A stretch of DNA of 64,000 nucleotides from Paucidesulfovibrio gracilis DSM 16080 (GTDB lineage: Bacteria; Desulfobacterota; Desulfovibrionia; Desulfovibrionales; Desulfovibrionaceae), in contig NZ_FUYC01000004.1 of NCBI RefSeq assembly GCF_900167125.1, positions 62,001-126,000 of the forward strand, read 5' to 3'. A program made the position numbers and the translations under genes. The notes below the pieces were generated by a model. It made no database searches and was not told the origin of the DNA. It saw only the letters and a list, made by a program, of their open reading frames with translations. This document shows positions 1 to 64,000 of this stretch, in pieces; position 1 is the stretch's first letter; every line of letters begins with the position of its first letter.

Positions 1-738
1 GAAGAAAATGCCGACATCATCAACATCCCCCGAGGCTACCCAACGGGCGAGTATATTCTTATTTTCGATCCTTTGGACGGTTCGTCCAACATTGATGTGA
101 ATGTCAATATTGGGACTATCTTTTCCATTTTCCGGCGTCGAAGTCCCGCTGACACCGAAGTCATGCATAGTGATGTGTTGCAGAAGGGGGACGAGCAGGT
201 CGCGGCCGGGTATATCATGTACGGATCCTCTACCATGCTGGTGCTCACCACGGGAGAGGGGGTTCACGGGTTTACCCTGGATCCGGGCGTGGGAGAGTTT
301 TTACTTTCACATCCGAATATCCGCATTCCGGAACAGGGCAAGATTTATTCCGTGAATGAAGGATATCAGATGTACTGGGACGAACCGACGAAGGAAGTCC
401 TTCGGTATTTCAAGGGGACGGACAACGCCATCAAGCGGCCGTTCAGTCTACGGTACATAGGATCTTTGGTGGCGGATTTCCATCGAAATTTGATTTATGG
501 CGGAGTATTCATGTATCCCGCCGACCATCGGGATCCGGCCAAGCCGCGGGGAAAGCTCCGACTGATGTGCGAAGCCAGCCCCATGGCTATGATCGCGGAA
601 CAGGCCGGCGGGCTGGCCGTGGATGGCCGACGACGTATTCTGGACATTGAGCCGGATCATTTGCATCAACGGGTGCCATTGTTCATCGGCTCCCGCAACG
701 ACGTTCAGAAGATTTTGGACGTGTACGCCCAGTCCTGA
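1..738 (+). CDS. fbp: Fructose-1,6-bisphosphatase class I, 3' part
   Basis: Hydrolyses fructose 1,6-bisphosphate to fructose 6-phosphate in gluconeogenesis (cytoplasmic, metal dependent). The reading frame is open from base 1, so the N-terminus, roughly 90 residues judged from the usual length near 335, lies outside the window; 245 codons plus stop are present. The metal/phosphate-binding motif [10 protein letters not shown] is complete near the visible start, and the C-terminal part carries [13 protein letters not shown] and the substrate-loop-like segment [16 protein letters not shown], typical of class I enzymes. tsaD begins 13 bp after the stop, so the two are probably co-transcribed. The identification is firm; only the start is unknown. 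Confidence 0.96.
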
Positions 739-751
739 ACGGACATCTGTC

Positions 752-1819
752 ATGCTTTGTCTTGGAATTGAATCCTCATGTGATGAAACCGCTGTTGCGT
801 TGGTGCGTGACGGCCGGTTGCTGGGCCAACGGCTGGCGTCCCAGGTGGATGTCCATGCCTTGTTCGGTGGCGTGGTTCCGGAAATCGCATCTCGAGAGCA
901 TCTGCGTGTATTGCCCGGATTGTATCGCGCATTGCTCCGGGATACCGGGATTGCCGCAGAGGAAATTTCCTGCGTGGCCGTGTCGAGGGGACCGGGGTTG
1001 CTGGGAGCGCTTTTGATCGGCCTCTCGTTCGCCAAAGGGTTGGCGTTGTCCCTGGGTGTGCCCTTGGTGGGAGTGAATCATCTGCATGCGCACCTGCTGG
1101 CCGCAGGGTTGGAGCGCGATGTTCCGTTTCCCGCTTTGGGGCTTTTGGTCTCGGGGGGGCATACGCAAACCTACGCAGTACGGGGCGACGACGATTTTCG
1201 ACTGCTGGGGCGTACACTGGACGACGCCGCTGGGGAAGCCTTCGACAAAGCGGCAAAACGGATGAATTTTCCGTATCCCGGGGGCAAGCTCCTGGACGAG
1301 CTTGGCCGTGAGGGCGAAGCCGACATTGCCATGTTTCCCCGAGCCTACATTGATAACGACAATCTTGATTTCAGCTTTAGCGGACTCAAGACGGCCATGG
1401 TCAACCATGTAAACGCCCATCCGCACTTGGCATTGCCATGTCTTGGCGGACTGGAGGATATTTCTTCGGATGTCCGCAAGGAATTGGCAGTCGTTTGCGC
1501 TTCGTTTAATTGGAGCATTGCCGAAACCTTACGGATTAAGACAGAACGTGCTTTGCGTCGTGTGCCGGATGCCCGTGCTCTTATTGTGGCAGGCGGAGTG
1601 GCGGCCAATTCCATGCTTCGGCGTGTAATGGGCGACTTGGCTCACCGGCGTGGTGTGGAACTCGTTTTACCGTCCCTCGACCTGTGTACGGATAATGCCG
1701 CCATGGTTGCCTGTGCCGGGGAGCGTTTGGCCAAGGCCGGTCGGTTTCACGGGCTGGATCTGGAAGCTGTGCCGCGCGGCAGGAAGGTTCCCCTGGACTG
1801 GCTTTCCGCGCCTGCGTAA
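752..1819 (+). CDS. tsaD: tRNA N6-threonylcarbamoyladenosine transferase TsaD
   Basis: Transfers the threonylcarbamoyl group to A37 of ANN-decoding tRNAs, acting with TsaB and TsaE, which are not in this window. The 355-residue protein has the family's normal length. It opens with MLCLGIESSCDE, the ASKHA-fold nucleotide-binding start, and carries the metal-binding HxxxH as H110/H114, followed by the SGGHTQ segment. ATG 752 is chosen because it places the conserved IESSCDET at residues 6-13; a longer reading upstream overlaps fbp and has no family counterpart. A second t6A-related enzyme, trmO, is found at 44896-45285. Confidence 0.97.
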   Translation: MLCLGIESSCDETAVALVRDGRLLGQRLASQVDVHALFGGVVPEIASREHLRVLPGLYRALLRDTGIAAEEISCVAVSRGPGLLGALLIGLSFAKGLALSLGVPLVGVNHLHAHLLAAGLERDVPFPALGLLVSGGHTQTYAVRGDDDFRLLGRTLDDAAGEAFDKAAKRMNFPYPGGKLLDELGREGEADIAMFPRAYIDNDNLDFSFSGLKTAMVNHVNAHPHLALPCLGGLEDISSDVRKELAVVCASFNWSIAETLRIKTERALRRVPDARALIVAGGVAANSMLRRVMGDLAHRRGVELVLPSLDLCTDNAAMVACAGERLAKAGRFHGLDLEAVPRGRKVPLDWLSAPA

Positions 1820-1854
1820 TTCGAGTTTCCGTAGGCTGTTCACGCCGATGCTTC

Positions 1855-1883
1855 TTGACAGTTTTCTGGGGCGGCACTAGTTT
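1855..1883 (+). promoter_or_regulatory. Putative sigma-70 promoter of trxA-trxB-bamD
   Basis: A perfect TTGACA (1855-1860) is followed after exactly 17 bases by TAGTTT (1878-1883). It lies in the 155-bp gap between tsaD and trxA, the only sizeable gap upstream of this operon. The -10 matches consensus at only three of six bases, so the call rests on the -35 box and the spacing. Confidence 0.5.
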
Positions 1884-1974
1884 AAAAGATTGACAAGAAC
1901 GATTGAGCCACGCTGTTTGCTTTGGGTTCAATCAGGGTAATGACGAAGTTCATCCGAAAACAAAGGAGATTGAT

Positions 1975-2295
1975 ATGGCGTTCCAGGTGACGGACGGCAA
2001 TTTTGATCAGGAAGTGCTGCAAAGCGATATTCCGGTGCTGGTCGACTTCTGGGCACCTTGGTGCGGCCCTTGCCGGGCTATGGGGCCGGTCATTGACGAG
2101 CTGGCTACCGAGTACGAAGGCCAGATCAAGATCTGCAAAATGAATGTTGACGAAAACTCCGCGTCTCCGAGCAAGTTTGGAATCCGCGCTATCCCCACCT
2201 TGATTCTTTTCAAGGGCGGCGAGGTGCTGGATCAGACCACCGGAGCGGTGTCCAAAAGCAGCATTAAGGAAATGATCAGCAAAAAGGCCTTGTAG
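1975..2295 (+). CDS. trxA: Thioredoxin
   Basis: Small cytoplasmic dithiol/disulfide carrier. The 106-residue protein has the classical active site WCGPC with C30 and C33, and the cis-proline segment AIPT. ATG 1975 is preceded by AGGAG at 1964-1968, which decides the start; the frame is open further upstream but has no better ribosome site. trxB follows after 4 bp, so the pair forms one reductant/carrier unit driven by NADPH. It is separate from the ferredoxin-linked reductase gene near 62.4 kb. Confidence 0.98.
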
Positions 2296-2299
2296 TCCA

Positions 2300-3229
2300 A
2301 TGAAATCATACGACTCTGTCGTTATTGGGGGCGGTCCCGCCGGAATGACGGCCGCCCTTTATCTTATGCGTTCCGGCGTCAGCACGCTGATGGTGGAACA
2401 ACTTTCTCCTGGCGGGCAGGTCTTGCTCACCGAGGAAATTGAAAACTACCCCGGCTTTCCCAAGGCTGTGAAGGGCTATGAGCTGGTTGATGCATTTGCC
2501 GCTCAGCTTGACGCCTACCATCCTGAGAGAATGATGGATGAAGTGCGCGAATTGCGTCTGGATTCCACGGGAAAGGCCGGACATGAGCTGCTCGTGGGGG
2601 ATGAATGGATCCGGGCCAAAAGCCTGATTCTCTGCACAGGAGCCAGATATCGCAAGCTTGGTGTTCCCGGGGAGCAACGCTTGCTTGGCCGTGGTGTTTC
2701 CTATTGCGCGCTATGTGACGGGAATTTTTACCGGGATCGTGTCGTTGCCGTGGTAGGTGGCGGGAACTCAGCTTTGGAGGAGTCGCTGTATTTGGCCAAG
2801 TTGGTGAAGAAGCTTTATCTCATCCATCGACGGGACGATTTCAGGGGCTTGAAGTGTTACCAGGACAAATGTTTCACGCATGAGGCCATTGAGGTGGTCA
2901 GAAGTTCCGTTGTGAATGAAATCCTGGGGGACGGTGAAGTGACCGGTGTTTCCGTGGAAAATCGAACCACGGGAGAACGCTCGGTTCTAGATGTGGACGG
3001 TGTCTTTGTCTTTGTTGGATTTGAACCCAACGTAGGGTTCATTCCCGAAAGTCTGGACATGGACGCCAATGGCGTACTCACCGATACGGAGATGCGCACC
3101 AATATTCCCGGTGTTTTTGCCGCTGGTGATGTTCGCTCCAAACATTGTCGCCAAGTGGCCACCGCCGTGGGCGACGGAGCCACCGCTGCCAACTCCGCCT
3201 TTGCTTATTTGGAACAACTCGATGCCTGA
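2300..3229 (+). CDS. trxB: Thioredoxin reductase (NADPH)
   Basis: Flavoprotein that reduces thioredoxin. The 309-residue protein shows the FAD dinucleotide fold at its start (VIGGGPAG), the redox pair C136-A-L-C139, the second nucleotide fold VVGGGNSALEE and the HRRDDFR segment, whose arginines fit an NADPH 2'-phosphate site. The second position of the CxxC core is Ala-Leu rather than the common Ala-Thr. It lies between trxA and bamD, and its last 8 bases overlap the start of bamD, implying translational coupling. Confidence 0.97.
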   Translation: MKSYDSVVIGGGPAGMTAALYLMRSGVSTLMVEQLSPGGQVLLTEEIENYPGFPKAVKGYELVDAFAAQLDAYHPERMMDEVRELRLDSTGKAGHELLVGDEWIRAKSLILCTGARYRKLGVPGEQRLLGRGVSYCALCDGNFYRDRVVAVVGGGNSALEESLYLAKLVKKLYLIHRRDDFRGLKCYQDKCFTHEAIEVVRSSVVNEILGDGEVTGVSVENRTTGERSVLDVDGVFVFVGFEPNVGFIPESLDMDANGVLTDTEMRTNIPGVFAAGDVRSKHCRQVATAVGDGATAANSAFAYLEQLDA

Positions 3230-3956
3230 GATCCGTCCGCGTTTTTTTCTGCTGGTCGCCTTGTTGACCCTGCTTTCCGGCTGTAGCCTGATCGATTACT
3301 ATTTCCTGCCCCCCCCAGAGGATACGGCTCAGGAATTATACGAGGCAGGCGTGTACGCCATGAATGATGGCGACTATGGGGACGCTGCGGAATATTTTAT
3401 GAAGCTGAAGGACAACTATCCCTTCAGTCCCTTTACACCCAAGGCCGAAGTCGGGCTGGGTGATGCCTACTTCCTGAATGAGCAGTACATTTTGGCCGCG
3501 GACGCCTATAAGGAATTCGAGGCGCTGCACCCCATGCATGAAGACACACCCTACGTGCTTTTCCAGGTGGGGATGTCGAATTTTAAGCAGTTTGAATCCA
3601 TTGACCGGCGTCAGGACAACATCCGTGAGGGAATCGAGTATTTCCAGCGGGTGGTGGACGGGTATCCGGATACGGATTTTGCCGTGCAGGCCAAACAGTA
3701 CATTCACAAGAGCCGCCGCATTCTTGCGGAGCATGAATTGTTTGTGGCCGATTTTTATTGGCGTACGGAAAAGTACGGTCCGGCCTGGAGTCGTTACAAA
3801 TACGTGGTCGAGAACTACCCCGACCTTCCGGAAATTCACGAATATGCCCGCAGACGGGCTGAATATTCCTATTACGAGCATCAAAAAACGCTCTCGGAAG
3901 AAGAACGGATGCGATTGCAGGAAAGTTGGTACAAGTTCATCAGAGATTGGTTGTAA
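3222..3956 (+). CDS. bamD: Outer membrane assembly lipoprotein BamD/ComL
   Basis: Component of the BAM complex that inserts beta-barrel proteins into the outer membrane. The 244-residue product begins with a lipoprotein signal whose lipobox LSGC places the lipidated residue at C21. TPR-like repeats follow (for example AEYFMKLKDNYPFSPF, then a segment ending FQRVVDGYPDTDFA), as expected for BamD. ATG 3222 lies inside the end of trxB; this start gives a complete signal peptide, whereas longer readings do not. Co-transcription with a thioredoxin system is unusual outside this lineage as far as I know. A strong terminator follows the stop. Confidence 0.93.
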   Translation: MPEIRPRFFLLVALLTLLSGCSLIDYYFLPPPEDTAQELYEAGVYAMNDGDYGDAAEYFMKLKDNYPFSPFTPKAEVGLGDAYFLNEQYILAADAYKEFEALHPMHEDTPYVLFQVGMSNFKQFESIDRRQDNIREGIEYFQRVVDGYPDTDFAVQAKQYIHKSRRILAEHELFVADFYWRTEKYGPAWSRYKYVVENYPDLPEIHEYARRRAEYSYYEHQKTLSEEERMRLQESWYKFIRDWL

Positions 3957-3966
3957 CTCGTATCAG

Positions 3967-3988
3967 GCGGTCTTCGGACCGCTTTTTT
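3967..3988 (+). terminator. Rho-independent terminator after bamD
   Basis: Perfect 6-bp stem GCGGTC/GACCGC closed by a TTCG tetraloop and followed by six T residues. It lies 11 bases after the bamD stop and separates trxA-trxB-bamD from the next transcription unit. Confidence 0.9.
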
Positions 3989-4002
3989 GCAGGGATGGTG
4001 TC

Positions 4003-4890
4003 ATGATGATTTCTTCCTGGGTGTTGGATGCCCGTCTAGAGGACCAGCGGTTTGCCGAGGCCTATGCCGCTGTATCACCTCAATGCCGCTCCCGATTGAA
4101 AACGGCCATGGCTCGGCAAGATGTGCTGTGCCGGGCTATTGCTTCCCGGTCCACGCAGTCCACAAGCGTACTGCAGGCCGGTTTTGTCGTGTCTGAGCGA
4201 GAGCATCCTGTTTCCGATGCCTTAGTTGTATTGGATCGGTCCACATCCCCTGCCGCCCTGATCGCCGCGTTGATGCCTGTCTTGAACGCCGGGATCGGGA
4301 CGGTGGTGGTTGCGTATGCTGTTGAACAGACACAAGCTATTCCCGACGGGTTGTTGACGGCGCTGGAACTTATGGGCCAGGAGCTGGTTGTGGAATTATC
4401 TCCCGATCGTGTCTTGGCGTTGGTTCAGGAGTGGGAACGGGATGAACATCCCCGGCTGGTAATGGCGCTTGGCGAGACTGGAATGTGGGGAACCCCGGGG
4501 CCGTTGTCCTACGGTGGGTGTCGATTCTGGCGTGCTCCGGCGGAAGGCGAGATCGCGGTTTATCTGGAGGGTGCCGGATCGGATGTGGATCTGGATATGT
4601 TGGCCTTTGCCCGTCCTTATTCTTCCTTTCTTGTTGCCGGGAACTGTCCGGAATCTTTGCCTTCCGGATTTCGTCGGGTTGGAAATGACATTTCGGATTT
4701 GCCCACAGGGGAAAACATCATCTGTTTTGCACCGGACTGTTGGGCGGAAAAAATATTTGGTTCCTATTGCTGCGTGTTCGGTCCCGGGCATGAGGCATGT
4801 CACGTTTGGCCGGATCTGGGAGCTGAATGGTTCCGGGTTCGTTCCACTGCGTGGTATTCCCCAATCGTCAGGCAAACGGAGGAGTTATGA
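4003..4890 (+). CDS. Hypothetical protein upstream of fusA2
   Basis: I do not recognise this 295-residue protein. It has no signal peptide or obvious membrane segment. A hydrophobic strand-helix pattern near residues 70-105 looks like a Rossmann-type core, and there is a Gly/Trp/Pro-rich middle (MWGTPGPLSYGG). The C-terminal third holds several Cys (for example FAPDCW, YCCVFGPGHEACH) that could bind metal but form no known motif. ATG 4003 follows GCAGGGA at 3990-3995; a second ATG at 4006 is equally possible. Its stop overlaps the fusA2 start (ATGA at 4887-4890), so it is translationally coupled to an EF-G-like factor. Confidence 0.75.
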   Translation: MMISSWVLDARLEDQRFAEAYAAVSPQCRSRLKTAMARQDVLCRAIASRSTQSTSVLQAGFVVSEREHPVSDALVVLDRSTSPAALIAALMPVLNAGIGTVVVAYAVEQTQAIPDGLLTALELMGQELVVELSPDRVLALVQEWERDEHPRLVMALGETGMWGTPGPLSYGGCRFWRAPAEGEIAVYLEGAGSDVDLDMLAFARPYSSFLVAGNCPESLPSGFRRVGNDISDLPTGENIICFAPDCWAEKIFGSYCCVFGPGHEACHVWPDLGAEWFRVRSTAWYSPIVRQTEEL

Positions 4891-6944
4891 GCAAGACCAA
4901 GAGTAGTGGAAAAGCAGCAAAATATCTCGATAAATTGCGCAATATCGGCGTAATGGCCCACATTGACGCTGGAAAGACTACGCTCACGGAGCGTATGCTG
5001 TATTATTCCGGTAAAATTCACCGGATGGGTGAGGTGCATGAGGGTACGGCCACCATGGACTATATGCCCGAGGAGCAGGAGCGGGGCATCACCATTACTT
5101 CGGCTCTTACGACCACGCCCTGGCAGGATTGCCTGATCAATATCATCGACACTCCGGGACATGTGGACTTTACCATTGAAGTGGAACGGAGTTTGCGCGT
5201 TCTTGACGGCGCGGTTGGAGTTTTTTGCGGGGTGAGCGGCGTGGAGCCGCAGTCTGAAACCGTTTGGCGTCAATCCGAGCGGTATGGCGTTCCCAAGATT
5301 GCCTTTGTGAACAAGTTGGATCGGCTCGGTGCGGATTTTTCTGCTGTGCTCGATTCCATGCGTCGTCGCTTGCGGGCCAATCCGTTGCCGTTGCAGTGTC
5401 CTGACGGAGAAGGACAGGAGCACCGGGGCGTGTTTGATTTGGTGACCTTGGAGCGTCTGGAATTTGATGTGGGCGGCAAGGTTCTTGAGTATCAGCGTGT
5501 TCCCCTTTCTGACGAGGAGGTCGAACGGATTGCTCCTTGGCGGGAACAGTTGCTGGAGACTCTGGCTGAAGAGGATGACGAGTTTTGCGACATCTATCTC
5601 GGCGGAGAGGCTTTTGATGTGGAGGCGCTCCGGCGTGCCGTGCGACGAGCCACGCTTGCGGGCAAGCTTGTTCCGGTGCTTTGCGGGTCTGCCTTGAAAA
5701 ATATCGGCGTTCAGCCGGTGTTGGATGCGATTTGTTATTACCTGCCCAGTCCGGCCGAGGTTCCTCCTGCATCTGGTATCCCCCCGCAGGGGGGAGAACG
5801 ACTTTCTTTTCCTCCGCACCCTTCGGAACCACTTTCCGCCTTGGTGTTCAAGGTGAGCATGGAGTCTGGGCGCAAGCTGGCTCTGATGCGGCTTTATTCC
5901 GGACGGATCAAGGCTGGCGATACAGTGTACAACGTTACGGAGGACAAGGACGAACGAGTGGCCAGGCTGTTCCGGCTGCACGCGGGCCGCAAGGAAAAGA
6001 TTGATGAGGCCGTGGCAGGTGAGATCGTTGCTGCCGCTGGAATGCGTTTTGCCCGTACCGGTGACACTCTGGCTCGCCGGGAGACCCCGTTGGTTCTCGA
6101 ACAGATTGCCGGATACAAGCCGGTTATCTCCCTGGCCATTGAGCCGAGGAACTCCGAAGAGGGAGATAAGCTTGAGGAAGTGCTCGAAAAGTTTTTGCTG
6201 GAAGATCCGACACTGAGCGTGACCAACGACGAGGATACAGGGCAGGTCATCGTTTCCGGCATGGGTGAGTTGCATCTCGAAATTATTCGTGAGCGTCTGC
6301 GCCGGGAATATAATTTGGAGCCGCGAACGGGCAAGCCGCAGGTGGTGTACCAGGAAACGGTGTCTGCCAAGGGTGAGGCAGAAGGAATTTTTCATCGCGA
6401 ACTGGGCGAGGTTATGCACTTTGGGGGCATGCGGCTGAGCGTGGAGCCTCGGGAGCGCAACAAAGGGAATGACGTTGTGTTTGAGGTGGATACCTCTTCC
6501 TGGCCCACGGGTTGGATTGATGCAGCTGCCGAAGGGATCAACGATGGTCTGCAGAGCGGTGTACTCAAGGGCTACCCGGTGCAGGACGTTCGTGTACGTG
6601 TTTTGGAGCTGCAACGCCGTGATGGGGAGTCCTCTCCCGCTGGCTACCGCATGGCGGCTGCTCACGCCTTGAAACAAGCGCTGACGGCCGCAGGACCGCA
6701 GTTGCTGGAACCCATCATGTGGTTGGAGATCACGGTTCCTGAGGAACATGTGGGCGATGTCATCGGGCTTTTGGGCAGTAAGGGAGCCAAGATCGAGAAC
6801 ATGCTCGACCGAGGCGAGGTCAAGACGGTCCAAGCGCTTTCTTCACTTGCCGGGTTGTTCGGGTTTTCCACCGAATTGCGCTCCGCTACTCAGGGCCGGG
6901 CCGCCTTTGTGATGACCTTTGCCCGGTTCGATATTCTTGCGTAG
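4887..6944 (+). CDS. fusA2: Elongation factor G, second type (EF-G II)
   Basis: Translational GTPase of the EF-G family, 685 residues. GTP-binding motifs are G1 AHIDAGKT at residues 24-31, G3 DTPGH at 88-92 and G4 NKLD at 142-145. EF-G domains II to V follow in order, including the domain IV start GEAEGIFHRELGEV and the domain V end with VIGLLGSKGAKIENM. A solitary gene, away from rpsL-rpsG-tufA and with a diverged domain IV, fits a second EF-G paralogue rather than the housekeeping copy; whether it acts in translocation or ribosome recycling cannot be told. GGAGG at 4879-4883 precedes ATG 4887. Confidence 0.93.
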   Translation: MSKTKSSGKAAKYLDKLRNIGVMAHIDAGKTTLTERMLYYSGKIHRMGEVHEGTATMDYMPEEQERGITITSALTTTPWQDCLINIIDTPGHVDFTIEVERSLRVLDGAVGVFCGVSGVEPQSETVWRQSERYGVPKIAFVNKLDRLGADFSAVLDSMRRRLRANPLPLQCPDGEGQEHRGVFDLVTLERLEFDVGGKVLEYQRVPLSDEEVERIAPWREQLLETLAEEDDEFCDIYLGGEAFDVEALRRAVRRATLAGKLVPVLCGSALKNIGVQPVLDAICYYLPSPAEVPPASGIPPQGGERLSFPPHPSEPLSALVFKVSMESGRKLALMRLYSGRIKAGDTVYNVTEDKDERVARLFRLHAGRKEKIDEAVAGEIVAAAGMRFARTGDTLARRETPLVLEQIAGYKPVISLAIEPRNSEEGDKLEEVLEKFLLEDPTLSVTNDEDTGQVIVSGMGELHLEIIRERLRREYNLEPRTGKPQVVYQETVSAKGEAEGIFHRELGEVMHFGGMRLSVEPRERNKGNDVVFEVDTSSWPTGWIDAAAEGINDGLQSGVLKGYPVQDVRVRVLELQRRDGESSPAGYRMAAAHALKQALTAAGPQLLEPIMWLEITVPEEHVGDVIGLLGSKGAKIENMLDRGEVKTVQALSSLAGLFGFSTELRSATQGRAAFVMTFARFDILA

Positions 6945-6955
6945 CGGGATATCCT

Positions 6956-7483
6956 ATGAAAAGACGCAAAACCTCTTTGGAGCGCCGCCATTGGTGGGTG
7001 CGGATAAAGCGTTTGACCCGCTATTGGTATCTTCGGATCATTCGCCAGAACGCCTCGGCCCGCAATATCGCGCTTGGCCTCGCGCTTGGGGTTTTTGTGG
7101 GTGCCATGCCCATTATCCCCTTTCAGACATTTACCATAGTGGCTCTGGCGTTTGTCTTTCGCACGAACAAGCTTTCGGCTTGGTTGGCCACATGCTACTC
7201 CAACGTTTTCACCATGGTGCCTTTCTACTCTTTTTTGTTCGTGGTGGGCGACTTGATCCTGCCGTTCGAAGGTGTGACCTTTGATCCGAACAGGCTGGCC
7301 ATGAAGGAACTCATTGCCACGGGATGGGACGCCTTTTTGGTTATCCTTACCGGCGGATTGATTTTCGGTGTTTTGGCCGGAACCATAACGTATTTTTTTT
7401 CCCTCTACGGAATTCGCCGGTATCGGCGTTTGCGCCGGGAACGACGGCGTAAGCGCTTGGAGCGCGAAACAGGATATCAATGA
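6956..7483 (+). CDS. DUF2062 membrane protein
   Basis: Short 175-residue protein with the DUF2062 signature: a basic N-terminus, the segment ARNIALGLALGVFVGAMP, a second stretch around TNKLSAWLATCYSN and a C-terminal hydrophobic helix near residues 130-152, ending in an extremely Arg-rich tail (RRYRRLRRERRRKRLERE). The function of the family is not established. It starts 11 bp after fusA2 on the same strand and may be read with it. Confidence 0.85.
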   Translation: MKRRKTSLERRHWWVRIKRLTRYWYLRIIRQNASARNIALGLALGVFVGAMPIIPFQTFTIVALAFVFRTNKLSAWLATCYSNVFTMVPFYSFLFVVGDLILPFEGVTFDPNRLAMKELIATGWDAFLVILTGGLIFGVLAGTITYFFSLYGIRRYRRLRRERRRKRLERETGYQ

Positions 7484-7544
7484 CATGGGGTGGTTCCATA
7501 TTGCCAAGTTGCAGGGAACAACATAATAATATTACTTTCTCGTA

Positions 7545-7572
7545 TGGAGTTTTTTACGGCGGTTGCCGATGA
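7545..7572 (+). promoter_or_regulatory. Putative sigma-28 (FliA) promoter of the chemotaxis cluster
   Basis: TGGAGTTT (7545-7552) followed after 12 bases by GCCGATGA (7565-7572) resembles the motility-class consensus TAAAGTTT-N11-GCCGATAA, with six and seven of eight matches and a spacer one base long. It lies in the 111-bp gap directly upstream of the chemoreceptor gene, where such a promoter is expected. Confidence 0.5.
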
Positions 7573-7594
7573 AGCGGGTTGAAATGGAGGAAGC

Positions 7595-9712
7595 ATGAGC
7601 GCAAAGAGGCCGTTGGTAATCGGAACCGGCAACCGGACGTTGATTTTTGGGACGATTCTTACCGTCATTTTTGTTGGAGCGGCTTTTTTTGCCCAGGTTT
7701 CAGGGACGAATCCTCTGTACGCTACGGGTGTGGGTGCCATACTCGCCTTGGGGGGAACCGTCTTGGCCTCGCGACTGATTTCCCTCACTGTCCGACGTGC
7801 GCAAGCCATTGCCGAAGAGTTCGCAGAGTCCGGCGACGCCCAGGTTTTGATGCATTCGAGCGCGGCCGGGGAGCTTAGTCCGCTGCTGCAACAGCTCGGC
7901 TCCGCAGTTGCCGAGCAACATGCCACTTCCAGGTTTTTCAGAAATGCTCTCAAATCTCTTCGTAATCCCGTGCTGGTGACGAGCAGGGAAGGGAAAATCC
8001 TTGCCGCAACCAATGCGGTTATGGAATTGGTAAAGAAGCCTGCCACCCAGGTGCTCGGGTTTACTCCCGGACAGGTGTTCGAAAATAAAAAGGGTACTTC
8101 CGTGGCCGGGCGTGCATTGCGTTCCAAAAAAGCCGTGGATGAACAGAGTGTTGTCAATATGTGGGATGGCCGTGAAGTAACATTGCGGCAGTATGCGAGC
8201 ACCATTGTGGATGCGGATGGAGAGGTGCAAGGTGTGGTTTGCTCTTACATCGATCTTCATTCCCTGATAGAGAAACAAAAGGAATTGGAATCGCAGAAAG
8301 CGGAAATGCTTGAAGTGGGCCAAGAAGTCAGTTTGTTGGCCCAACGGGTTGCCTCCGCTTCCGAGGAGCTTTCCGCCTCTGCGGACGAGCAGGCTCGCGG
8401 TGCGCAGCGGCAGAAGGAGCAGACCGATACCGTGGCCGCCGCCATGGAAGAAATGACCGCCACGGTCCTTGAGGTTGCCCGCAACGCTTCAGCAACGTCC
8501 GCGGCTGCGGATGGAGCCAACGAATCCGCCCGTGAAGGTGTGGATATGGTGGGAAAGGCTGTGGACGCGATTCACGAGGTCTCGCAGTCTGCGGAAAAGC
8601 TTTCCGGCATGATTCATCAACTGGACAGTCAGGCTGGGGAAATTGGCAGGATCATCAGTGTGATCAATGATATCGCCGACCAGACCAACTTGCTGGCCCT
8701 GAACGCGGCCATTGAAGCTGCCCGAGCCGGTGATGCGGGACGAGGGTTTGCTGTGGTTGCGGATGAGGTGCGAAAGTTGGCGGAGAAGACCATGACCGCC
8801 ACTAAAGAGGTCGAGAATGCCATCAAGACCATCCAGGAGCGTTCCCGCTTGGCCATGACTTCCATGGATGAGACTGGGGAACAGGTGGTCGAGAGCACGC
8901 AGATGGCGAACCAGGCCGGACGTTCGCTTGAAATGATTATGGGCAGTATTGAGGACATGGTCCAGCGGGCCGCGCAGATCGCCACGGCGGCCGAAGAACA
9001 GTCCTCAGCTGCTGAAGAAATCAATCACAGCATTGAGGGAATCGCCCAGGTAGCGGCGGAGGCCGACGAGGGAGCCGGGCAGACTGCCTCTGCAACCCGC
9101 GATTTGGCGCAGCTTTCCCAGGAGTTGCTCGGCGTTGCGTTGAATTTTTCCGAGGAAGACACGGAGCGACCCCGGTTGCGTGCTTCCGAACATGACATGA
9201 AGGGTGTTTTGCCCAAGTTAATGCAGGACTTTGCTCGCGAGAAAAAAGGGGAGCGTGTTTTCACGGCATTGCAAAAGGAACTTGGAGATCCGGTTTTTTT
9301 GCCGACTGGAACTTATCCCGACCAAGTTTTTCGGCAAATGGCCGAAGTCGTGGCGGAGGCTACCGGCGGAAATGTTCGTGACGTATTCCTGGAATTGGGG
9401 CGGTACACTATGCGCAAATTCCATGAAATGTACCCCCGCTACTTTAAGGATGAAGACTTGAAGCGTTTTCTCCTGCGAATGAACGAGCTGCACGAACAAT
9501 TGACAAAGGCGCAGCCCGGCATAAAGCCGCCCTCCTTTACCTTTGAGGACAAGGGGGATCGATTGTTCATGAATTACCGTTCGGAGCGTGGATTTTTTGA
9601 CTATTTTGAGGGAATATTGCAGGGAGCCGCGGAGTTTAAAGGGGAGCGTATCGACGTGGTGGTCACGCCGTTGACTGACCATACGGCTCGGGCGGAGATT
9701 CGATTTCTTTAG
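7595..9712 (+). CDS. Chemoreceptor (MCP) with C-terminal H-NOX heme domain
   Basis: Sensor for the adjacent CheA. The 705 residues read: two transmembrane helices (about 14-33 and 41-63) with only a few residues between them, so no periplasmic ligand domain; a PAS-like domain (about 113-225); the MCP signalling hairpin with its tip [18 protein letters not shown] near 355-385; and, from M535, a complete H-NOX (HNOB) heme domain. The proximal heme ligand is H633 in NELHEQLTK, the conserved Pro pair is 645-646, and the porphyrin-binding Y-x-S-x-R is Y661/S663/R665. Y670, in FFDYFEG, matches the distal Tyr that stabilises bound O2 in Thermoanaerobacter H-NOX (Tyr140), while positions equivalent to its Trp9 and Asn74 are Met and Thr. 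ATGGAGG upstream supports ATG 7595. There is no C-terminal pentapeptide tether for CheR. Confidence 0.93.
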
Positions 9713-9764
9713 TGCGTCCGGGATCGTCTTTGCAATGCGCGAAATCATGTAGGGAGAGGGGCTT

Positions 9765-12215
9765 TTGACCGACGACATCAACAGACAAATTTTCCGGGAG
9801 GAAGCCTACGAGCTGCTGGCCGAGCTGGAGACCACCCTTCTTGAACTGGAGGGGCAGCCGGACGACATGGATATTGTGAACCGGGTGTTTCGTTCCTTGC
9901 ATACCATCAAGGGATCCGGATCCATGTTTGGATTCGAGGCGATCGCCGGTTTCACTCACGAAGTGGAGTCCGTGTTCGACATGGTCCGCAATGGGGAGCT
10001 GCCCATCAGTCGGCCGTTGTTGGACCAGGCATTTTCCGTGCGTGACCATATCCAGCGCATGCTTGACGAGGGCGGCGGCGAAGAGGTGGATCCGGAACGC
10101 GCCGAGGCTCTTTTGAAACAGCTTCGGCAGATTGCTGCCGGCGACGTCCCTGCCGAGCCGGTTCATGATGCCACTGCTCCTGATGAATCCGCGGGCGAGT
10201 CTGTTGAAGACGCGTCAGAATCGTCTGCCGTGTCCAAATCCGAGAGTACCCCGCCTGAAGAGGTTGAACAGGTCGTTTCTGAGGAAACGGATTCTCCTGA
10301 TCTGTCCAGATCGTTGGCAAGCTCGTCGGATGTGGGGAACGCAAAGACAGATAGTGTGGTGGTGCCGCAGGGTGGCGGTGCGGGAACAGCGTCGTGGCAT
10401 GTTCGTGTTTCTCCGAAGCAGGGCCAGACCGCAGAGGGGTTTCAGATCGTTCCTCTTTTAGAGGAACTCGCCAAGCTCGGGCCGTGCGAGGTGCGAGCGG
10501 ATGACTCCCTTGTTCCATTGCTTGGGGACTATCAGGTTGGCCAAGTCTATCTGGCCTGGGATGTTTATCTGGAGACATCGTCCGGTGAGGACGAGATCAA
10601 GGATGTTTTTTTCTTTTCGGATGCACCGCTGGATGTGCAGGTGACTTCGGTTGACCCAAGAAAATCGGAATCCGTCCCAGCCCAACCACCTTCAGGAGAG
10701 GTTCCTCCGGAGGTTGCCGAAGGCGGATGGGAGTTGCTGGAGGACGACCACGGCGAGGGGCAGGACTCTGCTGCGGATCTTCCACTTGAGCCTGCGGCTC
10801 AGGACGTTGCAAAGCCGCAAGGTACGCCTTTGGAACAAAAGCCTGCTGTTGTCCCGGAGAGGATAAATGAATCGGAACCGGTGACTCCCCCGGCACCCGC
10901 CAAGCCCTCACCTGCCCCGAAGTCTTCCACGCCCAAGGTTCCCCAAGCCAAAAAGGAAACCGGCGGTCAGCAACGCGCTGCCGGAAAAACCACGCCCACT
11001 GGTGCTCCGGCCCAGCAGGGAAAGGGAGCCGCCACAGGTGAAGCGGCCAGGCAACAGGATGCCGTGTCAAGTATTCGTGTTGCCGCGGAGAAGTTGGATT
11101 CTCTTGTAGATCTGGTTGGAGAGCTTGTTATTGTTCAGGCGCAGATCAGCCAGTTGTCTCTGGAGCGTGACGACGCCATTCTGAAGCGTCTTGCCGAGGA
11201 CTTGGAACGTCTTTCGGACGAATTGCGAGACAGCGCCCTGAGCGTACGCATGTTGCCTATCGGTACTTCATTCAGCAAGTTCCGAAGGTTGGTTCGGGAT
11301 TTGTCCAGTGAGCTGGGGAAGGAAATTCAGCTCACTACCGCAGGAGCCGACACAGAACTGGACAAAACTGTCATCGAGCGGCTGGCTGATCCGTTGGTGC
11401 ATTTGTTGCGCAACAGCATCGACCATGGAGTGGAGTCCCCGGAAGAGCGGACGGCTGCGGGCAAGCCGAGTAAGGCAACGATTCATCTTGCGGCGGAACA
11501 TTCCGGCGGTGAGGTGTTGATTCGAATTCAGGACGATGGAAAGGGAATTGACTCCGAAGTAATCCGGGAAAAGGCTCTAGAACGTGGGCTGGTGAGCGCG
11601 GATGCGGATTTGAGTCATTCCGAAATCTTGAATCTTATTTTTGAACCGGGTTTTTCCACCGCACAAAAGGTGACCAGCGTGTCCGGGCGCGGCGTGGGCA
11701 TGGACGTAGTCAAACGAGCCATCGATGCTTTGCGGGGGCGGATCGTCATCCACAGTGAACGTGGCAAAGGGACCGAGATTACGATTCGTTTGCCGCTGAC
11801 GCTCGCTATTATTGACGGGTTGCAGGTCTTGGTTGGCGAGGAGTACTTTGTCGTTCCCCTGGCGGTTGTGGAAGAGTGTGTGGAATTGCGTGCCGAAGAT
11901 GAAGAAGGCAGCGACGGGCGCATTCTGTATCTGCGTGGCGAAATCGTCCCCTACGTGCAACTGCGCGAATGGTTTGAAATCGACGCACCCCGACCGGATA
12001 TTGAACAAGTGGTCATTGTTGGACTCGAAGGGCGTCGGGTCGGTATCGTGGTGGACAAAGTTATCGGTGAGCACCAGACCGTAATCAAGAGTCTGGGCAA
12101 GGTCTATAAGGATGTGGACGGGATTTCTGGAGCCACTATCAAGGGTGACGGCAGCATCGCGCTGATTTTGGATGTCCCCGGACTCATGAAGCGCGTTGTG
12201 GCGGAATCCGACTGA
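9765..12215 (+). CDS. cheA: Chemotaxis histidine kinase CheA
   Basis: Autophosphorylating kinase of the chemosensory pathway, 816 residues. The P1 Hpt domain has the phospho-acceptor H46 in RSLHTIKGSG. A long Ser/Pro/Glu-rich linker surrounds a P2-like domain (about 215-295, beginning WHVRVSPKQG). The P3 dimerisation helices follow from about 435, then the P4 ATPase with N-box HLLRNSIDHG (546-555), G1 QDDGKGID and G2 SGRGVGMD, and a C-terminal CheW-like P5. The start is TTG 9765 behind AGGGAGAGGGG; no in-frame ATG fits P1. It lies 52 bp after the H-NOX receptor. No cheW, cheB or cheY is present nearby. Confidence 0.96.
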   Translation: MTDDINRQIFREEAYELLAELETTLLELEGQPDDMDIVNRVFRSLHTIKGSGSMFGFEAIAGFTHEVESVFDMVRNGELPISRPLLDQAFSVRDHIQRMLDEGGGEEVDPERAEALLKQLRQIAAGDVPAEPVHDATAPDESAGESVEDASESSAVSKSESTPPEEVEQVVSEETDSPDLSRSLASSSDVGNAKTDSVVVPQGGGAGTASWHVRVSPKQGQTAEGFQIVPLLEELAKLGPCEVRADDSLVPLLGDYQVGQVYLAWDVYLETSSGEDEIKDVFFFSDAPLDVQVTSVDPRKSESVPAQPPSGEVPPEVAEGGWELLEDDHGEGQDSAADLPLEPAAQDVAKPQGTPLEQKPAVVPERINESEPVTPPAPAKPSPAPKSSTPKVPQAKKETGGQQRAAGKTTPTGAPAQQGKGAATGEAARQQDAVSSIRVAAEKLDSLVDLVGELVIVQAQISQLSLERDDAILKRLAEDLERLSDELRDSALSVRMLPIGTSFSKFRRLVRDLSSELGKEIQLTTAGADTELDKTVIERLADPLVHLLRNSIDHGVESPEERTAAGKPSKATIHLAAEHSGGEVLIRIQDDGKGIDSEVIREKALERGLVSADADLSHSEILNLIFEPGFSTAQKVTSVSGRGVGMDVVKRAIDALRGRIVIHSERGKGTEITIRLPLTLAIIDGLQVLVGEEYFVVPLAVVEECVELRAEDEEGSDGRILYLRGEIVPYVQLREWFEIDAPRPDIEQVVIVGLEGRRVGIVVDKVIGEHQTVIKSLGKVYKDVDGISGATIKGDGSIALILDVPGLMKRVVAESD

Positions 12216-12223
12216 TCTTTAGT

Positions 12224-13081
12224 ATGAACAGGAACACAAATCCTCTGCCGGGACGCCCTGCACCGCTTTCGGACAAGGACTTCCGTGTCTTTGCAGAGTT
12301 TATCACCTCCAAACTGGGCATAAAAATGCCTTCCAGCAAGAAAACCATGCTGGAAGCAAGGCTGAACAAACGGTTGCGTGTTTTGGGCTTGCCCGGGTTC
12401 GACTCCTATCGGGATTTTTTGTTCAGCGAAACGGGACAGCGTGACGAACTGCCGCATCTTTATGACGCGGTAACCACCAATACGACGCATTTTTTCAGGG
12501 AATCAAAGCATTTTGATGTGTTGCGGGATACGCTGCTTCCCGGTTTGCATGCGCGTTTGCGCGGCAGTCGAGAGTTGCGCGTCTGGAGTGCGGGCTGTTC
12601 CACGGGAGAGGAACCGTATACGCTTGCCATGGTGTTGGCGGATTTCGAGGCGCAGCATTCTTCGTTTTCCTATCGCATGTTGGCTACAGATATTTCTACC
12701 CGCGTGCTTGAAGCCGCTGCCAGGGGGGTATACGTCATGGATAAAATTGACGATATTCCGTCGGCATTTCGTAAGAAATATTTGTTGCGAAGCAAGGATA
12801 AGAAGAAACGACTGATACGGATTGTACCCGAACTCCGTCACCGGATTGTTTTTCGTCGGCTCAATTTTATGGAACCGTTTCGTTTGAACAAACCCAGGGA
12901 CGTTGTTTTTTGTCGGAATGTGGTGATTTATTTTGATCGGCAGACCCAGGAACGGTTATTTCGACGCATCGCGGACCAAATTGTTTCAGGGGGCTATCTG
13001 TTCACGGGCCACTCTGAAAGTCTTACGGGCATGAACGTACCTCTGCGTGCCGTGGCCCCGACAATCTATCAAAAAATATGA
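12224..13081 (+). CDS. cheR: Chemoreceptor methyltransferase CheR
   Basis: S-adenosylmethionine-dependent methylase of receptor glutamates, 285 residues, full length for the family. It has the N-terminal helical domain (DFRVFAEFITSKLGIKM), the TTNTTHFFRES motif and the SAM-binding segment VWSAGCSTGEEPYTLAM, with FCRNVVIYFD further on. It begins 8 bp after cheA and is the last gene of the receptor-kinase-methylase cluster; the next genes are convergent. Confidence 0.96.
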   Translation: MNRNTNPLPGRPAPLSDKDFRVFAEFITSKLGIKMPSSKKTMLEARLNKRLRVLGLPGFDSYRDFLFSETGQRDELPHLYDAVTTNTTHFFRESKHFDVLRDTLLPGLHARLRGSRELRVWSAGCSTGEEPYTLAMVLADFEAQHSSFSYRMLATDISTRVLEAAARGVYVMDKIDDIPSAFRKKYLLRSKDKKKRLIRIVPELRHRIVFRRLNFMEPFRLNKPRDVVFCRNVVIYFDRQTQERLFRRIADQIVSGGYLFTGHSESLTGMNVPLRAVAPTIYQKI

Positions 13082-13107
13082 TTCCACTCTGCAAGGCGGT
13101 AATATGT

Positions 13108-13446
13108 TTATCCGCCGGCATGTCGATAGAAAAGGACTTCCACAGGTTCTCTGGTGACAAGTCCTTCGTTGATGAGGTTGTCCAGTAGTGGAAGGAATGC
13201 ATTGATTTTTTCCGTTTCGTCCACAATCTCAACAACCAGAGACATGTCCTCGGAAAGGCGTAAGATTTTATTCGTCCGTACCCGGCTGTTCGCTCCGTAG
13301 CCCATGACGGCGCGGAGAACCGTTGCTCCGGCGAGTCCCGCTTCACGGGCTTTTTCCACGATGAGTTCATAGAGCGGCTTTCCCTGTTGGCGGTCTCCCT
13401 CACCAATGAAAATTCGAATTCGTTCCGCATTCTTCGGCAAGTTCAT
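13108..13446 (-). CDS. DUF190 (PII-like) protein
   Basis: 112-residue member of the DUF190 family, which has a PII/ferredoxin-like fold. Family signs are RIRIFIGEGDR near the start, the LAGATVLRAVMGYG motif and the strand LPLVVEIVDE-like segment near residue 70. DUF190 genes commonly accompany crcB fluoride channels, as here, where it lies 42 bp downstream of crcB on the same strand; a role in fluoride resistance or channel control is inferred from that association. AGGA precedes ATG 13446. It ends 26 bp from the convergent cheR. Confidence 0.88.
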   Translation of the reverse strand: MNLPKNAERIRIFIGEGDRQQGKPLYELIVEKAREAGLAGATVLRAVMGYGANSRVRTNKILRLSEDMSLVVEIVDETEKINAFLPLLDNLINEGLVTREPVEVLFYRHAGG

Positions 13447-13488
13447 GGTATGTATCCTGTTTGCGGGTTAGGAAGGCATGCTGTAGGC

Positions 13489-13863
13489 TTAGACCAAGCG
13501 ACCCAGGGCCATGCCCAGCAGGACGAGTGTCAGGCCCAGCAGGCTCTGGCCGCCAACGTTGAGCAGCAGACTTAGGTATTGCCCGTGCCGCAGTAGTGCT
13601 CCGGATTCAAACATATATGTTGAAAAAGTGGTGAACGCGCCCATGAAGCCGGTAAGCAATAAAAGGCGCAATTCCGGGCTGAAGCCGACACGGTTTTCAA
13701 ACAACCCCCAGAGCAGCCCGAAACAAAGGCTGCCCAGCATGTTTACCGCAAATGTTCCCATGGGGAACGATGCACCGAAAAAACGTTGGGCGATGCCGGA
13801 AAGCCAATACCGGGAAAGAGTTCCTGCGGCTCCGCCCAAGGCCAGGACGAAAATTTTGTTCAC
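13489..13863 (-). CDS. crcB: Fluoride ion channel CrcB/Fluc
   Basis: Exports fluoride across the inner membrane as a dual-topology dimer. The 124-residue protein has four hydrophobic helices and the family motifs GGAAGTLSRYW (residues 10-20), the pore Asn in NMLGSLCFG, and GFMGAFTTFSTY, which contains the Phe-box and the central Na+ site. The start is GTG 13863 with GGAG six bases upstream; the overlapping ATG is out of frame. The 62-bp space before the divergent CYTH gene shows no recognisable fluoride riboswitch. Confidence 0.94.
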   Translation of the reverse strand: MNKIFVLALGGAAGTLSRYWLSGIAQRFFGASFPMGTFAVNMLGSLCFGLLWGLFENRVGFSPELRLLLLTGFMGAFTTFSTYMFESGALLRHGQYLSLLLNVGGQSLLGLTLVLLGMALGRLV

Positions 13864-13925
13864 ATTGTGCTCCCGTGTAAAATCGCTGGGGCTGCATAGC
13901 AGGTTTTGCGGGTGGAGGAAAGCGC

Positions 13926-14534
13926 ATGGCTGTTGAGGCGGAATTGAAGTTTACGGATGTCGATCATGCAGCTGTTCGCGCATTGCTTTTGCAGAACGGG
14001 GCAGCTGGTGAAAAGGCTTATTTTGAACAGAATCTGGTGTTTGATTCCCAGGAACAGGCGCTTCGGAAAGAACAAATTTTGCTTCGTCTTCGGCATAAGC
14101 CTGGTGGCTCGTTGCTGACTCTCAAGCGTCCAGATGGTGGTGGGGATCATTTGAAGCGCTGCCGGGAATGGCAGACAAGAGTGGAAGATGGGACCGTCAT
14201 GCGCCGGATTTTGGAGGAACTGGGGTTTGCTGTTTCCTTTGCCTATGAAAAGACGAGAGAAAAGTGGACATTGGATGGCTGTGTGATCTGCTTGGATCAT
14301 CTTCCATTTGGTGAGTTTATGGAGATTGAAGGGCCGGAGGAGCGCTTGCCGGAAGTGGCTGGACGGTTGAACATGAACGTGCGGCATTCCACGGCGCAGA
14401 CGTACCATGCGTTGCATCAACAGTGGCGTGTCGAGCAGAAACTGCCGCTTCAGGATGGTTTTGTTTTTTCCGATGAAGAGCGCGAAAAGTTGCTGCGGGA
14501 TATTTCCGACGAACGAGACTCGACAACCACATGA
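13926..14534 (+). CDS. cyaB: CYTH-domain protein (class IV adenylate cyclase/triphosphatase type)
   Basis: 202-residue CYTH protein. The hallmark ExExK motif is E4-x-E6-x-K8 at the very N-terminus, followed by alternating basic and acidic beta strands (ILLRLRHKPGG, LTLKRP, FMEIEGPEE) that line the tunnel fold. Members cleave triphosphate-containing substrates; some are class IV adenylate cyclases, others thiamine- or inorganic-triphosphatases, and the sequence alone does not say which. GGAGG lies just before ATG 13926. It stands upstream of clpS with 50 bp between. Confidence 0.87.
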   Translation: MAVEAELKFTDVDHAAVRALLLQNGAAGEKAYFEQNLVFDSQEQALRKEQILLRLRHKPGGSLLTLKRPDGGGDHLKRCREWQTRVEDGTVMRRILEELGFAVSFAYEKTREKWTLDGCVICLDHLPFGEFMEIEGPEERLPEVAGRLNMNVRHSTAQTYHALHQQWRVEQKLPLQDGFVFSDEEREKLLRDISDERDSTTT

Positions 14535-14584
14535 TTCGAGTTTATTATTTGATCTAAGCGTGGAAAAGGTTTTTGGAGATCGGC

Positions 14585-14899
14585 ATGGGTGATTTTCTGG
14601 CGGAAAACGATCCACGGATCGGCGTCAAAGAGGAACTGGAAGTCCGGGAGCCTCGCAAATACAAGGTATTGCTCCTGAATGATGATTACACAACAATGGA
14701 TTTCGTGGTTGAAATATTGATACACGTGTTCAACAAATCGGAAACCGAGGCCACATTGATCATGCTTGCGGTTCACAACGAAGGAAAAGGCGTGTGTGGG
14801 CTGTATCCGGCCGAAATCGCCGAGACCAAAGTGGACACGGTTCACAAATTGGCGCGACAGGCCGGTTTCCCGTTGAAATGCAGCATGGAAGGGGAATGA
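14585..14899 (+). CDS. clpS: ATP-dependent Clp protease adaptor ClpS
   Basis: Adaptor that binds N-terminal Leu/Phe/Trp/Tyr degrons and delivers them to ClpA. The 104-residue protein has the core [18 protein letters not shown], whose Asn-Asp pair contacts the substrate alpha-amino group, and the C-terminal [15 protein letters not shown] segment. ATG 14585 follows GGAG at 14575-14578, which rules out the in-frame TTG four codons upstream. clpA begins 3 bp after its stop. Confidence 0.95.
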
Positions 14900-14902
14900 G
14901 CC

Positions 14903-17254
14903 ATGTTGAGCAGAGGACTTGAGAAGGCGTTGACCTCGGCCGTGAATGAGGTCAAGCGGCGGAATCACGAGTATCTTACGTTGGAGCATCTCTTGTATGC
15001 CCTGGCGGGGGCTCAGCATGGACAGCTGATATTGAAACACTGTGGTGCTGACGTTGAGAAGCTTCAGGAAGAACTGGAGACCTTTTTTTCCGAAAACTTG
15101 GAAACACTGCCGGAAAATACGGAAACCGAAGTGATTCAGACGCTGGGAGTCCGGCGCGTATTGCAGCGGGCCGTGTGGCAAAAACGCGCCTCGGGCAAGG
15201 ATGTGGTCGAGGTGGGTGACGTTCTGGCCGCCATGTTCGATGAGGAAGACTCCTATGCTGTGTACTTTTTGCGTACGCAGGATGTTACGCGGCTGGACGT
15301 GCTGGAGTATATCTCTCACGGCATGGAGGATGATGACCCCCTGACCCAGGAACGCCCGGGCATGGCATTCGGCCGTCCGGCAGGAGGCGGTATGCCGTCC
15401 GGTCCGGCACCGGGAATGCCTGGGGAAAAGCCTGGTACACAGGATACAGCCTTGGGAGAGTTCACCGTAAATCTTACTCTGCGAGCCCAGGAAGGGGGCA
15501 TTGATCCGTTGATCGGGCGTGAGGCGGAGTTGGAACGAACCGTCCAGGTGCTGGCTCGACGCCGGAAGAATAATCCAATCTTTGTGGGCGATCCGGGTGT
15601 TGGGAAAACAGCCATGGCCGAAGGGTTGGCTCTTCTTATCTCCCGCGGTGAAGTTCCCAAGGAATTCATCAAGGCACAGATCTTTGCGTTGGATATGGGC
15701 GCGCTTATGGCGGGCACCAAGTATCGGGGGGATTTCGAAGGACGTCTCAAAAATGTTCTTGCCGAGCTGAAGGCCATTGAGGACGCCATCCTTTTTGTAG
15801 ATGAGATTCACACCATCGTGGGGGCCGGATCCGTGTCCGGCGGAAGCCTGGATGCGTCGAATCTGCTCAAGCCGTTCCTGCAGTCCGGCGAGGTGCGGTG
15901 CATCGGATCCACGACTTACGAAGAGTATAAGAATCATTTTGAGAAGGATCGGGCGCTGTCACGTCGGTTTCAGAAAATCGAAATTGCGGAACCTTCGGTG
16001 GATGAGACGGTGGAAATCCTCAAGGGACTGAAGCCATATTATGAGGAACATCATGGCGTGGTCTATACGTTGCCCGCGTTGCGTGCTGCGGCCCGACTTT
16101 CCGCACGTCATGTGAATGATCGGTTTTTGCCGGACAAGGCCATTGACGTCATTGACGAAGCGGGATCCCGATACCGGCTTTCCGGGCGTCCACGAAAGGA
16201 AGATCGCATCACTGTGCAGGATGTGGAACGTGTGGTGGCGAGTATGGCCCGCATTCCTGCCGGACGGCTCAGCGGCAATGATCGGAACCGATTGCAGGAG
16301 CTGGAGCCGCGTTTGAAGAACGTGGTCTTTGGGCAGGATCAGGCTGTGGAGTTGCTTTCTCGCTCAATCAAGCGGGCAAGGGCGGGCATGAAACAGGCCG
16401 GTCGCCCCACTGGAGCGTTTTTGCTTACCGGTCCTACAGGCGTTGGCAAGACGGAACTTGCGCGGCAACTTGCCGAAGTTATGGGAGTGCATTTCCTGCG
16501 TTTTGATATGTCGGAATACATGGAAAAGCATGCCGTGGCCCGGTTGATCGGTGCCCCTCCCGGATATGTCGGTTTTGATCAGGGCGGCCTGCTTACAGAG
16601 GAGATCCGCAAGAATCCGCACAGTGTCGTGTTGTTCGACGAGATTGAAAAGGCCCATCCCGATGTGTTCAATATCCTTCTGCAGGTCATGGATTACGCCA
16701 CGCTCACGGACAACAATGGGCGCAAGGCGGATTTCCGGCATGTCATTTTGTTGATGACTTCTAACGCCGGAGCCCAGGAGATAGCCAAAAGCGGTATTGG
16801 ATTCCAGCGCCGGGATGATAAGGATCGCAAGGCCGGGGCGCTTCGGGCCATTGAACGGTTGTTCAGTCCGGAATTTCGCAATCGTTTGGATGCTGTCGTT
16901 CCCTTTTCTTCGTTGGATCAGGATGTCATGGAACGTATTGTGGACAAGTTCGTCGGTGAATTGAATGCGCAGTTGCGTGAACGCCGGGTCCGGCTCATCC
17001 TTGATGAGGCGGCACGTTCCAGGCTGGCCCATTTAGGGTATGATCCTGCGTTTGGTGCCCGACCCATGGGCCGGGTTATTCAGTCGGAGGTCAAGGACGC
17101 CATAGCTGACGAACTGTTGTTTGGTGCGCTGCAAAAGGGCGGCAAGGTATTCATGAGTCTGCGGAAGGGCGTGGCGATTGATGCTCCAGCTCCCAAGGGC
17201 AACGACCCGTCGGGCGAATTCGAGTTTTCTTTTGCTGGCGGTCGGATGCAGTAA
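14903..17254 (+). CDS. clpA: ATP-dependent Clp protease ATPase subunit ClpA
   Basis: Two-ring AAA+ unfoldase that feeds ClpP, 783 residues. Order: Clp N-domain, which docks ClpS (RGLEKALTSAVNEVKRRNHE at the start); a Gly/Pro-rich linker near 150-175; D1 with Walker A GDPGVGKT (229-236) and Walker B ILFVDEIHT; D2 with Walker A GPTGVGKT (510-517) and Walker B VVLFDEIEKA. The ClpP-docking loop is visible as SGIGFQRR, an IGF variant of IGL. There is no ClpB-type middle coiled coil. It sits between clpS and aat. Confidence 0.97.
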   Translation: MLSRGLEKALTSAVNEVKRRNHEYLTLEHLLYALAGAQHGQLILKHCGADVEKLQEELETFFSENLETLPENTETEVIQTLGVRRVLQRAVWQKRASGKDVVEVGDVLAAMFDEEDSYAVYFLRTQDVTRLDVLEYISHGMEDDDPLTQERPGMAFGRPAGGGMPSGPAPGMPGEKPGTQDTALGEFTVNLTLRAQEGGIDPLIGREAELERTVQVLARRRKNNPIFVGDPGVGKTAMAEGLALLISRGEVPKEFIKAQIFALDMGALMAGTKYRGDFEGRLKNVLAELKAIEDAILFVDEIHTIVGAGSVSGGSLDASNLLKPFLQSGEVRCIGSTTYEEYKNHFEKDRALSRRFQKIEIAEPSVDETVEILKGLKPYYEEHHGVVYTLPALRAAARLSARHVNDRFLPDKAIDVIDEAGSRYRLSGRPRKEDRITVQDVERVVASMARIPAGRLSGNDRNRLQELEPRLKNVVFGQDQAVELLSRSIKRARAGMKQAGRPTGAFLLTGPTGVGKTELARQLAEVMGVHFLRFDMSEYMEKHAVARLIGAPPGYVGFDQGGLLTEEIRKNPHSVVLFDEIEKAHPDVFNILLQVMDYATLTDNNGRKADFRHVILLMTSNAGAQEIAKSGIGFQRRDDKDRKAGALRAIERLFSPEFRNRLDAVVPFSSLDQDVMERIVDKFVGELNAQLRERRVRLILDEAARSRLAHLGYDPAFGARPMGRVIQSEVKDAIADELLFGALQKGGKVFMSLRKGVAIDAPAPKGNDPSGEFEFSFAGGRMQ

Positions 17255-17275
17255 CTTGCAGTCACTGTTGACACG

Positions 17276-17992
17276 ATGATCTATCGCCTTTCCGAAATGC
17301 CTTTTTTCCCTCACCCTCAGGAGGCTGACCCGGACGGCCTCCTGGCTGTGGGGGGGGACTTGTCTTCGCAACGCCTGCTCAACGCCTATTCGTGTGGTAT
17401 TTTCCCTTGGTATGCGCCTGATTCCCCAATATTGTGGTGGAGCACCGACCCGCGGTTGGTCCTTTTCCCAAGTGAACTCCATGTGCCACGCAGTTTGCGG
17501 CGGGTGATCAACAGCGGACGTTTTCATATTACTGTGGATACTGCCTTTCCGGAGGTCTTGCGGCGGTGTGCTGAAACGCCGCGTCCGGATCAGGATGGAT
17601 CCTGGATTGTTCCGGAAATGAAGGATGCCTATACCCGTCTCCATGAACTCGGCTATGCTCACAGTGTGGAAGCTTGGCGCGACGGCCGACTGGTGGGCGG
17701 TTTGTATGGTGTGGCTTTGGGCCGTGTCTTTTTTGGGGAATCCATGTTCTATGCCGAACCGGACGCCTCCAAAGTGGCCTTTGTGCAGTTGGTCCGCAGT
17801 TTGGAGCGGCGTGAGTACACGATGGTGGACTGCCAGCAGACCACGGCTCATTTGCTCCGTTTCGGTGCTCGGGAAGTACGGCGGTCGGAGTTCCTGCAGC
17901 GTCTGGCCCTTGCCCAACAATATGCCACGGAAGAGGGAAACTGGTCCGAATTATTTCACGAAAAGGGGAATGGGGTTTTTCACCAGCTGTGA
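17276..17992 (+). CDS. aat: Leucyl/phenylalanyl-tRNA-protein transferase
   Basis: Adds Leu or Phe from charged tRNA to proteins with N-terminal Arg or Lys, creating degrons read by ClpS. The 238 residues include the family signature DGLLAVGGDLS, the segment GIFPWYAPDSPILWWSTDPR, a core starting GGLYGVALGRVFFGESMF, and VDCQQTTAHL. Adjacent to clpS and clpA, it completes an N-degron labelling, recognition and unfolding unit. Its last 42 bases overlap the convergent gene at 17951-18385. Confidence 0.97.
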   Translation: MIYRLSEMPFFPHPQEADPDGLLAVGGDLSSQRLLNAYSCGIFPWYAPDSPILWWSTDPRLVLFPSELHVPRSLRRVINSGRFHITVDTAFPEVLRRCAETPRPDQDGSWIVPEMKDAYTRLHELGYAHSVEAWRDGRLVGGLYGVALGRVFFGESMFYAEPDASKVAFVQLVRSLERREYTMVDCQQTTAHLLRFGAREVRRSEFLQRLALAQQYATEEGNWSELFHEKGNGVFHQL

Positions 17993-18385
17993 GGGCATTC
18001 GGGACCGGTTGGTGGCTGCGGCCTTTTCAAGGGGATGTCCTTGTTTGATGAAAAGGTTGCCGCATCCCTTGCATTGCCAGTGGCGCTTTTGCTCCTGGAG
18101 GCGGACCAGGGTTCCTGTTTGGTCATAGCAAACCTGACAAAACGGACCGTCTTCTCCGTCCTCGGTGGTTAGCCAGTATTTTCGTCCGTCAAAGCGCATG
18201 CTTTGGGAGAGGTCGAGAATTTCGACCACCTCGGTGAGTTGTTCTTTGAGCGCCCGATTCTCTTCACAAAGGGCGAAGTATTCTTCCTGTAGTGATTTCA
18301 GGATTTCCTCGGCGTCCTCCCAGCGGTTTGCCTTGGCCGCTTCAAGCGCCTGCTTGAATCCCATTGCGTGTATCAGACTATCCAT
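17951..18385 (-). CDS. Hypothetical coiled-coil/zinc-ribbon protein
   Basis: 144-residue protein of unknown function. The N-terminal half is helical (ALEAAKANRWEDAEEILKSL, then a Glu-rich segment LCEENRALKEQLTEVVEILD) and probably coiled coil. The second half has two Cys pairs, CQVC and CKGC, 25 residues apart, forming a plausible zinc ribbon preceded by the strand RKYWLTTEDGEDGPF. ATG 18385 is preceded by GAGGGAGG; further upstream codons lack this. The 3' end runs 42 bases into aat on the other strand, an unusual convergent overlap. Confidence 0.8.
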   Translation of the reverse strand: MDSLIHAMGFKQALEAAKANRWEDAEEILKSLQEEYFALCEENRALKEQLTEVVEILDLSQSMRFDGRKYWLTTEDGEDGPFCQVCYDQTGTLVRLQEQKRHWQCKGCGNLFIKQGHPLEKAAATNRSRMPSQLVKNPIPLFVK

Positions 18386-18511
18386 AAAGCCTCCCTCAAG
18401 GGTGCGGATCATGCATCTCCTATATCGGTCATTTCGATTCGTGACTTTAGGAACGTCTTGTGTTTTGTCGTGTTTTTTTTCTGATAAAAATGTTGAAGCT
18501 GAAAATGCAGC

Positions 18512-18540
18512 AGGGGACGGCCGTCTCGTAGCCGTCCCCT
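18512..18540 (-). terminator. Probable terminator after the 18570-19055 gene
   Basis: Perfect 10-bp inverted repeat AGGGGACGGC/GCCGTCCCCT with a 9-base loop, about 30 bases beyond the stop of the minus-strand gene. The following T-tract on the minus strand is poor (CATTTTC), so either a weak intrinsic terminator or an RNA-stabilising hairpin is possible. Confidence 0.6.
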
Positions 18541-18569
18541 GGTGGCGCAAGCAGTGTCAGCGGTGTTTT

Positions 18570-19055
18570 TCAGCTGCTAACTTCTTCTACGATGGGAGGG
18601 TGTTGGGAAAGGTCGAACAGACCTCGCAACGGCAGGTTGAGTGCGTAACTGGGGATGCGCTCGAATCGGATCAGACCGATATTTTTCCCCGCTTCGGCGT
18701 CGCATAACGCCGGAAGACCATCTGGAACCGGAAATTCCAGCGGTAGGGAGCGAAGCCCCGTCAGCCTTGTGGCGTACTGCTCTTTAAGGTAGTTGATGAT
18801 GCGGTCCCGCTCCTGTAACGTAAAGGATTCCATGACCACCCTCCGGCTGGATCCCTCCGGGCAAGGAGCTTCCGGCAGGCACGGTCCGATGAGGGATTCC
18901 CATTGGTATTGTTTTTCTTCCTGCTCCGGCCAATCGGGCCGGAAGAGATGGACCTCCACGTTGCGGCGGCCTTTGAAGCTTTTGATGGTCATGGATACCG
19001 TGCAGCAGCGTTCGCACGGTGGAGTGGTCTTCGGTGGGATTATTTCGATCTTCAT
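18570..19055 (-). CDS. Hypothetical protein with N-terminal Cys cluster
   Basis: 161-residue soluble protein that I do not recognise. Visible features are PPCERCC at residues 12-18, two further Cys in GPCLPEAPCPEG, and a C-terminal half rich in Leu/Pro. The spacing of cysteines does not match a known zinc ribbon. ATG 19055 has GGAG seven bases upstream; an in-frame extension to 19172 would run into the uvrB promoter region. The gene is divergent from uvrB with 115 bp between the starts, in which I see no convincing LexA-like palindrome. Confidence 0.72.
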   Translation of the reverse strand: MKIEIIPPKTTPPCERCCTVSMTIKSFKGRRNVEVHLFRPDWPEQEEKQYQWESLIGPCLPEAPCPEGSSRRVVMESFTLQERDRIINYLKEQYATRLTGLRSLPLEFPVPDGLPALCDAEAGKNIGLIRFERIPSYALNLPLRGLFDLSQHPPIVEEVSS

Positions 19056-19170
19056 GGGGTTGCTCCGGTTCGCAGGGCGCGATGTTGTTCCAATGACGAT
19101 GTGAAGATGATACGTTGTTTTGTCTGGCCGCACAAGAGGATGCGCCTTCGTGCGCCAAAAGGAATCTGCC

Positions 19171-21179
19171 ATGGCTCAACAGTTTGAGTTGGTCAGCGAA
19201 TATACGCCTACAGGGGATCAGCCCGGGGCGATTCAGGAAATCGTGGACAACTTGAATGGCGGTGTTCGCGATCAAGTGTTGCTGGGTGTGACGGGGTCCG
19301 GCAAGACATTCACTATGGCCAATGTTATTGCCGAGGTGAACCGGCCCGCTCTGGTGCTTGCGCCAAACAAAACCCTGGCTGCGCAGTTGTATGGGGAATT
19401 CAAAGCCTTGTTTCCCCATAATGCGGTGGAATATTTCGTTAGTTATTACGATTATTATCAGCCGGAGGCCTACCTCCCACATTCGGATACCTATATTGAA
19501 AAAGATTCCTCAATCAATGATGATATTGACAAGCTCCGACATGCTGCCACGCATGCGTTGCTGACGAGACGGGATGTGCTTATTGTCGCATCGGTTTCCT
19601 GCATTTATGGGTTGGGATCACCGGAATATTACGCCAAAATGATCATTCCCGTCGAACAGGGGCAGGAATTGAGCATGGAGGCACTGCTCGCCAAACTTGT
19701 GGAGGTCCATTACGAGAGGAACGATTATGATTTTCATCGTGGAACCTTTCGGGTCCGGGGGGATGTCGTAGAAATTATTCCGGCATACAGCAGGGAGCAG
19801 GCTGTTCGGATTGAGTTTTTCGGTGACGAAATTGATTCCATCCTGCAAACGGATCCACTGACAGGCGAAGTTCTTGCCAAGTTGCGCAAGACCGTGATCT
19901 ATCCAGGCTCACATTATGTTTCAGATCAGGATAACCTGACCCGGGCGCGGGATGATATTCGTGAAGAGCTGACCACACAGTTGCGAGAATTTCGCAATGC
20001 CGGAAAACTGGTGGAGGCGCAACGCCTGGAACAACGGACCATGTTCGACCTGGAGCAGATCGAGGAACTGGGCTATTGCAACGGCATTGAAAATTATTCG
20101 TTACACCTGGATGGACGCCGACAGGGACAGCCACCGGCTACACTGCTGGATTACTTCCCCAAGGATTTTGTTCTTGTGGTGGACGAGTCCCATATCGCCG
20201 TACCCCAGGTAGGAGCCATGTTCAACGGCGATCGTTCCCGAAAAAGCACTTTGGTCGATTTTGGGTTTCGACTTCCGTCGGCCTTGGATAATCGTCCGCT
20301 CAATTTTAAAGAATTTTTGGAGCGCATTGGACAAGCAGTGTTTGTTTCCGCGACTCCCGGACCATGGGAGTTGGATCGCGCCCAGGGATTGGTGGTGGAA
20401 CAGATCATCCGGCCTACGGGATTGGTTGATCCCCAGTTGGAGGTGCGTCCGCCGGAAGGTCAGCTGGATGACCTGCTGAGCGAGTGTCGAGTCCGTGTGG
20501 CGCGTAATGAGCGGGTCTTGGTGACCACGCTGACCAAGCGCATGGCCGAGGATTTGACGGAATATTTTCAGCAGATGGGAGTGAACACCCGGTATCTTCA
20601 CTCTGATATCGATACCATCGAGCGAATGGCCATCATCCGCGCCCTGCGTGCCGGAGAGTTCGATGTCTTGGTGGGAATCAACCTGCTGAGGGAAGGTCTT
20701 GATTTGCCGGAAGTGTCCCTTGTAGCTATCCTTGATGCGGATAAGGAAGGCTTTTTGCGTTCCGCCGGGGCGTTGATTCAGACGTTCGGCCGTGCCGCGC
20801 GTAATGTTCAGGGCAGGGTGTTTTTATATGCGGATAAGGTCACCGCGGCCATGCGGACGGCTATGGAAGAAACTGATCGGCGTCGGGAACGCCAGGTAGC
20901 ATTCAATCTGGAGCACGGCATAACGCCCCGGACAATTCGTAAGGCTGTGGGAGAAGGGCTGCAAATGGCATCGGCGGCGGATTCCGGTGATACGACACGG
21001 GAATCGCTTGTCGCCGAGGATATGGCCGAGTATGGGGATGACCCGCGGAAATTGACCAAACTGGTGCGCCGGCTGGAACGGGAGATGCGCGAAGCCGCCA
21101 AAGAACTTGAGTTTGAACAAGCGGCCCGGTTGCGGGATCGCATTGCGCCGCTGCGGGATCGCATCCTGCAACTGGGGGG

Positions 21180-21183
<4 letters not shown>
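19171..21183 (+). CDS. uvrB: Excinuclease ABC subunit B
   Basis: DNA-damage verification helicase of nucleotide excision repair, 670 residues. The Walker A motif is GVTGSGKT (39-46), the strand-separating beta-hairpin region is [12 protein letters not shown] followed by [13 protein letters not shown], and helicase motifs V/VI are [14 protein letters not shown] and [11 protein letters not shown]-terminal UVR helix ([18 protein letters not shown]) would contact UvrC. AAAGGA precedes ATG 19171. The channel gene starts inside its stop codon (ATGATG at 21180-21185). Confidence 0.98.
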
Positions 21184-25350
<4,167 letters not shown>

Positions 25351-25368
25351 TCGCAAACGGATTTGTTG

Positions 25369-25416
25369 AAACCAAACGCCTCCCGTGATCGCACGACACG
25401 GGAGGCGTTTGGTTTT
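25369..25416. terminator. 19-bp bidirectional terminator between dapB and the Hpt gene
   Basis: Perfect 19-bp stem (25369-25387 with 25397-25415) around a 9-base loop, flanked by A and T runs on both sides, lying between two convergent genes. It can end dapB transcription on plus and Hpt transcription on minus. Perfect stems of this length are long for an intrinsic terminator. Confidence 0.88.
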
Positions 25417-25450
25417 GCTGGAATCGGAGAACGGTCCGGCTACTTTCGGA

Positions 25451-25795
25451 TTACTGCAGTTTCAGCCAGTCCTGCATGCGCTCGTAGACCCGTTCGATTT
25501 GTTCATCCAGCTGGCGCAAGGCCTCAACGGATTGTCCTTCATCTTCACTTTTTGCCGCCAGTTCCAATTGCAGGCAGGCCTCATGCAAAGGTTCGGCTCC
25601 GAGGGTTGCAGCGGCCCCTTTCAGGGAGTGGGCCAGATATGTCACTTCGCCGAGTTGTCGGGATTCCATGGCAGTGCGGATTTTGGCCACACGTTGAGGC
25701 TCTTCCCGGAGGAAAACCGTGAACAATCTGGTTATGAAAGCTTCTTTTCCTTTCATCTTGTCAAACCACGGTTTGCTGATCGGCTCGTTGGGCAT
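25451..25795 (-). CDS. Stand-alone Hpt (histidine phosphotransfer) protein
   Basis: 114-residue single-domain phosphotransfer protein. The phospho-accepting histidine is H56 in YLAHSLKGAAATLGA, within the four-helix Hpt pattern (helices near 15-30, 36-64, 69-84, 90-112). It would shuttle phosphate between response regulators and hybrid kinases; no kinase or regulator lies nearby, so its partners are encoded elsewhere. ATG 25795 is preceded by GAGAGAGAA; a longer in-frame reading upstream is low-complexity and lacks a ribosome site. Confidence 0.88.
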   Translation of the reverse strand: MPNEPISKPWFDKMKGKEAFITRLFTVFLREEPQRVAKIRTAMESRQLGEVTYLAHSLKGAAATLGAEPLHEACLQLELAAKSEDEGQSVEALRQLDEQIERVYERMQDWLKLQ

Positions 25796-25883
25796 GCGTC
25801 GTTCTCTCTCGCTTGGCTGGTATTGAATCAAGGGACAGAGCGCTGAAATATCATAATATGTAAGTATAATTGCCAACGCTCCG

Positions 25884-25907
25884 GGCCGTTGTTTGGAACG
25901 GCCTTTT
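25884..25907 (+). other. Hairpin with T4 in the Hpt upstream region
   Basis: GGCCGTT/AACGGCC, a perfect 7-bp stem with a six-base loop followed by TTTT on plus. No plus-strand gene lies immediately upstream, so on minus it would be a 5' leader hairpin of the Hpt gene. Its role is unclear. The rest of the 276-bp gap 25796-26071 is AT-rich with no gene I can support. Confidence 0.3.
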
Positions 25908-26035
25908 AACTTATTATACGCGCTATCTTTTCCATGGGCAATGCCTGCGGGGAAAAAGCAGGGTACAAAAAAGTGGCTATACGTACAAAATAATATATGG
26001 GGAGGCAGCTGCGCGATTCCCCGATGCGGGGCAAG

Positions 26036-26062
26036 AAAAGGGAGGCCCATGACGGGCCTCCC
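26036..26062 (-). terminator. Terminator after the ACT-domain gene
   Basis: Minus-strand stem GGGAGGCCC/GGGCCTCCC (9 bp, 5-base loop) followed on that strand by CTTTTC, starting 10 bases past the stop of the ACT protein. It closes the paaK-ACT transcription unit. Confidence 0.8.
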
Positions 26063-26071
26063 GGTGGATGA

Positions 26072-26503
26072 TTAGATGTTGTAGAGTTGTTCGCCCGGGA
26101 TAATGGTCAGATTGTTTTTTTGCAACAATTCTATGGCCTGGTCCGTGCGATCGAATCGGAAGATGATCACCGCGTTGTTAGAGCTTTGGTGTACAAAGGC
26201 GTACATGTACTCCACATTGATGTTTTCTCCCTGCAAAATGGCGAGAACATTGTTCAGCCCACCCGGGCTGTCATCGATTTCCAGGGCCACAACAGTGGTG
26301 CGGCCCACTGTGAAACCTTTGTTCTTCAGTTCGTTGCGGGCTTTTTCAAAGTCGGAAACAATGAGTCGCAGGATGCCGAAGTCTGAGGTATCCGCCAGGG
26401 ACAGCGCCCGGATGTTCACGCCGCTGTCGCTAAGGATTTTCGTCACTTCCGCAAGGCGTCCGGCCCTGTTTTCAAGAAAGATGGACAGCTGATCAACCTT
26501 CAT
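26072..26503 (-). CDS. Tandem ACT-domain protein
   Basis: 143 residues made almost entirely of two ACT domains: the first begins [19 protein letters not shown], the second [22 protein letters not shown] pairs bind amino acids and act as sensors. The gene is 39 bp downstream of paaK, and the two share the attenuated leader upstream of paaK, so an aromatic amino acid (phenylalanine or phenylacetyl intermediates) is the likely ligand; that is inference. The start ATG 26503 begins [12 protein letters not shown]. Confidence 0.88.
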
Positions 26504-26542
26504 GGCTTTCCTCTCTGAGTTGTCGTTGTTCGCTTGGGAATA

Positions 26543-27850
26543 CTACTTGGCTTCCTTGCGCAAATCAATGATGCGTTGCGCCTTGCCCATGGAGCGTTCA
26601 ATGCCCTTGGGCTCTACCAGTTTAACGGCGGCCGTGACCCCAAGGAATTCCTTGATGGCGCCCTGTACCTTCTTTTCAAGGGATTGCAGCCCTTTGATTT
26701 CATCTGAGAAAACGCTTTCGCTGACTTCGACGCGGACAGTAAGGGTATCCATCGGGCCTTTGCGATCCACCACCAGTTGGTAGTGGGGGGCTAGGCCGTC
26801 GGTGTCCAGAAGGATGGATTCGATCTGTTGCGGGAATACGTTCACACCGCGGATGATGAGCATGTCGTCGGACCGGCCTTGGACGCGCATCATCCGGGCC
26901 GTGGTTCGGCCGCAACGACAGGGCGTGGTCTCCAGTCTGGTCAGATCGCGGGTGCGGTAGCGCAATAGCGGGATGGCTTCTTTGGTCAGAGTGGTGATGA
27001 CGAGTTCTCCCAGTTCGCCGGGCTGAACCGGTTCGCCGGAAGCGGGGTCAATGACTTCCAGCAAGAAATGGTCTTCCTGCATGTGCAGTCCGTTTTGCGC
27101 CTCAGCGCATTCGATGCCGACGCCTGGTCCCATGATTTCGGAAAGACCGTAGATATCCAAGGCTTTGATGTTCAGTTTGCCTTCGATGTCCTTGCGCATG
27201 GCTTCGGACCAGGGTTCGGCCCCGAATATTCCTACCTTCAGTGGAAGTTTTCTGAAGTCGATGCCTAGCTCCCCGGCGGTTTCTGCCAAGTGCAGTGCAT
27301 AGGAGGGGGTGCAGCAGATGGCTGTGGCCATGAAATCCTTGATGATCATGATCTGACGACGTGTGGCCCCGCCGGACATAGGGATGACCGTGGCTCCTGC
27401 CGCTTCCGCGCCGTAATGGGCGCCCAGCCCGCCGGTGAAGAGTCCGTACCCGTATGCGTTGTGGAGAATGTCGCCGGGACCGACTCCGGCGGCGTTGAGG
27501 CACCGCCCCATGAGGGACGCCCAGGTACGGACGTCGCGATGCGTGTAGCCCACCACGGTGGCTTTGCCCGTTGTCCCTGAGGAGGAGTGGATGCGGACGA
27601 TGTTCTCCATGTTGACGGCGAAAAGTCCGTAGGGGTAGTTGTTGCGGAGATCTTGCTTTTCCGTAAAGGGCAGGTGGCGTACATCGTCGAGGCTGTTGAT
27701 GTCGCCCGGACGTATCCCTTTTTCTTCAAGGCGCTTTTTGTAAAAAGGAACATTATGGTAGACTCGTTCCACCAAGGCCTTGAGGCGGCGTAATTGCAAT
27801 TTCTCCAGATCTTCCCTGGGCATGGTTTCATGTTCCACGTCGAAAATCAT
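26543..27850 (-). CDS. paaK: Phenylacetate-CoA ligase
   Basis: AMP-forming ligase converting phenylacetate (or related aryl acetates) to the CoA thioester. 435 residues, the usual length. The adenylate-forming P-loop is [17 protein letters not shown], followed by [15 protein letters not shown] and a C-terminal lid with [23 protein letters not shown] 27850 is chosen because AAAGGAGG lies about 8 bases upstream; the frame is open further back to 28102 but that would read through a terminator. It forms a unit with the ACT protein and is preceded by a putative Phe-codon attenuator, pointing to anabolic use for phenylalanine synthesis through reductive carboxylation of phenylacetyl-CoA. Confidence 0.93.
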
Positions 27851-27881
27851 CTCCGATCCTCCTTTGGGCTGACAAAATAAA

Positions 27882-27909
27882 CAAAAAGGCCGCGGAATCC
27901 CGCGGCCTT
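27882..27909 (-). terminator. Leader terminator of the paaK unit (attenuator)
   Basis: On minus: AAGGCCGCGG, loop GATT, CCGCGGCCTT (perfect 10-bp stem, 27909-27886), then TTTGTTTATTTTG. It ends about 20 bases before the paaK ribosome site and on the same strand, so it must be bypassed for paaK to be expressed. No other minus gene lies upstream for it to terminate. Confidence 0.85.
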
Positions 27910-27944
27910 GAATGAGCGTCTCTCTCGCCTTGCTATGCCACGGG
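27899..27944 (-). promoter_or_regulatory. Predicted antiterminator pairing
   Basis: CCCGTGGC (27944-27937, minus) can pair with GCCGCGGG (27906-27899), eight contiguous pairs including one G-U, using the left arm of the terminator. The first element overlaps the last codons of the leader peptide (CCC GTG GCA TAG), so a ribosome at the stop codon would mask it and let the terminator form, while one stalled in the Phe run would leave it free. Geometry seen in sequence; function inferred. Confidence 0.65.
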
Positions 27945-28016
27945 CTGTATGGGCCTCCTAAAAAAGAAGCCGAAAAAAAAGCCGGTAAAGCACAGAGGCG
28001 AAGTAGATTCTTGCAT
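27933..28016 (-). CDS. Phenylalanine-rich leader peptide (27 aa)
   Basis: Short ORF ATG 28016 to TAG 27933 encoding [19 protein letters not shown] and RRPIQPVA. Seven of 27 residues are Phe, six of them at positions 13-19. A Phe run ending a dozen or more bases before an antiterminator segment, then a stop codon, then a terminator, is the layout of pheA/pheST-type leader peptides. The ribosome site is weak (CAGG about 12 bases upstream), and the nearest promoter-like pair (TTGACG-N17-CATGAA) would start transcription almost at the ATG, so the true promoter is uncertain. Confidence 0.65.
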
Positions 28017-28154
28017 GGAAATTTCATGCCTGAAAGTGATGGAGCCGTCAAGTGGTCAGCGCTGTGGAGAGGGGGGGAGGGCGAAACGAAGTGGTGACGC
28101 ATTGCCAGGTTCAGGCAAATTCTTTACAAGTCGTAACGAATCTGGAGGATCAAA

Positions 28155-28763
28155 ATGAACTTTGCGAAACTTGTTGCCGCGACCCGATCGGTACGGCGTT
28201 TCCATGAGGATCGAGCGATTGGTTTGGAGGTGTTGCGGACGCTGACGGACCTGGCGCGTCAAACTGGATCCGCCGGGAATCTGCAACCACTTCGGTATGT
28301 TTTGAGCAATGATCCCGCAACCAATGAGCGTATTTTTTCCCGGCTGGTGTGGGCGGCGTACCTTAAGGACTGGAAAGGACCGGAATCCGGGGAGCGTCCT
28401 GCCGGGTACGTCGTGGTCTGTGCTGAAGCCGGGGCAAAGGATGCCAATGCGCGCGTTGATGCAGGGATCGCCTGCCAGACCATGCTGCTCGCCGCTCGGG
28501 AGAAAGGGCTTGGCGGATGTATGCTCGGATCAGTGGATCGGGCCGGATTGCGTCTGGATCTGGACATTCCGGAAAACGTGAATATTTTATATGTGCTTGC
28601 ATTCGGCGAACCGTTGGAGCAGGTCGTGCTGGAACCGCTCGGCGAGGACGGCGGAGTGAAATATTGGCGTGATGAGAAAGAGGTGCATCATGTGCCCAAG
28701 CGGGGGCTTGAGGAATTAATTCTTTCCACGTTTGAACGCGGGAAACCGGAAAAGAATGATTGA
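28155..28763 (+). CDS. Nitroreductase-family protein
   Basis: FMN-dependent oxidoreductase of the nitroreductase fold, 202 residues. Typical features are the N-terminal RSVRRF (FMN phosphate contact), the segment QTGSAGNLQPLRYVL with the flavin-binding Ser/Asn, and a late Gly-rich segment GLGGCMLGSVDR. The natural substrate is unknown. GGAGG seven to eight bases before ATG 28155 supports the start. It is divergent from the paaK leader with about 140 bp between its start and the leader ATG, and its last 8 bases overlap rsfS. Confidence 0.9.
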   Translation: MNFAKLVAATRSVRRFHEDRAIGLEVLRTLTDLARQTGSAGNLQPLRYVLSNDPATNERIFSRLVWAAYLKDWKGPESGERPAGYVVVCAEAGAKDANARVDAGIACQTMLLAAREKGLGGCMLGSVDRAGLRLDLDIPENVNILYVLAFGEPLEQVVLEPLGEDGGVKYWRDEKEVHHVPKRGLEELILSTFERGKPEKND

Positions 28764-29145
28764 AAAAGAAAAGACACATAGCTTGCTGGATCGTTCCGAA
28801 AAATTAGAACTTTTGGCTCGTTGGCTTACGGAGAAACAGGCTTCGAAGCTTGTGGCGCTTGATGTGGAGGGGCTTTGCCCCATCACAGAGACCTTGCTTG
28901 TGGTGACCGCCCGTGGTGTGCGCCATGCGCAGGGGCTGGCGGATATGCTCTTGGACCGTTCCAGCGAAGACAACATTGAGTATCTTGGCATGGAAGGCTA
29001 CAAGGGTGGAGCCTGGATTTTAATGGATTTCAATGACGTGGTTGTTCATATTTTTCAGGAAGAGCACCGCGCCCTATATAATCTTGAAGGGTTATGGGCC
29101 GAGGCCAAGGTCATGCCCTTGCCCGAGGACGGCGAAGACCAATGA
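28756..29145 (+). CDS. rsfS: Ribosome silencing factor RsfS
   Basis: Binds ribosomal protein uL14 and blocks subunit joining when nutrients are short. The 129-residue protein carries the family core beginning WILMDFNDVVVHIF and continuing QEEHRALYNLEGLW. ATG 28756 lies within the end of the nitroreductase gene; this start gives the normal N-terminal helix. Its stop overlaps the gpmI start (ATGA at 29142-29145). In many bacteria rsfS neighbours nadD; here gpmI follows instead. Confidence 0.95.
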   Translation: MIEKEKTHSLLDRSEKLELLARWLTEKQASKLVALDVEGLCPITETLLVVTARGVRHAQGLADMLLDRSSEDNIEYLGMEGYKGGAWILMDFNDVVVHIFQEEHRALYNLEGLWAEAKVMPLPEDGEDQ

Positions 29146-30677
29146 GCACCCCGTATACCCCGACGCTGCTGCTTATTCTGGACGGTTGGGGCGTAGCTCC
29201 GGATGGACCGGGCAATGCCGTGGCCAAAGCGCACACTCCCAATTTGAACCGGCTTATGAAACACTGGCCCCGAACCACCCTGGAGTGCTCGGGGCGGGCC
29301 GTGGGGCTGCCCGACGGGTTTATGGGCAATTCCGAAGTGGGACATATGAATATTGGTGCTGGCCGAATCGTCTATCAGGATATGACCCGTATCGACATGG
29401 CCATGGAAGATGGTTCCTTGAAAGAAAATCCCGCCTTGCTTGAGCTGATGCGGCGCACCGGCGAGCAAGGAGGACGACTTCATTTTCTCGGCCTGCTTTC
29501 GGATGGCGGCGTGCACAGTCATCAGAAGCATTTGTATGCATTGTTGGAGATGGCTCGCGAGCAAGGGCTTCAGGACGTATTCGTCCACGCCTTTCTGGAT
29601 GGACGCGATACTCCGCCTACGAGCGGAATGGGGTATGTCAAGGCATTCAGAGACGTGCGCCGGCGAATGGATTTCGGACGCATCGCCACGCTTATGGGCC
29701 GGTATTACGCCATGGATCGGGACACCCGGTATGATCGGACCAAAATCGCATGGGATGCGTTGGTCCACGGTCAGGGGGAAAAGGTGGACGGTGCTGTTCG
29801 AGGGGTGCGTGACGCGTATGTCATTGGAGAAACCGATGAATTCGTGAAGCCCCGCCTTGTTTCGGATGTTGATGGCGTTATTCGCGATGGGGATGGCGTG
29901 TTTCTGTTTAACTTTCGCGCCGACCGCATGCGCCAGCTGGCCCGTGCCCTGTTCAGCGATGCATTCGATGCCTTTGATCGTGGGCGTAGACCCCGGCTGG
30001 CGGGGTTGGCGAGCATGACGCAGTATGACGCTTCGTTTCCTTTTCCCGTAGCGTTTCCCCCCCAGCGTTTGGATGGCTGTCTGGGACAGGCGGTTTCCCA
30101 GCTCGGGCTTCGTCAGTTGCGCATTGCGGAAACGGAAAAATATGCACATGTGACGTATTTTCTCAATTGTGGTCGGGAAGAACCGTATCCCGGCGAAGAA
30201 CGGAGAATGGTCCCCTCGCCTCGTGATGTGGCTACGTATGACCTCAAGCCTGAAATGAGCGCGGAGCAGGTCACTTCGGAACTGCTGAAGGAACTTGCCG
30301 ATTATGATTTGACGGTGTGCAACCTCGCCAACTTGGATATGGTGGGCCATACCGGTCGTATTGATGCCACGGTGTTGGCGGCGGAAACAGTGGATGCCTG
30401 CGTCGGCCGCTTGGTTGACGCGGTTCTCAAGCAGCATGGACGGATTTTATTGACGGCGGATCATGGCAATGCCGAGGAAATGCTTGATGCCGAGGGGGAA
30501 CCGCAGACCGCGCACTCGAAAAATGCCGTGCCTTTTGTGCTGATTGAGGACGGCATGGAAGGACGTGTGCTCAAGCCCGGAAAGCTGGGAGACATCGCAC
30601 CGACATTGTTGCATCTTTGGGGAGCGGCCCCCCCCGCAGGAATGGCGGGTGAAATTCTTGTCGAGGAGACGAACTAA
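29142..30677 (+). CDS. gpmI: 2,3-bisphosphoglycerate-independent phosphoglycerate mutase
   Basis: Interconverts 3- and 2-phosphoglycerate with a Mn-dependent phosphoserine. The 511-residue enzyme has the alkaline-phosphatase-superfamily start LLLILDGWG, catalytic S64 in GNSEVGHMNIGAGR, the substrate motif DGRDTPP, and the second metal site segment ADHGNAEEM near the C-terminus. Together with fbp at the window start it serves central sugar metabolism. The following zinc-ribbon gene starts in its stop codon (TAATG). Confidence 0.98.
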   Translation: MSTPYTPTLLLILDGWGVAPDGPGNAVAKAHTPNLNRLMKHWPRTTLECSGRAVGLPDGFMGNSEVGHMNIGAGRIVYQDMTRIDMAMEDGSLKENPALLELMRRTGEQGGRLHFLGLLSDGGVHSHQKHLYALLEMAREQGLQDVFVHAFLDGRDTPPTSGMGYVKAFRDVRRRMDFGRIATLMGRYYAMDRDTRYDRTKIAWDALVHGQGEKVDGAVRGVRDAYVIGETDEFVKPRLVSDVDGVIRDGDGVFLFNFRADRMRQLARALFSDAFDAFDRGRRPRLAGLASMTQYDASFPFPVAFPPQRLDGCLGQAVSQLGLRQLRIAETEKYAHVTYFLNCGREEPYPGEERRMVPSPRDVATYDLKPEMSAEQVTSELLKELADYDLTVCNLANLDMVGHTGRIDATVLAAETVDACVGRLVDAVLKQHGRILLTADHGNAEEMLDAEGEPQTAHSKNAVPFVLIEDGMEGRVLKPGKLGDIAPTLLHLWGAAPPAGMAGEILVEETN

Positions 30678-30919
30678 TGGAACGGTCCGGGAAGCCCGTT
30701 GAACCTGTGCGCCCATCTGAGATGGAAATAATTTATTTGTATACGTGTCCTTTTTGTTCAAGAGATGTTCCGTTGCTCGCCCCGACAAGGCCTTCCATGG
30801 CCCAGTGCGATGCGTGCCGAAAAAGTTTTCCTATTGTTCCAGTGGATGAGAAAGCCATTCGATACGTTCGGCTGATGTTGGCTGGCGGGAAGGCATCGGT
30901 GGATCCGGAATTTTTGTGA
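30677..30919 (+). CDS. Small zinc-ribbon protein
   Basis: 80-residue protein with two Cys pairs, TCPFC and CDAC, 19 residues apart, a typical small zinc ribbon with beta strands between them (EIIYLYTCPFC; SFPIVPVDEK). No further domain is visible, and the function is unknown. The start overlaps the last base of gpmI, implying co-translation. A terminator follows. Confidence 0.8.
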   Translation: MERSGKPVEPVRPSEMEIIYLYTCPFCSRDVPLLAPTRPSMAQCDACRKSFPIVPVDEKAIRYVRLMLAGGKASVDPEFL

Positions 30920-30945
30920 GCCGGAAGGAATGACGTAAATGGTAT

Positions 30946-30985
30946 CTCCCCGTCGGATCTTTGGAACGGCGGGGAGCTTTTTTTT
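30946..30985 (+). terminator. Terminator after the rsfS-gpmI unit
   Basis: CTCCCCG (30946-30952) pairs with CGGGGAG (30970-30976) around a 17-base loop that has some internal pairing of its own, followed by C and eight T residues. It lies 27 bases beyond the zinc-ribbon gene stop. Confidence 0.85.
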
Positions 30986-31174
30986 CCCGTTGATGGTAGC
31001 TTGGCCGAATGAAAAATCTGTTGTTGTTTCCTCTGGCCGAGCTTGCCAAATCCCGTCCTGTTGTGCATGAATCCAGGTCGCGATCATGATGTGCTCATGC
31101 CGGGCGAACCGTGGAAGACGACCAGGCGATCGAACGACCGGCGTTGTTGGTGTAGAAACGTCACCGGAGGATGT

Positions 31175-32782
31175 ATGAAGATTTCTTTTCTGGGTGCAGC
31201 TCAAACCGTAACCGGTTCCTGTTACAAGCTGGAGTGTGGCGAGACTAGGTTCCTGGTGGACGCCGGTATGTTTCAGGGCAACAAGGAAATTGAAAAACGC
31301 AATGCGGATACAGAGAGATATGACCCAAAGAAATTGGATTTCATCCTTGTTACCCATGCCCACATCGATCACAGCGGACTGCTGCCCCGGTTGGTGAAAA
31401 AAGGGTTCCGCGGGAAGATTTATACTTCCGAGCCTACGCGGGATCTTTTGGAAATCATGCTTTTGGATTCAGCACATATCCAGGAAATGGAGGCCGAATA
31501 CGTCAATCGCAAGCGCAACCGGCGCGGCGGCGGAGACGTGGAGCCGCTTTACACCCAGGCCGATGTTGAGAAAACATTGCCGCTCATTGAAACCGTGCAA
31601 TACGAGAGTGCGTTTGAACCCGCACCGAATATAACGGTACGTTTTCGGGACGCCGGGCATATCCTGGGATCCGCTTTTATTCGTATTGAGTATGAAGAGG
31701 AAGGCAAGAGTACGTCGTTGTTGTTTTCCGGCGACTTGGGGCGTCCAGAGCAATTGATCGTCAACGATCCTGCCGTGGCTGTCACTCCGGATTACCTGTT
31801 TCTGGAGTCCACTTACGGGAACAGAAATCACAAGGATGACAGCAACAGCCTGGACGAGTTGGCCGAAGCCGTACAGTACAGTCATTCCCATGGGGAAAAG
31901 GTCGTGATTCCCGCTTTTGCCGTGGAGCGGTCACAGCAGATCATTTATTCCTTGTTTTTGTTGTATAAGCAGGGGCGGCTTCCGGCAGATATGCCGGTCT
32001 ATCTTGATAGCCCCATGGCTATTCGAGCGACGGAAGTTTTTCGCAGCCACCCGGAATATTTTGATGCGGAGACGAGGCGATACCTGCAGAATGGAGAGGA
32101 TCCCCTTGATCTGCCCAACCTGAAATTTACGTTGAGCACAGCCGAGTCACAAGCCATCAACAGTACTCCCGGACCGGCCGTAGTTATTTCAGCCAGTGGC
32201 ATGGCCACGGCGGGACGCATCAAGCACCATTTGAAGCACAATCTTTGGAAATCCGGTGCCAGTGTCGTGTTTGTGGGGTACCAGGGTGTTGGAACCCCTG
32301 GGCGTAAAATTGTGAACGGGGCTGAGAAAATTCGATTATTCGGTGAAGATGTGGCGGTGAAGGCGCGGGTTTTCACTATCAACGGGTTCTCCGGACATGC
32401 CGGTCAATCGGAATTGCTGGATTGGGTCAGTCGGTTTCATGCGGATCGCATGAAAATTTTTCTGGTCCATGGTGAGCCTGCCGCACAGCAGGAGTTTGCC
32501 GGTCTGTTGCAGGAGCGTTTTGGTCTGGATGTTCATATTCCAGATCATTTGGAAGAGGCGGTGCTTGCTCCGGGCGAGGTGTTGGAAACCGTGCGCCACG
32601 CCGAGACAGCGCGACCCAGTGTGGATTGGGACTTCCTGGTCGGCGATTCGGAGCGCCTGCTTGGGGAATTGCAAAATAGGATTGCCGGACTCAAGGAAAA
32701 AACTTGGGTGGAGCAAACCGAGATTCGTGACAGGTTGATGACCGTGAATCGCCTCATGGTGGAACTTATTTCCGAAATTTAG
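31175..32782 (+). CDS. Metallo-beta-lactamase/beta-CASP RNA-processing-type hydrolase
   Basis: 535-residue protein of the MBL plus beta-CASP group (CPSF73/YSH1-like), members of which are RNases. The zinc motif is H61-A-H63-I-D65-H66; a further His in DAGHILGS, Asp in FSGDLG, and the beta-CASP segments PAFAVERSQQI and SGMATAGRIKHH are present, and the C-terminal VHGEPAA fits motif C. GGAGG (31166-31170) stands 4 bases before ATG 31175. It carries an extra C-terminal helical tail of about 70 residues. A role in RNA turnover is likely; the substrate is unknown. The 189 bp upstream hold no gene that I can support. Confidence 0.9.
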   Translation: MKISFLGAAQTVTGSCYKLECGETRFLVDAGMFQGNKEIEKRNADTERYDPKKLDFILVTHAHIDHSGLLPRLVKKGFRGKIYTSEPTRDLLEIMLLDSAHIQEMEAEYVNRKRNRRGGGDVEPLYTQADVEKTLPLIETVQYESAFEPAPNITVRFRDAGHILGSAFIRIEYEEEGKSTSLLFSGDLGRPEQLIVNDPAVAVTPDYLFLESTYGNRNHKDDSNSLDELAEAVQYSHSHGEKVVIPAFAVERSQQIIYSLFLLYKQGRLPADMPVYLDSPMAIRATEVFRSHPEYFDAETRRYLQNGEDPLDLPNLKFTLSTAESQAINSTPGPAVVISASGMATAGRIKHHLKHNLWKSGASVVFVGYQGVGTPGRKIVNGAEKIRLFGEDVAVKARVFTINGFSGHAGQSELLDWVSRFHADRMKIFLVHGEPAAQQEFAGLLQERFGLDVHIPDHLEEAVLAPGEVLETVRHAETARPSVDWDFLVGDSERLLGELQNRIAGLKEKTWVEQTEIRDRLMTVNRLMVELISEI

Positions 32783-32831
32783 GGGCAGAGGCTGACCGGG
32801 ATAGGTGCTTTTGCCGTAAGGTATAGAAGCT

Positions 32832-33425
32832 ATGCGTATTATAAGCGGGAGATTTGGAGGCCGCATACTTCGGACTTCTGAGGGACCGGGGTATCGTCCT
32901 GCGACCTCCAAGGTTCGGCAGTCCATTTTCTCCATGCTGGAGGCCCGGGGATTGCAATGGCCGGGCGCACGCGTCGCGGACCTGTTCGCTGGAAGCGGCA
33001 GCCTGGCTATCGAGTCGCTTAGCCGAGGCGCGGACCATGCTTTGTTTGTGGAGAAGTCGGCCAGTGCCGCCAAGGTGCTTCGTGACAATCTTCAGGCATT
33101 GGGTGTTGCACGGTCTCAGGTGCGTGTAGCCGTGGCGGACGTGATACAGGTTTTGAAGCGGGGTTCGGAGCAGGTATACGACGTGATTTTCGTGGATCCG
33201 CCCTACGGCAAGGGGCTGTTGGATCCTGCTCTGAAGGCGTTGCTTGCCAATGGCTGGCTCGCTCCGGACGGTTTTTTGCTTGCGGAGGTGGAGGCCTCGC
33301 TCAAGCCGGACTGCCCCGAGGAATTGGAATGCATTACCGACCGGACCTACGGTCAGACAAGGATTATATTATGGCGCAACACAACTCCCGACTCGCCATC
33401 TACCCCGGAACCTTTGACCCGCTGA
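32832..33425 (+). CDS. rsmD: 16S rRNA (guanine966-N2)-methyltransferase RsmD
   Basis: Methylates G966 of 16S rRNA. The 197 residues start with the family signature MRIISGRFGGR, then RPATSKVRQSIF, the SAM motif ADLFAGSGSLAIE and the catalytic DPPY (122-125). Its 3' end overlaps coaD by 55 bases, in a different frame, a close and unusually long overlap. The rsmD-coaD order is common in bacteria. Confidence 0.96.
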   Translation: MRIISGRFGGRILRTSEGPGYRPATSKVRQSIFSMLEARGLQWPGARVADLFAGSGSLAIESLSRGADHALFVEKSASAAKVLRDNLQALGVARSQVRVAVADVIQVLKRGSEQVYDVIFVDPPYGKGLLDPALKALLANGWLAPDGFLLAEVEASLKPDCPEELECITDRTYGQTRIILWRNTTPDSPSTPEPLTR

Positions 33426-33889
33426 CCAACGGGCATGTCAGCCTGATCCGCCGCGGGACAAAGATTTTTGATACGGTGGTTTTCGCCGTGGCCCGGAGTA
33501 CCTCTAAAAATACTTTGTTCAGCCTGGAAGAGCGAGTGGCCCTGGCTAGAGAGGCGCTGGGCAATTTTCGTGGCATTCTTGTGGAGCCGTTTGACGGTTT
33601 GCTTGTAGATTATGCCCGGCGCCGCGGCGCGGGCGCCATTCTGCGGGGAATGCGCGCGGTGTCGGACTTTGAGTATGAATTTCAGATGGCACTCATGAAT
33701 CGCAAGTTGAACAAGGATGTTGAGACAGTTTTTTTGATGACGGATTTCAAGTGGATGTATCTTTCCTCCACCATCGTCAAGGATGTGGCTCGCAACGGTG
33801 GCTCCATTAAAGGATTGGTGCCGGAGTGCGTGATAACGCCGCTGTACAAGCGTTGCGAGGAGCGACGCAGGCAGGCGCTCGGGGAGTGA
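33371..33889 (+). CDS. coaD: Phosphopantetheine adenylyltransferase
   Basis: Penultimate step of coenzyme A synthesis. The 172-residue protein has AIYPGTFDPLTNGH, containing the nucleotidyltransferase (T/H)xGH-type motif, RGMRAVSDFEYEFQMA and the KMSKS-like segment YLSSTIVKDVA. ATG 33371 lies within rsmD; this start gives the standard N-terminus. It is followed after 5 bp by miaA. Confidence 0.97.
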   Translation: MAQHNSRLAIYPGTFDPLTNGHVSLIRRGTKIFDTVVFAVARSTSKNTLFSLEERVALAREALGNFRGILVEPFDGLLVDYARRRGAGAILRGMRAVSDFEYEFQMALMNRKLNKDVETVFLMTDFKWMYLSSTIVKDVARNGGSIKGLVPECVITPLYKRCEERRRQALGE

Positions 33890-33894
33890 TTCGC

Positions 33895-34824
33895 ATGGAA
33901 GAACATTCCACGCCCCCCCCCATGAAGGTGGTTTGCATCCTTGGTCCCACGGGAACAGGGAAGACTCGTGCCGCTTTATCGCTTGGCCATGCCGTTGAAG
34001 TGATCAACTTCGATTCCCGGCAGGTTTATCGGGATTTTCCCATCATTACGGCGCAGCCCGACGAGGATGAACGGGCCATGGCTCCGCACCATCTCTATGG
34101 TTTTTTGCCCACTCGGGCACCCATGAATGCGGCGCATATGGCCGAGTTGGCGGTGCGGACCATTCGGGCCGTGACCGAGCGTGGCAATCTTCCCGTGCTT
34201 GTGGGGGGGACAGGCCTGTATTTGCGCGTGTTGCTGGAAGGCATCGCTCCTATACCGGAGATCCCCCGGGCAGTCCGCCAGCGTGTGCTGGAACGATTGG
34301 AGCGGGAAGGTCCGCAGGTGCTGCATGCAGAACTTCAGGATATTGATCCTTTGTATGCGTCCAAGATTCATCCCAACGACAGCCAGCGGAACGCCCGCGC
34401 CCAGGAGGTCTGGTTGGCGACGGGAGAAACGCTTAGTTCCTGGCATGCCAAGGCTCGCCCCGTGGAGCCGCTGGATGCTTTTTGCCTGGGCGTGACCGTG
34501 GACCTGGATACCCTGACTCCAAAACTGGCAGCACGCATTGATGAGATGATGCAACAGGGAGCGTTGGAGGAGGCCCGCACAGCATATGAACATTGCTCGG
34601 ATCCCTCGGCTCCGGGGTGGTCCGGGATTGGATGTGCCGAGCTGCTTTCCTGGATTCTTGAGCAGAGCACCTTGGACCAGGCCCGGGATTTATGGATTCG
34701 CAACACCAGGGCATATGCCAAACGTCAGATAACTTGGTGCCGTCGGGAAGAGCGGTTGCAGCGTTTTCAGGCTGGTGACGAACCGGGAATGGCCCGGGCC
34801 GTGACCGAGTGGCTGGAACAATGA
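33895..34824 (+). CDS. miaA: tRNA dimethylallyltransferase
   Basis: Adds a dimethylallyl group to A37 of tRNAs reading UNN codons. The 309 residues carry the P-loop GPTGTGKT (17-24), the catalytic region INFDSRQVYRDF (Asp and the tRNA-binding Gln/Tyr), VGGTGLYLR, and the C-terminal TRAYAKRQITWCRR. GGGGAG eight bases before ATG 33895 supports the start. With tsaD, trmO, trmFO and rsmD, it adds to the RNA-modification genes in this window. Confidence 0.97.
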   Translation: MEEHSTPPPMKVVCILGPTGTGKTRAALSLGHAVEVINFDSRQVYRDFPIITAQPDEDERAMAPHHLYGFLPTRAPMNAAHMAELAVRTIRAVTERGNLPVLVGGTGLYLRVLLEGIAPIPEIPRAVRQRVLERLEREGPQVLHAELQDIDPLYASKIHPNDSQRNARAQEVWLATGETLSSWHAKARPVEPLDAFCLGVTVDLDTLTPKLAARIDEMMQQGALEEARTAYEHCSDPSAPGWSGIGCAELLSWILEQSTLDQARDLWIRNTRAYAKRQITWCRREERLQRFQAGDEPGMARAVTEWLEQ

Positions 34825-34913
34825 CGGCGGTTTATCCGGCTTGCCAGGTTGCTTTCCTCGGGGTACACGCACCGGGTGTGCCACGAACCGTATTTTGCTC
34901 CAAGGAGCTTTAA

Positions 34914-36005
34914 ATGGCGTATAATATTCTTATGTTGCAGCTGGTTCTCGTGTTGCTGCTGCCCTGTGCCGTTCTGGCACAGACCAGTGCTTCCACAGGC
35001 TCGACCACGGGTTCCGTACCGGTGGTCATTGGTGAGGAAGAAGGTGCCGCTGGTGGAGCAGAGACTGCCGGTCCATCGGGACAACCCAGTGCTTTGGATC
35101 AGGTGGAGAATTGGATTAATGAAAACGTTCCTCCAGAGGATCGGGAATCATTTCCTGTTCCCGAGGCTTCTGCCGAGTCCACCGATGTGGGGCTGACCCT
35201 GGGAGATGGGTCTGTGACCGTTGATTGGGGAACAGGCATGCTTTCGGCCTTGGGGACGGCCGTTGCTTCCGGGGAAGGCTATAATCCGGCCCGGGCCGAG
35301 GCTATGGCCATGCGCCATGCCACGCTGCAGGCCAGAAAATTTCTGCAAGACGCGGTGTTGGGATTGGCATTGAATGGCCGAGAGCTGCTCGTGGACAATT
35401 TGACCCCGGCGCAACAAACGCAATTGCGTGGTAAATTGCAAAATTCACCTATTGAGCGGGCCAGCGAACCCGGGGACAACGGCGATGTGTTGGTTTCCGT
35501 GGTGGCCCGGGTGCGTTTGCGTGGGGAACTGGCTGATGCTTTGGTTCCACGTTCCATTCCTTTTCAAAGCCGAATTCCCACGAAGGTGGAAGCCCCGATC
35601 CTGGAGCCTCTTGCCGAGCAGGACATGGACGCGGTCGAGTATAAGCGGTCCATGGCCGAGTTGGGGGCGTTTACCGGTGTGATTGTTGATGCCAGGGGCA
35701 TGGAAGGTGCTCCGGCCCTGCTGCCGGAATTGTTCGATCCCGAAGGGGTCGCGGTATACGGCCCGTTTATGGCCTCTCGTTCAATGGTGTTGGAACAGGG
35801 GTTGGTGACCTACGCGGATTCGCCCGATGCCCCGTTGGTTCGACGTCGCTGCGGTGGAACGCCTTTGGAGGTACGGGCGCAGGCTGTTGCCGGTCCACAA
35901 CGTGCCGATCTTTTTCTTTCTGCGACTGATGCCGAATTGGTACGGTTGCTGTTTGAATCCGAAGAAATAAGCACCACTTGTCCGGTGGCTGTTTTGCTGG
36001 ACTGA
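34914..36005 (+). CDS. Secreted protein of unknown function (LPP20/FlgT-like pattern)
   Basis: 363-residue exported protein: signal peptide with hydrophobic core (about 5-22) and a likely cut after AVLA. A low-complexity Ser/Gly/Glu stretch follows (25-60). Residues about 125-190 (ARAEAMAMRHATLQARKFLQ, then ALNGRELLVDNL) resemble the helix-turn pattern of LPP20-like and FlgT N-terminal proteins, in which conserved repeated-Ala helices precede a Val-rich strand; this resemblance is by eye only. GGAG lies seven bases before ATG 34914. The next gene also encodes an exported protein. Confidence 0.75.
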   Translation: MAYNILMLQLVLVLLLPCAVLAQTSASTGSTTGSVPVVIGEEEGAAGGAETAGPSGQPSALDQVENWINENVPPEDRESFPVPEASAESTDVGLTLGDGSVTVDWGTGMLSALGTAVASGEGYNPARAEAMAMRHATLQARKFLQDAVLGLALNGRELLVDNLTPAQQTQLRGKLQNSPIERASEPGDNGDVLVSVVARVRLRGELADALVPRSIPFQSRIPTKVEAPILEPLAEQDMDAVEYKRSMAELGAFTGVIVDARGMEGAPALLPELFDPEGVAVYGPFMASRSMVLEQGLVTYADSPDAPLVRRRCGGTPLEVRAQAVAGPQRADLFLSATDAELVRLLFESEEISTTCPVAVLLD

Positions 36006-36117
36006 CCCGCTTTCGGGCGGCGGATCCATTGGGAACCGGCGTTTGCAATGCGTGGTTGGAAGCAAGGTCGTTTGGAGGACTTCGATGTTCAGAAGGTATG
36101 GTAAAAAGGAGCGGGGA

Positions 36118-37020
36118 ATGCGCCGGACAGTGGTCGCCTTGTCGATGCTGTTTTTGTGTCTTGGTCTGTTGCCTTCCGCAGTGTACGCCGATGAGGTGCG
36201 CATTTTCCAGCCTCGGGAAGAGGGCATGTCTCCCAATGAGATGCGGCAGCAGGCGTTGCACCTGTCCTTTGAGGAGGCCGTTTTCCAAGCTGCGCTCAAA
36301 TTGCTGCCCCAGCCTCCTTCCGAGGAGCGGGCCACGTTGTTGCGTGAGCGGCTGGCAAAGGATGTGGAACCATTTGTTCTTGGTTATAAGGAACTGGCTT
36401 CCTCGCCTACACCGGAGGGGCTGAATATGCTGGCCGATGTGGATGTGGACCGCCGGGGACTTCGAGCCGAACTGGAATCTTTGGGTTTATTTCAGACCAT
36501 TGGTGGGCCGTTGGCCGCCCGGGTTGTGGCGGACCCCACGCTTACGGGTGAAGATCTGGAGCGGTTGCGTTCTCTCCGGATTTTGACCGGAATTGCTCCT
36601 TCTGCGGTTACGCTGCCTGAACTGCGTCTGGGCCGGGAGCCTGACGGACCGGTGCGCGGCGTCCTGCATTCTTCCACAGGAAATTGGTCCGCCCTGGATC
36701 CTGATCTTGAAACGGTATGGTTCCATTTGTGGGAGCGATATTTTCAAAGCTCCGCGGTTGCGCATCGAGGCTTGCGCACAGAGGTACTTTCTGTGAGTGG
36801 CTGGTTTACTCCCGATGGAGCCCATGAGTTCGACAACATGCTGCAAGGATGGGAAAGCCTTCTGCGTGAAGCTCGGCTGGTGGATATGGACATGGCCCCC
36901 GAGGGGGTATCGGCTCGTTGGGAAATTGCGGTCGCAGACCGTGCAGCCCTGGTAACCCGTTTGGAGGAATATTTGCCAGCGAGGGGGTTGGGGTACACGC
37001 TTTCTAATAGTGACCAATAG
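36118..37020 (+). CDS. Secreted protein of unknown function
   Basis: 300-residue exported protein. Signal peptide MRRTVVALSMLFLCLGLLPS with a likely cut after AVYA. A helix LHLSFEEAVFQAALKLL near residues 45-60 and VEPFVLGYKEL near 85 resemble the pattern seen in small periplasmic proteins that process repeated domains, but I cannot name a family. ATG 36118 is chosen over the upstream ATG 36085 because GGAG lies seven bases before it and the signal peptide then starts correctly. It is 112 bp from the previous secreted-protein gene and followed by a terminator. Confidence 0.75.
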   Translation: MRRTVVALSMLFLCLGLLPSAVYADEVRIFQPREEGMSPNEMRQQALHLSFEEAVFQAALKLLPQPPSEERATLLRERLAKDVEPFVLGYKELASSPTPEGLNMLADVDVDRRGLRAELESLGLFQTIGGPLAARVVADPTLTGEDLERLRSLRILTGIAPSAVTLPELRLGREPDGPVRGVLHSSTGNWSALDPDLETVWFHLWERYFQSSAVAHRGLRTEVLSVSGWFTPDGAHEFDNMLQGWESLLREARLVDMDMAPEGVSARWEIAVADRAALVTRLEEYLPARGLGYTLSNSDQ

Positions 37021-37046
37021 TGCATGCTAGGTATTTTTTTGAGCAA

Positions 37047-37078
37047 ACGGCCATCCTGACGGGTGGTCGTTTTTTTTT
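37047..37078 (+). terminator. Terminator after the secreted-protein pair
   Basis: ACGGCCATCC (37047-37056), loop TGAC, GGGTGGTCGT (37061-37070): ten pairs including two G-U, followed by eight T. It lies 26 bases past the stop at 37020. Confidence 0.88.
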
Positions 37079-37129
37079 ATTGTCGTCTGTGTTTTTGAAA
37101 CGGGCTGGACGTGGCCTTTGAAAGGATAT

Positions 37130-37207
37130 CGTTACAGGAGCCTCTTCGCTCTGTGTGGCTTGAGAGCCAAGAGGGAGCGGTTGGGGATGTGTGCCCCAAA
37201 TGTAACG
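37130..37207. ncRNA. Candidate structured RNA (three-way junction)
   Basis: CGTTACA (37130-37136) is the exact reverse complement of TGTAACG (37201-37207). Between them are two hairpins: CCTCTT plus GGCT pairing with AGCCAAGAGG (37141-37174, with a 10-base bulge) and TTGGGG/CCCCAA (37181-37199). The stems enclose each other without conflict, as in a three-way junction. The gap 37021-37386 (366 bp) holds no credible gene; apart from this element it contains two terminators and the palindrome GCACATA-A-TATGTGC (37293-37307). Strand and function are not decidable, since complementarity works on both. Confidence 0.4.
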
Positions 37208-37338
37208 CCGGAAGAAGGATGGGGTGGAAAATGCGGTGAGGGGATAAACAGATGAACTGGCGGTTGCTGAGCGGAAAGAATGTCCGAGAGGCGCACATAA
37301 TATGTGCAACTCCTGTGCAACAACGAAAATTCACTGAA

Positions 37339-37365
37339 AAAGCCCGGATAAAGTATCCGGGCTTT
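37339..37365 (-). terminator. Terminator of tatA
   Basis: Perfect 12-bp stem AAAGCCCGGATA/TATCCGGGCTTT with a 3-base loop, followed on minus by TTTTTC-type bases. It lies 22 bases beyond the tatA stop. On plus it could also stop transcripts coming from the structured region 37130-37207. Confidence 0.88.
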
Positions 37366-37386
37366 GTGTTGTACAACTTGGCAGGC

Positions 37387-37596
37387 TTACGCCTCTTTAT
37401 TTTTATCTTGGTCCTGGTCTCCGACTTTATCCTTGCCTGGAGTTACGTCGATTTCTTCAGGCTCGCCCGTAGCGCGCTTGAAATTTTGAATGGCCTTGCC
37501 GATGCCGGCACCGACTTCCGGAAGCTTGTTGGCACCAAAAATCAGCACCACAATGAGCAGAATCAGGACGAGTTCCCAAACACCAAGTCCGAACAT
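37387..37596 (-). CDS. tatA: Sec-independent translocase TatA/TatE
   Basis: Small pore-forming subunit of the twin-arginine export system, 69 residues. A single membrane helix (about 5-20, [18 protein letters not shown]) is followed by the FG-hinge region [16 protein letters not shown], an amphipathic helix, and an acidic/Lys tail. GGAGG seven bases before ATG 37596 supports the start. No tatB or tatC lies next to it; it is a stand-alone gene with its own terminator. Confidence 0.95.
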
Positions 37597-37800
37597 GTTT
37601 GTCCTCCAAGTATGAAAGTGGTTTCGGACAATACACAGGTGGGCTTAGGAGGTCAAGGAAAGGGGAGGGGCCAGGAAAAAAATGTCGATATTTCCCAGGG
37701 ATTCTTCCCTTATTCATAAAGGTTGCCCATCGTCCCCTCGACGAGCGCGAGGGAAACGTGTAGGGAAAAAGTCAGGGTGGCTTGCACCCTGGAAAGGCTT

Positions 37801-38199
37801 ATGTCCAATGTCCGCAAAATGCCCGGCAACGCTTGCCGCTACTACGTTGCCGGGCGGTGTAATTACCATGAGCGGCTCAATCCCGGATACGATGAATCGT
37901 TGCGCTGTCGTTTTTTGGTGCAATGCGAGGATGCATTCGACGCTTTTCTTGACCGCGCCGAGGCGTTCGCCTTGAGTCAGGAACAGACCGTGGCGTTCTG
38001 GAACCGTCGTTTTCAGAGATTGCAGGAGGAAGGCTGTTTTTGCCCCGACTACTGCTATTCTGAGGATGGCGGGGATCAGGGCTGTGTCCATGGGTATGGA
38101 GATGTTTGCATCCTGGCGCTTCCGAAATGTGAAGGGCGGTGTCGACGTTTTGTCCTCATTCCGGAAGTTTCGGACAACAATGATTACAAGGAGAGTTGA
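37801..38199 (+). CDS. Cys-rich hypothetical protein
   Basis: 132-residue soluble protein with thirteen cysteines or so. The N-terminal GNACRYYVAGRCNYHERLNP has a Cys-x7-Cys pattern with a nearby His, like a CCCH-type zinc knuckle, and a C-terminal cluster reads EEGCFCPDYC and then CEGRCRRF. Such patterns suit zinc or iron-sulfur binding; no known domain fits. A 7-bp hairpin CAGGGTG/CACCCTG (37773-37791) ends at the ribosome site GGAAAGG before ATG 37801. The next gene begins 3 bp after its stop. Confidence 0.75.
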   Translation: MSNVRKMPGNACRYYVAGRCNYHERLNPGYDESLRCRFLVQCEDAFDAFLDRAEAFALSQEQTVAFWNRRFQRLQEEGCFCPDYCYSEDGGDQGCVHGYGDVCILALPKCEGRCRRFVLIPEVSDNNDYKES

Positions 38200-38202
38200 T
38201 AA

Positions 38203-39000
38203 ATGCTGCTGCATTTTCCTCAAATGCATCCGGAATGCGTTCCGGGGGGGCCGGTCTCCGGCGTGCTTTTTTTCAATCCCCGAGGCGGCGAAGCTGATGA
38301 GCAGTGCTTCACTCCTTCGAATCTGCCTTTGAATTCCGAGGCGGCTTCCCGGCTGCTTGATGACTGCATTCGTTTTGGAGAACAATTCGTCAAACCGGGC
38401 GAGATGGCGGCCTTTGGCCGGTTGCAGAGCAAAGATGGGCGCTCCGAAAGCTCGTCGGCCCTGGAGCGCGAACTCCGGCAGCGGCTTGCCGGTGAAAGTG
38501 CGTCTACTGGAGATTCCGATGCTCACCTTGCCAAGGCTCAGTTCCTTTTGCTTCTGGCTTGGGCTTTTGAAGAACGAGCCATGGAGCTTCAAGGGTTAAG
38601 CCATGGTATTGCCCAAGCCTGGAGCCAATTCGGAGGGGCTTTGGGTGTGGATGATGCGGATTCCCGCGACCAGGCCGAACTTCAATTGGGAAATGTCATA
38701 GGAAATACCCAGGCTCCGGCGGTGGATGCGCCTACGCTTCCCTGGCAGATGCTGTTGGAGGCTGTTTGTGTTTTTCTTCCCGAGACTGCCGTTTTAGTGG
38801 TTCGGGATTTGGAGATGGTTTCGTTTATGGAAGAACTGGATTTGGAATGGAGTTCCATGCCGGAACTGGCTGACAAAGGGATCGACGCTCAGGGCGTCGA
38901 AGTACCGGCTTGGCGGGTTTTGGGACTGTCGAATGCTCCTGCAGAGCGTCCGTTTTTATCGCGTTCTGTGCGCCTGGCCGTGGTTCCTTGCAATGATTAA
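38203..39000 (+). CDS. Hypothetical protein
   Basis: 265-residue soluble protein that I do not recognise. The N-terminus contains PGGPVSGVLFFNPRGGEADE; the middle is strongly helical (LAKAQFLLLLAWAFEERAMELQ), and the end is Trp/Val-rich with VPAWRVLGLSNAPAERPFL. No signal peptide or catalytic motif is visible. It starts 3 bp after the Cys-rich gene and precedes a HAD-type phosphatase by 21 bp, so the three are probably one unit. Confidence 0.75.
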   Translation: MLLHFPQMHPECVPGGPVSGVLFFNPRGGEADEQCFTPSNLPLNSEAASRLLDDCIRFGEQFVKPGEMAAFGRLQSKDGRSESSSALERELRQRLAGESASTGDSDAHLAKAQFLLLLAWAFEERAMELQGLSHGIAQAWSQFGGALGVDDADSRDQAELQLGNVIGNTQAPAVDAPTLPWQMLLEAVCVFLPETAVLVVRDLEMVSFMEELDLEWSSMPELADKGIDAQGVEVPAWRVLGLSNAPAERPFLSRSVRLAVVPCND

Positions 39001-39021
39001 GAGAATGGATGGGATCTTTTA

Positions 39022-39693
39022 GTGTTTTACCTGAACGAGTTGACGAGCAGTGATCTTCTAGATGGAGTGCGCGGAATCATTTTTGATTGTGACGGTGTGT
39101 TGATTGATTCCCTCAACGCCAACATTTGGTATTATGATACCCTGCGGGAACATTTCGGCCACCCGCCCATGGACCAAGAATTGCGGGAGTATATCCACGC
39201 GCACACCATGGACGAATCCATACGCAAACTGGTTCCGCCGGAACAGCTTGAAGCGGCCCAGGCGTATCAGCAGGCTTTTGACTATCGCCGTGCCTTACCG
39301 CATATTGAGCTGGAAAAGGGACTGCGGGAGGTGCTGAGCTGGATGCGCGGTGCCGGACTTCGGATGGGGATCAATACGAGCCGAACCGACACGTTGGATC
39401 TTATCTTGGAGTATTTTGACATCGGCGAATTTTTCCATCCCGCCATCACGTCGTATAAAGTCGCACGACCCAAGCCCCATCCGGAGGGTATTCATGCCAT
39501 CTTGGAATCCTGGCGGATGCGGCCTGAGGATGTGATTTACATCGGCGATACAAAGGTGGACGAATACAACGCCGAAGCCGCCGACGTCCGACTCTGGTCA
39601 TTGAAGAACCCCTATCTCAAGGCAGAGATGATGATCCCCGATTATTGGACGCTGCTCGCTTACTTGCGACGGACCTACGGATTTTTCGGGTAG
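39022..39693 (+). CDS. HAD-superfamily phosphatase (phosphoglycolate-phosphatase-like)
   Basis: 223-residue HAD hydrolase. Motif I is DCDGVLIDS with nucleophile and general acid Asp (about residues 22-30), motif II is the Ser/Thr in INTSRTDTL, motif III is the Lys in YKVARPKP, and motif IV is IGDTKVDEYNAE. A helical cap lies between motifs I and II. Substrate not predictable. The start is GTG 39022 behind GGATGGGA. Confidence 0.88.
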   Translation: MFYLNELTSSDLLDGVRGIIFDCDGVLIDSLNANIWYYDTLREHFGHPPMDQELREYIHAHTMDESIRKLVPPEQLEAAQAYQQAFDYRRALPHIELEKGLREVLSWMRGAGLRMGINTSRTDTLDLILEYFDIGEFFHPAITSYKVARPKPHPEGIHAILESWRMRPEDVIYIGDTKVDEYNAEAADVRLWSLKNPYLKAEMMIPDYWTLLAYLRRTYGFFG

Positions 39694-39796
39694 CCGTGCG
39701 TTCAAGGTGATTGGGACTTGATTTGTAACGTCCAGTGTGCGAACCTTCAACACGTAGAATTGACGGCTGGTAACGGTCGTCCGAGGAGCAAATACA

Positions 39797-40087
39797 ATGG
39801 ACCTCGTAATTCGCGGGCTTGCGCAGCTCATCCATGTCGTCCTTTTCGGATATCAACTCGTGGTCATTGTGGCCGCGCTGATCACCTGGGTCAATCCTGA
39901 CCCTTACAACCCCATCGTCCGCACGTTGCGTGCTTTGACAGAACCGGTATTCTACCGTGTCCGCCGCTGGTTGCCCTTCGTGTACGTCAGTGGCATCGAC
40001 CTTTCCCCGGTCGTTGTCATCCTTGTTTTGGGATTTCTCGACTACGTCATCCCCGGCAATCTGATTCGACTGGCCATGCACGTCTAG
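39797..40087 (+). CDS. YggT-family membrane protein
   Basis: 96-residue integral membrane protein with two hydrophobic helices (about 10-32 and 68-87) and the family segment LITWVNPDPYNPIVRTLRAL, then TEPVFYRVRRWLP. YggT proteins lie near divIVA-like genes and cell-division genes in many bacteria, as here where a DivIVA-like gene follows after 19 bp. AGGAG precedes ATG 39797. The 103 bp before it hold no gene. Confidence 0.92.
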   Translation: MDLVIRGLAQLIHVVLFGYQLVVIVAALITWVNPDPYNPIVRTLRALTEPVFYRVRRWLPFVYVSGIDLSPVVVILVLGFLDYVIPGNLIRLAMHV

Positions 40088-40106
40088 CCTGCATGGGAGG
40101 GCCACA

Positions 40107-40610
40107 GTGAACCTTTCCAAGATTGATCTGTTGAACAAGCGATTCTCACGTTCTCCCCTGGGATATGCTCCCCGGGAGGTGGATCAATTCCTTGTGGAGG
40201 TTGCCGAGGCGTTGGGGGAAGCAGCGGACAGGCACCGTGAACTGGGGCGCAAGGCCAAGCGGCTGGAAGCGAGGCTCCAGGAATACCGGCAACGGGATGA
40301 GACCCTGCGCGACACCCTTATGAGCACCCAGAAGATGGTGGATGAACTCAAGGTCGCGGCAGGCAGGGAGGCGGAGATTGTGTTGCAGGAAGCCAACTCC
40401 AAAGCGCGATCCATCGTGCAGCGTGGCCATGAGCGTTTGGCCCAACTGCATGATGAGATTGAGGCGCTCAAGCGGCAACGCAATCAGTTTCGTATTCAGG
40501 TCAAAGGATTGGTGCAGGCCCATTTGGAATTATTGGAGGGCCGGGATCCGGAACAGGATCGCCTGGAGGATTTGGAATCCCGTGTAAGTTTTTTGAAAAA
40601 GGCGGAGTAG
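40107..40610 (+). CDS. DivIVA-domain protein
   Basis: 167-residue protein with an N-terminal DivIVA membrane-targeting segment (LSKIDLLNKRFSRSPLGYAP, then REVDQFLVEVAEAL) and a long coiled coil from about residue 40 to 150. DivIVA proteins bind curved membrane at poles and septa and recruit other proteins; the Gram-negative members are less studied. The start is GTG 40107 behind GGGAGG (40095-40100). Linked by short gaps to YggT, DUF167 and DUF465 genes. Confidence 0.9.
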   Translation: MNLSKIDLLNKRFSRSPLGYAPREVDQFLVEVAEALGEAADRHRELGRKAKRLEARLQEYRQRDETLRDTLMSTQKMVDELKVAAGREAEIVLQEANSKARSIVQRGHERLAQLHDEIEALKRQRNQFRIQVKGLVQAHLELLEGRDPEQDRLEDLESRVSFLKKAE

Positions 40611-40613
40611 CGA

Positions 40614-40925
40614 GTGGACTCGGCTGGCCCCTTGAGAAAAATCGGTGACGGCTCCTGGCTGTTGCAGGTTTGGGTGCAGCCCGGAGCCAAAAATAACGCT
40701 GTTTCCGGGTTGTATCAGGGATGTGTGAAGGTTCGATTGGGCGCACCGGCCGTCGACAACAAAGCCAATAAGGCTTTGGTTCGGTTCATGGCCTCCGCCT
40801 TTGGTTTGCGACAGCGACAAGTGTCGCTTCGCGACGGACATGCCGCAAGGCGTAAGACATTGCTGATTGAGTCGGAAAACGAACCTCCATGGGAGAAGGT
40901 GCTCTCCATGGATGCGAAAAAGTAA
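40614..40925 (+). CDS. DUF167 (YggU-like) protein
   Basis: 103-residue member of the YggU/DUF167 family of unknown function. The signature is visible as VWVQPGAKNNAVSGL near residues 19-33, then VKVRLGAPAVDNKANKALVRF. GTG 40614, 3 bases after the DivIVA stop, is the only start that keeps the family N-terminus. Often found beside YggT and DivIVA genes, as here. Confidence 0.9.
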   Translation: MDSAGPLRKIGDGSWLLQVWVQPGAKNNAVSGLYQGCVKVRLGAPAVDNKANKALVRFMASAFGLRQRQVSLRDGHAARRKTLLIESENEPPWEKVLSMDAKK

Positions 40926-40948
40926 TAACCTCAACCAAGGAGAGGCTC

Positions 40949-41179
40949 ATGGAACAGGCAGATCTCGGTTTGATCGAGCGTTACCAGGAGCAGGATTCCG
41001 AACTACGAGCCCTTTGGGAACAACATCAGGAATACGAACGCATTCTGCAAAAGTATGAGGGACGACCCTACTTGAGTCCCACACAGATGCAGGAAATCAA
41101 GCAACTGAAAAAGAAGAAGCTTGCCGGAAAGACTAAGTTGCAACAGGTGTTGCAGCAGTATCGCGAAGCGGAGGAGTGA
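40949..41179 (+). CDS. DUF465 (YdcH-like) small helical protein
   Basis: 76-residue protein, highly charged and almost entirely helical, with the family pattern [20 protein letters not shown] and [20 protein letters not shown]. The function is unknown. GGAGAGG precedes ATG 40949. ilvB begins directly after its stop, with the GGAGGAG ribosome site of ilvB inside its last codons, so the membrane/division genes and the branched-chain genes may be transcribed together. Confidence 0.85.
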
Positions 41180-41180
41180 T

Positions 41181-42875
41181 ATGGAGCTGACAGGGGCGCA
41201 GGTTTTGCTGAAATGCCTGGAAAAGGAAAACGTGAAGACGGTTTTTGGATTTCCCGGCGGGGCTGTTATCGATATTTACGATGAGCTGCCCAATTTTCCT
41301 ATGGAACACATCCTGGTTCGTCATGAGCAGGGAGCCATTCACGCGGCCGACGGGTATGCCCGTGCTACCGGAGAAGTCGGGGTCTGCCTCGTAACGTCCG
41401 GCCCGGGAGCCACCAACGCCGTGACGGGGATCGCCACGGCCTATATGGATTCCATCCCGGTGGTTATCTTTACCGGACAGGTGCCCACGCCTCTTATCGG
41501 TAATGACGCATTCCAGGAAGTGGATATTGTGGGAATCACCCGCCCCTGTACCAAGCATAATTACCTAGTAAAAGATGTGAAGGATTTGGCCCGGGTGGTG
41601 AAGCAGGCATTTTATCTGGCCCGCTCCGGCCGTCCCGGGCCGGTCCTGGTGGACCTGCCTAAGGATGTCATGCAGGCGACATGTGGTTTTGAATATCCGC
41701 GCAATGTGCGTATGCGTAGCTATAATCCTAATTTACGGCCGCATTCACGCCAGACCAAGAAGGTCGCCAAGTTGTTGCAGGAGGCTGAACGGCCGCTGAT
41801 TTATTCCGGCGGCGGCGTCATCAGCGCTCAGGCGCACCGGGAGCTTACTTGGCTGGCTCGGCGCCTGAACATTCCAGTAACCTCCACACTGATGGGGTTG
41901 GGCGCGTTTCCCGGTGACGATGAGCTTTGGCTCGGCATGCTGGGAATGCACGGAACCTACGCCGCCAACATGGCCGTAAATCATTGTGATTTGATGCTTG
42001 CCATCGGCGCACGCTTCGATGACCGTGTTACGGGCAAGATCAATACTTTTGCTCCGGAAGCCACCATCGTGCATGTGGATATCGACCCCACATCCATTCA
42101 GAAGAATGTGGCGGTTCATGTGCCGCTTGTGGCCGATTGCAAGAGCGCTCTTTCCTCCCTAAAAGAGGAGATGGAACCAGGACTCGATGTTGCGGCCTGG
42201 ACCGCAAAGCATGCCGGATGGGTGGATCGAGTTCGTTCTTGGGCCAAGGAGCATCCATTGACCTATGCTCCGTCGGAAACAGGTGCCATCAAGCCGCAGT
42301 TCGTTGTGGAGAAGATTTACGAGATCACGAAAGGTGATGCAATCGTTGCTACGGAGGTCGGGCAAAATCAGATGTGGGCTGCTCAGTTCTATCGTTTCAA
42401 GTCGCCCAACTCTTTTTTGTCTTCCGGCGGCCTTGGCACCATGGGATACGGCTTTCCTGCTGCCTTGGGGGCGCAGAAGGCTTTCCCCGACAAGTTGGTG
42501 GTCAATATCGCCGGTGATGGTTCCATCCAGATGTGTATTCAAGAAATGGCCACGGCTGTCTGCAACGACCTGCCCGTGAAGATCGTTATTTTGAACAACG
42601 GGTACCTCGGGATGGTCCGGCAGTGGCAGGAGCTGTTCTACCGTAAAAATTATTGCCAAACGTGTATGGATGCCCAGCCCGACTTTGTTAAACTGGCCGA
42701 GGCGTATGGAGCTGAAGGCTACCGCGTCACCGAGTCGGGGGACGTGGAGTCGGTGTTGCGACAGGCTTTTTCCTCTTCAAAGCCCGCTATCGTGGATGTG
42801 CGGGTGGAAAAAGAGGAAAATGTTTACCCTATGGTTCCGGCCGGGGCTTCCATCACTGAAATGCTGCTCGTCTAG
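41181..42875 (+). CDS. ilvB: Acetolactate synthase large subunit
   Basis: Thiamine-diphosphate enzyme for the first common step of valine, leucine and isoleucine synthesis, 564 residues. Visible signatures are [15 protein letters not shown], the catalytic E49 in [28 protein letters not shown] and the ThDP motif [11 protein letters not shown] ending [15 protein letters not shown] 41181 is preceded by GGAGGAG. ilvN follows after 11 bp. Confidence 0.98.
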
Positions 42876-42886
42876 GAGGCTCGACC

Positions 42887-43366
42887 ATGAAACATACGCT
42901 TTCCGTTACAGTGGAAAACGAGCCCGGAGTGTTGTCCAGGGTAGTGGGATTGTTCAGTGGCCGTGGTTTCAATATTGAGTCCCTCAACGTAGGGCCGACA
43001 TTGGAACCGGGCGTCTCCCGCATGACAATCACCACCGAGGGCGACGAGCAGATCATCGAACAGATCGTCAAACAGCTCAGGAAACTCGTGACCGTCATCA
43101 AGGTCCGGGATCTGACCGAACTCAAGGCGGTGTCGCGCGAAATGGTCCTCGTCAAGGTGAATGCCGAAGAGGGCAAACGCGCAGAAATTCTACGCATCGT
43201 GGACATCTTCCGCTGCAAGGTCGTGGATGTGAGTCTTGACGAAATGACCATTGAATGCACCGGGGATGCCGGTAAGATTGAGGCCATTGTGGATCTTTTG
43301 ACTCGGTTTGGGATCAAGGAATTGACCCGCACCGGAGCTACCGCATTGAAACGCGCCAAGCAGTGA
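42887..43366 (+). CDS. ilvN: Acetolactate synthase small (regulatory) subunit
   Basis: Binds valine and controls the large subunit. The 159-residue protein has an N-terminal ACT domain (LSVTVENEPGVLSRVVGLFS, RGFNIESLNV) and the C-terminal IlvH half with KAVSREMVLVKVNAEEGKRA. TAGGAGG lies before ATG 42887. The large/small pair is standard; no valine leader peptide is seen upstream because the cluster has no gap before ilvB. Confidence 0.97.
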   Translation: MKHTLSVTVENEPGVLSRVVGLFSGRGFNIESLNVGPTLEPGVSRMTITTEGDEQIIEQIVKQLRKLVTVIKVRDLTELKAVSREMVLVKVNAEEGKRAEILRIVDIFRCKVVDVSLDEMTIECTGDAGKIEAIVDLLTRFGIKELTRTGATALKRAKQ

Positions 43367-43393
43367 CGAACTGGGCCGTTGAATCGTTTGTGA

Positions 43394-44467
<1,074 letters not shown>

Positions 44468-44492
44468 ATTCTTATTAGATATGTTCGCATCG

Positions 44493-44526
44493 GCGCCGTT
44501 TCTCAGTAGAAACGGCGCTTTTTTTT
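44493..44526 (+). terminator. Terminator of the ilv unit
   Basis: Perfect 11-bp stem GCGCCGTTTCT/AGAAACGGCGC with CAGT loop and eight T, 26 bases beyond the ilvC stop. Confidence 0.93.
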
Positions 44527-44557
44527 GGGGGGCGGTGTAGGATCGTGCGTGAGTACA

Positions 44558-44586
44558 TTGTTAACAAGGTTTTTGTATTTTATATG
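44558..44586 (+). promoter_or_regulatory. Putative sigma-70 promoter with overlapping palindrome
   Basis: TTGTTA (44558-44563) and TATATG (44581-44586) are separated by 17 bases; each matches consensus at four of six positions. The -35 lies inside the perfect palindrome TTGTTAACAA (44558-44567), a possible operator. It stands 36 bases before the ATG of the small Cys-rich gene at 44622. Confidence 0.45.
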
Positions 44587-44621
44587 GTATTATTTGTATA
44601 GTTGTGATGTATAGGAGGGAT

Positions 44622-44873
44622 ATGGACCATCTGAAAAGGCTGAGACACCGCTGCTGCACGTGTGATTACGCGGTTGCGGCCTCCCGCGCCTTGGCACAGG
44701 GGTGGGTAGATTATTTGCCGGAAACAGTGACGTTTTATTGTTGCAGGCTCCATACCTGGAGTTCTGGGGACATGACAGAATGTCCACATTGGAGTTCCAG
44801 CTACGATGGATTTGATGCTTTGAAAGCGAATTCAGCCCCTGGTGAGGATTCCGAGGAATCCTCAGAGCCTTGA
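44622..44873 (+). CDS. Small Cys-rich hypothetical protein
   Basis: 83-residue protein with seven cysteines: RCCTCD near the start, YCCRLH in the middle and TECPHW later. The pattern could bind iron-sulfur or zinc but fits no family that I know. ATG 44622 follows AGGAGGG very closely; GTG 44604 and ATG 44607 in frame are alternatives. The C-terminal codons contain a 10-bp hairpin TGAGGATTCC/GGAATCCTCA (44843-44864). It has its own promoter-like sequence and lies alone between the ilv terminator and convergent trmO. Confidence 0.65.
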   Translation: MDHLKRLRHRCCTCDYAVAASRALAQGWVDYLPETVTFYCCRLHTWSSGDMTECPHWSSSYDGFDALKANSAPGEDSEESSEP

Positions 44874-44895
44874 TTCAAGACGATCGGCCCTTCAT

Positions 44896-45285
44896 TTAAA
44901 TGGCCGGTTTGATGTCCACCACCGGAGTGCCGTCCAAAGCTTCCAATGGTGTTACCTCAAGGTTCAGATTCGAAATTTTGGTCAATGTGACTTCATGCAG
45001 ACCGATGGGATTGGGGCGGTCCGGGGAACGTGTACTGAAGACTCCGCGCTTGGGGATGTTCACGTTGCCACGGGGATGGACCCGGAGATACGTCCGGTCG
45101 GACTTGTGGAACCAAGTCAGAAGAATCAAACGGCTTCCAGGTTCCATGCCGTCCAGAGCGTCGCGATATTCAGGCAAGATAGAAATTTCAGCGCTGGGCG
45201 CTCCTTCCGTGCCTTGTTTGGGCGCTTGATCCCGGGTTTTGATCATTGAGTGGACATAGCCGATGGGGGTAAGCGTGTATTCCAT
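44896..45285 (-). CDS. trmO: tRNA (N6-threonylcarbamoyl-A37) N6-methyltransferase TrmO
   Basis: 129-residue member of the TsaA/UPF0066 family, which methylates t6A37 to m6t6A37. Typical signatures are LTPIGYVHS at the start, the RSPDRPNPIGLHEV motif that binds S-adenosylmethionine, and LEALDGTPVVDIKPA at the end. AAGGAG before ATG 45285. The substrate modification is made by TsaD, encoded at 752-1819. Some family members may have other substrates. It is the last gene of the minus-strand unit. Confidence 0.9.
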   Translation of the reverse strand: MEYTLTPIGYVHSMIKTRDQAPKQGTEGAPSAEISILPEYRDALDGMEPGSRLILLTWFHKSDRTYLRVHPRGNVNIPKRGVFSTRSPDRPNPIGLHEVTLTKISNLNLEVTPLEALDGTPVVDIKPAI

Positions 45286-45330
45286 AAGGACTCCTTGATT
45301 CGGCAAGGTGCGGAAGTTGAGCGAGCGGTT

Positions 45331-46302
45331 TTATTGCTCGAAGTGGTCGAAACCACGTGACTCCATGGGGGCGTTGTTGTGCCGTATGCCGGGCGTAGCG
45401 GACAAGGTGCCGATGTATGTCGCTTCAGGGATGGCCGCGCAGAGGGTGGGCAGGCTTTTCGTGTCGCATGCACCAAGGAGACCGTAATCTTCTCCTCCGA
45501 GCCAGACGGACCGAAGCGCTTCCCGACGGCTTCCTTCTGCCCAGCAGAGCAGTTCTGGATCCAGATTCACGGTGCCGAAGTCCAGATCCGCGCCGTGTGC
45601 CTGTGGGCAATGTCGGAGGAAACGTGGGAGGTCGCGGGCAAGCCCATCGGAAATGTCCATGCAGCCTCGCACTCCAGCCAGGCCTGAGAGGATTTGTCCC
45701 TCCGTGACTCGAGGAGTGGGATGGAGGTGCGCCGCAACACTGCGAGGCCAATGCTCCAATGCCGCTGTTCCCTTTTGCTCCAGCATGTTGAGACCCAGAC
45801 GGGCCATTCCGGGATTTCCTATCACAAAAAGGGCGTCGCCCGGATCGGCGTTGCCTCTGGTGAGGAGCCTGCCGGATTCGCCTGGTTCGCCCCAAATGGT
45901 CAGGCCGATCCCCAGTTGGGCGGACCGGCTGAGGTCGCCGCCTGCAAGAGTCAGCTCATACGTTTGCGCCAGTTGGCTCATCCCCTGGAAAAAGCGGGGC
46001 CAAAAGTCATCAGGAAGTTTTTCGGGAATCATAAGTTCCAGGGTAAAGGCCCGCGGAACGGCTCCCATGCCCGCTATGTCGCTTACGTTAACGGCCAGCG
46101 CTTTGTAGCCGATGTCTTCGGGGCTGAAATACGCACGGCGAAAGTGGATGTCCTCCAAGAAGAGGTCCGTGGAAAGGCACAGGGTTGATCTCGCCTGGAT
46201 GATGCAGCAATCATCGCCACGGCCCAGGACGACATTGTCGGGCTTTTCCGGGAAATAGTGGTCAATGAGGCGGAGAAAATCATCTTCGGAACGTAAGGTC
46301 AC
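45331..46302 (-). CDS. thiL: Thiamine-monophosphate kinase
   Basis: Phosphorylates thiamine monophosphate to the diphosphate cofactor used by IlvB and others. The 323 residues fit ThiL and its AIR-synthase fold: GRGDDCCIIQ (ATP and metal Asp pair), STDLFLEDIHF, NVSDIAGMGAVPRA, AGGDLSRS, CMDISDGLARDL and GGEDYGLL. The start is GTG 46302 with AGGAG six bases upstream. It has a 45-bp gap to trmO and 55 bp from the helicase gene on the same strand. Confidence 0.92.
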   Translation of the reverse strand: MTLRSEDDFLRLIDHYFPEKPDNVVLGRGDDCCIIQARSTLCLSTDLFLEDIHFRRAYFSPEDIGYKALAVNVSDIAGMGAVPRAFTLELMIPEKLPDDFWPRFFQGMSQLAQTYELTLAGGDLSRSAQLGIGLTIWGEPGESGRLLTRGNADPGDALFVIGNPGMARLGLNMLEQKGTAALEHWPRSVAAHLHPTPRVTEGQILSGLAGVRGCMDISDGLARDLPRFLRHCPQAHGADLDFGTVNLDPELLCWAEGSRREALRSVWLGGEDYGLLGACDTKSLPTLCAAIPEATYIGTLSATPGIRHNNAPMESRGFDHFEQ

Positions 46303-46357
46303 GGTGGCTCCTGAATAATGGATGCATAAAAAAATAAGTGTATCCTGGGCGACTACA

Positions 46358-48499
46358 CTAAAGCAACTCCAGATAGTCGGCTACGATGACCTTTAATCCA
46401 AATCCAGGAAAGTTAACGCGATATTTGTTGGGAGGAATCTGGGCGATGATTTTCCCCTGGCCGAAGATTTTGTGGCGGCAAATCCCCAACTTGGGCGTTC
46501 CCGTGGCAGGACCGGGAGAAAGCGTATCTGACGGTTCCGCTGGTAGTGCATTGCCGTTCACACCGGAGGCGTGTGTTCCGGCGTGTTGTGTTTCCTGGCG
46601 TAGACCGGAGGCGTAGGTTTCCCTCCACATTTCGGCGCAGTCCCCCGGAAGTTCGGCAATAAAAGGGCTGGGCGTGGCTGGTTCGGATACTGCGTTGAAC
46701 CGGTTGAAAATAGTGGCCGGGACAAACATGGTCAGAGAATCCTTGGCCCTGGTGCAGGCCACATAGAGCAGCCGGCGTTCCTCATCCATGTCTTCAGGTC
46801 GTGCCAAGGCCCGTTTGGACGGAAATCGGTCTTCCACGAGATCAATGATCAGAACGGCACTCCACTCCAGCCCCTTGGACGAATGGACAGTGGACAGCAC
46901 CAGAGCATGCTCTTTGCGCTTTTCTTCTTCCTGATCGCCGTCCAGAGTCAGATCCGCAAGAAAATCGTCGATGGAGGTATAGTTGGTTGCGATTTGGGAG
47001 AGCTGGTCCAGTCCTGTCTGGCGCTTGGGGTAATCGTCGGGGTAGAGTTCCGCCAAGATCGGTTGGTAGAACATGTTGATTCGTTCCAGGGCTTGCCCGG
47101 GGCGAGAACAATTGCGCAATCCATCAAGGTGGTCGAACAGTTCACGCAGCGCGGGGAACCGCTTCATTGCCTTGGCAATGTATTTGCCGTCCGCAGTGAG
47201 GCGGGCCTTGGCGATGCGGTCGGCTGTTTTAGGGCCGATACCCTTGATGGGGGCAAAAACCCTCCGCCAAGCCACCATGTCGGCGGGGTTGTGGGTCAGA
47301 CGAAGATACGCCAGGACGTCCTTGATGTGCGCAGCCTCATGAAAACGAAGCCCGCCATATTTCTGATACCGGATTCCCACTCGACTCAAGGCCACTTCCA
47401 GCGGGTAGGATTGATATCCGGCCCGGAACAGCACCGCAATGTCGTGCAGGGGGTATTTTTTTGCCAGCTTGATGACTTCTTCCACGACCTGTTTGGCCTG
47501 GGTTTGATCACTGAGTGGATGCACGATGCGGGGGAGGCGTCCCGTATCACGATCGGAAACCAGGGTTTTGTCGAATTTGGTGTGTGCCCCGGCTAAAATG
47601 TGGTTGGTCAGATTCAAAATCGCCTGAGTGGATCGATAGTTGCGCTCTAGGCGAATCAGCTTTGCGTCTTTGAATATTTTGGGGAAGTCCAAAATGTTGG
47701 CGACATCGGCTCCACGAAAGGCATAGATGGATTGGGCATCGTCTCCTACGGCCACGACATCGCCGGATTCGCCGGAAAGCAGTCGGACGAGTCGAGCCTG
47801 GACCTTATTGGTGTCTTGGTACTCGTCAACCATGATGTGCTGATAGCGCGCCCGCAATTCCTCAAGAAGCGAAGGATCGGAACGAAGAAGCTCCTCAAAG
47901 CGAAAGAGCAGGTCATCGTAGTCCATAAGAGCATGACTTTGTTTGAATCGGGTATATTCACCGGCGATGGATTGAAAATCCTCGGCATAGGCGCTGAGAT
48001 GGTAGGCCTCGCTTTCCACGATGGCGTCGATACTCCGCTCCTTGTTGCGGGATTTGGTGATCATATCCAGTAGCGTGTTTTTTTTAGGATAGGATCTATC
48101 CCCCTTGCCGAGTTTCAGGTTGTCCTTGACTTCCTTGACTACGTTTTCCGAGTCGGCCCGATCCATAAGCGTGAACCCGGTTTCAAATCCCAGAGTGCGG
48201 CCGTTACGACGCAGTACGCCATAGGCAAACGAATGGAATGTTCCTCCGCTGGTGCCGGAAAGGTTACGTCCGAGAATGCTTCCGGCGCGTAGCAACATCT
48301 CCTGCGCGGCCTTGCGGGTGAAGGTCAGCAGCAATATGTTTTCCGGGGGAACACCGTCCTGAACCAGCCGCGCAAGGCGGTAGACGATTGTTCGTGTTTT
48401 GCCGGATCCTGCCCCGGCAATGACGAGGGCAGGGCTTCCCTGGTGCATGACGGCTTCCAGTTGGGATGGATTCAGTTCGTTTGCAAAGTCAATGGGCAT
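46358..48499 (-). CDS. uvrD: UvrD/PcrA-type superfamily 1 DNA helicase
   Basis: 713-residue 3'-5' helicase for repair and replication fork clearance. Walker A is GAGSGKT (29-35), motif Ia LTFTRKAAQEML, motif II DEYQDTN, motif III VGDDAQSIYAFRGA, motif IV RLERNYRST, motif V VHSSKGLEWSAV and motif VI RRLLYVACTRAKDSL. The C-terminus holds a low-complexity stretch and then a Tudor-like end (HKIFGQGKII), as in PcrA/UvrD. It is slightly diverged, so which paralogue it is cannot be fixed. Confidence 0.93.
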   Translation of the reverse strand: MPIDFANELNPSQLEAVMHQGSPALVIAGAGSGKTRTIVYRLARLVQDGVPPENILLLTFTRKAAQEMLLRAGSILGRNLSGTSGGTFHSFAYGVLRRNGRTLGFETGFTLMDRADSENVVKEVKDNLKLGKGDRSYPKKNTLLDMITKSRNKERSIDAIVESEAYHLSAYAEDFQSIAGEYTRFKQSHALMDYDDLLFRFEELLRSDPSLLEELRARYQHIMVDEYQDTNKVQARLVRLLSGESGDVVAVGDDAQSIYAFRGADVANILDFPKIFKDAKLIRLERNYRSTQAILNLTNHILAGAHTKFDKTLVSDRDTGRLPRIVHPLSDQTQAKQVVEEVIKLAKKYPLHDIAVLFRAGYQSYPLEVALSRVGIRYQKYGGLRFHEAAHIKDVLAYLRLTHNPADMVAWRRVFAPIKGIGPKTADRIAKARLTADGKYIAKAMKRFPALRELFDHLDGLRNCSRPGQALERINMFYQPILAELYPDDYPKRQTGLDQLSQIATNYTSIDDFLADLTLDGDQEEEKRKEHALVLSTVHSSKGLEWSAVLIIDLVEDRFPSKRALARPEDMDEERRLLYVACTRAKDSLTMFVPATIFNRFNAVSEPATPSPFIAELPGDCAEMWRETYASGLRQETQHAGTHASGVNGNALPAEPSDTLSPGPATGTPKLGICRHKIFGQGKIIAQIPPNKYRVNFPGFGLKVIVADYLELL

Positions 48500-48528
48500 T
48501 GTGATGTCCCTGGCTTGGGCGGTTTGCT

Positions 48529-49872
48529 TCAGGCGAGGATAAGCCCGGCGGCGCCGTTGGTGGGGAAAAGGCTGCCTACATCGGTGGGGGAGCCGATGCT
48601 TTCAGAAATGTTGAAGTGTCGAAGCACCTCTTGACCGATATGACGCATTCGTTCGGGACTCCATCCATGGGAGTCGTAAAAAATGGCTCCGTGCGCTGTG
48701 TGAGCGCCGGTGCGGCCAAAAGTGCCGAAAATTTGTTCGCGGTCGAATTTGGCCTTGAGGTCAAAGCCTTCCCGCGCCAAGCACACGAGGTCGGGGGCGC
48801 GATACTGTTGCGGTCCCCGGTATAGTTCCTCTTTTGTGAAGACGCGTTCCATGACCCGTTCTCCGTTGAAGGTCAAAGCCTCCAAGCCTTGCTTCAATTG
48901 GGGCAATAGCTGTTTTGCCTCGTTGGGCGAAAGGATGCCGGAGGGAAACCGTTCCCTGGTATGCAGATATACACGACCCGGATCCAGGGCGAATGCTGCG
49001 GATTCTGGAGCTATTGCCGTGGCATCCCATTCATCCTTCGCTGGTGTTGATAGCCGTAAAAAACCATTGTGCCGGAGCCAAGCATTGACGTCCACCTCGG
49101 TTCGGAGCGTGGTGAATCCGTGGTCCGCCATGACCATCAGACGCTTTGGACCGGGAAGCGCGTCCCAAAGCCCTAGGATGCGTCCAATGAGCCGATCCCA
49201 TTCCTGCAGAAAGCTGCGGCATGGTGCATGCCAGGGGTGACTGGAATCCGTCATGGCGGGATAGAGGAAATGGAAAAGGCGGTCGGTCTCCGTGAGGACA
49301 ACGACAAAAACATCCCAATCCAGATCCGGCCAAAGGCGCTCAACGGCTTGTCTTCGGGAACGCAGGGTGTTGTGCAGTTCCTGCAGCAAAAAGGCCGGAT
49401 CGTCCGCTCCCCTGATCGTGTCGGCTTCCAGCTGATATTCAGGAAGAGCATGGGCCAGGAACGGAGGGTAAACCGACTGTTCCCACTGTTCGGCCACGAA
49501 ACCGGAGACGAGCATGCCCCGGAGCGGACGGGCCGGATACGTATTGGGCAGGTTAATTACCCGGCTGATCAAGCCGTGCTTGCCGAGATGGTCGAAGATC
49601 GTGGGGCAGGCCACGTCCTCGGCGCATACGATGCTCAGATCAAAAGATTCCGCCTGCAAGCGGGAAAAACCAAAAACACCATGTACCTCCGGACCTTGGC
49701 CCGTGGCCAGGGAGGTCCAGTTTACGGGAGACAGTTCCGGTAGCTCGGCTTCCACTGTGCCTGCCTTTGCAACGATTCGTGCCAGGTTGGGCAGCTCGGG
49801 AGCCAGATCGCGGGCCAGGGACAACGGCAGACCGTCAAGCCCCAGCAGGAGGAGTCGGGAGCGGGCTTCCAT
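48529..49872 (-). CDS. Alkaline-phosphatase-superfamily (type I phosphodiesterase-like) protein
   Basis: 447-residue predicted hydrolase. LLLLGLDGLPLSL supplies the metal Asp, SPVNWTSLATGQGPEVHGV the nucleophile Thr/Ser region and HG, TETDRLFHFLYP and MADHGFTTLRTEVDVNAWL the second metal site, as in nucleotide pyrophosphatase/phosphodiesterase and phosphopentomutase-like enzymes. The substrate is unknown. ATG 49872 is chosen over upstream ATG codons because it leaves one base between the stop of the preceding gene and this start. Confidence 0.85.
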   Translation of the reverse strand: MEARSRLLLLGLDGLPLSLARDLAPELPNLARIVAKAGTVEAELPELSPVNWTSLATGQGPEVHGVFGFSRLQAESFDLSIVCAEDVACPTIFDHLGKHGLISRVINLPNTYPARPLRGMLVSGFVAEQWEQSVYPPFLAHALPEYQLEADTIRGADDPAFLLQELHNTLRSRRQAVERLWPDLDWDVFVVVLTETDRLFHFLYPAMTDSSHPWHAPCRSFLQEWDRLIGRILGLWDALPGPKRLMVMADHGFTTLRTEVDVNAWLRHNGFLRLSTPAKDEWDATAIAPESAAFALDPGRVYLHTRERFPSGILSPNEAKQLLPQLKQGLEALTFNGERVMERVFTKEELYRGPQQYRAPDLVCLAREGFDLKAKFDREQIFGTFGRTGAHTAHGAIFYDSHGWSPERMRHIGQEVLRHFNISESIGSPTDVGSLFPTNGAAGLILA

Positions 49873-49873
49873 G

Positions 49874-50770
49874 TTACTCGGTGCGGGCATTCTGGAATGT
49901 AGCTTCAAACTTTTTCAGCATGAATGCCGGATTATATGAAAGTTTGGCCTTGCGCAGCCCCTCCTCACCAAGATCCTGTTCACGGTTGACGTATTCAAAG
50001 TCGCTGGCTTGTTGTTCCAGAAACATTTGGTTGATGGCCTGATATACTCCCTTGTATGCCGTATTGCCCTTTTCAAAGTGAATGACCACGGATTCGTCGG
50101 AAACCGGTTCGGCCACGGTGTAGGCAATGACCTTGCCATCTACGCGAATTGTGCCGCCGATCAACCCGTCGATCTGGTCGAACTGCTGGAGTACGCGGGT
50201 GATGGCGTTGTTTTCGGCTTCAAGCGCGGCCGAAGGGTTGTGTTCTTCAAACCAGCGCAGCCATTCTTCCTGCATTTCCAATACTTCTTCTACGCATTCC
50301 GGTCCCATGGGGGAGTATTCGTAGTCGTATTTTTTGAGGAACTGTTTGAGGAGGTTTTTCTTTTTATGAAACCTGTTGCCTCGCAGTTCAATGAGTTCGC
50401 GTACGTTGTAGATATAGTCCCAGTGCTCACGGCATTCTTTGATTCGAACGGTGTCACCGTATTTTTCTTCCCAGAGCAAAGCCAGGTATTCGGGAACACG
50501 GGTGAAACTTTCCAGATTGGGGACAATTTCGCAGTCGGACCAGCAATGCCGTTCCCAGTCCCCCAGTGGTGCCCAGTAGACAGTTTCGGGAATGGTTTGC
50601 CGAATCCAAATCATATCCTGATGCATGGCCAGTTCCAGCCCGTATTTTTCTGCCCAACCGTAGACATTGGCAAAGGCGTAGTCCGAGGTGGGGATCTGCG
50701 GGCAGGTATTCAGGATTCGGTTGTATTCTTCGATATGTTCACTGTTGGGGCGGACGAAATGGAGTTCCAT
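49874..50770 (-). CDS. DUF2156 protein (aminoacyl-transferase-like GNAT fold)
   Basis: 298-residue protein of the DUF2156 group, related to the catalytic domain of lysylphosphatidylglycerol synthases and other GNAT-type transferases. Visible family features are YAFANVYGWAEKYG at the start, NRFHKKKNLLKQFLKKY in the middle, and FEYVNREQDLGEEGLRKAKLSY near the end. The substrate is unknown; a lipid or peptidoglycan role is only inferred. Its start overlaps the end of the MATE gene by 32 bp. Confidence 0.85.
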   Translation of the reverse strand: MELHFVRPNSEHIEEYNRILNTCPQIPTSDYAFANVYGWAEKYGLELAMHQDMIWIRQTIPETVYWAPLGDWERHCWSDCEIVPNLESFTRVPEYLALLWEEKYGDTVRIKECREHWDYIYNVRELIELRGNRFHKKKNLLKQFLKKYDYEYSPMGPECVEEVLEMQEEWLRWFEEHNPSAALEAENNAITRVLQQFDQIDGLIGGTIRVDGKVIAYTVAEPVSDESVVIHFEKGNTAYKGVYQAINQMFLEQQASDFEYVNREQDLGEEGLRKAKLSYNPAFMLKKFEATFQNARTE

Positions 50771-52166
50771 TGGGTACTCTTCCTGGTTGTTGTTTGATCA
50801 GACTGAACCGGGTCCAGTCTTTACGCATATATACCCAGAACACGGCCAGGGCTGCGGCAGCCTGGGAAACAAGCATGGCAATCCAGATTCCACGGGGACC
50901 GCTGAAGATCTGATGGCCAAGAATCCAGGCCAAGGGCAGTCGAATAAGCCAGATTGAGCCGCCCATGACCAAAAAGGTGTACAAGGTGGCTCCGGCACCG
51001 TTCAGTGCACCAGTAAGAATCATTGCCACCAGTGTGAAGGGAATGGCGAGCATATTCCACATCAAGTAGTCAACGGCATTGGTCTGTACTCCGATGTCTG
51101 CGGAAAAATAGCCCGTTACGGGGTCGATGAATTGCCAGAGCAACAGGCTGATCAGACAGACGCAGGCCATGCCGATGCCCAGAACACGATATCCATAGCT
51201 TCTGGCAAGGTCCGGTCGCCCCGCACCCAGATAGTGTCCCACCAGGATGCTGGCGGTCATGTTGAAGGCAAATGCGGGCATGAACAGCAACGCCTCAATT
51301 CGGTTGCCGACAGTGAGGCCGGCCAGGGCGTTTCTGGCGGCGTTTGAGTCCACCGGCAAGCTGGATGTCAGAGCAAAGAGGATCAGGTAGCCTGTGTTCC
51401 AGACGGCGGAGAGCATTCCGCTGGGCAAAGCGACCCGGACCAGATAGGGGAAGGCCCGTTTGATCCACCGGAACGGGGCAAAGCTTTGTGCCGTGAGCAG
51501 GCCCAAACGTCGCAGTTGGATCAGGTTGAGCAAGGCTCCTGCGCTGATGGCGGTGATGGTGGCCCAAGCCAAGCCGCGATAGCCCAGGTTGGGCAGGCCG
51601 AACATGCCCAGCCCGAATCCGAGGTCTCCCAGACCATTGAGCACGGTAATGAGCATCATGGTATATAATGGAAACATGACGCGTTTTTGCGCTCGAAAAA
51701 TGGCGTTGGTGATGGTCAACAGGTAGTAGCTGGGGACCGACAGAAGATACACTTCCATAAAGAAGCGCGTGGTGCTTTCCATGCCCGGGCGAACTTGGAG
51801 AAGATCCATAAGATAGCCGCGCATGGGAAAACTTGCCGCCAGAACCGTCAGTCCCAGCCCCAGCGCTGCAAGCACGCACAACCCGGCGTATCGCCGTACC
51901 CGCAGACGTTTTCCCGCACCGCTGGATTGACTGATGGCGGCAACGGCCCCGTTGGACATGGCAATGGCCACGACAAGGAAAAACACCAGCATCTGGGTCA
52001 TCATGCCCAGTGCGGCCTGAACCTCGGAGTCCAGCAGTCCCGCCACCTTTACGTCCACGGCACCAATAAGAAAATGGAAAAGCATCATCAGCACCTGGGG
52101 CCAAGCCAGGCGCCAGATTACACGATAGGGGTGTCGTTCCAGTTCGGCATCAATTTGAGGGGGCAT
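50739..52166 (-). CDS. MATE-family efflux transporter
   Basis: 475-residue integral membrane protein with about twelve hydrophobic helices in two repeats; the first begins RVIWRLAWPQVLMMLFHFL and includes VDVKVAGLLDSEVQAALGM, the MATE start. The second half repeats with YLVRVALPSGMLSAVWN and GLTVGNRIEALLFMPAFAF. Exchanges Na+ or H+ for drugs or metabolites; substrate unknown. It is the first gene of a minus-strand unit running to trmO. The 212-bp gap before the divergent ModE-like gene holds an inverted repeat CCAGCC/GGCTGG (about 52290-52319). Confidence 0.92.
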   Translation of the reverse strand: MPPQIDAELERHPYRVIWRLAWPQVLMMLFHFLIGAVDVKVAGLLDSEVQAALGMMTQMLVFFLVVAIAMSNGAVAAISQSSGAGKRLRVRRYAGLCVLAALGLGLTVLAASFPMRGYLMDLLQVRPGMESTTRFFMEVYLLSVPSYYLLTITNAIFRAQKRVMFPLYTMMLITVLNGLGDLGFGLGMFGLPNLGYRGLAWATITAISAGALLNLIQLRRLGLLTAQSFAPFRWIKRAFPYLVRVALPSGMLSAVWNTGYLILFALTSSLPVDSNAARNALAGLTVGNRIEALLFMPAFAFNMTASILVGHYLGAGRPDLARSYGYRVLGIGMACVCLISLLLWQFIDPVTGYFSADIGVQTNAVDYLMWNMLAIPFTLVAMILTGALNGAGATLYTFLVMGGSIWLIRLPLAWILGHQIFSGPRGIWIAMLVSQAAAALAVFWVYMRKDWTRFSLIKQQPGRVPNGTPFRPPQQ

Positions 52167-52378
52167 GGTATGTCGGGTCTCCTATGGGTGGGCCATCATC
52201 GCCCGGCGGCCTGATTCGTCGTTGAACAAGATAGCCATTTCTGGCCGTTTGCCAAGGGGCGAAGGGGTAATACAATTCATGACATTGCGCCAGCCTCGGT
52301 TTCTGGATACAACGGGCTGGAATAGGAACGATTTCATACAGGGCGTACTATGTGGAACGGGAAGTAAGGGGGAGTGGC

Positions 52379-52738
52379 ATGAACGAGGAACGAACGCGGC
52401 TCAAGATGCGTATGTGGTTGGAATTGAAAGATGAAGGGGCGCTGTTTGGCCCTGGAACCATGTATATGTTGCAGCTCATTGATGAATTGGGATCCCTGAA
52501 CAAAGCGGCAGCGGAGCTGGGCATGTCGTATCGTCGTGCCTGGGGGCGGCTGCAGGAAGCCGAAACCCGTATTGGCCGAGAGCTTGTAGAGCACGTTCGT
52601 GGACGCAAGGGGTATCGGCTTACTCCCTTTGGCCGGGAGGCTTTGGAGGCGTGGCGGCGCTGGCAGAACGAGGTGGAGGAGTTTGCGCGTCAGCGCGCCA
52701 GAGAGCTGTTTCCGGAGGGGTTGCGGCCGCAAACGTAG
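52379..52738 (+). CDS. ModE-like winged-helix regulator (DNA-binding domain only)
   Basis: 119-residue transcription regulator consisting of the ModE/LysR-type N-terminal winged helix: GTMYMLQLIDELGSLNKAAA then GMSYRRAWGRLQEAE, with the turn and wing GRKGYRLTPFGREAL. No molybdate-binding Mop domains follow, so metal sensing is not encoded in this protein itself. ATG 52379 follows GGGGGAG. It points toward the cbiQ-cbiO transporter genes (convergent, 54 bp between), and regulation of one of them is a reasonable but unproven guess. Confidence 0.82.
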   Translation: MNEERTRLKMRMWLELKDEGALFGPGTMYMLQLIDELGSLNKAAAELGMSYRRAWGRLQEAETRIGRELVEHVRGRKGYRLTPFGREALEAWRRWQNEVEEFARQRARELFPEGLRPQT

Positions 52739-52792
52739 ACCGTTGCCAGCCGAAGGCACGACATTGTATTTTTTTTGGGTTGTTGCTGAGGA

Positions 52793-53509
52793 TCAGTCGT
52801 GCAGGTGCGGTTCCTCGCCCCCTTCGTGAATGTGAACATGGGTATGGGCGTGCGCTTCGCTTCGAACCACTTGACCGTCGCGCAGGGCGACGAGTGTATC
52901 CGTAGCTTCGGCAAGAAAATCAGGTTCATGCGACACAACGAGGCAGGCGATGTCCAATCCCTGGAGGATGGTCAGAATTCGTTGCTTTGTATCCTTGTCC
53001 AGCCCGGTTGTTGGTTCGTCAAGCAAAAGCGCATCCGGTTCCATGACAAGAATGGTGGCCAGGGCCGCCAATTTTTTTTCACCGCCTGATAGCTTGTAGG
53101 GTACCCGGTCTTCGAATCCTTCCAAACCCAGCCGTGTGATGGTTGCCATGGCCTTGTCCAGTGCTTCGCGTCGTCCCAGCCCCTGATTAAGAGGGCCAAA
53201 GGCCACATCTTCCAAAACACTGGGGCTGAACAGCTGGTCGTCGGCATGTTGAAAAAGGAAGCCAAGACGGAGTCTGGCATCGTGAAATTCGGCCTCGGTG
53301 TTGACCTGTCGGCCAAAGAGCCGGATTGTCCCTGAGCGAATGGGGACCAGCCCCATGATGGTGTGCAGCAGCGTGCTTTTGCCGCAGCCGTTGGGACCGA
53401 TCAGCCCGATGCGTTGTCCAGGGCGGAGCGTGAAGTCCAGTTCGCGCAAAATGTCCTGTCGACCAGGGTAGCCGCTGGTGATGCCGTTCAGTTGAATGAT
53501 TTCTTTCAT
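52793..53509 (-). CDS. cbiO: ECF-type metal importer ATPase CbiO/NikO
   Basis: 238-residue ABC ATPase: Walker A GPNGCGKST (38-46), Q-loop FLFQHADDQLF, signature LSGGEKKLAALA and Walker B ALLLDEPTTGLD. The C-terminus has a His-rich tail (HAHTHVHIHEGG, then EEPHLHD), as seen in Ni/Co ECF ATPases. The ATG lies in the cbiQ stop (ATGA at 53506-53509). Together with CbiQ it would form an energising module for cobalt or nickel uptake, but no CbiM/CbiN or NikM gene is in the window. Confidence 0.92.
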   Translation of the reverse strand: MKEIIQLNGITSGYPGRQDILRELDFTLRPGQRIGLIGPNGCGKSTLLHTIMGLVPIRSGTIRLFGRQVNTEAEFHDARLRLGFLFQHADDQLFSPSVLEDVAFGPLNQGLGRREALDKAMATITRLGLEGFEDRVPYKLSGGEKKLAALATILVMEPDALLLDEPTTGLDKDTKQRILTILQGLDIACLVVSHEPDFLAEATDTLVALRDGQVVRSEAHAHTHVHIHEGGEEPHLHD

Positions 53510-54279
53510 ATTCTTCCCATTTGCAGAGCAATGTCTCCAGCCAAAAGCCCCGCACCCAGTGCAATGGCCAGGGCCAGGAGCCACCAGTCAGCCGTCGAAC
53601 GATGAAAACGAACCAGGCTGTGAAAGGTTCCCGTGAATCCCCTGCAACGCATGGCCTGGTGAACCCGTTCCGCCCGATCCCAGCTGCGGACGAAAAGCAT
53701 GGCTACAAGCCAGGCATAGGTTCGGTAGGTGTGAATATTCGTGCGCGGGTGAAATCCACGGGCTTTTACACAACGGTGTTGCCGGAGATATTCTTGCCGT
53801 ATTACGGCGATGTATCGCCAAGTGAAGAGTAAAAGCAAACAGAGTTTTTGCGGCACCCCCAGCCGTTGCAGGCCTTGGCCCAGCGAGGTGATCGGCATGG
53901 TGGCGAGAAGAGCCGTAAGTGTGAGTACGATGCCGAAGCTTTTGGCAGTGAGCAGCAGGCAGAGCTGAATGCCTTCCTGGGTGGCCGTCAGTGGCCCGAG
54001 GTGAAATAGTGTTTTCCCCGGTAGAGAAAATGGAAGAAATATCCAAAGAAAACCAATGAACAGGCCGACCACGGCCATACGTTGCACCAGAGGACGCAAC
54101 GGCAGTCGGGCCGCGACCGCCAGAACCAGGCCGAGCACAAGGCCAGCCGTGGCCATCGGCAGATGTTGCAGTGTAGCTGCAGGGAGGCTGATGGCCAGAG
54201 CGGCCAGGATTTTTATACCCGGATTCCGTCTGTGCAGGGGCGATGTCCCAACGGCAAAGGGTTCTTCAATGGCACTCAA
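53506..54279 (-). CDS. cbiQ: ECF-type metal importer membrane coupling protein CbiQ/NikQ
   Basis: 257-residue membrane protein with about six hydrophobic helices and the two coupling-helix motifs used to contact CbiO: KARGF and MRCRGF (both A/C-R-G). It is the T-component of an ECF importer. The start is uncertain: TTG 54279 with a weak GGGA upstream is the only start codon that I find; no ATG suits the N-terminus, so the true start may be internal. Coupled to cbiO by a 4-base overlap. Confidence 0.85.
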   Translation of the reverse strand: MSAIEEPFAVGTSPLHRRNPGIKILAALAISLPAATLQHLPMATAGLVLGLVLAVAARLPLRPLVQRMAVVGLFIGFLWIFLPFSLPGKTLFHLGPLTATQEGIQLCLLLTAKSFGIVLTLTALLATMPITSLGQGLQRLGVPQKLCLLLLFTWRYIAVIRQEYLRQHRCVKARGFHPRTNIHTYRTYAWLVAMLFVRSWDRAERVHQAMRCRGFTGTFHSLVRFHRSTADWWLLALAIALGAGLLAGDIALQMGRI

Positions 54280-54386
54280 GGCAGTATCCCGGTTGGTGAT
54301 CAGAAGGCGGCCCGAGGGAAACCCCTGCCGGACCGCCGCAATGTGTCACACTTTGTGTATGTGCGCAATTCGAGGAGGATGTTGCC

Positions 54387-54944
54387 TTATTTCTCCAAGC
54401 CTACTTGCGGGGCCAGGGGAGCGATGGCTGCAATGGCGATTTGAAAAAATTCCCCTAATTCCAGGCCAATTTTTTCACATTCCCGGATGTTTTCCCGATT
54501 CACATTGGCGGCAAAGGCCTTTTCCTTCATCTTTTTCTTGAGACTTTTGGCCTTCATGCCGCTCATGCCGTTGGGACGCACCAGGGCGTTGGCGTGGATC
54601 AGTCCGGTGACGGTCTCGCCGCAGCGCAGGGCGAAGTCGAAAAGGGTTTCCGGCTGGGTTCCGGTGTGTTCTCCATTGTGCGCACGGATGGCATGGAGTG
54701 CTTCCTCCGGCAGTTGGCCTTCAAGCATAGTACAGGTTTCCATGCCGTGCCGTTCCGGGGTGTCTTTTGTGGCCGAGTAGTCCAAATCATGCAACAGTCC
54801 TGTAATGGCCCAAAGATCCTGATCCTGTTCCAGTCGCTGGGCGAGTCCGCGCATCACGGCTTCCGTCTCAAGGGCATGGGGGATCAGATGAGGTTCCGTG
54901 CTGTGGTTGCTGACCAGTTGCATGGCATCGTCGCGAGAGATCAT
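54387..54944 (-). CDS. HD-domain (HDIG-type) phosphohydrolase
   Basis: 185-residue HD protein. The metal ligands are visible as LIPHALETEAVM, the diagnostic HD in LLHDLDYSATKD (two acidic residues) and HNGEHTG plus CGETVTGLIH. Such proteins hydrolyse (di)nucleotides or act on phosphates; the substrate is unknown. Its ATG overlaps the oppF stop (ATGA at 54941-54944), so it is translated with the peptide-transport ATPases, which is odd and may be by chance of gene packing. Confidence 0.87.
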   Translation of the reverse strand: MISRDDAMQLVSNHSTEPHLIPHALETEAVMRGLAQRLEQDQDLWAITGLLHDLDYSATKDTPERHGMETCTMLEGQLPEEALHAIRAHNGEHTGTQPETLFDFALRCGETVTGLIHANALVRPNGMSGMKAKSLKKKMKEKAFAANVNRENIRECEKIGLELGEFFQIAIAAIAPLAPQVGLEK

Positions 54945-55918
54945 GACATGTTCCTTTTGTCTTGAGTGGTTGCTTCATATAGCCAGCAGGCAACATGGTG
55001 GCCGGGCTGAATTTCCCGGAATGTTGGCTTTTGCCGGGAGCAGATGTCCATGGCCTGCGGGCAGCGGGGGTGAAACGGGCAGCCCTGTGGCGGGGACAAG
55101 GGGCTGGGGAGTTCCCCTGTGAGGGGCATTTCCTGCGGGGGGATTGAGGGATCGGGAATCGGGACCGCGGTAAGCAGTGCCGCACTGTAGGGATGTCTTG
55201 GCGTTTTGAAAAAGGATTGTCGCGGTGCCAGTTCCACGACGCTCCCCAGGTACATGACCGCCACTCTGTCGCAGAGGTGGCTGATGACGGAAAGGTCGTG
55301 GGAAATAAACAGGTAGGTCAGCCCCATGTCTTTTTGCAGAGAGTGCAGCAGGTTAAGCACTTGGGCGCGGATGGACACATCAAGGGCGGAAACGGGTTCG
55401 TCGCAGACCACCAGTTCGGGTTCCGGTGCCAGGGCGCGGGCAATGGCCACTCTTTGGCGCTGTCCGCCGGAAAATTCATGCGGATAGCGTGCCATGTCGT
55501 CTTGGCCTAGTCCCACGCGAGAGAGCATTTCCCTTGTTTTTTTTCGTCGCTGCTCCAAAGGATGCCGGCCGAGAATATCAAGCGGTTCCCGCACGATGGA
55601 GCCGACCGTCCAGCGTGGGTTGAGAGAGGAGTATGGGTCTTGAAAAATCATCTGCACGGTTCGGCGCAGGTGCTGCCCCTGCCACTGCTCCAGTGGGATG
55701 TTTTTAAGGATGATCTCGCCGGAGGTGGGGGTCTCGAGACCGAGAATGAGTCGAGCCAAGGTGGATTTCCCGCAGCCTGATTCTCCGACCAGTCCCAGTG
55801 TCTCGCCGTGCCGTACATGCAAATGAAGGTCGTTCACGGCATGGACCACTCCTTGTTTCGTACGGAGTAGCCCGCCGCGCACGACGTATTGTTTTTGCAG
55901 GTTGCGAATGGTGAGCAT
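54941..55918 (-). CDS. oppF: Peptide/dipeptide ABC transporter ATPase (OppF/DppF type)
   Basis: 325-residue ATPase. Walker A GESGCGKST, Q-loop MIFQDPYSSLNPRW, signature FSGGQRQRVAIARA, Walker B ELVVCDEPVSALD, and a C-terminal oligopeptide extension with four Cys (PFHPRCPQAMDICS...HHVACWL) typical of OppF/DppF. The partner OppD lies upstream after 11 bp. Permease and binding-protein genes are absent here, so the pair either serves a remote transporter or these genes were separated. Confidence 0.93.
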   Translation of the reverse strand: MLTIRNLQKQYVVRGGLLRTKQGVVHAVNDLHLHVRHGETLGLVGESGCGKSTLARLILGLETPTSGEIILKNIPLEQWQGQHLRRTVQMIFQDPYSSLNPRWTVGSIVREPLDILGRHPLEQRRKKTREMLSRVGLGQDDMARYPHEFSGGQRQRVAIARALAPEPELVVCDEPVSALDVSIRAQVLNLLHSLQKDMGLTYLFISHDLSVISHLCDRVAVMYLGSVVELAPRQSFFKTPRHPYSAALLTAVPIPDPSIPPQEMPLTGELPSPLSPPQGCPFHPRCPQAMDICSRQKPTFREIQPGHHVACWLYEATTQDKRNMS

Positions 55919-55929
55919 GACGGATTTCC

Positions 55930-56910
55930 TCAGTTGTGAAGCCAGCAGCGGACTCGGTGTCCCTTGTCCAGTTCAACCAAGGGCGGTTTTTCCTTTTGGC
56001 AACGGGTAAAGGACTTGTCGCACCTTGGGTGAAAGGGGCATCCGCCGGGTCGATTGAAGATGTCGGGGACTGCTCCCGGAATAGGAACTAACTTTCGGTG
56101 AGGATGGTCCTGATGACCATTCGCTCGCGGCAGGGAACGAAACAGCCCGATTGTGTATGGATGGAGTGGTGTTTTGTATAATTCTTTGGTCGTGGCTTCT
56201 TCAACGATGCGTCCCGCGTACATTACCGCGACCCTGTTGGAGTACCCGGCCACCAGAGCGAGATCGTGACTGATGAGTACGCCGGAGGCTTGGGTTTGTT
56301 CTCGTTGTTCCGCAAGCATGCGCATGATTTGTGCCTGAATGGTCACGTCCAGGGCGGTAGTTGGCTCGTCGGCAAAGAGCAGGTCTGGTTCACATGCCAG
56401 AGCCATGGCAATCATTACGCGTTGCCGCATGCCGCCGGAAAGTTCGTGGGGAAAAGCCCGAATTCGGGTTTTGGCCTGGGGGATACCGACTTGGTCGAGG
56501 AGTTCCGCTGCCCGCTCCAAGGCTTGGGCTTCATCCATCCCTTGGTGTAGCATCAAAGGTTCCGCAATCTGGCGTCCGATCCGGAACACAGGATTTAGGG
56601 CGGTCATGGGTTCCTGAAAGATCATGGAAATTTTGTTGCCGCGAACGCGTTGAAGTTCTGCATCGGAAAGTTGGAGCAGGTCGCGTCCCTGGAAAAAAGC
56701 GTTTCCGCCCGTGACGCGGCCGGGCGGGTTCGGTATAAGACCCAGGATGGAAAGGGCGAGAACGGTCTTTCCGCAACCGGATTCGCCTACGATAGCCAGT
56801 GCGTCACCTTGCCTCACGGCGAGGTTCACTGTATCAAGCGCCTTTGCCACGCCGCGTGGGGTGGCAAAGCGGGTGGTAAGCCCGCGAATGTCCAGAATGG
56901 TATCAGCCAT
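55930..56910 (-). CDS. oppD: Peptide/dipeptide ABC transporter ATPase (OppD/DppD type)
   Basis: 326-residue ATPase: Walker A GESGCGKTV, Q-loop MIFQEPMTALNPVF, signature LSGGMRQRVMIAMA, Walker B LLFADEPTTALD, and a C-terminal Cys segment (GGCPFHPRCDKSFTRC). Pairs with OppF in one ATPase heterodimer. The gene is divergent from trmFO with 51 bp between starts, too short for an elaborate control region. Confidence 0.94.
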   Translation of the reverse strand: MADTILDIRGLTTRFATPRGVAKALDTVNLAVRQGDALAIVGESGCGKTVLALSILGLIPNPPGRVTGGNAFFQGRDLLQLSDAELQRVRGNKISMIFQEPMTALNPVFRIGRQIAEPLMLHQGMDEAQALERAAELLDQVGIPQAKTRIRAFPHELSGGMRQRVMIAMALACEPDLLFADEPTTALDVTIQAQIMRMLAEQREQTQASGVLISHDLALVAGYSNRVAVMYAGRIVEEATTKELYKTPLHPYTIGLFRSLPRANGHQDHPHRKLVPIPGAVPDIFNRPGGCPFHPRCDKSFTRCQKEKPPLVELDKGHRVRCWLHN

Positions 56911-56961
56911 GAGTGCTGTCCTGCATTGACAGGTGTATACGGAAAAAAGCCGGAGACGACA

Positions 56962-58311
56962 ATGTCGGAGACACGGAATAACGATATGTGGGTAGCGGTG
57001 ATCGGGGGCGGACTAGCGGGCTGCGAGTGCGCGTATACCCTTTCCAGGGCCGGTGTGCCGGTCCGGATGTTTGAAATGAAGCCGGAGCGTTTTTCCGAAG
57101 CGCACCACAATTCCGGCCTGGCCGAGTTGGTTTGCTCCAATTCTTTGCGTTCGGAGGAGCCGTCAACCGGGGTGGGATTGCTTAAGCAGGAAATGCGGGC
57201 ACTGCACAGCCTTGTTATGAACGTGGCGGACGAAGTCCGTGTCCCCGCGGGAAAGGCGTTGGCCGTGGATCGTGAACGGTTTTCGTCCCGAATGACCGAG
57301 GTGGTTTCGGGTGAGCCGAATATCGTCCTGGTGCGTGAGGAGATCGGCAGTTTGGATCATGCCTCGTTGCAGGGAGCAACTGCCGTGGTGGTTGCTGCCG
57401 GTCCCATGGCCTCCGAGTCTCTTGCCGAGGATTTGCAGCAGTTGGTGGGGGGGGAGCGATTGTATTTTTATGACGCCATTGCTCCGATCATTGCCTCTGA
57501 ATCCGTGGACATGAATAAAGCTTTCTGGGGATCCCGCTACCGCCCGGAGGATACGGATTATCTCAATTGTCCTCTGTCTGAGGAGCAGTACAAGGCTTTC
57601 ATCAACGCCATGCTTGCGGCAGAGAAAGTCAAACCGCGTGAGTTTGAACAGCATATTCATTTCGAGGGCTGTCTTCCCGTTGAGGAAATGGCAGAACGTG
57701 GAGAAATGACCCTGGCTTTTGGTCCGTTGAAGCCTGTTGGATTGGAGGATCCGCGCACCGGAGAGCAGCCGTTCGCCGTGGTGCAGCTCCGCGCCGAAAA
57801 TCGGGAAAAAACCGCATTCAACATGGTAGGCTTTCAAACCAAGCTGACCTATCCGGAGCAAAAGCGTATTTTTCGGATGATTCCGGGATTGGAAAACGCC
57901 GAATTTTTGCGTCTTGGTTCCATTCATCGCAATACGTATGTGGATGCCCCCAGCATATTGGACGGGCTGGAGTTGAAGGCCAGGCCTGGGACGTATCTCG
58001 CTGGTCAGATTACCGGGGTGGAGGGGTATGTGGAGTCTGCGGCCTGCGGGTTGTGGCTCGGGCATCTGCTTGCGGCGCGTCTGCGTGGGCGTGATTTGCC
58101 GTGTCCGCCGTGTGAAACCGCATTGGGCGGGCTACTTGCTCATTTAGGTACTCCTCCGGCAAAACGCTTCCAGCCTTCCAACGTGCATTTTGGGTTGATG
58201 CCTGCTTTGAACCGTCGCGCTCCAAAAAAGAAGCGTAAGGAATTATACGCGGCGCGTGGGCGTGACGCGTTTGCCAAGTGGCTTGGCGAGGTAAAATTGT
58301 TTGAAGAATAG
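56962..58311 (+). CDS. trmFO: Methylenetetrahydrofolate-tRNA (uracil54-C5)-methyltransferase TrmFO
   Basis: Makes T54 in tRNA using methylenetetrahydrofolate and FAD instead of SAM. The 449 residues have the FAD fold VIGGGLAGCECAYTLS at the start, EMKPERFSEAHHN, LVCSNSLRSEE, and the conserved Cys pair region PREFEQHIHFEGCLPVEEMA. GGAG lies before ATG 56962. In-frame upstream codons overlap oppD and have no ribosome site. Confidence 0.97.
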   Translation: MSETRNNDMWVAVIGGGLAGCECAYTLSRAGVPVRMFEMKPERFSEAHHNSGLAELVCSNSLRSEEPSTGVGLLKQEMRALHSLVMNVADEVRVPAGKALAVDRERFSSRMTEVVSGEPNIVLVREEIGSLDHASLQGATAVVVAAGPMASESLAEDLQQLVGGERLYFYDAIAPIIASESVDMNKAFWGSRYRPEDTDYLNCPLSEEQYKAFINAMLAAEKVKPREFEQHIHFEGCLPVEEMAERGEMTLAFGPLKPVGLEDPRTGEQPFAVVQLRAENREKTAFNMVGFQTKLTYPEQKRIFRMIPGLENAEFLRLGSIHRNTYVDAPSILDGLELKARPGTYLAGQITGVEGYVESAACGLWLGHLLAARLRGRDLPCPPCETALGGLLAHLGTPPAKRFQPSNVHFGLMPALNRRAPKKKRKELYAARGRDAFAKWLGEVKLFEE

Positions 58312-58333
58312 GGTGTAATACGCCATACTTTTT
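58312..58333 (+). terminator. Possible terminator after trmFO
   Basis: GGTGT (58312-58316), loop AAT, ACGCC (58320-58324), then ATAC and five T. A short stem with one G-U; weak, but directly behind the stop codon. Confidence 0.4.
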
Positions 58334-58350
58334 GAGGCTATTTTCTTCTT

Positions 58351-58430
58351 GCAGGAATGTGACGAATACGGCATAGGGGGAAGCCTTTTTGCTGGATCCT
58401 GTTGGCGTCACACTCCTGCTGATGGAGTGT
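58351..58430 (+). promoter_or_regulatory. potABCD leader with two mutually exclusive hairpins
   Basis: Hairpin P pairs 58351-58364 with 58406-58419 (14 bp with one mismatch, GCAGGAATGTGACG with CGTCACACTCCTGC). Hairpin T pairs ACACTCC (58410-58416) with GGAGTGT (58424-58430), followed by CGTTTTC. Ten bases are shared, so only one can form. Hairpin T followed by U-rich sequence looks like a weak terminator; P would prevent it. This sits in the 156-bp gap before potA and may be a riboswitch or attenuator; no known class is recognised. Confidence 0.45.
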
Positions 58431-58467
58431 CGTTTTCGGATGGACTTTTATGGTGCGGGGGAAAGCC

Positions 58468-59580
58468 ATGTCCGAAGAGCAATCTGTCATCCGTCTTGAG
58501 CACGTTGCCAAAGAGTTTGATGGCGAAACCGTGCTCCACGATGTCTGCCTGGACATCCGCCACGGAGAATTTCTAACCATTCTCGGGCCGAGTGGGTGTG
58601 GGAAAACCACGCTGCTGCGGCTTCTTGCCGGGTTTGAATCTCCTTCTTCCGGTGAAATTATTCTTGACGGCCGTTCCATGCGTGACGTCCCTCCGGACGG
58701 CCGGCGCGTAAACACGGTCTTTCAAAGCTACGCGCTGTTTCCGCATATGAGTGTTTTCGACAACGTGGCCTTTGGGTTGCGGATGTCTGGCATTCCAAAA
58801 GTTGAAATTGGCGAACGTGTCGCCAAGGCGCTGCGCATGGTCGGACTTGCAGGGCAGGCCGGACGTCGTCCCACCAGCCTCTCGGGCGGCCAGCAGCAGC
58901 GGGTGGCCATTGCACGGGCTGTAGTGAATCGACCTTTGGTTCTTTTGTTGGATGAGCCGCTAAGTGCTCTGGATTACAAATTGCGGGTGCAGATGCGTAC
59001 GGAATTGAAGCAGCTGCGGCGCGAAATGGGCATTACCTTTATTTTCGTCACCCATGATCAGGAAGAGGCCTTTTCCATGTCCGACCGGGTGGTGGTCATG
59101 AATGAAGGCTGCGTGGCCCAGGTGGGGACGCCGGTGGAAGTGTATGAACAGCCGGTGAATATGTTCGTTGCCCGATTCGTGGGGGAAACCAACGTGTTTG
59201 AGGGCGTGGCCGGTCAAAGCGACGGTGGCATTCTTCAAGCGTTGGTCGAAGGTCGAACCTGTGAGTTGTCTTCGCATCGCGGATTTCAGCCCGGTGACCG
59301 TATCCGTGTTTTGCTCCGTCCGGAGGATCTCCTGGTGGAGAGGGAGGAGCCGGAGGATGACGATAAGCTTTGGCTGCCCGGCCGGATCATGGAAACCGTG
59401 TACAAAGGCTCCACGTGGGACATGGTGGTGCAACTGGACAGCGGGCATGAGATTTTGGTCACCGAGTTCTTTGACGAGGACGCGGACAAGATGAATTTTC
59501 AGGCCGGAGAACGGGTCGTGGTCAGCTGGTTCGACGGTTGGGAGGTGGTCTTGCCCCATGAAGACGACGAGCCCTTTTAA
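58468..59580 (+). CDS. potA: Spermidine/putrescine ABC transporter ATPase PotA
   Basis: 370-residue ATPase energising polyamine uptake. Walker A is GPSGCGKT (40-47), Q-loop TVFQSYALFPHM, signature LSGGQQQRVAIARA, Walker B VLLLDEPLSALD and the switch His in FVTHDQEEAF. A C-terminal TOBE domain is present (MVVQLDSGHEILV). ATG 58468 follows GGGGGAAAG; ATG 58450 in frame is possible. potB overlaps its end by 23 bp, so potABCD is one operon. Confidence 0.95.
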   Translation: MSEEQSVIRLEHVAKEFDGETVLHDVCLDIRHGEFLTILGPSGCGKTTLLRLLAGFESPSSGEIILDGRSMRDVPPDGRRVNTVFQSYALFPHMSVFDNVAFGLRMSGIPKVEIGERVAKALRMVGLAGQAGRRPTSLSGGQQQRVAIARAVVNRPLVLLLDEPLSALDYKLRVQMRTELKQLRREMGITFIFVTHDQEEAFSMSDRVVVMNEGCVAQVGTPVEVYEQPVNMFVARFVGETNVFEGVAGQSDGGILQALVEGRTCELSSHRGFQPGDRIRVLLRPEDLLVEREEPEDDDKLWLPGRIMETVYKGSTWDMVVQLDSGHEILVTEFFDEDADKMNFQAGERVVVSWFDGWEVVLPHEDDEPF

Positions 59581-60433
59581 GCGGCTTTCCATCGGCGGCG
59601 CCACGCTTTGGCTTGGCGTGTTCGCCTTGTTGCCTATTCTGCTTATCGTGGGAACGAGTTTTCTTACGAGGGATGCTTCGTCGTTTGTCGTGTTCCAATT
59701 TTCGCTTCAAGGATACCGTGGCATCCTGGATCCCGTGTTTCTCGAGGTGCTGCAGCAATCCGTTTATCTCGCCACCGGTGCCACGGTGCTGTGTTTGTTG
59801 GTGGGCTATCCCTTTGCCGCGGCCCTGGCTGGCTGGAAGGGACGAGGCAAGGCCGTGCTGTTGCTGCTGGTGGTGATTCCCTTTTGGACCAACTCCCTTT
59901 TACGGACATACGCCCTGGTTTTTCTGCTCAAGGCAAAGGGCTTGATTTCCCTGCTGTTGGTGTGGCTCGGTTTGTCGGATGGTCCCGTGTCGTTGCTGTA
60001 TACCGAGGCCGCTGTGTTTATCGGATTGGTCTACACGTTGTTGCCGTTTATGATTCTTCCGCTTTACGCCTCGCTTGAAAAATTGGACCGTACGCTTCTG
60101 GAGGCGGCCCGGGATCTCGGAGCCGGGCGGTTGCAGACCTTTGTGCGCGTTACACTGCCGTTGACCATGCCCGGCATTATCGCCGGTTCCATGATGGTCT
60201 TTTTGCCGGCCTTGGGAATGTTCTACATTCCAGATCTGTTGGGCGGCGGAAAGCATGTCATTGCGGGGAATTTCATCAAGGATCAGTTCCTGACCGCCAG
60301 GGATTGGCCGGTCGGTTCAGCTGCCAGCGTGGTGCTCACCTTGCTCATGGGCGGGCTGCTCCTGGCCTATCATGCCAGTGCGCGACGTGTTCGCCGCCCT
60401 GGCCGTGACGGTTTTGATGGGGGCGAGGCATGA
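59558..60433 (+). CDS. potB: Spermidine/putrescine ABC permease PotB
   Basis: 291-residue inner-membrane permease with about six helices. The cytoplasmic EAA loop reads LEAARDLGAGRLQTFVRVTLP, contacting PotA. The N-terminal helix is LWLGVFALLPILLIVGTSF. Overlaps potA and, by 4 bases, potC. Assignment rests on gene order and the family pattern; specificity for spermidine or putrescine is inferred from the set. Confidence 0.94.
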   Translation: MKTTSPFKRLSIGGATLWLGVFALLPILLIVGTSFLTRDASSFVVFQFSLQGYRGILDPVFLEVLQQSVYLATGATVLCLLVGYPFAAALAGWKGRGKAVLLLLVVIPFWTNSLLRTYALVFLLKAKGLISLLLVWLGLSDGPVSLLYTEAAVFIGLVYTLLPFMILPLYASLEKLDRTLLEAARDLGAGRLQTFVRVTLPLTMPGIIAGSMMVFLPALGMFYIPDLLGGGKHVIAGNFIKDQFLTARDWPVGSAASVVLTLLMGGLLLAYHASARRVRRPGRDGFDGGEA

Positions 60434-61197
60434 GGAGCGTGTTGCAACTGCTGCGGCTGCTGCCGGTCTATGTTTTTTTATATTTGCCCATTGCCGTGCT
60501 GGTGGTGTTTGCCTTCAACGACTCTAAATATTCGGTAGCCTGGAAGGGGTTTACCTGGAAGTGGTTCGGGCGGCTTCTGGAAAATACGCAACTCATGGAT
60601 GCGGCATTGAATTCCCTCACTGTGGCCGTACTTTCGGCCACTGCCGCCACCATGTTGGGAGTGCTCGCGTCAGTGGCATTGTATCGTTACCGCTTTCGCG
60701 GCAAACAGATCATGCAGTCAGTGCTTTTTATACTTATGGTCTCGCCGGATATTGTCATGGGAGTGGCCTTATTGGTGCTGTTCATGTTCATCGGGCTGAA
60801 ACCCGGTTTTTTAACGCTTCTTTTGGCACACACCACCTTCTGCCTACCGTTTGTTACGGTGACCGTCAGTTCCCGCTTAGCCGGGTTTGACGGACACCTG
60901 ATTGAGGCGGCTCAGGATCTCGGAGCCGGAGAGTTTCAGGCTTTTCGACATGTTCTGCTGCCCATGCTGCTGCCTGCGGTTGTGGCGGGGTGGCTCCTTT
61001 CGTTCACGTTGTCCATGGATGACGTGATTATCAGTTTCTTCGTGACTGGGCCGGAGTTCGATATCTTGCCGCTCCGGGTATATTCCATGGTTCGGCTTGG
61101 GGTGAAGCCGGACGTGAACGCGCTTTCCGCCATCATGTTCGGACTCACGGTTGTGATAGTGTTTACCTCGCAACTGCTTTTGAGGAGAAAAAGATGA
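60430..61197 (+). CDS. potC: Spermidine/putrescine ABC permease PotC
   Basis: 255-residue permease with six helices; EAA loop LIEAAQDLGAGEFQAFRHVLLP and the typical end LSMDDVIISFFVTGPEFDILP of PotC-type permeases. Forms the channel with PotB. ATG 60430 overlaps the potB stop, and its stop overlaps the potD start (ATGA at 61194-61197). Confidence 0.95.
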   Translation: MRSVLQLLRLLPVYVFLYLPIAVLVVFAFNDSKYSVAWKGFTWKWFGRLLENTQLMDAALNSLTVAVLSATAATMLGVLASVALYRYRFRGKQIMQSVLFILMVSPDIVMGVALLVLFMFIGLKPGFLTLLLAHTTFCLPFVTVTVSSRLAGFDGHLIEAAQDLGAGEFQAFRHVLLPMLLPAVVAGWLLSFTLSMDDVIISFFVTGPEFDILPLRVYSMVRLGVKPDVNALSAIMFGLTVVIVFTSQLLLRRKR

Positions 61198-62225
61198 GAC
61201 AATGTATCTTGTCGCTGCTTCTGGTCCTGCTGACCGGATCGGCCTTTGCCGGGGGGGGAGAGGTCTATGTTTACAACTGGACCGAGTACATTCCTGACCA
61301 GGTGTTGTCCCGTTTTACCAAGGAAACCGGCATCAAGGTGGTTTATACCACGTATGAAAGCAATGAAGCCATGTATGCCAAGGTGAAGCTGCTGGGTGGG
61401 GAGGGATATGACGTGGTGGTACCCTCGACCTATTTTGTGAATCGAATGCGCAACGATGGCTTGCTTGCACCCCTTGATCGTTCCTTGCTCCCGAATTTTT
61501 CGAACGTGAACCCGGCGATTCTGGACAAATCCTATGACCCGGGAAATCAGTATTCTGTTCCGTATCTATGGGGAGGGACCGGCATTTTGGTCAATGCCGA
61601 CGCGGTGGACCCGGAAAAAGTGTCCTCCTGGAAGGGGCTTTGGGACGAGGCGCTCAAAGGGCGTTTATTGCTGCAGAATGATTTGCGCGAAGTGTTCGGT
61701 ATTGGATTGTTGCTCAAGGGCTATTCGCTTAATGAGACCGATTCTGAGAAGATCAAGGAAGTATATGAATTGCTTCGTACGTTGGTGCCTTCCGTCCGCG
61801 TGTTCAACTCGGACAGCCCCAAGTTGGCGTTTCTCGGGGAGGAGGTGTCCGGAGGCATGATTTGGAACGGTGAAGCCTATGTGGCCATGCAAGAAATCGA
61901 TTCGTTGCAATTTGTCTGGCCGCAAGAGGGTGGCATTTTCTGGATGGATAACTTTGTGATTCCCAAGGGGGCGCGCAACATTGAAAATGCGCATGCCTTC
62001 ATCAACTTTATGCTTCGTCCGGACATCTCGGCCATGTGCTGCGAGGAGTACGGTTATCCAACTCCCATTCCCGCGGCACAGGAGCTTTTGCCAGAGGAGC
62101 TGCGCAACAGCTCGGTGGTCTTCCCTCCGAAGGAGGTCATGGAGCGTTCCGAGTTTCAGGACGACGTGGGGGACGCCATCCTTTTGTATGAGGAATATTG
62201 GCAAAAGCTCAAGGTGAGCAAGTAA
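61194..62225 (+). CDS. potD: Spermidine/putrescine-binding periplasmic protein PotD
   Basis: 343-residue substrate-binding protein. Signal peptide (hydrophobic residues 4-16) with a likely cut after AFA. The mature protein starts GGGEVYVYNWTEYIPD, the PotD/PotF polyamine-binding start with Trp and Tyr of the aromatic box; later PYLWGGTG, then GEEVSGGMIWNGEAYVAMQE with acidic residues for the amine. Completes potABCD. A terminator follows. Confidence 0.96.
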   Translation: MRQCILSLLLVLLTGSAFAGGGEVYVYNWTEYIPDQVLSRFTKETGIKVVYTTYESNEAMYAKVKLLGGEGYDVVVPSTYFVNRMRNDGLLAPLDRSLLPNFSNVNPAILDKSYDPGNQYSVPYLWGGTGILVNADAVDPEKVSSWKGLWDEALKGRLLLQNDLREVFGIGLLLKGYSLNETDSEKIKEVYELLRTLVPSVRVFNSDSPKLAFLGEEVSGGMIWNGEAYVAMQEIDSLQFVWPQEGGIFWMDNFVIPKGARNIENAHAFINFMLRPDISAMCCEEYGYPTPIPAAQELLPEELRNSSVVFPPKEVMERSEFQDDVGDAILLYEEYWQKLKVSK

Positions 62226-62255
62226 GCTGCCGATCCATTCAGGGACGGTACGCAG

Positions 62256-62288
62256 AGCCGGAGCATCCAACAGATGTTCCGGCTTTTT
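62256..62288 (+). terminator. Terminator of potABCD
   Basis: AGCCGGAGCATC (62256-62267), loop CAACA, GATGTTCCGGCT (62273-62284): twelve pairs with one G-U, followed by T5. About 30 bases after the potD stop. Confidence 0.92.
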
Positions 62289-62304
62289 CATTACAACGGA
62301 GAGG

Positions 62305-62338
62305 AAAAATCCCCTTCCGAGCGTACGGCCGGAAGGGG
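62305..62338 (-). terminator. Terminator after the ferredoxin:thioredoxin reductase gene
   Basis: CCCCTTCCG (62311-62319) pairs with CGGAAGGGG (62330-62338), 9 bp; on minus the hairpin is followed by ATTTTTCC. It lies 24 bases beyond the FTR stop and back-to-back with the potD terminator. Confidence 0.85.
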
Positions 62339-62361
62339 GAGATGGTTTTTGACTGCTTATC

Positions 62362-62694
62362 TTACCATTGAATTTTTTCAGGCGGGCGGCGTTCTGGAAC
62401 CAGCTTTCGTTCGATGCCCCCTTCGTTCCACTCCTTTGAGACATAGAGACCACAGAAGCAGGCTCCATATTCTTTTACGTCAGCCTCTCGGTAGACGCAC
62501 GGGCAAACAATGTCTTTGTCCGCGTCAAAGTCGCCGTTGGCCAGCCGGCAGGGGCAAGCCATGTACCCGTACCGTTCCCTGTTCTCCAGCAGGCTTTCTA
62601 GCAGGGGCATGGTCATGTCCATGTCTTCGTTGAAGTAGTAGCCTTTGGGTTCCTGGAGTTTTTTCAGCGCCTGATAGAGCTGTTTTGCATCCAT
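62362..62694 (-). CDS. ftrB: Ferredoxin:thioredoxin reductase catalytic (beta) chain
   Basis: 110-residue iron-sulfur protein that passes electrons from ferredoxin to a redox-active disulfide. Six cysteines in three CxC pairs: C47-P-C49, C64-P-C66, C79-F-C81. By analogy with the plant/cyanobacterial enzyme, C47, C64, C66 and C79 would hold the 4Fe-4S cluster and C49-C81 would be the active disulfide. The last pair is CFC where the plant enzyme has CHC, and the gap before it is four residues longer. No variable (alpha) chain gene is adjacent. GGAGG before ATG 62694. A glutaredoxin-like gene lies directly upstream and is the likely partner. Confidence 0.9.
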   Translation of the reverse strand: MDAKQLYQALKKLQEPKGYYFNEDMDMTMPLLESLLENRERYGYMACPCRLANGDFDADKDIVCPCVYREADVKEYGACFCGLYVSKEWNEGGIERKLVPERRPPEKIQW

Positions 62695-62718
62695 GCCGCG
62701 TACCTCCGTTTGTCGGGG

Positions 62719-62970
62719 TTATTTTCCCAGGGCCGCGTCAATTTTGTCTTTGTTGAATCCCACCACGACTTTTCCGTTGATCACGAGCGTGGGAAACGAG
62801 ACAGCGGGGTTGTGCTCCTTGACTTTTGCAATGGTGCTTTTTCGCTCTTCGCCTTCCAGCTTATCGACGAATACGGGATCACAAGCTACTTCACATTCTT
62901 CCAGATATTGCAGGGCTTTTTTGCAATGAATGCAGGTTGAAAGCCCATAGAATTCAACATGGTGGGACAT
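62719..62970 (-). CDS. Glutaredoxin/NrdH-like redoxin
   Basis: 83-residue thioredoxin-fold protein with the redox pair C13-I-H-C16 in YGLSTCIHCKKAL, the cis-proline segment SFPTLVINGKVVVGF, and no glutathione-binding TVP-type pattern clearly. The 24-bp spacing to the FTR gene and the same strand suggest that ferredoxin-derived electrons go through FTR to this protein. GGAGG precedes ATG 62970. Confidence 0.9.
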   Translation of the reverse strand: MSHHVEFYGLSTCIHCKKALQYLEECEVACDPVFVDKLEGEERKSTIAKVKEHNPAVSFPTLVINGKVVVGFNKDKIDAALGK

Positions 62971-63048
62971 AGTTCCTCCAAATGTTTCAGGTTGCGTCCA
63001 TCATGGTGGTTTTGTCGGTGGTTGTCAAAGCCTTGGCGCTTCTCTGCG

Positions 63049-63939
63049 TCATCGTTCATTCCTGTGGCGGTTCATGCGCTGTTCGAGTCTTCGAACGCCG
63101 AGAGAAAGCGGAAAAGTCATGGTAAAATACATGACCAGCACCAACGTCCAGATTTCAAAAGTTCGATATGTGGCCGCCATGAGTTCCTGTCCGGCAAAGG
63201 TCAATTCCTGGATGGAAATGATGGAGACGATGGCTGAATCCTTGATGGTGGAGATGAACTGTCCGGCAAGGGCCGGAATCATGGTGGCGAGAGCCTGCGG
63301 TAGGATGATGTTTCGCAGACAGCCCCAGCGGGTGAATCCCAGTGCGGATGCTGCCTCCCACTGCCCGCGTGGTACGGATTCAATGCCGGCCCGAACGATT
63401 TCAGCGATGTACGCCCCTTCAAAAAGTGCCAGGGTGAGTACGGCGGAAAGGAAGGCTGGGATTTGTTGTGGTGGGCCGAGAAAGAAGCAGAGAATGCATT
63501 GGGAGCGTTCTGGGATACGATATACGAGGTCGTCCACTCCCAAAGCCGTGATGATCTGGTCGCCGAGAAAGAAGTAAAACACGAAGACCAGCACCAGAGG
63601 CGGGGTGTTTCGTACTAAACCGACATAGGCCGCTCCTACCATCTGCTGGAGTGGACTTCGACTGGTGCGGAACAGCCCCATGATGGTGCCGAACAGCGTG
63701 GCCAGCAAACCGGAAAGCAGACTGAGTCGCAGAGTTACGAATAGTCCTTGAAGCAGAAGGCCCGCTTTCCAGGTCTGCTCTTGCTCGTCAAAACGCAGCA
63801 GGTAGTGGGGCATGGACGACCAATTCCAGTCGTAATTTAAGCCGCGGGCTGCTCTGTAGCCGAAGAGAAGGGCCGCCCCGATCAGCAGCGCGAGAATGGC
63901 CGCATCCAGGGGCGTGACCCTGAGTTTTCGATTTCGCAA
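63049..63939 (-). CDS. Polar amino acid ABC transporter permease (HisM/GlnP type)
   Basis: 296-residue inner-membrane permease. N-terminal helix LDAAILALLIGAALLFG, periplasmic segment, and the His/Glu/Gln-type core: GLFVTLRLSLLSGLLATLFG, RNTPPLVLVFVFYFFLG, the EAA loop WEAASALGFTRWGCLRNIILP, and SIKDSAIVSII-like end (FISTIKDSAIVSII). The start is TTG 63939 behind AGGGAAGAG; no ATG fits. Only one permease is seen; the partner permease and ATPase are not downstream in the window. The gene before it encodes the substrate-binding protein. Confidence 0.92.
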   Translation of the reverse strand: MRNRKLRVTPLDAAILALLIGAALLFGYRAARGLNYDWNWSSMPHYLLRFDEQEQTWKAGLLLQGLFVTLRLSLLSGLLATLFGTIMGLFRTSRSPLQQMVGAAYVGLVRNTPPLVLVFVFYFFLGDQIITALGVDDLVYRIPERSQCILCFFLGPPQQIPAFLSAVLTLALFEGAYIAEIVRAGIESVPRGQWEAASALGFTRWGCLRNIILPQALATMIPALAGQFISTIKDSAIVSIISIQELTFAGQELMAATYRTFEIWTLVLVMYFTMTFPLSLGVRRLEQRMNRHRNER

Positions 63940-63951
63940 TGGGACTCTTCC

Positions 63952-64000
63952 CTACTCCACCTGAGATTTCCATTCTTCTGTGTGGAACCAATGGTCGAAC
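63952..64000 (-). CDS. Amino acid ABC substrate-binding protein, C-terminal end only
   Basis: The last 15 codons of a minus-strand gene enter the window: FDHWFHTEEWKSQVE then TAG at 63952-63954, 12 bases before the permease start. The WxxxxxW-type ending fits a periplasmic amino acid binding protein, and its position just upstream of the permease agrees. Too short for certainty. Confidence 0.5.
   Translation of the reverse strand, partial: FDHWFHTEEWKSQVE

Follow-up and report, generated by a model that had tools for sequence, protein, structure and literature searches.

The paaK-ACT locus and its upstream region

The window, i.e., the whole 64,000-nt stretch of DNA analysed here, carries on its minus strand a gene for a phenylacetate-CoA ligase-like protein (PaaK), which is followed by a gene for a protein with a pair of ACT domains and preceded by a short, Phe-rich reading frame and a terminator hairpin. 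In the order of transcription, the features are:

28046..28051, minus strand: -35-like box TTGACG of a predicted sigma-70 promoter, with a 17-nt spacer to 28028
28023..28028, minus strand: -10-like hexamer CATGAA, a weak match (spacing read from the sequence)
27933..28016, minus strand: leader peptide of 27 aa with 7 Phe (by translation)
27960..27989, minus strand: predicted control Phe codons F10, F13-15 and F17-19 (by translation and sequence reading)
27937..27944, minus strand: 5' segment of the antiterminator, CCCGTGGC, in the last codons ahead of the stop
27886..27909, minus strand: intrinsic terminator hairpin AAGGCCGCGG-GATT-CCGCGGCCTT, whose left arm is common to the antiterminator
27883..27887, minus strand: U run of the terminator (sequence reading)
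27858..27865, minus strand: Shine-Dalgarno sequence AAAGGAGG of paaK (sequence reading)
26543..27850, minus strand: phenylacetate-CoA ligase-like (PaaK) gene, ATG at 27850 (TIGR02155 and solved structures)
26072..26503, minus strand: gene for the ACT-domain-pair protein, 39 nt after paaK

The best solved-structure matches of this AMP-forming ligase are the phenylacetate-CoA ligases 2y27, 2y4o and 4r1l (E 3e-143 to 1e-124), and its TIGR02155 score of 601.3 bits falls under the equivalog cut-off of 646.3, which counts against the interpretation that we favour below. The ACT-domain pair (PF19571, ACT_8; best structure match 2f06, E 1.5e-30) is probably encoded in one operon with paaK; the ACT gene follows paaK in all 19 leader-bearing loci with downstream DNA (among L002-L204). 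The examined DNA of the Desulfovibrio records L055-L084 yielded no ACT gene, which likewise weighs against our interpretation.

Translation of 28016-27933 on the minus strand confirmed the 27-residue peptide with Phe at positions 10, 13-15 and 17-19 that a sequence-only reading of this DNA had described, and the perfect 10-bp terminator, U-rich tail and paaK ribosome site that it had placed after the peptide stop are all legible in the sequence. On the minus strand the terminator comprises the left arm AAGGCCGCGG (27909-27900), the loop GATT (27899-27896) and the right arm CCGCGGCCTT (27895-27886). The eight-base alternative pairing claimed for CCCGTGGC and the terminator left arm also holds: CCCGTGGC (27944-27937) and GCCGCGGG (27906-27899) form eight contiguous pairs, one of them G-U. 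The minimum-energy structure for the end of the leader contains this pairing (-31.6 kcal/mol, z -2.39; an energy equalled in 4 of 200 shuffles). When both strands of the window were scanned with all 20 amino acids for the full architecture, namely a terminator, an antiterminator pairing and a leader with at least five codons for one amino acid in 12, this site was the single match at the threshold used. The Rfam model for Phe leaders (RF01859, Phe_leader) scored 26.8 bits, not reaching its gathering threshold of 55; the nine Rfam matches that 25500-29500 gave at E 10 or lower include no T-box, there was no gathering-level leader near paaK, and seven distant records plus L294 gave one tRNA and nothing else.

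Two further observations concern the same DNA. The segment AGGAGGCC (27959-27952, minus strand), which lies in or beside the last Phe codons and includes two AGG codons, pairs with the terminator right arm in the minimum-energy fold. An alternative frame is open from 28102 to 26543 on the minus strand, running through the leader into paaK as a 519-aa ORF, and an over-long PaaK call by automatic annotation may thereby hide the leader.

Conservation, geometry and promoter spacing of the paaK leader

Of the 348 genomes searched in the order, 255 encode a close PaaK (E up to 1e-185), and up to 450 nt upstream of paaK were scanned in 135 of these 255, mostly the best-scoring ones, so that nearer relatives are over-represented (four of the 135 upstreams are shortened by contig ends). 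The full architecture is found in 48 of the 135 upstreams under the relaxed and in 38 under the strict form of the test, while none of 2680 dinucleotide shuffles passes either. The 48 relaxed matches span seven genera in three families: g1 (3/3), g5 (25/31), g8 (11/17), g28 (2/3), f4g44 (5/7), f4g36 (1/1) and f6g38 (1/1). Two of them are doubtful, namely G300, with a long TTG frame that lacks the TTGAC box, and G067, with a leader of 10 residues. The preference for Phe is pronounced: at a threshold of at least four of 12 codons, Phe accounts for 39 of the 135 upstreams, Leu for seven and every other residue for at most three, and the Leu matches are taken to be mostly shifted frames of T runs. 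Three sets of results are counted against our interpretation. The remaining 87 of the 135 upstreams fail, including all scanned members of 28 genera; only L040 and L051 of the 80 named records pass at a threshold of at least four Phe; and G284, G285, G312 and G287 have a correctly placed leader with few Phe codons.

Alignment of the paaK upstreams shows that the Phe run, the position of the stop codon and both pairings are kept, with covariation in the pairings, while the peptide around them changes, which supports the attenuation logic originally suggested for the window. Apart from Phe, the leader peptides diverge (e.g., MHSHIFFSFFFFFFFRTEI, MKNFLVFRSFFFFMCPQ and MRYIIDSVFFLIFRSPFHGVTV), and the f4g44 (Desulfomicrobium-type) clade displays the same logic in different sequences. 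Tyr and Trp join the Phe run in some paaK leaders, most clearly in G039 (YWYFWY) and G037 (FYFYFF), which would suit a route able to supply products besides Phe. As a separate observation, the g29 upstreams G231, G235, G241 and G243 show terminator-like hairpins of a GCCACGG type before paaK and no Phe-rich leader; these are possibly decayed attenuators.

Of the 48 genomes, 42 entered the covariation analysis, as 27 distinct rows; G302 and the five rows of f4g44 were left out because their register does not match. Both-sided changes occur in five of nine terminator-stem pairs and in two of seven antiterminator pairs, with 94.2% and 98.4% of cells paired, respectively, percentages that are biased (and to that extent count against us) by the selection of every row for having both pairings. 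The stem exceeds its shuffles on four of five measures (observed value reached by 0 of 500), and the antiterminator exceeds nearly all of its shuffles on four of five (reached by 1 to 8 of 500). Further pair types are not above the shuffles (reached by 497 of 500 for the stem and 151 of 500 for the antiterminator), which we also set on the opposing side. The antiterminator, left arm and right arm are all changed together in G281.

The spacing of these elements across the 48 cases is compatible with control by a translating ribosome. The distance from the last Phe codon to the antiterminator is 10-31 nt (median 21), and the antiterminator start, counted from the first stop-codon base, ranges between -15 and +14 nt (median +6). 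A ribosome reaches about 12 nt beyond its A site; hence, a ribosome stalled on the Phe run is predicted to expose the antiterminator fully or almost fully, and one at the stop codon to cover it.

In the window, the promoter is laid out as TTGACG, 17 nt, CATGAA, 6 nt and the leader ATG, and 46 of the 48 leader-bearing genomes have a TTGAC box at a distance of 35-40 nt ahead of that codon; G300 does not, nor does G314 when the script's choice of start codon is used. The -10 boxes are weak, which counts against the interpretation. Promoter-anchored paaK leaders with at least three Phe in 12 codons are found in 53 of the 135 upstreams versus 23 of 2680 shuffles. With this spacing, +1 would coincide with the leader ATG or lie beside it, which predicts a leaderless leader mRNA, and since the box is so regularly placed, a transcription start downstream of 27960 appears unlikely.

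These comparative data already contradict the view that the locus has an ordinary terminator next to T-rich DNA in which a Phe-rich frame arose by chance, or that PaaK is extended at its N-terminus. Such a view could draw on the other frame being open from 28102 into paaK and on Phe-codon runs being common (59 pattern matches versus 61 in the reversed control across eight genomes); this plain DNA pattern is unspecific, and we used it only to nominate sites for the architecture test. Against it stand the 48 of 135 upstreams compared with 0 of 2680 shuffles, the sole occurrence for any amino acid in 64 kb at the threshold used, and the maintenance of the stop position and pairings across divergent genera, so that we regard it as barely credible. 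The N-terminal extension in particular is ruled out by the leader stop being kept in relatives.

Parallel leaders at other loci

The other fetched loci (1.1 Mb) were scanned for the whole architecture at sites nominated by the Phe-run pattern; four matches were for other residues (three Arg and one Tyr) and are taken as background. Beyond these, comparable leaders precede three further genes or regions in the window's genome. The first is MSDYILGLGAFFFFFFFFFILARGKEGTV (L382, G000:C2:300300-305300; L320, leader ATG at 1471), behind which lie a small ORF and the gene for a sodium:solute symporter (PF00474), the latter a candidate importer of Phe or phenylacetate. The second is the Phe-only leader MTTRIRTNFFFVFFFFTAFRGLGVTL ahead of a stand-alone ADTH synthase (L335, G000:C7:5328-6125 with upstream), of which the sister-genome copy is 84% identical and scores 396 bits against TIGR01949 (cut-off 299). 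ADTH synthase is the first committed aromatic step in the alternative shikimate route, and the stand-alone copy is a possible Phe-specific isozyme of that step. The third is a mixed aromatic leader, MNSHKDLGVFASFYFWYWFTRVSGHGRVVA (L285, leader ATG at G000:C1:273000, minus strand), at an ADTH synthase copy that shares its strand with pheA and lies upstream of that gene; this leader was found by reading, the scan having missed it, and FYFWYFYF-type leaders recur at ADTH synthase in many relatives. The window's genome has a third ADTH synthase copy (L378, G000:C8:60800-62900), and in each of three genomes examined this copy of the genus lacked a promoter-anchored leader.

The association is recovered in relatives for both gene families. 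Among the best 30 ADTH synthase loci, 20 upstreams pass the architecture test versus 0 of 600 shuffles, and promoter-anchored aromatic leaders are present at 26 of 30 ADTH synthase loci versus 12 of 1500 shuffles; for the symporter, 6 of 15 upstreams from 14 genomes pass versus 1 of 300 shuffles. On these grounds paaK is placed in an aromatic attenuation regulon, together with the symporter, the stand-alone ADTH synthase and the region of ADTH synthase and pheA. None of the 31 ior upstreams has even a terminator in its last 450 nt, and the absence of an ior leader counts against our interpretation. The 30 PDT-domain upstreams, a further control, gave the same null result over the same length (0/30), which leaves room for regulation of pheA, because in this genome an attenuated ADTH synthase precedes pheA.

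Proposed attenuation and direction of the pathway

We posit that, in these sulfate-reducing relatives of Desulfovibrio, a leader-peptide attenuator reading the charging of Phe-tRNA controls the paaK-ACT operon within an aromatic biosynthetic regulon, and that the pathway runs from phenylacetyl-CoA to Phe (probability roughly 0.8). The transcript would begin with the leader AUG or right beside it, and ribosomes would thus load on a leaderless message. With charged Phe-tRNA plentiful, the ribosome would reach the stop codon and cover CCCGTGGC, the terminator would form and transcription would end before paaK. With charged Phe-tRNA scarce, the ribosome would stall on the Phe run, CCCGTGGC would pair with the terminator left arm, and the predicted read-through would allow paaK and the ACT gene to be transcribed. 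The ligase would then make phenylacetyl-CoA from phenylacetate, its predicted substrate, and an aryl-pyruvate:ferredoxin oxidoreductase (IOR) would carboxylate this to phenylpyruvate, which transamination would convert to Phe.

The anabolic phenylacetate-to-Phe role is favoured because paaK belongs to the aromatic attenuation regulon and because iorA and an iorB-like neighbour are present. The Phe attenuator and the nature of the co-leadered genes, which are biosynthetic (ADTH synthase) or plausibly concerned with import (the symporter), fit a PaaK that feeds IOR. The sequence-only reading had likewise proposed that the ligase would serve Phe synthesis, and like leaders before ADTH synthase and the symporter, both here and in related genomes, argue for that direction. 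Of the ior genes that it had named as a check, iorA is in the genome, with 714.9 bits against TIGR03336 (cut-off 650.9); 50 of 59 relatives likewise score above this cut-off. For iorB the match is weaker: the best families of the ORF directly after iorA are those of the IOR beta subunit, and its scores of 163.9 and 155.3 bits lie under the cut-offs of 238 and 205.8, which counts against the anabolic role. Two further points are to be set on that side: pheA, i.e., de novo Phe synthesis, is present in the window's genome, and IOR-alpha stays below 650.9 bits in all six f4g44 genomes checked (518-526 in G046, G068 and G070; 327-336 in G054, G058 and G050).

Several of these points would suit a different outcome, in which the attenuator is real and the product of PaaK-ACT serves another fate, such as energy, detoxification or a secondary product, with Phe shortage acting as a proxy signal. 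The sub-cut-off score of PaaK, the ior genes that are unlinked to paaK and without a leader in the window's genome, and the weak IOR-alpha of the f4g44 genomes all lean this way. Such a fate would not account for the same leader type at the ADTH synthase gene and in the region of ADTH synthase and pheA, nor for the clustering of paaK, ACT and ior genes in G003 and, in varied arrangements, in distant phyla; moreover, the available portions of a 2026 paper argue for an anabolic role of an IOR-linked ligase in Bacteroides (PMC13285125). We therefore consider another fate unlikely and retain the phenylacetyl-CoA-to-Phe reading.

The available portions of the same paper describe a route to aromatic amino acids through IOR and an arylacetate-CoA ligase that has been proposed for methanogens and Bacteroides, and identify the AMP-forming ligase beside IOR in Bacteroides as an arylacetate-CoA ligase by assay (PMC13285125). 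The Desulfovibrionales genes resemble this route in combining a ligase with IOR genes and in the predicted reductive carboxylation of phenylacetyl-CoA; the evidence differs in being regulatory here, i.e., amino-acid-specific attenuation of the ligase operon. Anaerobes have oxidative routes for aromatic 2-oxoacids, and those portions also cite the Bacteroides thetaiotaomicron IOR as converting Phe to phenylacetate (PMC13285125), the latter being counted against our reading. PaaK and IOR might by the same token run oxidatively, from Phe through phenylpyruvate and phenylacetyl-CoA to phenylacetate. A Phe attenuator would then turn a degradative gene on when Phe is absent, and the co-regulation with ADTH synthase and the statement, in the same portions, that AMP-forming ligases typically favour acyl-CoA synthesis (PMC13285125) also speak against it. 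We judge the oxidative direction quite improbable, and synthesis of Phe from phenylacetyl-CoA is the direction that we adopt.

The paaK-ACT-ior set of anaerobes may be degradative or biosynthetic. An amino-acid-specific attenuator on the ligase operon, like those on the committed step of aromatic biosynthesis, provides independent evidence for the biosynthetic direction and makes the question testable by RNA analysis and labelling. In a wider proposal, to which we assign even odds, leaderless aromatic attenuators would operate across the Desulfovibrionales, with a mixed Phe/Tyr/Trp type on the aromatic operon and a Phe branch (the ADTH synthase isozyme, a phenylacetate/Phe symporter and paaK-ACT) that would place phenylacetate uptake and CO2 fixation by IOR, leading to phenylalanine, under the control of Phe-tRNA.

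The pheA and pheST attenuators of enterobacteria (RF01859) release the downstream gene when Phe-tRNA is short, and the paaK leader shares with them a Phe-rich leader ORF and mutually exclusive antiterminator and terminator. In contrast to them, it has no gathering-level RF01859 match, is predicted to be leaderless, occurs in another bacterial group and targets a phenylacetate-CoA ligase with an ACT partner. The earlier remark that no such leader is known to have been described for paaK agrees with the open-access literature searched, in which we found none; nor did this literature, with most subscription journals outside its scope, yield a Phe or aromatic attenuator in Desulfovibrionales, and the same is true of the available portions of PMC545781, PMC2965389, PMC3766115, PMC5343134, PMC1262725, PMC7311316 and PMC5764234. 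Leader-peptide attenuation, probably of leaderless design, is extended to a group for which the literature searched held no description of it. A close counterpart in design is trpL of Sinorhizobium meliloti, whose leader RNA, according to the available part of the source, has the start codon ATG of its ORF at the very 5' end (PMC7298713). The likeness lies in this leaderless leader, which at paaK is predicted from promoter spacing, and the difference in the codons and targets: Trp and trpE(G) in S. meliloti, as opposed to Phe or mixed aromatic codons and several operons here.
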